From a virus, in the IMG/VR virus record IMGVR_UViG_3300026519_000053, positions 1 to 29,570 of that record: 29,570 nucleotides of DNA. One strand, 5' to 3'. Both the position numbers and the translations under genes were made by a program. Below are positions 1 through 29,570 of the stretch, piece after piece (position 1 is the first letter of the stretch; each line of letters starts with the position of its first letter). Below the pieces are notes generated by a model. That model saw nothing but the letters and a program-made list of their open reading frames with translations. It was not told where the DNA came from and made no database searches.

Positions 1-72
1 AGCATCAATTAGTTCAAAATCGACATATTCTCTTTCGGCTACTTCTTTTATTATTTCTTCTCTATTCATCAT
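1..72 (-). CDS. 5' end of a cut-off small gene, function unknown
   Basis: Only the first 24 codons lie in the window and the gene continues beyond base 1. Two ATGs in tandem (70-72 and 67-69) follow an AAGGAT Shine-Dalgarno. The first gives MMNREEII and the second MNREEII, and either could be used. The peptide is charged (Glu/Lys) and has no recognisable motif. Its first 17 bases match the start of the minus-strand gene at 22389 (both encode MNREEI), so it may be another member of that small-protein family. It is the last visible gene of a minus-strand run with 86-271 and 309-1652. Confidence 0.6.
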   Translation of the reverse strand, partial: MMNREEIIKEVAEREYVDFELIDA

Positions 73-85
73 GTAATCCTTTTTA

Positions 86-271
86 TTATTTTAGTTTTTT
101 CTTTCTCATCTTATAAACGAGCGACTTTATCTTAGAAACAAGTGCTTTACTTGCTTTAGGTTTCAATTTCTTAGATGCAGATTTCTTTGGTCTAAATTTT
201 GACCTTACCTTTTTCATCTTTTTACCTTTACTCTCATTTAGTGCTTCCAGTTTGCCGATAAAATCTAACAT
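86..271 (-). CDS. Small Lys/Arg-rich basic protein
   Basis: A 61-residue protein starting MLDFIGKLEAL, extremely rich in Lys and Arg, with a run KKMKKVRSKFRPKKSASKK in the middle and KMRKKKLK at the end. The frame is open further upstream to 361, but those codons are low-complexity Met/Lys and overlap the preceding gene. The ATG at 269-271 has an AAGGA site about 7 bases upstream and is preferred. The composition suggests binding to nucleic acid, for example an internal head or condensing protein, but no family was recognised. It lies just downstream of the 447-aa gene on the same strand. Confidence 0.6.
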   Translation of the reverse strand: MLDFIGKLEALNESKGKKMKKVRSKFRPKKSASKKLKPKASKALVSKIKSLVYKMRKKKLK

Positions 272-308
272 TTTATTATCCTTTTTGTTATTTTGGTTAC
301 AGTTGTAT

Positions 309-1652
309 TTAATGTATGATGTAGACATTGTATGTATCATTTTCATCATTTTCATCATCATATATCACAGTATCTTTCTTTTCGTATGTATCTGTATCAT
401 ATACTACATCATAGATGCTTTGGTTTATCTTAGCATCTGGTTGTTTGTCACTAATTGTGATATGCACATTACCGTAATTATCTATTATAGTGACTAATCT
501 AACCGAGTCTTTCTTAGAACGTGTACCCAATAGTTTTACAACATCTTTTGGATTCAATTTATATTTACCTAATTGAGGTAGTCGTATTGATGTTATATTT
601 GTACTGCCATTGCGAGTAATATCTATATCGTATGAATTTGTTGTTATTTTTCTAAACATAACATGTTTTCTGCGTACATACGATGATGCAGGTATAGCGT
701 TTTGGATTAACGTACCTATATCATTGAAACTAATCAAAGATGATATTATCTCATTAATCTCTACCATTGTTTCAAGGGTAGTATTGCTACTATTAAGATA
801 TTGCAATAGATTATCAAACATGCCGTGTTCTGATACTATATCTATGATGAATGTAGTTACATTTTGTAAATACGATTTATAATCCTTAATGAAACTTGAA
901 ACCACTCCATTTATGAATGTATCATCAACTGCAATCAATTTTCTAACATATTCATTTGTATCGATAAGTGTTCTTTGTTTATATGACGTTTCTGTTTCAT
1001 GAATAGAAGTTTTATGTTCTATTATTGATATGAAGTTAGAATACATATCGTCATTTATTTCCGTGTAATCATTTGCAGTAAGTGAATTATACGCCTTCTG
1101 TGTATAGCTATTTCTAACTATATCACTAGTGTGTAGTTCACTCTCTCTATACATGATTTCTTCGGTGGTATCTAAATCTATATTATATTGCTTATCACTA
1201 CTGCATACGTGTATACCGTTATCTACCTCTATGGTATCACGTACAATGATACCATCATTATTGACTCTATATAGGTTATGCATATACATCAATGAATTTC
1301 CACCTACTCTAGTTTTATTTTCTATATCCATCTCATGAGTTTGTTTCTTATTCATTATATATCTATCTTCGTTATCTATGTATGCTTTGATTATCGCTAT
1401 GTCATTATGTAGATGTGATTTAATTATATTTGTAAGTCTATAAAGAGAGTTGTTATCACATTTTTTATTAAGTAACCGTTCTTTCAACATATGTACTACT
1501 ATTCCTTTAACATTAAGGCTTTGTGTACGTTTTGATATGAAACTTTTCAAATCATCAGTTAAGTTAATAAATAGGTTAGCATCATTTAAAGGCAGTAAAG
1601 CATCTTCAGGTGAGAATTTAAATCTATTATTGTTTTGTGTTGTTGTATTCAT
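309..1652 (-). CDS. Hypothetical phage protein, 447 aa
   Basis: A long open frame starting at an ATG behind a near-perfect Shine-Dalgarno (AAAGGAGG, about 5 bases upstream). The protein is hydrophilic, rich in Asn, Asp, Thr and Ile, with no signal peptide or membrane segment. The C-terminal 30 residues are very acidic (DDENDENDTY). A segment around residues 335-405 looks like a compact beta-rich domain. No enzyme motif was seen and no family was recognised. It is the first gene of a minus-strand group with 86-271 and the gene at the window edge, transcribed away from the repeat region at 1653-2959. A weak early-type promoter lies at 1682-1718. Confidence 0.75.
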   Translation of the reverse strand: MNTTTQNNNRFKFSPEDALLPLNDANLFINLTDDLKSFISKRTQSLNVKGIVVHMLKERLLNKKCDNNSLYRLTNIIKSHLHNDIAIIKAYIDNEDRYIMNKKQTHEMDIENKTRVGGNSLMYMHNLYRVNNDGIIVRDTIEVDNGIHVCSSDKQYNIDLDTTEEIMYRESELHTSDIVRNSYTQKAYNSLTANDYTEINDDMYSNFISIIEHKTSIHETETSYKQRTLIDTNEYVRKLIAVDDTFINGVVSSFIKDYKSYLQNVTTFIIDIVSEHGMFDNLLQYLNSSNTTLETMVEINEIISSLISFNDIGTLIQNAIPASSYVRRKHVMFRKITTNSYDIDITRNGSTNITSIRLPQLGKYKLNPKDVVKLLGTRSKKDSVRLVTIIDNYGNVHITISDKQPDAKINQSIYDVVYDTDTYEKKDTVIYDDENDENDTYNVYIIH

Positions 1653-1681
1653 TTTGCCTCCTTTAATTTTTATTTCTGTCG

Positions 1682-1718
1682 TAGTATATGTATATTTTGT
1701 TTAAATTTAGCTTAAACC
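1682..1718 (-). promoter_or_regulatory. Weak early-type promoter for 309-1652
   Basis: On the minus strand the sequence GGTTTAAGCTAAA is followed by a TTTAAACAAAA box and then TATACATATAC. This keeps one good copy of the AAGCTAA box found at the stronger early-type promoters, with a degenerate second box and a TATA-like -10. It lies 30-66 bases upstream of the ATG of the 447-aa gene. Confidence 0.4.
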
Positions 1719-1734
1719 TCAACGAATTTCAACG

Positions 1735-1831
1735 AATTTCAACAAATTTCGTTATTTTTCTCCGTTTACAATCATTTTTTTGGATTTTTTATTAAATAGT
1801 TTTAGAGGGAGTTAAACAAACCTTCATATTC
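1735..1831 (+). repeat. 97-bp direct repeat, copy 1
   Basis: Starts AATTTCAACAAATTTCG and ends CCTTCATATTC. It recurs identically, by eye, 117 bases downstream at 1852-1948. Both copies carry a late-type ATTAAATAG motif followed by TTTTAGAGGGAG. Copy 1 is preceded by short CAACGAATTT iterations at 1718-1750. Confidence 0.9.
1791..1799 (+). promoter_or_regulatory. Late-type promoter motif in repeat copy 1
   Basis: ATTAAATAG, identical to the motif before the phage's virion genes, followed by TTTTAGAGGGAG. No gene follows on the plus strand for over 1 kb, so if active it would make a non-coding transcript across the hairpin region. Confidence 0.4.
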
Positions 1832-1851
1832 TAAATAAAAATTTCAACAAA

Positions 1852-1948
1852 AATTTCAACAAATTTCGTTATTTTTCTCCGTTTACAATCATTTTTTTGG
1901 ATTTTTTATTAAATAGTTTTAGAGGGAGTTAAACAAACCTTCATATTC
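1852..1948 (+). repeat. 97-bp direct repeat, copy 2
   Basis: Second copy of the unit at 1735-1831. It leads directly into the hairpin series beginning at 1954. Perfect identity between copies implies recent duplication or active homogenisation by recombination. Confidence 0.9.
1908..1916 (+). promoter_or_regulatory. Late-type promoter motif in repeat copy 2
   Basis: Second ATTAAATAG in the duplicated unit, about 38 bases upstream of the 13-bp inverted repeat. Same reasoning as for 1791-1799. Confidence 0.4.
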
Positions 1949-1953
1949 CCCCG

Positions 1954-2143
1954 TATATCTCAAGTCAAAAATTTGCATTTATTTGTTTTTTGTAGACTTG
2001 AGATATATTAGACCTGTGCCAAATTTTTACTTTTGAGCAGGTATAGTTTTTTGATGTTTGAAATTTAATTTTTTACGTCAAAAAATGGCAACTAATTGGG
2101 TGGGTACCGATTTGCTCTTGGTGTGGAACGATAGTGGAACACC
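1954..2143 (+). ncRNA. Candidate structured RNA: four successive hairpins
   Basis: Four stems follow one another. A perfect 13-bp inverted repeat, TATATCTCAAGTC (1954-1966) with GACTTGAGATATA (1995-2007), has a 28-base loop. ACCTG (2012-2016) pairs with CAGGT (2038-2042). TTTTTTGATG (2047-2056) pairs with CGTCAAAAAA (2076-2085) with one mismatch. GGTGT (2120-2124) pairs with ACACC (2139-2143). The block lies directly downstream of two late-type promoter motifs and contains no convincing gene. That it is transcribed and folded is inference. The first stem could alternatively be a protein-binding palindrome. Confidence 0.4.
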
Positions 2144-2168
2144 TACATATTATGAATTAAATCCTTGA
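2085..2168 (+). other. 27-codon open frame, possible gene remnant
   Basis: ATG at 2085 opens a 27-residue frame beginning MATNWVGTDLLLVWNDSG and closing with TGA at 2166-2168. The composition looks like real protein, with two Trp and an amphipathic pattern vaguely like the start of a phage tail tube or fibre protein. There is no Shine-Dalgarno upstream and the frame lies in a repeat-rich, otherwise non-coding stretch. A decayed gene fragment is as likely as a real small gene. Confidence 0.2.
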
Positions 2169-2392
2169 ATGAAATCCTTAACTAAATCTTAAAGAAAATA
2201 AGAAAAAGAAAAAAGAACCAAAAAAGAAAAAGAAAAATCTTCATGAATGTGTCATCTGTAGCGATAGCGAAAGATGAGACTTCATCACAAAGTCTCACTT
2301 TGTGTCTTGAATGAAATCCTTAACTAAATCCTTAACTACATCTTGAACGAAATAAGAAAAAGAAAAAAGAACCAAAAAAGAAAAAGAAAAAT
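2164..2392 (+). repeat. Interspersed direct repeats with purine-rich 42-bp unit
   Basis: Two identical 42-base, almost pure A/G units lie at 2197-2238 and 2351-2392; each contains AAGAAAAAG runs around a central ACC. A 25-base unit beginning CTTGAATGAAATCC occurs at 2164-2188 and 2306-2330. Between them, GAGACTT (2276-2282) can pair with AAGTCTC (2290-2296), while CACAAAG (2286-2292) can pair with CTTTGTG (2298-2304). The two stems overlap, so only one can form at a time. Confidence 0.85.
2249..2280 (+). repeat. 32-bp inverted repeat, arm A
   Basis: Begins GTGTCATCTGTAGCG and ends AAAGATGAGAC. Its exact reverse complement occurs twice downstream, at 2440-2471 and 2572-2603. It could pair over 32 bases with either copy. 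Confidence 0.9.
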
Positions 2393-2426
2393 ATTTGAAC
2401 TAAATGGTGAATAAAATCTTTAACCA

Positions 2427-2509
2427 ATGGAAAGCATCAGTCTCATCTTTCGCTATCGCTACAGATGACACTAATGAAAAGTGTTTTCTTGATTAATGCT
2501 AAATCTTTG
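2427..2509 (+). repeat. 83-bp direct repeat, copy 1
   Basis: Starts ATGGAAAGCATCAG and ends GCTAAATCTTTG. It carries arm B of the 32-bp inverted repeat (2440-2471), then a small ACACT/AGTGT stem. It differs from copy 2 by one base near its start. Confidence 0.9.
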
Positions 2510-2558
2510 TTAATTAAAACTAAATCTACTAAATGACGAATTAAAATAAAATCTAATG

Positions 2559-2641
2559 ATGGAAAGCATTAGTCTCATCTTTCGCTATCGCTACAGATGA
2601 CACTAATGAAAAGTGTTTTCTTGATTAATGCTAAATCTTTG
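2559..2641 (+). repeat. 83-bp direct repeat, copy 2
   Basis: Second copy of 2427-2509, with CATTAG in place of CATCAG. It includes the third occurrence of the 32-bp unit at 2572-2603. Between the copies (2510-2558) the sequence is simple AT-rich DNA with no other feature. Confidence 0.9.
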
Positions 2642-2721
2642 AACTAAACTAAATTAGTATCATCACTACATTAAAAAAGAAAAAAGAATTTGATTTCATT
2701 GTTTGATTTCATATATTTCAG

Positions 2722-2804
2722 TAATTAGTCTTAGAATGGATTTTAAGAAACTTTAGTGTATTAACCTATATAGGAGTTGTTATTTTGATTAGAATGGATT
2801 TAAG
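2722..2804 (+). repeat. Module-border repeat, copy a
   Basis: Holds CTTAGAATGGATTTTAAG, which folds into a 7-bp hairpin (one G-T pair, loop TGGA), then about 24 bases, then TAGGAGTTGTTATTTTGATT and a second TTAGAATGGATTTAAG. The same arrangement occurs inverted at 17428-17509 and direct at 21963-22037. It lies upstream of the early-type promoter at 2896. Between 2805 and 2895 only a short ATGAATG/CATTCAT stem was seen. Confidence 0.8.
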
Positions 2805-2895
2805 TGGCGATTTTGTTAAGTTATGAGGGCGATATCTTATCAATGAATGATATATTCTACATTCATGTGGTGTAGTATCAAAAATACTTTAAAAT

Positions 2896-2941
2896 CTAAG
2901 CTAACTCTAAGCTAACTTATGTTACTATACATAATCAAGAA
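2896..2941 (+). promoter_or_regulatory. Early-type promoter with two 11-bp boxes
   Basis: Two identical adjacent boxes CTAAGCTAACT (2896-2906 and 2907-2917) are followed by TATGTTACTATACATAATC. A TACTAT -10 element lies at 2923-2928. The 11-bp period puts both boxes on one face of the helix, as expected for an activator dimer or two RNA polymerase contacts. It precedes the gene at 2960 by about 20 bases. Confidence 0.75.
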
Positions 2942-2959
2942 ACAACAAAGGAATAGAAT

Positions 2960-3310
2960 ATGATAGACAAAGAAATAAACAAAGAAATTATTGCCAAATC
3001 ATTCTTAGTTAATAGTGAATTTGAATATTTCATGAGGTATTGTGACGTTGATGATTTGATTTTCATCATTAACAATAGCAAATGTAAATATATAAAAGCG
3101 TATGCAACTCATGTAATATCATTAGATGATGAGAATTTTAGATATGCAATTGAGTTTATCACTAAAGATGATACATCTAGGATGAAATTGGTTAACTTGT
3201 TTTTACCAATTGCAAATAAAAGAGACTGTCAATATATTATTACATTTGTAAAAGATGAAAAGATAAAGAAACTATTTGAAGACAAAATGAATAAGCTAAC
3301 TTTAAGGTAA
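2960..3310 (+). CDS. Early hypothetical protein, 116 aa
   Basis: The ATG lies behind AAAGGAATAGAAT. The protein is soluble and apparently all-helical, with alternating hydrophobic and charged residues (for example FRYAIEFITKDD and CQYIITFVKDEK) that suggest short helical repeats, but no known fold was recognised. It is expressed from the early-type promoter at 2896. Its last codons (KLTLR and stop) form the first two boxes of the next early-type promoter, so coding and promoter sequence overlap. An early takeover role would fit the promoter class but is not shown by the sequence. Confidence 0.7.
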   Translation: MIDKEINKEIIAKSFLVNSEFEYFMRYCDVDDLIFIINNSKCKYIKAYATHVISLDDENFRYAIEFITKDDTSRMKLVNLFLPIANKRDCQYIITFVKDEKIKKLFEDKMNKLTLR

Positions 3311-3336
3311 CCTATGATATTATACATAATCAAGAA
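3291..3336 (+). promoter_or_regulatory. Early-type promoter overlapping the end of 2960-3310
   Basis: Boxes ATAAGCTAACT (3291-3301) and TTAAGGTAACC (3302-3312), then TATGATATTATACATAATC. The boxes are degenerate at a few positions. The leader after the -10 (ATAATCAAGAAAC, AAAGGAATAGAATATG) nearly copies the one before 2960, which suggests the promoter-leader unit was duplicated as a block. Confidence 0.65.
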
Positions 3337-3353
3337 ACCAAAAGGAATAGAAT

Positions 3354-3734
3354 ATGAGACCATTTATTAAAAAAATTAAACCTAGTAGGTCGTTTAGAAA
3401 AGCTATAGAAATTGCTAAAGAACGTGGATATAAATATAGTGTTAATTTTAAGACTATGCACTTAACCATATCAAGTGATGATACTATAATATTGGACGGT
3501 GTTACAGATATATCAAACATGACTATTAACTCTAATATGGATGTATCATTACCTGCTTTAGTTACGCCACCTAGTAATGCTAATATAACTGCTGGGAATA
3601 GTATCTATTTACAAGTACTAAGGAGCACTGAACCACATTCTACATACGTTTGTGATAATGGAGAGTTTAATGTTAATGCTGGAAACTCTATAATAGCACC
3701 ATATCTAAAGGAGATTAGAAATGGTATTAATTGA
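3354..3734 (+). CDS. Early hypothetical protein, 126 aa
   Basis: The ATG lies behind AAAAGGAATAGAAT. The first 30 residues are basic (RPFIKKIKPSRSFRKAIEIAKERGYKY). The rest is beta-like, rich in Ser, Thr and Asn, with AGNSI occurring twice (about residues 81 and 108). No family was recognised. It overlaps the RNase H gene by 14 bases, so the two are probably translated from one message started at 3291. Confidence 0.7.
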   Translation: MRPFIKKIKPSRSFRKAIEIAKERGYKYSVNFKTMHLTISSDDTIILDGVTDISNMTINSNMDVSLPALVTPPSNANITAGNSIYLQVLRSTEPHSTYVCDNGEFNVNAGNSIIAPYLKEIRNGIN

Positions 3735-4782
3735 CGGAAACAGCGTGATAATCAATTCGTTCATGAGTGTTATATATGAACTAGACAAAATGGATGAAAT
3801 TAATTTTGACAAGGATAACTTCCTATCTTCATTCATGGATAACAAGGACTTGTTCAAAAAGGCGTTTCTAAATACACTTGAATACAAAATTAAACCAAAT
3901 GAAATGAAAGCACAATTTGTCCATAAGTATTATGGGAATTCATTTGTATCGATAGATACACAAAATACATGGAGAAAACGCATTTATCCGCAGTACAAAG
4001 CTACACGTAAAAAGTCAGAGAACAAGACCGAGAATGATAGACATATCAATAAGATAAGACATAAGTACATTGAGTTTGCAGAATTATACCTAAAGGATAA
4101 TGGATATAAGATTATTAAAGCTACTCTAGACAATGATATTGGGGTCGAGGGAGATGATGTTATAGCAGTGTTGGCTATGGAATATCCATTAGACAAACAT
4201 CTAATCATTAGCGGTGATAAAGATTTCACACAATTACTCCATAACCAAAATATTGATATGTGGTATCTTGGTGATAGAAGTTGTGAAGCTGGGCTAATTC
4301 CTAGACCAAATACCATGGCAATGAATTTTAAACTTCATACTGATATAATAAAAGGACAAAGCAAGGACAACATAAAGAGTATATTTTATGCAACGGAATT
4401 ATCACCTAAGTTCATTACACACTTGAAGTCACTTGGTATTGCCATTGAGTCTAATGATGAGTTTGTTGGAAAGTTCTCAAATGAGCCATATTTCATGAAA
4501 ATAGCTAATGATTACATAGAGTCCATAAATGAGATAAACAAGTCTAGGATAGAAGCTGGTGCTATTAAACGTATGCCAAATGTTAGTATATACAAAAACG
4601 TACAGGTCAAGGACGTCAACGAAACATGGAATAACATTGAGAAGTATAGCGATAGAGTTAAGATGAATTTTGACCTTAATAAGAGGTTAGTTTATTTCAC
4701 ACTAATTCCAACGGATGTTAGAAAAGCTATTCTTAGCGAATTCGAAAAACAAACTGATACTGACAGAAAGGGGCGAAAATGA
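3721..4782 (+). CDS. rnh: RNase H / 5'-3' flap exonuclease (T4 Rnh-like)
   Basis: A FEN-1/5'-nuclease family enzyme. In T4 this protein removes RNA primers and adjacent DNA from lagging-strand fragments. Metal-ligand motifs are in order: LIDGNS near residue 3, WRKRIYPQYKATRKK near 82 (the helical arch Lys/Arg segment), GVEGDDVIAVLA near 140, ISGDKDFTQL near 160 and TDIIKGQSKDNIKS near 201. The C-terminal NKRLVYFTLIPTDVR also resembles T4 Rnh. The length of 353 residues is slightly longer than T4 (about 305). A strong AAGGAG site lies 7 bases before the ATG. It is followed by a small gene with an ATGA overlap. Confidence 0.93.
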   Translation: MVLIDGNSVIINSFMSVIYELDKMDEINFDKDNFLSSFMDNKDLFKKAFLNTLEYKIKPNEMKAQFVHKYYGNSFVSIDTQNTWRKRIYPQYKATRKKSENKTENDRHINKIRHKYIEFAELYLKDNGYKIIKATLDNDIGVEGDDVIAVLAMEYPLDKHLIISGDKDFTQLLHNQNIDMWYLGDRSCEAGLIPRPNTMAMNFKLHTDIIKGQSKDNIKSIFYATELSPKFITHLKSLGIAIESNDEFVGKFSNEPYFMKIANDYIESINEINKSRIEAGAIKRMPNVSIYKNVQVKDVNETWNNIEKYSDRVKMNFDLNKRLVYFTLIPTDVRKAILSEFEKQTDTDRKGRK

Positions 4783-5027
4783 CAGTAGATGAGATACAAG
4801 AATACATTACCAAGAACGGAGTTAAATCCCTATCTAAGAACGACTTAGTGTATGCATTTAAAGTGTTTAGCATTACCAAATCAAGTAAAGATGACACTGC
4901 TATTCAAAAGGAACATACAAAAGCAATATTAAAAGAACTCAAAGCAAGGCGTAAAGAGTACGATTTCTTTGTAGGAAATAGTATCGCAAATAAAGCAAAT
5001 ATGCAAAAGTATAACAAAAAGGATTAA
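4779..5027 (+). CDS. Small protein coupled to RNase H, function unknown
   Basis: An 82-residue, highly charged, helical protein (MTVDEIQEYITKNG at the start, LKELKARRKEYDFF in the second half). It starts in an ATGA overlap with rnh and ends in a TAATG overlap with the spike gene. In T4 the genes beside rnh are dsbA and 33, which act in late transcription. The position is comparable, but no sequence similarity that I can vouch for was seen, so that link is only a suggestion. Confidence 0.7.
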   Translation: MTVDEIQEYITKNGVKSLSKNDLVYAFKVFSITKSSKDDTAIQKEHTKAILKELKARRKEYDFFVGNSIANKANMQKYNKKD

Positions 5028-5686
5028 TGGTGAAAGACCATATAGAAGAAAAATACAAAACAAAACTAAATAGTATTTACTACGGTACAGTTATGGATAA
5101 CAAAGACCCTAAGAATAGAGGCAGATGTAAATGTATAATAATAGGTATATGCGACACGCCTATATGGTGCGAAAGTAAAACTCCTATAATTGGTGGTACA
5201 AATGATGTAAACGGTATATCAAGCGTTCCTAGGTTGGGTCAGCATGTTTATATACAGTTCATTAACGGAGATATAGATAATCCGCTCATTACAGGAATGG
5301 TTAGAGGTGCATCTGATAATAGCCCAGAGGTTCAATCTCCAAAAGATTATGTAATTAACCTACCTGCCGATGGACGCTTTATCATCAAAATAGGTGATAC
5401 TAGATTTGAGGTGTCTAGTAATGGTTTTAATAAGATAGGTAATGAAATACATAACGGTAATGTAAACTTAACAGGAGATACTACCCAAAACGGTAATGTA
5501 AACTTAACAGGAGATACTACCCAAAACGGTAATGTAAACTTAACAGGAAACGAAACAATAACAGGTGATAGCGATGTAAGTGGATTAATAACTGCTGGTA
5601 CAGATGTTAGTGTAGGTGCTATCACATTAACAACACATACACATATTGGAGCGGATAAAGGTCTCCCTACAGGAGTACCAATGTAG
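5027..5686 (+). CDS. Baseplate central spike, gpV/gp5 OB-fold type
   Basis: Membrane-piercing spike of the baseplate. Residues about 15-95 form the gpV/gp5 OB-fold domain (YYGTVMDNKDPKNRGRCKC, then VPRLGQHVYIQFINGDIDNP, a hallmark of phage baseplate spikes). Residues about 143-175 are a 12-residue tandem repeat NGNVNLTGDTTQ expected to form the triple-stranded beta-helix. The C-terminus has HTH (204-206), matching the HxH iron-binding apex known from P2 gpV and phi92 spikes. The length of 219 is close to P2 gpV. The lysozyme domain of T4 gp5 is absent. It starts in a TAATG overlap after 4779-5027 and leads the baseplate block. Confidence 0.88.
   Translation: MVKDHIEEKYKTKLNSIYYGTVMDNKDPKNRGRCKCIIIGICDTPIWCESKTPIIGGTNDVNGISSVPRLGQHVYIQFINGDIDNPLITGMVRGASDNSPEVQSPKDYVINLPADGRFIIKIGDTRFEVSSNGFNKIGNEIHNGNVNLTGDTTQNGNVNLTGDTTQNGNVNLTGNETITGDSDVSGLITAGTDVSVGAITLTTHTHIGADKGLPTGVPM
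5453..5550 (+). repeat. 36-bp tandem repeat inside the spike gene
   Basis: Two perfect 36-base units (5453-5488 and 5489-5524) and a partial third (5525-5550), each beginning AACGGTAATGTAAACTTAAC. In frame they encode 12 residues per unit. Identity at third codon positions points to recent expansion, so spike length may vary between strains. Confidence 0.93.
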
Positions 5687-5694
5687 CGTTAATC

Positions 5695-5703
5695 ATTAAA
5701 TAG
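5695..5703 (+). promoter_or_regulatory. Late-type promoter for gp25
   Basis: ATTAAATAG, 20 bases before the gp25 ATG, followed by TCCTATACAAGGGGG, which contains the ribosome binding site. It is one of six identical motifs found before virion genes in the window. Confidence 0.6.
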
Positions 5704-5723
5704 TCCTATACAAGGGGGATTTA

Positions 5724-6113
5724 ATGGAAGCCTGTAACTACCAAAAAAATTCATACGATAAGTTTAATGATTTATCCTCTAATTTAAATGAATTAGAGGT
5801 TAGTGGATTAGATGCTATTAATAACTCTATTGAGAATATAATCACAATTCCAAAATACGACATAGTAGGTAAGCCATCACTTTTTGGTGGACTTGATAAA
5901 TATTTATTTGAACTAATGGACGATGTCACTATAGACATTATCAAAACAGAAGTAATGGCTATACTTAAAAAATATGAACCACGTATAAACACACAGGATG
6001 TAATTTTTAATGATGACCCAAACAATGATATAATCGAAATACAAGTAGAATGGAAACTTAGCGATGAGATAGATAATACATTATACACAACTATAATTGA
6101 AGTAGGGAAATAA
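5724..6113 (+). CDS. gp25: Baseplate wedge protein gp25 (GPW/gp25 family)
   Basis: Part of the baseplate wedge that contacts the inner hub and primes sheath polymerisation in T4. Residues about 50-85 carry the family core: SLFGGLDKYLFELMDD followed by IIKTEVMAILKKYEPRI, with the conserved EPR signature. The C-terminal half has the expected beta strands (VIFNDD, IIEIQVEWKL). The length of 129 residues matches T4 gp25 (132). Shine-Dalgarno AAGGGGG. The next gene, gp53, begins one base after its stop, so the two are translated together. Confidence 0.92.
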   Translation: MEACNYQKNSYDKFNDLSSNLNELEVSGLDAINNSIENIITIPKYDIVGKPSLFGGLDKYLFELMDDVTIDIIKTEVMAILKKYEPRINTQDVIFNDDPNNDIIEIQVEWKLSDEIDNTLYTTIIEVGK

Positions 6114-6114
6114 T

Positions 6115-6672
6115 ATGGCATTAAATCATAACTTTTTTGATAACTTTAATGTAAGTAGTGATGATATATTAAGAGTATCGCATATTGATTTTAATATAGA
6201 CTATGATTTATATGACTATTACACTGTTAATGGCGATGATAACTTAATGAACATTGCCCATAAGGTATATGATAACCAACACTTATGGTGGGCATTGTAT
6301 ATATTCAATAATATAACATCAACGCTTGATACATTCTTATCTACAACTGATATAAAAGAGTCACGATTAAGATTTAAGGATAGATTAGAAAATTACAATA
6401 TACTTGACTTTACACGTAAACATTATGTAGATAACATTGTAATAGCATACTATGATACAACCGAACTTGAATTAACACCTAATGATATACTAGATTTACT
6501 AGTTTCAGGTAATATACCGACTCAAGATATTTTGGAATACTATAGTAATTACATATTTGCAAAGTACAATAAATGTGGCGTACTTAAAGTACCACCTATA
6601 GAAAGTATAAAGCGTATGAAGATACAATTAATTGAACACAAGAACCGAATTAAAAGATTTAACAACAGTTAG
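6115..6672 (+). CDS. gp53: Baseplate wedge protein gp53
   Basis: Baseplate wedge component that clamps neighbouring wedges in T4. The LysM-like core is visible near residues 35-63: YYTVNGDDNLMNIAHKVYDN then QHLWWALYIFNNI, matching the pattern of T4 gp53 (GNPQLYWVLLMCN). The C-terminal helix IESIKRMKIQLIEHKNRIK also fits. The length is 185 residues against 196 in T4. The partners gp25 upstream and gp6 downstream support the call. Confidence 0.88.
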   Translation: MALNHNFFDNFNVSSDDILRVSHIDFNIDYDLYDYYTVNGDDNLMNIAHKVYDNQHLWWALYIFNNITSTLDTFLSTTDIKESRLRFKDRLENYNILDFTRKHYVDNIVIAYYDTTELELTPNDILDLLVSGNIPTQDILEYYSNYIFAKYNKCGVLKVPPIESIKRMKIQLIEHKNRIKRFNNS

Positions 6673-6680
6673 CAAACGGT

Positions 6681-6689
6681 ATTAAATAG
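6681..6689 (+). promoter_or_regulatory. Late-type promoter for gp6
   Basis: ATTAAATAG located 30 bases before the gp6 ATG, followed by TAGTAAATACAACTATACAAGG. It gives gp6 and its followers a start separate from gp25-gp53. Confidence 0.6.
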
Positions 6690-6718
6690 TAGTAAATACA
6701 ACTATACAAGGACGCCGC

Positions 6719-8431
6719 ATGACTTTAATTGATAAAGACGAATTGATAGGACTGTTTGGTACAGATACTGTTGATTTAGACTCTATACGCGACCGTATAA
6801 AATCATATCTAATAGAAAAGAATGTATTGACCGATGTAAATTATGAGGGTAGCAATATATCTATATTAGTAGATATCATTGCATACTCAGTTTATAACGT
6901 CAATGCTAACACAGACCTGCAAACTAAAGAAATGTTCATTAAAACGGCATCTGTATACGCCAATGTGTGGAATTTAGCAGTAACCAACTTTGGATACATA
7001 CCACATACAATTAGAGCGTCAATGCTACCAGTTACTATAACCAATAATTCAACAAAAGAAATAACCATTAACAGGGGCGATTTATTCTTAGGTGGTAGTA
7101 TTAAATTTACTCCAAAGAATGAAGTGACCATTGGTGCTGGAGAGTCTTCTGTAGTCACATTACTAGAGGGCAGGTATGTAGATAAGAATATAGATAGGAG
7201 GTCAAGCCATAGCGTGACAGATGATATTAGTGAATTTATTATACCAATACATAATATAGATATTGATACAATTATGGTACAAGTCACTAAAGACGGTAGT
7301 ACGCCTATTATATATACTAAAGTTGATGTATTTACAGAACTTGATATAAATAAATATGTAGCTAGATATGACCCTACCACTAAGTACACATCTATATTCT
7401 TTTCGTATAACTCATTCGGAAAGACTCTAGTTAGAGGTGATTACATTGAAACATCGTTTATCATTCCAACACTTGGTAGTGAAGCATATAAGGTAACTGA
7501 AATTAAATCAACTAATACAGATATATCTGTAGCTAATTTAAATGGTGTTACCGCAAGTAAGGTATATGATTACGAAGATATAAATTCAATAAAAGAAAGA
7601 GCACCACTGTTTAAACAATCAAACGGTACGTGTACTATAGCAGATGATTACATAAATTCAATGAGTTCACTTAGCTTTGTTTATGCCTCAAATATAGTAG
7701 ATGGAAATAACTTATTAATGGATAGTGCCTCTAGTGAACAGGAAGCACTAACATACCCACCAATAACAAATCCAGGTACAATTGCATTAACGGCTATACA
7801 TGATGATTATACACCATTGACTCTAGCGGAGAGAGATATACTAATTCAACATATATCAAGTAAGAAACCAATAGGTACAAAACTTGAATATTTTAATAGT
7901 GATGTATGGAACATAAATCTAAAGATAACTACGGACGGAGAGGTGAGAGACTTCGCTAATAAAAAAGCTTTAGTTGAGGGTGTGTTCACACAGTATTATA
8001 ACGATTATCTATCAGGGTATGAGAAAACGCACTATCACTCTTTACTATCACGTAATATTAATAAGATATTTGAGGGTGATATTATATCACTTGATATTGT
8101 AAGTCATTACGATATACATAGCTATGGACGTACACCTTCAGATAAAGTCGTTGTTCCATTTGTACCATTTAAGCGTATATTAAAGAAAGGAGTTGATATT
8201 ATCCATATACCAACAGATATTAGCGAATATCAAGCTAGGTTAAATGATGGATGGATAGTCTTAACTGTGCCATATATAGATAATGTAAAAGCAATAGATG
8301 ACACAAATGGTAATGTATTCACCCCATTGTATGTATCTGATAATACAGTACCATTCCACATGGATAAGAATATAAACACTAGATTAACGGGTGTATCAAT
8401 ATACAAGAGAGGTACTATAGAATGGCTGTAA
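6719..8431 (+). CDS. gp6: Baseplate wedge protein gp6 (baseplate J family)
   Basis: Forms the inner ring of the baseplate. The N-terminal part is diagnostic: ILVDIIAYSVYNVNANTDLQ near residue 50 and EMFIKTASVYANVWNLAV followed by FGYIPHTIRAS near 73-105, the gp6 signature in T4-like phages. A baseplate-J-like middle domain and a C-terminal dimerisation domain fill the rest. The length of 570 residues is shorter than T4 (660). The ATG follows AAGGACG. The 3' end overlaps the next gene by 10 bases, indicating translational coupling. Confidence 0.92.
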   Translation: MTLIDKDELIGLFGTDTVDLDSIRDRIKSYLIEKNVLTDVNYEGSNISILVDIIAYSVYNVNANTDLQTKEMFIKTASVYANVWNLAVTNFGYIPHTIRASMLPVTITNNSTKEITINRGDLFLGGSIKFTPKNEVTIGAGESSVVTLLEGRYVDKNIDRRSSHSVTDDISEFIIPIHNIDIDTIMVQVTKDGSTPIIYTKVDVFTELDINKYVARYDPTTKYTSIFFSYNSFGKTLVRGDYIETSFIIPTLGSEAYKVTEIKSTNTDISVANLNGVTASKVYDYEDINSIKERAPLFKQSNGTCTIADDYINSMSSLSFVYASNIVDGNNLLMDSASSEQEALTYPPITNPGTIALTAIHDDYTPLTLAERDILIQHISSKKPIGTKLEYFNSDVWNINLKITTDGEVRDFANKKALVEGVFTQYYNDYLSGYEKTHYHSLLSRNINKIFEGDIISLDIVSHYDIHSYGRTPSDKVVVPFVPFKRILKKGVDIIHIPTDISEYQARLNDGWIVLTVPYIDNVKAIDDTNGNVFTPLYVSDNTVPFHMDKNINTRLTGVSIYKRGTIEWL

Positions 8432-9717
8432 TACTAACAGATGAAGAAATCTTAGCACATAATACGGTTGAATATAATAGTGTAAAATCTATTGATACCG
8501 TTAAGCCACCAATAGTGGTAACTAAGTTTGTAAATAATACGGGTATTATAGACGGTAATGTAGATAACAATAATGATGTAGATATTACAGATGAAATTAA
8601 TAAAGACTCTGTAGATGATTATAAAGTAGATAGAATACTAAATAAGTTAATACCTACTAAGTTACAATCTGATATTAGGTTTAAAGAGTTTGTAAGGTCA
8701 TTTTTGGTATTCACGAATAAGTCACTAAATTTAGGCGATAGTTCATTCATAGATTTAATTGATATTAATAGACTACATTCAGAGAATATAACTGAATTGT
8801 ATATAAACACGTTCTTACCTAGTATTAATATCGATACAAATAGTAGTGACTCTAACTATTTGACTATTAAAAGTTTGATAGGTATATCTACTGAATTATC
8901 GGCTAACATTGCCACCGAAAAGGCATATAAAATATTACTTGGATTATTAACATATCTAATGGGGTCTACTAATGAAGTAGATAACTTGATATATATTATC
9001 AATAACCCATCATCATCAAAATATGATGTTGATAATGCCACACGTAAATTAAGATACCACATGTCTGTTAGAAATGGTACAGACATTGAGATACTAGAGG
9101 GCGATGAACCATTCAAATACGATATTATAACAACCGCGTCTTTGGACTTTGTCAAGAAACACTTAGTCCCATATATTCACCCTGCTGGGTGGGTATATTC
9201 ATTACGTAAATTAACTCCATATCTAGTGGGAGAAGTTGACGGAGAAATATTATCTAATATATCTAACAAGACATTTATATTAACACAAAGAAACAGACAC
9301 GCCCCAATATTAGGGCATTTCGATGTAGATACAATACGTACTTTTAATTTAGTTAATGATATAAATGATATGACTAAGAATGCAGTATCCCCTTTACATG
9401 GTATAACTATAGTAGGTAATAAGGTTACGGAAACAAAGAATTATAGGGAGAGATTTGGTGTATCAAGTACAAATCCATTAGGTAAAACGTTATCTTATGT
9501 TACCATTCCAAGTGTAGATATGCCTACATCTCCTAGGGGATACATGTATGGGATTAGTGCGGGAGGTGAATATAATCCTAGTTTATCACCTTTGGATAAT
9601 GACGCGTACTACTCAAAATTGTTAAATATTGATACAACAACATTTAATACAAAAGTTGTATCTACGGGTGTCAAAGATGTGTCACAAAACACTAATTTCA
9701 TCTTCATTTCAACATAA
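8422..9717 (+). CDS. Probable baseplate wedge protein in the gp7 position
   Basis: A 431-residue protein directly after gp6, overlapping it by 10 bases. Residues about 245-270 carry FVKKHLVPYIHPAGWVYSLR. A 'xxxHPAGWxx' patch of this sort is common in proteins following gp6 in T4-like phages. The region before it (residues 85-215) is helical and the N-terminal 75 residues are Asn/Asp-rich and probably extended. T4 gp7 is far longer (1032 residues), so orthology is not certain. A reduced gp7 or a connector to the tail fibres are both possible. Confidence 0.6.
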   Translation: MAVILTDEEILAHNTVEYNSVKSIDTVKPPIVVTKFVNNTGIIDGNVDNNNDVDITDEINKDSVDDYKVDRILNKLIPTKLQSDIRFKEFVRSFLVFTNKSLNLGDSSFIDLIDINRLHSENITELYINTFLPSINIDTNSSDSNYLTIKSLIGISTELSANIATEKAYKILLGLLTYLMGSTNEVDNLIYIINNPSSSKYDVDNATRKLRYHMSVRNGTDIEILEGDEPFKYDIITTASLDFVKKHLVPYIHPAGWVYSLRKLTPYLVGEVDGEILSNISNKTFILTQRNRHAPILGHFDVDTIRTFNLVNDINDMTKNAVSPLHGITIVGNKVTETKNYRERFGVSSTNPLGKTLSYVTIPSVDMPTSPRGYMYGISAGGEYNPSLSPLDNDAYYSKLLNIDTTTFNTKVVSTGVKDVSQNTNFIFIST

Positions 9718-9725
9718 GGACTAAC

Positions 9726-10199
9726 ATGAAAGGCAGTGTAACTATAACTATAACTGATAACAAAGGAAATGTTAAGCTAGAACACACAGAACACAATACT
9801 ATTTGTATAGGTTCTGTAATGGCACAATCTGGAAAAGGAAAACCTACTTCCGTTCATTTAGGTTATCAACACATAGATGATACCGTAAACAGATATGCTA
9901 TTGTTAAATTATCCGAGGTAGCGCCTATAAAATTACCTATATATGAGATAACAGGTCGTGATTCAATTATAGGCACGGAGTCTGTTATATCGTATAATGT
10001 AGATGCCGAAGTACAACCAAACGGAGTTAATGATGTGTTTGTTATTAACGTAATGGCGTTAACAATGGATAACACAAAATTTATATACAACGGAGTTACT
10101 GTAGATGATGCTATAATGGCAATTAAATCAATTCCAAATACAATCGTGTACGCGAGCGATACAATTAAAATAGGGTGGGAAATTACGTATGCAAAGTAA
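9726..10199 (+). CDS. Late structural candidate, paralogue 1
   Basis: A 157-residue beta-rich protein starting MKGSVTITITDNKGNV and ending TIKIGWEITYAK. It shares its layout with the next gene: a TITDN segment at the N-terminus, an 'xxNT' turn after about 15 residues, and a C-terminal I-K-I-x-W-[ED]-I-x-Y strand. The two are therefore tandem paralogues. They follow the baseplate genes with short spacing (AAGGAC site), so a baseplate, fibre-attachment or tail-tip role is plausible, but no family was recognised. Confidence 0.7.
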   Translation: MKGSVTITITDNKGNVKLEHTEHNTICIGSVMAQSGKGKPTSVHLGYQHIDDTVNRYAIVKLSEVAPIKLPIYEITGRDSIIGTESVISYNVDAEVQPNGVNDVFVINVMALTMDNTKFIYNGVTVDDAIMAIKSIPNTIVYASDTIKIGWEITYAK

Positions 10200-10602
10200 A
10201 TCAACTATACATGGACTTGTCAGCTATACTATAACCGACAATGATACAAATAATGTAATAGGAGAATATAAGGATTATAATACACTATCCCAATATGTTA
10301 ATATGTATCTATCACATGGGCTTAAAATTGACCAAATAACAATGTCGATAGGACTAGGGGAAACTATTGTATTACCAATATTACCCGTTGAGTATACAAT
10401 AGATTTTGATAATAAGAAACACATAGTACACTACACTGCTATTTATAACCACACAGGTACAACCGTGCAAAATGTATCGGAGTTATTCCTAGGTAATACT
10501 ACAGACGATATACATTCACATTCGTATAAACTTATAGATATACCAATTGTTAGTAATACTAGTATAAAGATTAATTGGGATATAATTTACCAAATTCTTT
10601 GA
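10189..10602 (+). CDS. Late structural candidate, paralogue 2
   Basis: A 137-residue beta-rich protein overlapping paralogue 1 by 11 bases. VSYTITDNDTNNVIGEY at the N-terminus and SIKINWDIIYQIL at the C-terminus match the ends of the preceding protein, while the middle differs. A histidine cluster (HSHSYK) lies near residue 112. It is the last gene of the baseplate run. The early-type promoter for gp47 starts just after its stop codon. Confidence 0.7.
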   Translation: MQSKSTIHGLVSYTITDNDTNNVIGEYKDYNTLSQYVNMYLSHGLKIDQITMSIGLGETIVLPILPVEYTIDFDNKKHIVHYTAIYNHTGTTVQNVSELFLGNTTDDIHSHSYKLIDIPIVSNTSIKINWDIIYQIL

Positions 10603-10606
10603 TTTC

Positions 10607-10650
10607 GCAAGCTAACTCTAAGTTTATTCATGTTAGTATATCAAAAATCA
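10607..10650 (+). promoter_or_regulatory. Early-type promoter for gp47 and helicase
   Basis: Box 1 GCAAGCTAACT (10607-10617), box 2 CTAAGTTTATT (10618-10628, degenerate), then CATGTTAGTATATC with a TAGTAT -10 at 10634-10639. It lies between the last baseplate gene and gp47, and explains how two replication genes can be expressed inside a late cluster. Confidence 0.6.
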
Positions 10651-10664
10651 AAAGGATATATAAC

Positions 10665-11666
10665 ATGAAAGAACTGATAATAGGCGATATACACTTAGGT
10701 AACCCATCACACTTAAATTTTCAAATACCATTTTTAAAATCAATGATAGATTACGCTAATGAGAATAACATCAAGTGTGTTACATTTTTAGGTGATATAT
10801 TTGATAACAGAACCTCCACCAACACTTTAGCGTTGCACGCATTCAATGATACACTACAATCGCTTTATAATAGCAATATAGAGGTTATAATACTTAAAGG
10901 GAACCATGACCTATATTATCGTAAAGATAGCAAGGTAAGTCCATTAGATATAGTGTGTAAAGGATATGATAATATACAATTAGTATCGGATAGCCTTAGA
11001 ATAGACAATAGGTTATACATTGGTTGGCAGTTTGATACAGATACATTACCTAAATTAATGAAAGATGATATAGTGTATGGACATTTTGAAATTAAAGACT
11101 TTTATATGACCAAAACATACAAATCTACTCATGGATTTGATTTGGTTAAGTTCAAGGACGTTAAGCAGGTATTTAGCGGACATTATCATACTAAGCAAGT
11201 TGTAGGTAATATCATGTATACTGGTACACCATACCAGTTGAATTATAGCGACTTTGGTGATGTTAAATGTTTACATGTATATGACCATGATACAAATGAA
11301 ATTAAAGTAATAGATACTATGATTAACACGCACTTAAAGGCTTATGTTGAAAACGGTAAAATACGTTTGTATATGACAGATGATATAGAGATTAGTATAG
11401 ATGATGATATAAGGGACTGTGTTATTACGTTGTATGTAGAAAAGGACATTAAAGCAAATCGTGACCATAGAGCGATATTAGAGGATTTATGTGATAACCC
11501 TATTAAGTATGTAGTTAAACCAACTAAAGAGCTTAAAGAGGGTACTGTTAGCCTTTTAACAGTACATAAGTCTGTTATTGATACATTGGTAGATTTAGCA
11601 GATGATGATATGAAAGAAATGTTAGCATCTATCATTAATGAAGCTAAGGCTAGGGCAAATAAATGA
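10665..11666 (+). CDS. gp47: Recombination nuclease subunit gp47 (SbcD/Mre11-like)
   Basis: Metallophosphoesterase nuclease. In T4, gp46-gp47 process DNA ends for recombination-dependent replication and host DNA breakdown. Motifs with residues: GDIHLG (D8, H10), GDIFD (D44), GNHD (N80, H81) and a later SGHYHTKQ that supplies the last metal-binding histidines. The length is 333 residues against 339 in T4. The frame is open upstream to 10575, but the ATG at 10665 has AAAAGGAT before it, lies downstream of an early-type promoter and gives the family length. No gp46 partner adjoins it. A UvrD-type helicase follows with a 4-base overlap. Confidence 0.92.
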   Translation: MKELIIGDIHLGNPSHLNFQIPFLKSMIDYANENNIKCVTFLGDIFDNRTSTNTLALHAFNDTLQSLYNSNIEVIILKGNHDLYYRKDSKVSPLDIVCKGYDNIQLVSDSLRIDNRLYIGWQFDTDTLPKLMKDDIVYGHFEIKDFYMTKTYKSTHGFDLVKFKDVKQVFSGHYHTKQVVGNIMYTGTPYQLNYSDFGDVKCLHVYDHDTNEIKVIDTMINTHLKAYVENGKIRLYMTDDIEISIDDDIRDCVITLYVEKDIKANRDHRAILEDLCDNPIKYVVKPTKELKEGTVSLLTVHKSVIDTLVDLADDDMKEMLASIINEAKARANK

Positions 11667-13198
11667 TGACACTAACATCTCAACAAAAACACATAATTGA
11701 CGCCAGCAAGAGCAATAATCTATTATCAATTGAGGCACTTGCGGGTAGTGGCAAGTCAAGCACAATGATGGAAATAGTGAAGAAAATGAAGAAACGAAAG
11801 TTCCTGTTAATTGTATTTTCAAAACAACTACAATTGGAAACAGAAAAGAAAGCTAAAAAATTAGGATTATCTAATCTTAGCGTACGTACTATAAACGCAA
11901 TGGCATATAGCTCAATGATGTTTGGTAACAAGTGGGATATCATTCCATCATTCAAGTACTATGACGTAGAAAAGTACATCAAATCTAATTCATATCATGA
12001 TGTGTATACATTGTTTAACAAATGGGTACTTAATGATGATACAAGTACAGTTATCGATAAGTATAAATACAATGTTTCATCTACTGTTGCAAATGACACC
12101 ACAAAGTTAATTAAAGCTATGGGTAAGAATGGTAGCAAGGTTACACATTCATTCTACATGAAGATGTATATGATAAAGGTAGTTACAACGGATTACACAT
12201 TAAAGAAATACGATACATTGATACTCGATGAAGCACAAGATACTTCCGTTCCTGCGTATATGATATTTAAACATATCAAAATTAGGTATAAAATCAAGGT
12301 TGGGGACTCATTACAGTCTATCTTTGCTTTTGCTAATCTAAAAAACTCATTGAAAGACAAAGATGGATTTAAAGTTGCTAAACTAACAAAATCATTTAGG
12401 CTAACACCATATATAGCAAGTAAAGTGAATGATGTATGTAATAGTATGTATTGGTATGATATAAAAATGGAAGGTGGGAATAATGACAAACCAAGGTCTA
12501 ATTACACTAAGGCTATCATTTGTAGAACCAACGCTGGTATACTTGAATACTACATAAATAATTTACTAACTCCATATTCGTATGATATATTTCGTACCTC
12601 TAAGAACCCAACTGAATTGTTTGAAAATATATTCGAGGTACATAAATTGCTAAACAATAAAACTTCCAAATTTGATAGGCTAAGGACTATACACAAAGAG
12701 AAGACTAAGAATGACCCACAAGAGTTCAATTCATGGTTGGCAAGCGAGTATATAAAGGATAGCAGTGCAGAGGTACACTTATCTTATATGTTAATCACTA
12801 AGTACAATATGAATATGTTATTTTATGCGTATAAGTTGGCAAAGAAAATATGGAATAGTAAGAGATACCATAAGAATGTAATATTAACTGCACATTCTAG
12901 TAAAGGATTAGAATTTGATGCTGTCAAGTTGTATAATGATTTTTCAACTTGTGATGTTTTAAAAGACAATATAATTGATGATTACAAGGGTATCAAAGGG
13001 CTAGACCATGATGAGATAGTACCTTATGATGAGGCTATAGAATACTTGCTTGATATGGAAACCTCAACAGATAGCCTAGCGGAGGTTAACTTAGTGTACG
13101 TGGCTATAACTAGGGCAAAATATAGAATTCTATTGCATGGAAATGAAGAACACCCATTGCACGAGTGGTTGCGTCCATTCATTCAAGGGAAGAAATAA
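11663..13198 (+). CDS. UvrD/Rep-type superfamily 1 DNA helicase
   Basis: ATP-dependent 3'-5' helicase by family. SF1A motifs run in order: ALAGSGKSS (Walker A, K31), TINAMAY (Ia), LILDEAQD (Walker B, D189-D193), VGDSLQSIFAF (III), LTKSFRLT (IV), AHSSKGLEFDAV (V) and VYVAITRAKYRILL (VI). The length of 511 residues is short for UvrD, consistent with reduced 1B/2B insertions as in Fbh1-like phage helicases. It is not Dda, which belongs to SF1B. It starts at tandem ATGs overlapping the gp47 stop, so the pair may act together in recombination-dependent replication. Confidence 0.9.
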   Translation: MMTLTSQQKHIIDASKSNNLLSIEALAGSGKSSTMMEIVKKMKKRKFLLIVFSKQLQLETEKKAKKLGLSNLSVRTINAMAYSSMMFGNKWDIIPSFKYYDVEKYIKSNSYHDVYTLFNKWVLNDDTSTVIDKYKYNVSSTVANDTTKLIKAMGKNGSKVTHSFYMKMYMIKVVTTDYTLKKYDTLILDEAQDTSVPAYMIFKHIKIRYKIKVGDSLQSIFAFANLKNSLKDKDGFKVAKLTKSFRLTPYIASKVNDVCNSMYWYDIKMEGGNNDKPRSNYTKAIICRTNAGILEYYINNLLTPYSYDIFRTSKNPTELFENIFEVHKLLNNKTSKFDRLRTIHKEKTKNDPQEFNSWLASEYIKDSSAEVHLSYMLITKYNMNMLFYAYKLAKKIWNSKRYHKNVILTAHSSKGLEFDAVKLYNDFSTCDVLKDNIIDDYKGIKGLDHDEIVPYDEAIEYLLDMETSTDSLAEVNLVYVAITRAKYRILLHGNEEHPLHEWLRPFIQGKK

Positions 13199-13216
13199 CC
13201 AATATCCATCACAGTC

Positions 13217-13225
13217 ATTAAATAG
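13217..13225 (+). promoter_or_regulatory. Late-type promoter for the sheath genes
   Basis: ATTAAATAG located 43 bases before the ATG of the first sheath gene. No second copy lies between the two sheath genes, so both are probably on one transcript. Confidence 0.6.
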
Positions 13226-13268
13226 TACTACAAGGGTACTATCCCTATAATTAATTAAGGATTAAAAA

Positions 13269-14183
13269 ATGGCAAATAATGGATTAGGAATACCAACTCC
13301 CCTTGGAGTAGCTGGTGTATACACACAAACTTACGATTTCTCACAAAGATTATCGCCCGAAAGTTCACTAAATGTCGGTACACTACTATTCACTTCCAAG
13401 GGAGATGTAGGAACACTTCATGATATAACTTCATCAACGGCATTAACAAACATTTTGGGTCTACCACCAAAGGACGCCACACAAGATAGATTAGTAGTTG
13501 ATAAAATATTTGATTACAAAGTAGGCGGTTTAGGTGCTAACGTTAAGATAGCACGTGTTATAGGTAAAAACTCTAAGGGAACCGTTGTTAGTATGGAAGA
13601 TACAAGCGAAGACTTTTCAATAGGAGATACTACAATCTTTAATATGAAACAAGCATCACAAGCAGATATATCTACATTCACGTTATCGGTAGTTGCAAAA
13701 GACGTAGTGCAAGCTCCACTAATTATAGATGCTGTTGATATGGCAAATAGAATAGAAGCTATAGCGCCTACTCCTATCACAGTAGATATGTTAAAAGCAG
13801 AATTTACAGAATATGCGTCACTTGACGGTACACAATTTGATGTATTTGCAGGACTAGATGTAAATAGTGTATATGTACTTAGTGATACAGCTAGCACTAC
13901 ACAGGCTGGATTAGAAGTTAAGAGTGCTTTCTTTGATGCTAATATGTTACCTATCCCAATTGTACCAGCAAGTGCTATTACTAACCTTGCTAATTTAGCA
14001 TTACCGTCAGAAGCCACAGTTACAATTGATACAACGTTTATAGCAACTGCACTAAAAATAGATATACAATATATTAATTGGTTATTGGATGTAAATTCTG
14101 TATATTTGGTACAACAGCCAGTAGGAACGGTAACAGACACTAGACTTGATACATACTTAGCTGATAATGTATTCGCAATCTAA
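13269..14183 (+). CDS. Tail sheath, N-terminal half encoded as a separate gene
   Basis: Residues 1-105 match the start of T4 gp18-type sheaths: PTPLGVAGVYTQTYDFSQR (the extended N-terminal arm), VGTLLFTSKGDVGTLHDI, a DKIFDYKVGG segment and VKIARVIGKNS. The remaining 200 residues form a beta-rich insertion domain of no clear family. The protein then stops with a genuine TAA at 14181-14183, where other sheaths continue. The C-terminal half is the next gene. Shine-Dalgarno AAGGATT. The sequence shows two clean genes with separate ribosome sites, not a frameshift inside one frame. Confidence 0.82.
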   Translation: MANNGLGIPTPLGVAGVYTQTYDFSQRLSPESSLNVGTLLFTSKGDVGTLHDITSSTALTNILGLPPKDATQDRLVVDKIFDYKVGGLGANVKIARVIGKNSKGTVVSMEDTSEDFSIGDTTIFNMKQASQADISTFTLSVVAKDVVQAPLIIDAVDMANRIEAIAPTPITVDMLKAEFTEYASLDGTQFDVFAGLDVNSVYVLSDTASTTQAGLEVKSAFFDANMLPIPIVPASAITNLANLALPSEATVTIDTTFIATALKIDIQYINWLLDVNSVYLVQQPVGTVTDTRLDTYLADNVFAI

Positions 14184-14203
14184 CCAAAAAAGGAATTTAA
14201 AAA

Positions 14204-15472
14204 ATGGCTAAATTATTAATAGGTACAAACAACCCAAGTTCAGACGTAATCGTTGAATTAAAACAACATGGTACGTCATTAACACAAATGGATATAAAAG
14301 TTACAGACGGAGAACTAGTTACAGAATATGTAGTTAGTACAGATAGCAATGAAAAAGATGATAATGGCTTCTCAATGTTCATTGAGAGTGTTATGGAAAA
14401 AGACAATAGTATATTCGTTAAGATGGAAGACGGACTAAATGTTGTTGATTTCTTTAATAAGGCTGATAGAGCTGAACCAACAGATAAGACTAAATCGTAT
14501 GTATCAATTACTAATAAGGTAATTACAATAACGTTAAAATCTACTGTTGTATCCCCTACACTAGCAGATTACCAAAATGAATTGAAGTTATTTGAGAATA
14601 CGGACACGGTAGGATTACATTACTTTATGATACCGTCACCTGTCAATAGTACAGATGATGATACTAAAGCATTATTTGCGAGTGTTAACACTCTATCTAA
14701 CAATAGGAAAGATTTCTCATTTAGGAGTTCCGTACCTACATCTAAGATACTAGGAATGACAAAGAGTAATTCATTAATTGCTATTAAAGAATTGTATGGC
14801 TTAATTGGTAACACTACATTTGGTTCTGTAGATGGGAATTCATATAAAGTTTATGATAAGTACAATAACCGTACTACATGGATTACGGCACAGGGTGACG
14901 CAATAGGACTTAGAATAGCTCAAAACCTTAATCGCAATGTATGGTGGGCATCTGCTGGTGCTAACTATGGTTTATTACAAGGGGTGCTTGATATAGCCCA
15001 TGAATGGGATTTCAACGAGCAAAAGACATTACTAGAGTATAGAATTAATCCTATAGTTAATAAGAATAAAGTAGGATTTGTTAGAAATGACCAAATTAAC
15101 TTTACATCTAAGAAAAGTGATTTACAAGATGAGAACGTAAGAGAGTTACTTAACTACATCTACAGAACTGGTAAAGAGTTTCTATACTATAAGTTACATG
15201 AGTTTAATGATGAGTTCACTAGAACAGAAATTGATGCTAAATTTAATCGTTTCTTAGGTGGCATCCAAGATGGGCGTGGTATTAGAAAAGGTAGCGATGG
15301 AAAAGACGGATATTTCGTACAATGTGATGAGCAAAATAACACAGATGAGGTAATATCTGCTAAGATGCTAGTTATTGATATTGCGTTCTTACCTGCTAAG
15401 GCAATTAGAGAAATTCATCTTAGAATGAGTATCTATAACAATACAGTTGACTTAAGATTAGCAGAGGCTTGA
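14204..15472 (+). CDS. gp18: Tail sheath, C-terminal half encoded as a separate gene
   Basis: A 422-residue protein holding the conserved C-terminal sheath core. The N-terminal part resembles an internal gp18 segment (TEYVVSTDSNEKDDNGFSM, FIESVMEKD). Core motifs: KVYDKYNNRTTWITAQGDA near 230, VWWASAGANYGLLQG near 247, YRINPIVNKNKVGF near 281, LLNYIYRTGKEFLYYKLHEF then NDEFTR near 313-345, and FVQCDEQNNTDEVI near 371. These align with gp18's handshake domain. Its own AAAAAAGGAATTT site lies 20 bases after the first half. The two halves together total 726 residues against 659 in T4, so the complete sheath is most simply a heterodimeric unit. Confidence 0.88.
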   Translation: MAKLLIGTNNPSSDVIVELKQHGTSLTQMDIKVTDGELVTEYVVSTDSNEKDDNGFSMFIESVMEKDNSIFVKMEDGLNVVDFFNKADRAEPTDKTKSYVSITNKVITITLKSTVVSPTLADYQNELKLFENTDTVGLHYFMIPSPVNSTDDDTKALFASVNTLSNNRKDFSFRSSVPTSKILGMTKSNSLIAIKELYGLIGNTTFGSVDGNSYKVYDKYNNRTTWITAQGDAIGLRIAQNLNRNVWWASAGANYGLLQGVLDIAHEWDFNEQKTLLEYRINPIVNKNKVGFVRNDQINFTSKKSDLQDENVRELLNYIYRTGKEFLYYKLHEFNDEFTRTEIDAKFNRFLGGIQDGRGIRKGSDGKDGYFVQCDEQNNTDEVISAKMLVIDIAFLPAKAIREIHLRMSIYNNTVDLRLAEA

Positions 15473-15481
15473 CCCCTGTTA

Positions 15482-15490
15482 ATTAAATAG
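15482..15490 (+). promoter_or_regulatory. Late-type promoter for scaffold gp22
   Basis: ATTAAATAG located 31 bases before the TTG start of the scaffold gene. Confidence 0.6.
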
Positions 15491-15521
15491 TTTTATACCA
15501 CTATATATTAAAGGATTACAA

Positions 15522-16166
15522 TTGGAAGAAATACTAAAAGGACTTGATACTAAGATATTCACACCTGAATTAATATCTAAAATTGAACTAGAGTTTAAAA
15601 AGGCAGTTGACGCTAAGGTAAAAAAGACTAACGTATCGCTTGTAGAAAGTGTTATATCTACAATAAAAGATGATACTATCGCTAAAATAACAGCCGATAT
15701 TAAAACTAAAGTAAATGAAGCTAAGGAGGAAGTTACTAAAGAAACAAAAAATGCCCAAATTGCATTAGTAGAGTCTAAAGTAAAAGAAATTGCAGATACT
15801 TACTTGGAAGATAACAAGATGGTTACGGTTGATGTGGCTACAGTACTTAAAGCGGACTCTATCTTAGAAAGCGTTGCTATGTTTGCTACTAACATGGGCG
15901 CGGATATGGTAGCTATTACAGAGGGTACAAAAGAACTAACTGAATTAACGGATAAAGTTAATACACTTGAGGCTAAGATTAAATTCGATGAACTATCTGC
16001 TGATATGACTGTTACCCAAAAGGATACATTCACTAAACTAACCGAAAGTGCAAAGGGCACTGATTTAGATGTATTAGCAGATGTGGTTAAATCTATGTCA
16101 AATCCACAAGTAAACGAACACAAAAAAGAAACAGTTAAACAAAGCGGACTAATATACGATATGTAG
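15522..16166 (+). CDS. gp22: Prohead core scaffold protein (gp22-like)
   Basis: The internal scaffold around which the capsid assembles, degraded by the prohead protease in T4. The assignment rests on position directly before the capsid gene and on composition: almost entirely charged alpha-helix (long Lys/Glu/Asp stretches such as KAVDAKVKKTNVSLVESV and LTDKVNTLEAKIKFDELS), no Cys or Trp, and a basic C-terminus ending SGLIYDM. The length is 214 residues against 269 in T4. It begins with TTG 5 bases after AAGGATT. No ATG occurs in frame until far into the protein, so the rare start is well supported. Confidence 0.8.
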   Translation: MEEILKGLDTKIFTPELISKIELEFKKAVDAKVKKTNVSLVESVISTIKDDTIAKITADIKTKVNEAKEEVTKETKNAQIALVESKVKEIADTYLEDNKMVTVDVATVLKADSILESVAMFATNMGADMVAITEGTKELTELTDKVNTLEAKIKFDELSADMTVTQKDTFTKLTESAKGTDLDVLADVVKSMSNPQVNEHKKETVKQSGLIYDM

Positions 16167-16182
16167 TAGTTAAGCACAATAC

Positions 16183-16191
16183 ATTAAATAG
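16183..16191 (+). promoter_or_regulatory. Late-type promoter for capsid gp23, in a hairpin loop
   Basis: ATTAAATAG lies almost exactly in the loop of a 7-bp inverted repeat, ACAATAC with GTATTGT (about 16176-16197). It lies 60 bases before the gp23 ATG. The stem could mark the end of the gp22 message or act on the promoter itself. Confidence 0.55.
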
Positions 16192-16250
16192 TATTGTATT
16201 GGATTTAATCAAATCTAACAAAAAACAAAAAAACAAAAGGAATTACAAAA

Positions 16251-17357
16251 ATGAATAAATATGAAAAAATGCTAGAAAGTGTAGACACTACATTGACCCC
16301 TGAAAATGCAAAAATGCTAGTAGAAAGCCCTACCGCTTTACCACTAAAATCGGAACAAACATACCTTACAATGGCAGGAACTGTTGATAAATTTCTTAAT
16401 GAGAATACATCAGCTGAAAACGTAGCAGGATTTAACCAATTAATACAACCTATGCTTAGACGTATGACACCACTATTAATTGCTAATGATATATGTTCAG
16501 TACAGCCAATTAATGGGAAAACTAACCAAATCATGATACTTTCTGGTACTAATGTAGATGGTAATGAGGTAGGATTCGGTGACCCTGCGGCTACGTCTGC
16601 TACAGTCGCACAAACTCCTGAGTCTGAGAGATATGCCAATTCCAAAGGTGTATCTATGAGTATCGGTACACTTTCGGTTACTGCTAAAGAGTCTATGTTA
16701 CGCTCAACGTTTACTGCCGAAGTTGCCCAAGATATGAAATTGGTGTTTGGACTTGATGCTAAAAAAGTACTTGCAGACTTCATGACTATTGAGTTAGCAT
16801 TACAACTTGATAAAGAGGTAATATCAGCTTATGCAAATAATGCACATGATGCTGGTGTGGTTACACTTGTTCCAAAAGAACACGCTCTTAATGGTAGACC
16901 TGCCGAGTCAGACATCATTCGTAAGATAGAAATTGAGGCAAACGCTATTGCACTAAGAGCTAGAGCTGGACGTGGTAATATTGCTATTGTTTCTACTACT
17001 GTTTTGTCTGCTATGCAAAGTACAAACTCATTCAATACTTATAACGATGGTGCCGATTTAGTATCTAGTAGAGTTCAAGCCTATGTAGGTACATTGAAAT
17101 CAGGTATTAAAGTGTACTGTGATGCCTTTGCAAATGATAATTCCGTTATCGTATTACACAAAGGTGAAGAGTTAAGAACGGGTGTAATTTATTCTCCATT
17201 CATAACATGGTTTTCTACGGCTGTATCAAGTACAACTTTCGAAGAGGTAATCGGTCTTAAATCAAGACATGCCATTACAGTTCATGAAGCGGATAAATAC
17301 GCGTCTAAGTTTGTAGTTGACTTTACCAATACTCCTGAATATGGTGTAGTTGCTTAA
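16251..17357 (+). CDS. gp23: Major capsid protein gp23
   Basis: HK97-fold capsid protein. T4-type signatures: LIQPMLRRMTPLLIANDIC then VQPINGKTNQIMIL near residues 64-105, AKESMLRSTFTAEVAQDMK near 143-163, FGLDAKKVLADFMTIELAL with LDKEVISAYANN near 165-200, and RGNIAIVSTTVLSAM near 241. The length is 368 residues against 521 in T4, so the insertion domain and much of the N-terminal propeptide are missing. A possible protease site of the T4 type (L/I-x-E) is LVE at residues 23-25. Shine-Dalgarno AAAAGGAATT. The gene has its own late-type promoter and a strong hairpin just after the stop. Confidence 0.93.
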   Translation: MNKYEKMLESVDTTLTPENAKMLVESPTALPLKSEQTYLTMAGTVDKFLNENTSAENVAGFNQLIQPMLRRMTPLLIANDICSVQPINGKTNQIMILSGTNVDGNEVGFGDPAATSATVAQTPESERYANSKGVSMSIGTLSVTAKESMLRSTFTAEVAQDMKLVFGLDAKKVLADFMTIELALQLDKEVISAYANNAHDAGVVTLVPKEHALNGRPAESDIIRKIEIEANAIALRARAGRGNIAIVSTTVLSAMQSTNSFNTYNDGADLVSSRVQAYVGTLKSGIKVYCDAFANDNSVIVLHKGEELRTGVIYSPFITWFSTAVSSTTFEEVIGLKSRHAITVHEADKYASKFVVDFTNTPEYGVVA

Positions 17358-17362
17358 TTAAC

Positions 17363-17390
17363 GAATGATAGGATTTAGTTCCTATCGTTC
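17363..17390 (+). terminator. Strong hairpin after gp23
   Basis: GAATGATAGGA (17363-17373) pairs over 11 bases with TCCTATCGTTC (17380-17390), with one G-T pair and a 6-base loop. It begins six bases after the gp23 stop. It is followed by ACTTCTTGAT, not a clear T-run, so it may be a terminator or a stabilising 3' end of the abundant capsid message. Confidence 0.6.
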
Positions 17391-17427
17391 ACTTCTTGAT
17401 ATACTCATAATCAAACAAAACCACCCA

Positions 17428-17509
17428 TTAAATCAATTCTAATCAAATTAACAACTCCTAGATAGAACAACACCCTAAAGTTTATTAAAATCCATTCTAA
17501 GACTAATTT
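17428..17509 (-). repeat. Module-border repeat, copy b (inverted)
   Basis: Reads on the minus strand as CTTAGAATGGATTTTAATAA, a spacer, then CTAGGAGTTGTTAATTTG and a second TTAGAATTGATTTAA. It is the reverse of copies a (2722-2804) and c (21963-22037). It sits between the capsid hairpin and the next early-type promoter. Confidence 0.8.
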
Positions 17510-17514
17510 CAAAC

Positions 17515-17560
17515 CTAAGCTAACTCTAAGCTAACTTATGTTACTATACATAATCAAGAA
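17515..17560 (+). promoter_or_regulatory. Early-type promoter for the DnaQ-primase block
   Basis: Two perfect boxes CTAAGCTAACT (17515-17525 and 17526-17536), then TATGTTACTATACATAATC. By eye the whole 45-base block is identical to the promoter at 2896-2940. Confidence 0.75.
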
Positions 17561-17576
17561 ATAAAAAGGATAAGAA

Positions 17577-18056
17577 ATGAAACCATACTTTTTAATAGAC
17601 GTACAAACAACAGGATTCAAACAAAATAAAGCAATACGTACACAAGTGTATAATTTAACCACAAATGAGTTAAGTACGTTTTATCACGATAGTGGTGAGC
17701 CAATTGAACCAAGTGCTACTGAATTCCACGGTATCACAAACGAATACCTGAAAGCACAAAAAACAGTCCCATTCAAGCAGATGTTTGAATCGTTGTTGTC
17801 AGAGTGTGAGATTACATTTTGTATAAGTGAATACTCATTACATAGAACTCTAATTAGTAATGGATTTAGTAATCACTCATTGTCTACTTTTGAATTAATG
17901 GATATAGGGGAAATTTTATATGGCAGTGAATACACTCCATATATAAAAAACGATGAAAAGAAAGAATTAATGTTTGGAGACAAAGGTAGTAAGGGTACAT
18001 CAATGGAAGCAATGATTAGCTATAGTGAAAAACTGCTTGAAAAAATAAAGGATTAA
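17577..18056 (+). CDS. DnaQ-fold protein with degenerate exonuclease site
   Basis: The N-terminus FLIDVQTTGF matches the DnaQ/DEDDh exonuclease opening (normally FLDxETTG), and PIEPSATEFHGITNEYLK (residues 42-59) matches the conserved substrate loop ending HGIT. The catalytic set is incomplete: D8 is kept but the second acid is Q10. The usual HNAxFD motif is replaced by FCISEYSLHRTL, and the final HxxxxD motif is not visible. It is probably a non-catalytic relative, perhaps DNA-binding or a proofreading accessory. Alternatively it uses different residues. It lies 2 bases before the primase gene, under an early-type promoter. Shine-Dalgarno AAAAGGAT. Confidence 0.75.
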   Translation: MKPYFLIDVQTTGFKQNKAIRTQVYNLTTNELSTFYHDSGEPIEPSATEFHGITNEYLKAQKTVPFKQMFESLLSECEITFCISEYSLHRTLISNGFSNHSLSTFELMDIGEILYGSEYTPYIKNDEKKELMFGDKGSKGTSMEAMISYSEKLLEKIKD

Positions 18057-18058
18057 GA

Positions 18059-19006
18059 ATGTGCAAACGAATAGACTACGTAGTGACAAAGCTAAAAGAA
18101 GAAGGACATAAGTTAGTACAAATTAAAACAAATTCCTATAATCTATCGTGTCCTTTGTGTGAGGTTAAAAATTCATATAAAAAGAGAGGGTATTTATTAG
18201 GTGACGGGGAGTACAAAACATATTTCTGCCATAATGACTGTGGCGGAATGAGTCTGTATAATTTCATGTATAATGTATTCGGAATAGATGAAGCGAAGAA
18301 GTTCTACAAAGATACCCATATAGGAGAATTTAAAGATAGAACTAAACCTAAACAATACACCCCACAAAAGAAATTCGTTAAAGATGTTAAAAAAGGAAAT
18401 AAAACTAAACTAATCCCATACAATAAGAGTGATAAGGTAATGAAGTTTGTTAAGTCAAGGTGCATTGAGCCTTACAGACATGAGGTGTACGAACCAAATG
18501 GGAAAGATGCCGTCATGTTCATTATTAAAGACTTTAAAGGCAATATAAATGGGTATCAGATGAGGTATCTAAATGAGAAACGATTTAAGACTAAGTTCAC
18601 AAACAATGACGCAATTAAAGTCTACAATTTACATAACATAAAAGACGGTAGCACTGTGTACGTATTTGAAAGCATAATAGATGGAATGAGTAGCGGTTTA
18701 GATAAAGGTATGTGGATTAGTAGCTTAGGGGCAGATATGGGTAAATTCATATTAAAATCATTTGATGAACGAAATATATCATTAGTCTTCTGTTATGATA
18801 ATGATAAAACAGGACGTGAAAAAACGATTAAGTATTCTAACATGGGGTATAAGGTAGTTAATGTATCATTCTTAGGTAAGTACAAAGATATAAACGAAGC
18901 GTTATGTGATGGTTATTTAGATAGAGACGAATTGAGGGAATTAATTCTGAATAATACATTCACACCACTTAGCTATAAGCTTAGCATGAGGGGCAAAGTT
19001 AAATAG
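18059..19006 (+). CDS. gp61: DNA primase (gp61-like)
   Basis: Makes RNA primers for lagging-strand synthesis. An N-terminal zinc-binding domain has C31-x2-C34 and C57-x3-C61 (SCPLCEVK and FCHNDCGG). The TOPRIM catalytic domain follows, with VYVFESIIDGMSSG (E204) and FCYDNDKTGREK (D247, D249). A lysine-rich linker (about 98-125) separates them. The length is 315 residues against 342 in T4. The ATG at 18059 has AAAGGATT before it and follows the DnaQ-fold gene by 2 bases. No replicative helicase gp41 lies in the window. Confidence 0.9.
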   Translation: MCKRIDYVVTKLKEEGHKLVQIKTNSYNLSCPLCEVKNSYKKRGYLLGDGEYKTYFCHNDCGGMSLYNFMYNVFGIDEAKKFYKDTHIGEFKDRTKPKQYTPQKKFVKDVKKGNKTKLIPYNKSDKVMKFVKSRCIEPYRHEVYEPNGKDAVMFIIKDFKGNINGYQMRYLNEKRFKTKFTNNDAIKVYNLHNIKDGSTVYVFESIIDGMSSGLDKGMWISSLGADMGKFILKSFDERNISLVFCYDNDKTGREKTIKYSNMGYKVVNVSFLGKYKDINEALCDGYLDRDELRELILNNTFTPLSYKLSMRGKVK

Positions 19007-19030
19007 ATACAAACAAAAGGACTATTTTTA

Positions 19031-20647
19031 ATGCCCAAAGAAACAGATGAAATAAATGAGTTACACAAGTCAATAGAAAATCTACAAGGCGAAATTAAAA
19101 CATCAAATAGGGAAAGGAATTTATCACTAATACTTGCTTTAAAACGTGCAAAAGATACCACTAAAACAACGGTTCGTAAGGTCAAGGATAGTGAACCCGC
19201 TAATGTCTTAAAAGAGAATGTAAAACAAGGTTTCTTTGCTGGGCTAATTGGTTTAGTTACAGGCGGTTTTATAGCACTAAAAAACAGTATAACTTCCATG
19301 ATAGATATCATTCATGATGAGCCTAAATATAAAGAGCTAACTACCACCTCAGCAAAGTTCATATTTACTAGCTTAAAATTCTTTGGTTTTGAAACAGACA
19401 CAATTAATAGCGTTAGTGCATTTGTTAATAACCTTTCGTCATACATAACCGATAGTAAAAACTATATTTCATTTTTATTAAAGAATATAGGTATAATGAC
19501 ACGTGATGTAAGATATAAGCTACATTTAACATCAAGTAAAGTCGAAGATACATTCGTGGAGTACTTACAAGATATAGAAACCAATAAACGTACATTAGAC
19601 GATGATATGATAACCACTCTAAATAAATTAGCCACCAACCTAAAGAATAATAACACAGGTGTATACAATGATGCCGTTGAGTATTACTCTAGTACTAAAG
19701 TAACTCGTTATGTAACAACCATTAGTAATAAGAACACACACCGTAAGCGTATAGAAAATATACAAAAAAATATTAAAGGAATTAATAAATCAAATAATAT
19801 ACTATACAGTAAAATCAATAATAAGAAATTTGACAAAAACGGGTATGATTTTAATAAATTAATCGAATCAAACAAAGCAAATGTAAAGGAATTAGAATTA
19901 CAACTAATCGAAGAGAAAAAATTACTTGATGCTGAGATGCTAAATTCTGATAAACTAGATGATGTATCTAACATGAAGTTTACATCTATTGGTATGAATG
20001 AAGAATACACACAAATGAAAGATAGTGACTACGATAGCAATAGCGTTATCAAAGGAACGACTACTGTTAGTGGTGGGGTAAAAGCATTACTTGAAACTAT
20101 CTCTAAACATGAAGGGGGTGGTGGACTCAAGGCATACAATAGATTAGTTTACTCAAAGAAAGGAAGAAACGCCCCTAAATACGCTAATCTAACCTCAATG
20201 ACACTAAGCCAAGTACTAGCATATCAAGATGGCATGTTGGCACGTGGACATGCCAGCACGGCTGTAGGTAAATACCAATTCATGAAACAAACATTAAAAG
20301 AAACAATAGCACAACTAGGGCTACCAATGAGTACAATATTTTCAGTTTCCACACAAGACAAATTAGGCGAACAGTTGCTAAATGTTACAGGGCTAAAGAA
20401 ATTTAGAGAAGGCAAGATGAGTATATCAACGTTTGAACATAGAATAGCTGGTAGATTTGCTAGTATTAAATCAATAAAAACAGGTAAAGGCAGATATGAT
20501 GGTGATAGTGCTAATAATAGGGCAACAGTACCTGCAAGTGTTATAATAGGATTACTAAAAGGTATACGTTCTGAAAAGCAAAAAGTAGTGGTACACGCTA
20601 AGCAAGTACCATCTAAACCAAATAATAACACACATAGAAAGGGGTAA
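19031..20647 (+). CDS. Membrane-segment protein with C-terminal murein hydrolase domain
   Basis: A three-part protein of 538 residues. A charged helical N-terminus (1-65) is followed by a hydrophobic, glycine-rich segment near 68-85 (FFAGLIGLVTGGFIAL) and long coiled-coil-like helices (about 90-330). The C-terminal domain (about 350-500) resembles the lambda R type of murein transglycosylase: a candidate catalytic Glu in KHEGGGG (E361), then STAVGKYQFMKQTLKE and LGLPMSTI, as in lambda R (GAGRYQLL then LGLKDFSP). The spike lacks the T4 lysozyme domain, so this could be the virion-borne wall-opening enzyme. An endolysin seems less likely given the length. Shine-Dalgarno AAAAGGAC. Confidence 0.75.
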   Translation: MPKETDEINELHKSIENLQGEIKTSNRERNLSLILALKRAKDTTKTTVRKVKDSEPANVLKENVKQGFFAGLIGLVTGGFIALKNSITSMIDIIHDEPKYKELTTTSAKFIFTSLKFFGFETDTINSVSAFVNNLSSYITDSKNYISFLLKNIGIMTRDVRYKLHLTSSKVEDTFVEYLQDIETNKRTLDDDMITTLNKLATNLKNNNTGVYNDAVEYYSSTKVTRYVTTISNKNTHRKRIENIQKNIKGINKSNNILYSKINNKKFDKNGYDFNKLIESNKANVKELELQLIEEKKLLDAEMLNSDKLDDVSNMKFTSIGMNEEYTQMKDSDYDSNSVIKGTTTVSGGVKALLETISKHEGGGGLKAYNRLVYSKKGRNAPKYANLTSMTLSQVLAYQDGMLARGHASTAVGKYQFMKQTLKETIAQLGLPMSTIFSVSTQDKLGEQLLNVTGLKKFREGKMSISTFEHRIAGRFASIKSIKTGKGRYDGDSANNRATVPASVIIGLLKGIRSEKQKVVVHAKQVPSKPNNNTHRKG

Positions 20648-20649
20648 AC

Positions 20650-21960
20650 ATGGCTAAGTCATTAAAGGATATATCAAAGGGCATCAATGATATATCAAAG
20701 GAAATCAAAGACAACTCAATTAAGAATACTAAATTACAACGTGACATTGAACACACAAATGATAGGAAACAAGAGAGGAAACGTGTAGATGAAAAACGTA
20801 AATATCAGAGAGATAAACTAGAAAAAAAGAGTAATAAGAAAAAAAGAGACAAAAAAGAGAAAAAAGAAGAACGCAGATTTCTATCAAGCACATTAGCTAG
20901 AGTGGGCATAATTATATCAGCTCTATTTGCAAGTGCGGGAACCGCAATTGTAGCATCTATATCAGCTGTTATAGCAGGGATAACAGCCTTTGTATTGACT
21001 AACTGGGATATGTTAAAAAATTACGTTGGTATGGTGTACGATGATGTTAATGATTTTATAACACGTGTAGGGAATACATTATCTAAATTAGGAAATATCG
21101 TATCTAACTTTGCTAATGAATACTTGCCCATGAAAGAAATTAATGGGGTCGTTAAAGCCATTAAAGATATGTTCCAAGATATAATGGATTATGTTACAAT
21201 GGATAGTGACGAAAAACGATTAAAGAAAAGCATAGCCGAAGCAAAGAATATATTAAAAGATGGAGTTAATAAGAATAACAAAAAAGAGTTATATAAATTG
21301 TTATCCGAAATAGCGACTACAAAGAATAAGGTATTATCTAATCCAAACACAAAAGATAGGAATGAGTTGTTAGAGGATATAAAATCAATTGATAATATTA
21401 ATGTAGACGAAGAGTTAATTAATAGTAATATATCCAATATTAAAGGTGAGTTAAAATCAATTAGAGATAAAGAGGGCGGTACAGGTTTTCTTGCCACCAT
21501 TGTTTATGGAAGTACTAAGGCAATGAAAAGACGTAAATCGGATTTACAAAAACGCCTAAAAATGGAAGAAAAAAAGAAAACATCATTAGATAAGCTAAAA
21601 TCTAATCTTAGTCCGCTAACGTTACAATTGCCAATGAAAGATGATAGCGTTTCAATTATAGATAATGCTCCTAGTCCAATTCACAGTACCGTTACACCAG
21701 AAACAAACATGCCTATTAATACACAAGCACCTAATTCAAACATGACCAATAACATCATTAAACCAAATATAGTTGATGAGTCAGAAATAAACCAACAAAC
21801 TATAGACGCTATTAAGGATATAGAAAATGAGGTAAAGAGAATATCAAAGGCTAGTGTAGATGTAATTAACGAAGCTCCTAAAATTAGCCCTATTGATAGC
21901 ATAGATTTAGAAAATAGTGTACGGAATAACTTCATAGATGGAAGCCTATATCACAAATGA
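20650..21960 (+). CDS. Membrane-segment coiled-coil protein, probable virion component
   Basis: 436 residues starting 2 bases after the hydrolase gene. Residues 1-77 are extremely charged helix (KRKYQRDKLEKKSNKKKRDK). Residues about 82-118 hold two adjacent hydrophobic helices (VGIIISALFASAGTAIVA, then ISAVIAGITAFVL). Residues 190-330 look like coiled coil and the C-terminal quarter is Asn/Ser/Pro-rich. The layout (basic helix, hydrophobic hairpin, coiled coil) parallels the preceding protein, so they may act as a pair, for example a tape-measure-like or ejected pore-forming set. No family was recognised. Confidence 0.65.
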   Translation: MAKSLKDISKGINDISKEIKDNSIKNTKLQRDIEHTNDRKQERKRVDEKRKYQRDKLEKKSNKKKRDKKEKKEERRFLSSTLARVGIIISALFASAGTAIVASISAVIAGITAFVLTNWDMLKNYVGMVYDDVNDFITRVGNTLSKLGNIVSNFANEYLPMKEINGVVKAIKDMFQDIMDYVTMDSDEKRLKKSIAEAKNILKDGVNKNNKKELYKLLSEIATTKNKVLSNPNTKDRNELLEDIKSIDNINVDEELINSNISNIKGELKSIRDKEGGTGFLATIVYGSTKAMKRRKSDLQKRLKMEEKKKTSLDKLKSNLSPLTLQLPMKDDSVSIIDNAPSPIHSTVTPETNMPINTQAPNSNMTNNIIKPNIVDESEINQQTIDAIKDIENEVKRISKASVDVINEAPKISPIDSIDLENSVRNNFIDGSLYHK

Positions 21961-21962
21961 TG

Positions 21963-22037
21963 CTTAGAATTGATTTTAAGCCATTTTATTGTATTACGCT
22001 ATCTAGGAGTTGTTATTTTGATTAGAGTTGATTTAAG
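21963..22037 (+). repeat. Module-border repeat, copy c
   Basis: Begins 3 bases after the stop at 21960: CTTAGAATTGATTTTAAG (7-bp stem with one G-T pair, loop TTGA), spacer, then CTATCTAGGAGTTGTTATTT and a second TTAGAGTTGATTTAAG. Direct orientation relative to copy a. Confidence 0.8.
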
Positions 22038-22097
22038 GGTGTGTTTTGTTTTATTGTGACGGTGTCATGAAGTGAAGTGAATGAATTAATGAATGAT

Positions 22098-22116
22098 AGA
22101 GGGATTATCCCTCTTT
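22098..22116. terminator. Palindrome between convergent genes
   Basis: AGAGGG, loop ATTAT, CCCTCT, followed by TT on the plus strand. It lies between the plus-strand block ending at 21960 and the minus-strand block ending at 22120, where a bidirectional terminator would be expected. The right arm coincides with one decayed unit of the adjacent 15-bp repeat, so the palindrome may be partly accidental. Confidence 0.4.
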
Positions 22117-22119
22117 AGG

Positions 22120-22225
22120 TTATTCCTCTTTAGGTTCTTCCTCTTTAGGTTCTTCCTCTTTAGGTTCTTCCTCTTTAGGTTCTTCCTCTTTAGGTTCTTC
22201 CTCTTTAGGTTCTTCCTCTTTAGGT
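22120..22225 (-). repeat. 15-bp tandem repeat encoding EPKEE
   Basis: Seven near-identical units (plus-strand form TCTTCCTCTTTAGGT) lie inside the gene. One further decayed unit lies beyond the stop codon: there GAA has become TAA, and reading through would add PKEG before the next TAA at about 22105. Copy number is likely variable. Confidence 0.9.
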
Positions 22226-22389
22226 TCTCCTCCTATCATTTGCTTGAAACTAACATCTCCTGTAATAGCAGTAATAAGCTCATCATCTTGAATAATAGAT
22301 GTCACGCCATCTTGAATTGCCTTTGTAAATCCATCAGTATCACCTCCATTAAGTAAATCTAACGCCTTTTCTATTTCTTCTCTATTCAT
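22120..22389 (-). CDS. Mosaic small protein 4, with EPKEE tail
   Basis: An 89-residue acidic protein. Residues 1-44 (MNREEIEKALDLLNGGDTDG followed by a QDGVTSIIQDDELITAIT segment) match the N-terminus of the gene just upstream (22386-22721), so they share a module. The C-terminus is seven units of EPKEE encoded by a 15-bp tandem repeat. The start ATG overlaps the upstream stop as ATGA, with AAAGGAT inside the upstream coding sequence. It is the last gene of the early block driven from 23278-23323. Function unknown. The flexible acidic tail suggests a binding or mimicry role at most. Confidence 0.75.
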   Translation of the reverse strand: MNREEIEKALDLLNGGDTDGFTKAIQDGVTSIIQDDELITAITGDVSFKQMIGGEPKEEEPKEEEPKEEEPKEEEPKEEEPKEEEPKEE

Positions 22390-22721
22390 TTCATATCCTT
22401 TAATTTTTGTGTCATTTTAGAGTACACGGAAAGTACAAATCTATTCATTTTTTCAAACAAGCTTTGGTCACATCTTTTGTATGTATCCCAAACGTATGAC
22501 GCACTAGCACGAAGTCTAGGCTCGTATGAATTGACAAAATCCTCTTTAGTTACGTTTGTTCCAAACTTGATAAGTTGTTCTACTTCTTCCATTGTAATTG
22601 CAGGAATAAGCTCATCATCTTGATTAATAGATGTTACGTCATCTTGAAGTTCCTTTATGAGTCCATCAGTATCACCTTCATTGAGAAAATATAACACCTT
22701 TTCCATTTCTTCTATAGTCAT
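22386..22721 (-). CDS. Mosaic small protein 3
   Basis: A 111-residue protein built from modules shared with its neighbours. Residues 1-43 (MTIEEMEKVLYFLNEGDTDG, then QDDVTSINQDDELIPAIT) match the gene downstream. Residues about 44-85 (MEEVEQLIKFGTNVTKEDF, VNSYEPRLRASASYVWDTYK) match the two genes upstream. The tail SVYSKMTQKLKDMK matches the end of 22925-23260. The protein is predicted helical. Shine-Dalgarno AAAGGAT, derived from a remnant of the same repeated coding sequence. No known family was recognised. Confidence 0.8.
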   Translation of the reverse strand: MTIEEMEKVLYFLNEGDTDGLIKELQDDVTSINQDDELIPAITMEEVEQLIKFGTNVTKEDFVNSYEPRLRASASYVWDTYKRCDQSLFEKMNRFVLSVYSKMTQKLKDMK

Positions 22722-22748
22722 TTTTATCCTTTAATTTTTTGTGTTATT

Positions 22749-22931
22749 TTAGATTATACCTAACTTCATTTTTGCAAGCAAGACTTGGTTACATTTTTGA
22801 TATGTATCCCAAACGTATGATGCTTTAGCACGAAGTTTAGGCTCGTATGAATTTACAAATTTCTCTTTATTTTCTTCTGTTCCAAACCTAAAAATTTCCT
22901 CTAATTCTTCCATCGTGATATTTTTCAGCAT
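22749..22931 (-). CDS. Mosaic small protein 2
   Basis: A 60-residue protein consisting almost entirely of the shared module: MEELEEIFRFGTEENKEKF then VNSYEPKLRAKASYVWDTYQ. The start ATG lies inside the end of the upstream gene (7-base overlap), with AAAGGAC before it. The 27 bases after its stop still resemble the coding sequence for TQKLKD in the sister genes, so it may be a truncated form. Function unknown. Confidence 0.78.
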   Translation of the reverse strand: MLKNITMEELEEIFRFGTEENKEKFVNSYEPKLRAKASYVWDTYQKCNQVLLAKMKLGII

Positions 22932-23260
22932 TCTATGTCCTTTAATTCTTGTCTAATTTTAGAGTACACACAAAATACACATCTAATCATTTTTTTAATT
23001 AAACTTTTACCACATCTTTTAAATTTATCAAAAACGTATGGTGCTTTAGCACGAAGTATAGGCTCGTATGTATTGACAAATTCCTTTAATTTTTGTGTCA
23101 TTTTAGAAAGTGAGTCTTGGTCACGTCTTTTATATGTGTCCCACAGGTATGATGCTTTATCACGAAGTTTAGGCTCGTATGCATTGACAAAGTCCTCTTT
23201 ATTTTTTCCCGTCACGAACCTAAAAATTTCCTCTAATTGTTCCATTTTGTTTCTATTCAT
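22925..23260 (-). CDS. Mosaic small protein 1, with internally duplicated module
   Basis: A 111-residue basic helical protein. It carries the shared module twice: EDFVNAYEPKLRDKASYLW followed by DTYKRRDQ (about residues 22-48), then EFVNTYEPILRAKAPYVFD followed by KFKRCG (about 60-85). The tail VYSKIRQELKDIEC matches the tail of mosaic protein 3. It is the first gene of the block, directly behind the early-type promoter at 23278-23323, with leader and AAAAGGAATAGAAT site like those before 2960 and 3354. The promoter class suggests early action on the host. Function unknown. Confidence 0.8.
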   Translation of the reverse strand: MNRNKMEQLEEIFRFVTGKNKEDFVNAYEPKLRDKASYLWDTYKRRDQDSLSKMTQKLKEFVNTYEPILRAKAPYVFDKFKRCGKSLIKKMIRCVFCVYSKIRQELKDIEC

Positions 23261-23277
23261 ATTCTATTCCTTTTGGT

Positions 23278-23323
23278 TTCTTGATTATGTATAGTAACAT
23301 AGGTTAGCTTAAATTTAGCTTAG
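23278..23323 (-). promoter_or_regulatory. Early-type promoter for the mosaic gene block
   Basis: On the minus strand: box 1 CTAAGCTAAAT (23313-23323), box 2 TTAAGCTAACC (23302-23312), then TATGTTACTATACATAATC. Box 1 abuts the stop codon of the protease gene, so the early block starts exactly where the late head operon ends. Confidence 0.75.
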
Positions 23324-23932
23324 TCATTTCAAGAGTTTAACAAATTTATTAATGATTTCATTTCTAACTATATCCATGTCATCTGTACTTAGTGTACTTA
23401 TATTACATTCACATTCTGTTGTATTGTCATACTCTAATAATATATCGTTAATATCTACTTTAATCGACCCGCTTTCATTTATATAACACACTTGACAACT
23501 TGGTACCTCGACTATATCAATTGTTTTTAAATCCCACCTAACAACTTTACCGTTTGCAATGATACCTCCAGCACGTGTGCTAACTCCATGATTATCACCA
23601 ATCTTATAAACCATAGGTACATCAAATAATGTAATCTCGCACGTTGCATAACACGACCCTAATTTACCCTCAAATGGTTCATCAAAGTAATCTATCTTAG
23701 AAACATACCCTATAACATTTGGTGCATCTTTTTTAATATCGATATAATCCTCAGGGTGTGATAACTCTACTAGTATATCTTTATTTCCCTTATCAACTTT
23801 ATCTTTTAATTTAGTAACAGATAATTTAAAAACATCATACGGGTATGTTCTACCATTTCTATTTTTGTAATCGGCTATTCCAAAAACACTTGTTATGTAC
23901 TTATCGCCATTTTGTTTTGTTTTTATTTTCAT
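23324..23932 (-). CDS. gp21: Prohead protease (gp21-like)
   Basis: Serine protease that matures the prohead by cleaving scaffold and capsid. T4 gp21 features are visible: KNRNGRTYPYDVF (residues 23-35, as NRNKRLYP in T4), VELSHPED with catalytic H59, and HGVSTRAGG with catalytic S118. The following beta strand KTIDIVEVPSC fits the herpes-protease-like fold. The length is 202 residues against 212 in T4. It starts 9 bases after the portal stop with AGGAAAAC upstream. It is the last gene of the minus-strand head operon. Confidence 0.92.
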   Translation of the reverse strand: MKIKTKQNGDKYITSVFGIADYKNRNGRTYPYDVFKLSVTKLKDKVDKGNKDILVELSHPEDYIDIKKDAPNVIGYVSKIDYFDEPFEGKLGSCYATCEITLFDVPMVYKIGDNHGVSTRAGGIIANGKVVRWDLKTIDIVEVPSCQVCYINESGSIKVDINDILLEYDNTTECECNISTLSTDDMDIVRNEIINKFVKLLK

Positions 23933-23941
23933 TTTGTTTTC

Positions 23942-25375
23942 CTATTCATCATTTAGTAGTGTTCCGTTCTTAGTGCCTATTTCTTTCCATTCTTCCATCT
24001 GTTCATCTGTTACATTAAACATATCTTTAAACATAACATCTTTAGGGATAAACTCATGCACATCTGCATTTATAGCGTCTTGGTATATATCGACTGTACT
24101 AGAGAATGTAAGCAACTTAATATCGTGTAAGGTTCCTGTTCCTAAATTGTATTCATACTTAATATGTTTTTTAATGTCATTATATTCACTCTCAATAAAT
24201 CTACCACCAGCTACTAATTCCCTAAATACCATCATTTCTATTAACTTAGAGAATGAAGAGGTTAGTGTAGCTACATACTTTGCAAATTTCAATTCCTCTT
24301 TTAATACTTCTGTTGCTGTCTTTTGACTTTCACTATCAAGTCTGTTACGTGGGATTTTCATTGAGCTATAAAGGTGGTCTTTAAAGAGTTCATAATCATT
24401 TAGTTCATTGTAGTATGAACTATCCCCGCCTTCTAGTGTATCAACTGTTATTTGCTCACCTTTACGTGTAGGTAGGATATAATCCTCACTAACTAAACTT
24501 GAACTACCCTCATTTACTATTTTTCCATTATCATTAAATCTAAGTGAGGATTTTAACATACGTGCTACTTTACGTATGTATGTATCTGCGCTAGTAACAT
24601 TCATGTTTCCGATAGGTACACCGTACATTCTCCTGTCTTGTCCACGCATTAAACGATACTGTGAAATAGCGTCCTCTATACCTGCCATTCTATTAACGCT
24701 TTTTATACTAGAGCTAATCGCTGTTCTATAACGTCTTGTATTGTTTAGCTTGAATGTTATTAACTGTTCCTTAGAGTATATATTAGATGAATTAGAGTCA
24801 AAGCCACCTAAAATAGAATTATCACTAGCAAGTTCATATACTGCATTTTTCAATGTACCTTGATAATACTTTAACTTAGATACATCTAATACATTATATG
24901 ATACTATGGATTTATTATCACTTGTATAAACTACCTCAACAGCCAAAGCACCGTCTATGAGAAAATCTCTAAATAATCCCGTTACATCTCCCATAATATT
25001 ACCTATATGGTTATACGCGTCAGTTATTGTTTTTATTTGAGCGTCAGATAATTCATTCTCGTTTAGTACCAATGACGGGAATGATGGGAATGATTTACGT
25101 ACTAATACGCTATCGCTTGATAATTCTCCTACAATTTCATCTAAACATAATTCCACGATAGGGTGTTCTGCCACATCTCTACTATCATTAATTAATGTGG
25201 TTGGATAGATACCATCGGTTTTATCTGTACTAAATATTTTAGAGTTATTATAAGCCTTATTCGGTGTATAATATTCATCATTGTTTTGTATATCTTCTGT
25301 CCTAGTTTGCACAGTTGTTTTCGTGGCTTTAGCTTGTGTAAAGAACGATACTATACTTTCTTTTAGATTTTCCAT
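23942..25375 (-). CDS. gp20: Portal vertex protein gp20
   Basis: Forms the dodecameric ring for DNA packaging and tail attachment. Recognised by the central block VNRMAGIEDAISQYRLMRGQ then DRRMYGVPIGNM (near residue 225), and EDYILPTRKGEQITVDTLEG near 297-318, which matches T4 gp20 (DYWLPRRDGKxVTEVDTLPG). The clip and stem regions follow (IPRNRLDSES, KFAKYVATL). The length is 477 residues against 524 in T4. Shine-Dalgarno AAAGGGT. It is followed by the protease, as in the T4 order 20-21 but without genes 67 and 68 between. Confidence 0.93.
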   Translation of the reverse strand: MENLKESIVSFFTQAKATKTTVQTRTEDIQNNDEYYTPNKAYNNSKIFSTDKTDGIYPTTLINDSRDVAEHPIVELCLDEIVGELSSDSVLVRKSFPSFPSLVLNENELSDAQIKTITDAYNHIGNIMGDVTGLFRDFLIDGALAVEVVYTSDNKSIVSYNVLDVSKLKYYQGTLKNAVYELASDNSILGGFDSNSSNIYSKEQLITFKLNNTRRYRTAISSSIKSVNRMAGIEDAISQYRLMRGQDRRMYGVPIGNMNVTSADTYIRKVARMLKSSLRFNDNGKIVNEGSSSLVSEDYILPTRKGEQITVDTLEGGDSSYYNELNDYELFKDHLYSSMKIPRNRLDSESQKTATEVLKEELKFAKYVATLTSSFSKLIEMMVFRELVAGGRFIESEYNDIKKHIKYEYNLGTGTLHDIKLLTFSSTVDIYQDAINADVHEFIPKDVMFKDMFNVTDEQMEEWKEIGTKNGTLLNDE

Positions 25376-25418
25376 TGTTTAACCCTTTACTATATTTAAT
25401 TTTAATTTTGCGTGGGCA

Positions 25419-25970
25419 TCATAGCCCCAAATCGGATTTTCCATATCCTCGTTTGAATACGAACTTAGCACTATCCAAAGAAGCCACATGTTTCCATTCA
25501 GGGTAATCAACCTTAACCATAGCATCTATCCTTGATGGAATGTAGCTATGTAATGCTGTTTTATGATACCCTGTTCTTTTTAAGAAATCGTAGGCTAAGT
25601 CATAGGTAAATACAACTCTTTGTTTCTTATGTATACGTGCCTTATTACGCTTTAATACATACTTTAGGAACTTAATTCTTATTTGCAATGGCAAGTAATG
25701 CAAGTTAACCCCAAATAGGTTATTATATGAGTTACGCTTTTCTAATACCATTATAACTGGGTGTTCATCATAGAACTTTAATTTTTCTTTATACTTAGGG
25801 TCGGAGTATCTAAATACAAGTATGTTACCGGCCGTCATCATTCTATTACGTTTTAATTCTAAGTAAGCGTGTGCCTTTTTCTTACCTAATCTACCTATAC
25901 GTTTGATAACATCAATAAACCATAATTCGGATTTTAAAATGTCTACGCTTTTGTTTTTCTTTTCAGTCAT
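25419..25970 (-). CDS. Conserved T4-type virion-associated protein, role uncertain
   Basis: 183 residues, strongly basic, between tail tube and portal. The middle segment AGNILVFRYSDPKYKEKL, then YDEHPVIMVL and FGVNLHYLPLQIRIKFL, is a pattern I recall from uncharacterised structural-cluster genes of T4-like marine phages ('G-x-NLHYLP'). The protein begins in a TAATG overlap with the tail tube gene. A head-tail joining, DNA-end or baseplate role is possible, and I cannot choose between them from sequence alone. Confidence 0.65.
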   Translation of the reverse strand: MTEKKNKSVDILKSELWFIDVIKRIGRLGKKKAHAYLELKRNRMMTAGNILVFRYSDPKYKEKLKFYDEHPVIMVLEKRNSYNNLFGVNLHYLPLQIRIKFLKYVLKRNKARIHKKQRVVFTYDLAYDFLKRTGYHKTALHSYIPSRIDAMVKVDYPEWKHVASLDSAKFVFKRGYGKSDLGL

Positions 25971-26842
25971 TAAAATCCTATATTTCTTCTGAACGTAGAT
26001 ACGCCATTATTAACAAATCCCTCTATCTCATATTTGTAACCGCTAAGAATACTTAACCCTTTACGCATAAAGTAAGATTTGAATAGCCCTATTAAGTCAT
26101 CTGCACTTTTTCCGTACAGGTCATCATATATTATTTCGGATGATGCTTTACTGAATGTTGTATTTAGTGGTTTAATTGAGTCAATGTTCATCGTTGTGTC
26201 AAATTGTTGTAACTCATTAGTTGATGAATTTGAATATATTAAATCACCAACGTTTAATGGATAGCACCCTCTTAATAGATATGATTTTACATATTTCTTT
26301 CTGTCAGGTGACTGTACCATGATTACAATATCTGCTTTATAATCATCAGGGTAATAAGCAATTGCTCCATGTTTAGAGTTAAATGTTTTATTCTGCCATT
26401 CCAAGAATAACTTATGTAACACCCCTCCATCATAAAATGTGAATGTTCCGTTATCTGTGTTCTTACTAGTGACATAAACACGTTTTGTATCTGCTAATAA
26501 TTGTGTGTTGACGGCCATTTGTTGTGATGGAACTGGTGCAGAGATACAAAATGTTTTCATTAATTTCATTACCTCATTATCTTTTGTTATCATCATACTT
26601 GGTAATACGAACATAGCTTCAAATCTTGACTTTAATTGTAGCCTCCATGACTCTGCCTGCAAATCCTTAATTTCAACAGAAGACGTATCTGTATTAAATG
26701 AGAATACACCATCGGTAAATGACATACTTAGAGAATTTAGATATTCACTTGAAAAATCATTTAACTTATCATTAATGAATGAGTCTATGGCACCCCCAAC
26801 TATACCGCTTAAATCGCTACTTACATCACTAAATATAGACAC
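25970..26842 (-). CDS. gp19: Tail tube protein (gp19-like, enlarged)
   Basis: The C-terminal half shows the tail tube pattern: ADIVIMVQSPDRKKYVKSY then LLRGCYPLNVGDLIYSNSS and LQQFDTTMNID, as in 'GCFPxxIG...QTFDVTF' of T4-like tubes. A SRFEAMF...MKTFCISAPVPSQQM segment near residues 71-107 fits the first tube strands. At 290 residues it is much longer than T4 gp19 (163) and near gp54 (320), so a tube-initiator protein is an alternative. Location before the portal favours gp19. The start is GTG, 6 bases after AGAGGTG. An upstream late-type promoter supports it. Confidence 0.75.
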   Translation of the reverse strand: MSIFSDVSSDLSGIVGGAIDSFINDKLNDFSSEYLNSLSMSFTDGVFSFNTDTSSVEIKDLQAESWRLQLKSRFEAMFVLPSMMITKDNEVMKLMKTFCISAPVPSQQMAVNTQLLADTKRVYVTSKNTDNGTFTFYDGGVLHKLFLEWQNKTFNSKHGAIAYYPDDYKADIVIMVQSPDRKKYVKSYLLRGCYPLNVGDLIYSNSSTNELQQFDTTMNIDSIKPLNTTFSKASSEIIYDDLYGKSADDLIGLFKSYFMRKGLSILSGYKYEIEGFVNNGVSTFRRNIGF

Positions 26843-26864
26843 AGTTCACCTCTTTATTTTACTA

Positions 26865-26873
26865 CTATTTAAT
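26865..26873 (-). promoter_or_regulatory. Late-type promoter for the tail tube-portal-protease operon
   Basis: On the minus strand ATTAAATAG followed by TAGTAAAATAAAGAGG, 23 bases before the GTG start. A variant AATAAATAG lies 14 bases further upstream (26879-26887), and one early-type box CTAAGCTAACT at 26891-26901. Confidence 0.6.
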
Positions 26874-26898
26874 GGCTACTATTTATTTGCAAGTTAGC

Positions 26899-27300
26899 TT
26901 AGAACAGTTCATCATTGTCTATAGCAATGCTATCGGTAATCTTTAAAATACGAAACACTTCATCTGTAATCATTTCTCTAGTGATACCACATTCTATATC
27001 GTCCATGAATTTAATAACGGCGTCCTCGATTATACTCTCTACATCACGCTTGTTATTTTTATCAATTCTTAGGTTAATATACTTTACCATTGATGTTATG
27101 GTTCTTTCTACCAACGGTTTATCCACGTCAACGCTATTACCCAATATAGACTTATTCCTTAAACGCAATATAGCCGTCTCTATATCATCATCATAACACG
27201 ATAATAATTCCATCTCCTCTTTAGTAAAGTAAATATCCTTGTAATTACATACCTTGATATTCTCTATACGCTCTAATATTTGTAATTCTATAATTTCCAT
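26899..27300 (-). CDS. Small protein after gp44, possible gp62-like clamp-loader subunit
   Basis: 133 residues, acidic and helical. It sits 13 bases downstream of gp44, the place of gene 62 in T4. T4 gp62 is 187 residues and I see no clear sequence match, so the call rests on position. Features: MEIIELQILERIENIKVCNY at the start and an acidic helical C-terminus (IEDAVIKFMDDIECGITRE). Shine-Dalgarno GAGGTGAG. A variant late motif AATAAATAG (27314-27322, minus strand) lies upstream. The stop codon lies within an early-type box shared with the tail tube promoter region. Confidence 0.6.
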   Translation of the reverse strand: MEIIELQILERIENIKVCNYKDIYFTKEEMELLSCYDDDIETAILRLRNKSILGNSVDVDKPLVERTITSMVKYINLRIDKNNKRDVESIIEDAVIKFMDDIECGITREMITDEVFRILKITDSIAIDNDELF

Positions 27301-27313
27301 TTTCTCACCTCTG

Positions 27314-28327
27314 CTATTTATTAGTATTTAATCTGAATTTCGTTCCTATTATTTCCATAGAAAAGGCAATAAGGCTTATATCTAAAAATGGTACACTCAT
27401 TGTTATTTCCTTCTGTAACTCATTCAAAGCTATTATAACGGTTGGCATATCCTTAATATTAATGATGTGTCTATTCACATTCAAGTATGCTACAAATGAG
27501 TAACAATCAATCATCTTAGACTGTGATACAATATTCTTAACATCGTTATTCATGATATAGCCTAAGTATTCATTAATTTCAACGTTTGTATCTGAACTAT
27601 CATCAAATATTAATTTACCTCCAACTGTGTATTTTGATATATTCTTAACAGCATCTCTAAATGCCGTTTTATGGAATAGTGCATATCGTTTTAGTGTGTC
27701 ATTATCATGTTCTATCCCCTCTAGTGTTAGAATACCCTTTAAACGCTTAATAAAGGCTATAATAAGCCCTTTCTTTTCATCTTTGGACACATTACCTATA
27801 TCATACATTTCAAACCGTGACTGTAGTGGCTGTGATATGTTTTTTAATGTGTTGGTACTCATGATGAATGTAACGTGGGTGTTCTCTTCGATGAGTCCTT
27901 TTAATGAGTCAAGCCCAGCCTTATTCATCTCACCTACTTCACTTAAATAGATAACCAAACGCTCTATCCCACTTGCGAACTTGACCCTAGCTAACACTTG
28001 CTCTTTTATGTCTGAAACATTACGATAGATACCGCCATTTATTGTAACAAATGTGTGTGAGTCTTGTAACTCGTTTGATAGTATACTAATTATTGAGTCT
28101 TTACCTAGTCCGCCCATCTCACTATAAAGTAAGAAATTTGGAATTGTCTTTGTTTCAATCCACTTATTAATCGTATCTCTAAGCTTATCCGTAATTATGA
28201 TATCATTCATTGTTACGGGTCTATACCGTTCCTGCAATAACTCCATGTCATTAATAGATGATATTTTAGTGGACTCATCTATTGTGTACTCCATGGTTAT
28301 CCCGTTTGGATTTACAAAACTAGGCAT
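27314..28327 (-). CDS. gp44: Clamp loader large subunit gp44 with altered ATPase motifs
   Basis: AAA+ protein that loads the sliding clamp in T4. Family features: LLQERYRPVTMNDIII near residue 30, IPNFLLYSEMGGLGK (P-loop region), sensor-1 FIMSTN and LQSRFEMYDI, which keeps the arginine of the SRC motif. Two core motifs are unusual: K76 is followed by D77, where Ser/Thr is expected in Walker A, and Walker B reads VIYLSE (S129-E130) where VxxDE is expected. The length is 337 residues against 319 in T4. A strong GGAGG site lies upstream. The start overlaps the 87-aa gene by 8 bases. Confidence 0.87.
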   Translation of the reverse strand: MPSFVNPNGITMEYTIDESTKISSINDMELLQERYRPVTMNDIIITDKLRDTINKWIETKTIPNFLLYSEMGGLGKDSIISILSNELQDSHTFVTINGGIYRNVSDIKEQVLARVKFASGIERLVIYLSEVGEMNKAGLDSLKGLIEENTHVTFIMSTNTLKNISQPLQSRFEMYDIGNVSKDEKKGLIIAFIKRLKGILTLEGIEHDNDTLKRYALFHKTAFRDAVKNISKYTVGGKLIFDDSSDTNVEINEYLGYIMNNDVKNIVSQSKMIDCYSFVAYLNVNRHIINIKDMPTVIIALNELQKEITMSVPFLDISLIAFSMEIIGTKFRLNTNK

Positions 28328-28583
28328 TCTTATCCTCCAATGACACAGTATACATATCTATATCTGTTGGTTCTTTCTTTTCACTAGGATTAAACTTAGA
28401 AATCATGATGCCTTGTATGCCACTACCATTGATATTAACGCCTCTTCCTATATGTATCTCAGTTTCGGATTTAATCACCAACACCATGATGTCTGTGTCT
28501 ATGTTCTTAATAAACGTATTTTCGTTTATACATTTATAACCTGATTTTTCCAAGTCCTCTTTTATATCGCTAACTTTCTTCAT
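28320..28583 (-). CDS. Small hypothetical protein upstream of gp44
   Basis: 87 residues, beginning MKKVSDIKEDLEKSGYKC with a TFIKNIDTDIMVLVIK strand and EIHIGRGVNINGSGIQGIMI. It is probably a small alpha/beta domain. It is too short for the sliding clamp gp45, which precedes gp44 in T4, and no family was recognised. The ATG has AAAGGT upstream, and the 3' end overlaps gp44 by 8 bases, so translation of the two is coupled. Confidence 0.7.
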   Translation of the reverse strand: MKKVSDIKEDLEKSGYKCINENTFIKNIDTDIMVLVIKSETEIHIGRGVNINGSGIQGIMISKFNPSEKKEPTDIDMYTVSLEDKNA

Positions 28584-28616
28584 TTGAAACCTTTATATTA
28601 TTTTTATATTTTATTA

Positions 28617-28634
28617 ACCTAAGCCATCTTAGGT
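28617..28634 (-). terminator. Short hairpin after the nucleotidase gene
   Basis: ACCTAAG and CTTAGGT form a perfect 7-bp stem with a 4-base loop, 7 bases beyond the stop at 28641 on the minus strand. It is followed by TTAATAAAAT without a T-run, so termination would be weak. The arms resemble half of an early-type box, so a protein-binding site is an alternative. Confidence 0.35.
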
Positions 28635-28640
28635 ATACAT

Positions 28641-29207
28641 CTATTTTTGTTTTTGTTCAAGAATATGTTTTATCACTTCTTCATATGACGTTTTCCTGAA
28701 AATCCTTTCAGAGCGATTTTCCATAGGATTTTTATTCCAACCGTACAGCCCTTCATAATCAAATATAAACCCAATACCTTTTTCATTATGTGAAACGTGA
28801 TTAATGATATTGTCTATACTGTCATCGCACAAAAAGTTATCTCCCGTGACAAGATGTTTATATGCCTCATGAATGACATTTGTGGTACCATATATATTAA
28901 AAATTTCTTCATCTTTGCTTTTAATTAAACTAGGATGGCTGTCGGTTATGATATAAACATTTTCTTTTCCAAAGATGTCATATAAAGTATTCATGAAATC
29001 GACAGAGCCATCAAAATGAACTCCCTTTGAATAGTGTTCCAAATCCGTATAAACATTAGCAGAAATTGGGAATTTTTCTATGACAAAATTCCAATACTTA
29101 ATATCAGAATAACTTAACGTTACGCCATAATCTTTTTTAACTTTTTTGATAACTGTGGACTGTAAATCGTACAGTACGCAGTCATAATCAATGAAACATT
29201 TTTTCAT
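28641..29207 (-). CDS. 5'(3')-deoxyribonucleotidase-like HAD phosphatase (NT5C type)
   Basis: HAD-superfamily phosphatase that by family removes phosphate from deoxynucleoside monophosphates. Motif I is FIDYDCVLYDL (nucleophile D7, acid D9). Motif II is YIITDSHPS with the conserved Thr/Ser. The motif III-IV region is LVTGDNFLCDDSIDNI with the paired Asp. The length of 188 residues is typical for this family. The phage could use it to tune nucleotide pools. It lies directly behind an early-type promoter. Shine-Dalgarno AAGGG. Confidence 0.85.
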   Translation of the reverse strand: MKKCFIDYDCVLYDLQSTVIKKVKKDYGVTLSYSDIKYWNFVIEKFPISANVYTDLEHYSKGVHFDGSVDFMNTLYDIFGKENVYIITDSHPSLIKSKDEEIFNIYGTTNVIHEAYKHLVTGDNFLCDDSIDNIINHVSHNEKGIGFIFDYEGLYGWNKNPMENRSERIFRKTSYEEVIKHILEQKQK

Positions 29208-29220
29208 TTGAACCCTTCTA

Positions 29221-29269
29221 TATTATTTGATTTTGTATAGTAACATAGGTTAGCTTAAAGTTAGCTTAG
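29221..29269 (-). promoter_or_regulatory. Early-type promoter for the nucleotidase gene
   Basis: Minus strand: box 1 CTAAGCTAACT (29259-29269), box 2 TTAAGCTAACC (29248-29258), then TATGTTACTATACAAAATC. It lies 14 bases before the ATG at 29207 and may also drive the 28583 and gp44 genes. Confidence 0.75.
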
Positions 29270-29304
29270 GTATATTTGTGTGGTGGAGTATCAAGCCACT
29301 GGGC

Positions 29305-29313
29305 ATTAAATAT
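29305..29313 (+). promoter_or_regulatory. Variant late-type promoter before the last gene
   Basis: ATTAAATAT, one base different from the ATTAAATAG motif, 16 bases before the ATG at 29329. Confidence 0.4.
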
Positions 29314-29328
29314 CAATAAAGGAAAATA

Positions 29329-29570
29329 ATGTTTGAAACAATAAAAAACACTGTAAGGAAATATGCCCTATACATAATAGGCGGGCTTGTAGCACTAGTA
29401 TATGGTTACGTAAAAATTCTTCAATTTAAGATTAAGAGTAAAACAGATGAGATAAAACAAAACGAAGCCGTAATAGAGTCAATGGAAGTTAACTTAGATA
29501 CCGCCAATTTTGAAAATGAATTAATGTTAGATACCGTATCAATTATAGAAAAGAACGATACTGTATTTGA
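29329..29570 (+). CDS. Membrane-anchored coiled-coil protein, cut off; i-spanin-like
   Basis: The first 80 codons of a gene that runs past the window end. A short basic N-terminus (MFETIKNTVRKY) is followed by one hydrophobic helix (ALYIIGGLVALVYGYV, residues 13-28) and then a long charged helix (KSKTDEIKQNEAVIESMEV). This single-span N-in layout with a periplasmic coiled coil is that of Rz-type inner-membrane spanins, which help break the outer membrane at lysis. The overlapping outer-membrane partner would lie beyond the window. Shine-Dalgarno AAAGGAAA. Confidence 0.6.
   Translation, partial: MFETIKNTVRKYALYIIGGLVALVYGYVKILQFKIKSKTDEIKQNEAVIESMEVNLDTANFENELMLDTVSIIEKNDTVF

Follow-up and report, generated by a model that had tools for sequence, protein, structure and literature searches.

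A T4-type phage tail sheath divided between two adjacent genes

Two sheath genes and the junction between them

In a T4-like phage, two adjacent genes on the same strand, which we call P1 and P2, encode complementary parts of a contractile tail sheath. They lie in a virus fragment of 29,570 bases (~29.6 kb; hereafter the window, meaning the whole stretch of DNA that was analysed), and their junction is known from this one metagenomic contig. The window carries T4-like capsid, scaffold-like, portal, protease, baseplate, tube, clamp-loader and primase genes. The features of the locus are as follows.

13269..14183, + strand: P1, N-terminal sheath half (304 aa, 32.3 kDa; stop codon TAA at 14181-14183)
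13311..13376, + strand: P1 residues 15-36, N-terminal arm (GVYTQTYDFSQRLSPESSLNV), from a profile alignment with 114 sheath N-termini
13377..13562, + strand: P1 residues 37-98, core-domain strands and helices (pLDDT 74-93 over most)
13563..14180, + strand: P1 residues 99-304, insertion region (low-confidence model; length within the normal range)
14181..14203, + strand: junction, with the P1 TAA (14181-14183), a Shine-Dalgarno sequence AAGGAA (14190-14195) and a TAA in the second frame (14198-14200)
14204..15472, + strand: P2, C-terminal sheath half (422 aa, 47.7 kDa; ATG at 14204)
14240..15406, + strand: P2 residues 13-401, corresponding to residues 232-634 of the Klebsiella phage sheath (9f4a/9ev2)
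15407..15469, + strand: P2 residues 402-422, C-terminal strands (404-411 and 414-421 in the model)
15522..16166, + strand: neighbouring head scaffold-like gene (weak match)
16251..17357, + strand: neighbouring major capsid gene, gp23-like (profile matches)

The two ORFs lie where the original prediction had placed them, 20 bases apart, and they are in different frames. The P2 frame has its own TAA 3 bases upstream of the ATG. The Shine-Dalgarno sequence of P2 (AAAAAAGGAATTTAAAAAATG) is of the type usual in the window and is nearly identical to that of the major capsid gene (AAAAGGAATTACAAAAATG). P1 is coding throughout, with a GC content by codon position of 0.50/0.40/0.19 that resembles the capsid gene. 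We also considered that the junction might hold an intron or RNA element and rejected this, because neither the window nor four Firehammervirus loci matched any Rfam family; no endonuclease gene lies in or beside the 20-base gap, and the pair is flanked by helicase and scaffold-like genes.

Such a locus might also be a pseudogene or an artefact, that is, a one-chain sheath gene that a mutation, a misassembly or a sequencing error has interrupted. Broken sheath genes do exist among the relatives surveyed below: L013 has an in-frame stop, L060 and L271 are frameshifted, and the Fletchervirus loci L209 and L210 are interrupted. For P1 and P2, however, we consider this explanation very improbable. 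When every substitution and every 1-2-base insertion or deletion was tried by brute force (55,100 single edits), no ORF of at least 700 aa emerged and the longest was 316 aa. The original prediction had set the split against a stop that resequencing might remove, and on this point the split holds: no single edit joins the P1 and P2 frames, so one sequencing error cannot produce it. In addition, a strong ribosome site accompanies the start codon of P2, and the same architecture occurs in a second phage genus.

Several other genes of the window deserve mention. The tail tube gene (25970-26842, - strand) lies on the other strand at a distance of 10 kb; in T4-like KVP40 the tube gene follows the sheath gene. 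The gp5-like hub protein (5027-5686) is only 219 aa long and starts with an OB domain; no lysozyme domain was recognised in it. A 447-aa ORF (309-1652, - strand) has no PHROG match and no Pfam match at 0.01, and a 431-aa ORF (8422-9717) has no PHROG match and no Pfam match at E 0.1.

Complementary homology of P1 and P2

To compare P1 and P2 with intact sheaths we used profiles built from 114 full-length single-chain sheaths, with an N-terminus profile of 106 positions. P1 residues 15-108 give a modest match to this profile (18.5 bits, positions 7-95 of 106); the runner-up among 97 window ORFs reached 2.6 bits and none of 2000 shuffles exceeded 11.4 bits. The N-terminal sheath motifs that had been pointed out in P1 thus exceed chance. 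The AlphaFold model of P1 is confident for about residues 31-105 only, and structure alignments past residue 98 were disregarded because the model there is of low confidence. Residues 37-98 superpose on residues 30-85 of 9ezm_A with an rmsd of 2.0 Å over 56 residues and 29% identity; with so short a piece the Z score (4.5) is weak, and the top ranks go to sheath chains. Residues 99-304 have no meaningful Pfam, PHROG or PDB sequence match. Searches that included IMG/VR returned no sequence-level relative of P1. From published descriptions of sheath architecture (PMC5807055, PMC10457771), residues 15-36 are probably the equivalent of the handshake strand.

P2 is an unmistakable sheath. It matches phrog_23 (tail sheath) with an E value of 9.8e-36 over profile positions 167-467 of 496, scores above the cut-off for PF17482, the Pfam sheath C-terminal domain, and gives 188.6 bits over positions 206-571 of 587 in our own sheath profile. 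P2 matches 2542 phage records, all of them at 60% identity or less; Vibrio phage Va1 comes closest, at 30.5%. The AlphaFold model (pLDDT 80, pTM 0.69) aligns with the sheath of Klebsiella phage KP1 (9f4a_SA) with a Z score of 28.7 over 352 residues, and structure alignment with T4 gp18 (3j2m) places P2 residue 1 at gp18 residue 221. The last residues, 402-422, would be the equivalent of the C-terminal handshake arm, judging from the strands in the model.

P1 could instead be a separate tail protein, with P2 a complete sheath that has no N-terminal part; that P1 has no match in Pfam or in the sheath PHROGs would fit with this. However, P1 residues 15-108 match sheath N-termini well above every decoy, and P2 would then be a T4-type sheath with neither N-terminal arm nor first core strands. 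We regard this reading as hardly probable at all.

The homologies of P1 and P2 to the profiles are complementary, with no overlap and no duplicated part. At the level of structure, P2 residues 13-401 fall on chain residues 232-634 and P1 residues 37-98 from chain residue 28 or 30 onward, so that P1 and P2 are successive, separate parts of one fold. Of the features of a T4-type sheath, the N-terminal part is thus present in P1 and the C-terminal part in P2, and the single polypeptide is absent. Between the two core segments lie 227 residues (P1 109-304 plus P2 1-31), and the chain break falls within this variable insertion. The corresponding stretch in the 114 single-chain sheaths has a median of 174 residues and a 5-95% range of 84-439; the insertion is therefore of ordinary size, and the unrelated acquired domain that had been suggested for the C-terminal 200 residues of P1 is not needed. 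Together the two proteins comprise 726 aa, the 71st percentile among single-chain sheaths; by length, nothing is missing. Two intact ORFs, non-overlapping homology and the ribosome site of P2 bear out the proposal that the sheath is encoded as two separately translated, complementary genes.

We think it likely, with a probability of about 0.85, that a T4-type sheath gene was split and that P1 and P2 fold as one heterodimeric protomer. The sheath gene of the window phage would have undergone fission, leaving P1 to supply the N-terminal arm, the first core strands and helices and the exposed insertion, and P2 to supply the remaining core and the C-terminal arm. Each would be translated from its own ribosome site, probably on one late message, and the two would co-fold, presumably in a 1:1 ratio, into a protomer equivalent in function to a single gp18 chain. 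In such a sheath, the handshake between neighbouring protomers would be formed by the P1 arm and the P2 arm. A chain cut inside the insertion would leave two pieces able to fold together. The further idea that a two-chain sheath alters how contraction is triggered is speculation.

A split of the same kind in Firehammervirus

To place the split among related phages, we surveyed 297 loci of relatives. The sheath is in one ORF with both ends at 222 of the 297, a count on which we rejected the idea that such a split is a common annotation slip. Clean two-gene splits occurred in Firehammervirus only; the other interruptions resemble stops or frameshifts. One-chain sheaths are found in Fletchervirus NCTC12673 and in Vibrio phage Va1, and the best-scoring MAG relative (L087) is single-chain over the stretch covered. 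In the Fletchervirus-like records CC12667_12682_P3 and F336 (L209 1465-3413; L210 1480-3410), an otherwise intact sheath gene is in pieces, and these breaks are probably sequencing errors. Within IMG/VR, queries with P1, capsid, clamp loader and the gp6-like protein returned no close relative of the window phage, and the P2 query returned one distant single-chain sheath.

Searching viral proteins by structure led us to Campylobacter phages with short sheath entries. Related phages had been named as a place to look for the same split, and it is indeed present, in kind, in every Firehammervirus Campylobacter phage examined. In CP220, CPt10, IBB_35, CP20, WX1 and CJLB-14, a gene for the N half (A) is followed by a gene for the C half (B); the pair is CPT_0052/CPT_0053 in CP220 and genes 1-7/1-8 in IBB_35, the latter assignment being our reading of the gene order, in which the capsid gene is 1-6. 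The A half covers profile positions 7-119 (in CJLB-14) and is 39% identical to Va1 residues 1-139, and the B half covers positions 106-576 and is about 50% identical to Va1 residues 180-646. F379, CC_R7, CJLB-13, CJLB-12 and CP21 have A, with B interrupted again in the record. At six of eight junctions (CP220, IBB_35, CPt10, CP20, WX1 and F379), B continues the frame of A, and what separates them is one stop codon or two together with a ribosome site.

Two further observations concern these genes individually. In F379, CC_R7 and CJLB-13, an insert of ~0.6-1.6 kb cuts B at one shared profile position, 437/438 (L217 6724-8319; L214 7091-7691; L220 6724-8313), and no Rfam intron was recognised in the insert of F379 or CC_R7. 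The A gene contains an Ig-like array of variable length and totals 255-579 aa (L211 4950-8306; L205 2492-5797; L214 4001-5740; L217 4001-5383; L206 2492-3259), a pattern that would fit a display role for the C-terminus left free at the break.

Published virion analyses bear directly on the Firehammervirus pair. Peptide sequencing of CP220 virion bands identified CPT_0053 (64.2 kDa), CPT_0052 (58.4 kDa) and CPT_0034 (59.2 kDa), which was read as 'at least two types of Gp18' (Timms 2010, PMC2853527). CPT_0053 is the B half, with 578 aa and a calculated mass of 64.2 kDa equal to that of its virion band, and CPT_0052 is the A half; thus, an infectious phage in culture makes the halves separately, and both reach the virion as distinct proteins of the mass that their genes predict. 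Mass spectrometry of IBB_35 virions likewise found the products of genes 1-7, 1-8 and 2-15 (PMC3322345). Because B is without what A has, we infer that A and B form one protomer. This suggests that in the CP220 virion proteome two halves were earlier taken for two types of sheath, and that two-chain phage sheaths are real and viable and had been misread. We found no split phage sheath described as such in the literature, searched mostly outside subscription journals; the split is present in Firehammervirus genomes and virion gels and was previously unrecognised.

CP220 has a second sheath, CPT_0034 (L216 1436-2986, - strand), a strongly diverged full-length relative of 516 aa that covers profile positions 14-565 and lies beside a DNA ligase gene. 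P1 and P2 might by analogy be an auxiliary, decaying or specialised second copy, with a full-length sheath gene elsewhere building the tail: CP220 has the split pair and the full-length gene with all three products in its virions, the P2 branch in the tree described below is long, and, given that the window is a fragment and that CP220 has CPT_0034, a full-length copy could lie outside the window contig. Yet in CP220 the split pair is the conserved one (B shares 50% identity with Va1), whereas the full-length gene has diverged (about 25%). Furthermore, P1 and P2 adjoin the scaffold-like and capsid genes, a position shared by the CP220 split pair, and the divergence of P2 (best identity 30%) is no greater than that of the capsid (31%) and portal (27%), so it is not an unusually fast copy. 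We therefore think a second copy unlikely and favour P1 and P2 as the two chains of the protomer.

Comparison with other two-chain systems

The original prediction took known sheaths to be one chain, which is too strong, given the T6SS sheath TssB/TssC and the sheaths of PaBG and Firehammervirus, all of which have two. The closest parallel in phages is Firehammervirus. As in the window, its genes are adjacent, on the same strand and near the capsid gene; the first encodes the N-terminal arm and first core segment and the second the rest of the sheath, with the break in the inter-core insertion. The breaks differ in position. In Firehammervirus the break is at about profile positions 106-119 and part of the insertion is in the second gene, whereas in the window it lies between profile positions 95/127 and 206 and the insertion is in P1 except for ~12-30 residues. 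A homing endonuclease gene lies downstream in CP220, CPt10, IBB_35 and WX1, in contrast to the window gap. The C halves are ~34-36% identical over their best-matching part.

A maximum-likelihood tree of the C-terminal core groups Firehammervirus B with the single-chain sheath of Va1 (support 100, 88) and L087 and places the window P2 elsewhere, on a long branch. This placement suggests two fissions, tempered by the long branch and by an AU test that retains a joint clade of the two (p 0.133). We therefore propose only tentatively, at somewhat less than even odds, that two-chain, TssB/TssC-like phage sheaths arose through independent fissions in the inter-core insertion, on two or more occasions. 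If this is true, split halves suffice for the phage sheath core to assemble, and these phages provide a model for the origin of the two-protein T6SS sheath.

Other paired or divided phage genes resemble P1/P2 less. The jumbo phage PaBG has two sheath genes with both products in the virion, which are 38% identical paralogues (PMC7412058); these proteins are full-size and arose by duplication, whereas P1 and P2 are different parts of one sheath. T4-like genes split into chains that reassemble include Aeh1 nrdA, the T4 topoisomerase gene 60 and gene 43A/43B of phage 25 (PMC2988022). These encode enzymes and have an endonuclease gene or an untranslated insert between the parts, whereas P1 and P2 are separated by 20 bases only. 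Sheaths of the T4 gp18 type are homologous to both halves, yet are one polypeptide.

The natural counterpart outside phages is the T6SS sheath, where a chain divided in this way is the rule: TssB contributes the N-terminal handshake strand and two middle-sheet strands, and TssC the rest with the C-terminal strand (PMC5807055). The division between P1 and P2 is the same, with P1 likened to TssB by description, and the P2 model aligns with residues 118-476 of VipB (TssC) with a Z score of about 19. The VipA/VipB families gave no Pfam match to P1 or P2 at E 0.1, and the sandwich topology of VipB differs according to the XM1 authors (PMC10457771). The gene neighbourhood of P1 and P2 is that of a phage, unlike that of the T6SS. 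In the T6SS, ClpV recycles the sheath.

The sheath serves contractile phages as their motor, driving the tail tube into the host as it contracts, and a natural split marks where its chain tolerates cutting; two separately made chains also offer a handle for testing assembly and contraction. The split makes a phage sheath comparable with the two-chain sheath of the T6SS: the window phage is a second, distant phage with a split sheath, in an arrangement that is known in kind from the T6SS.
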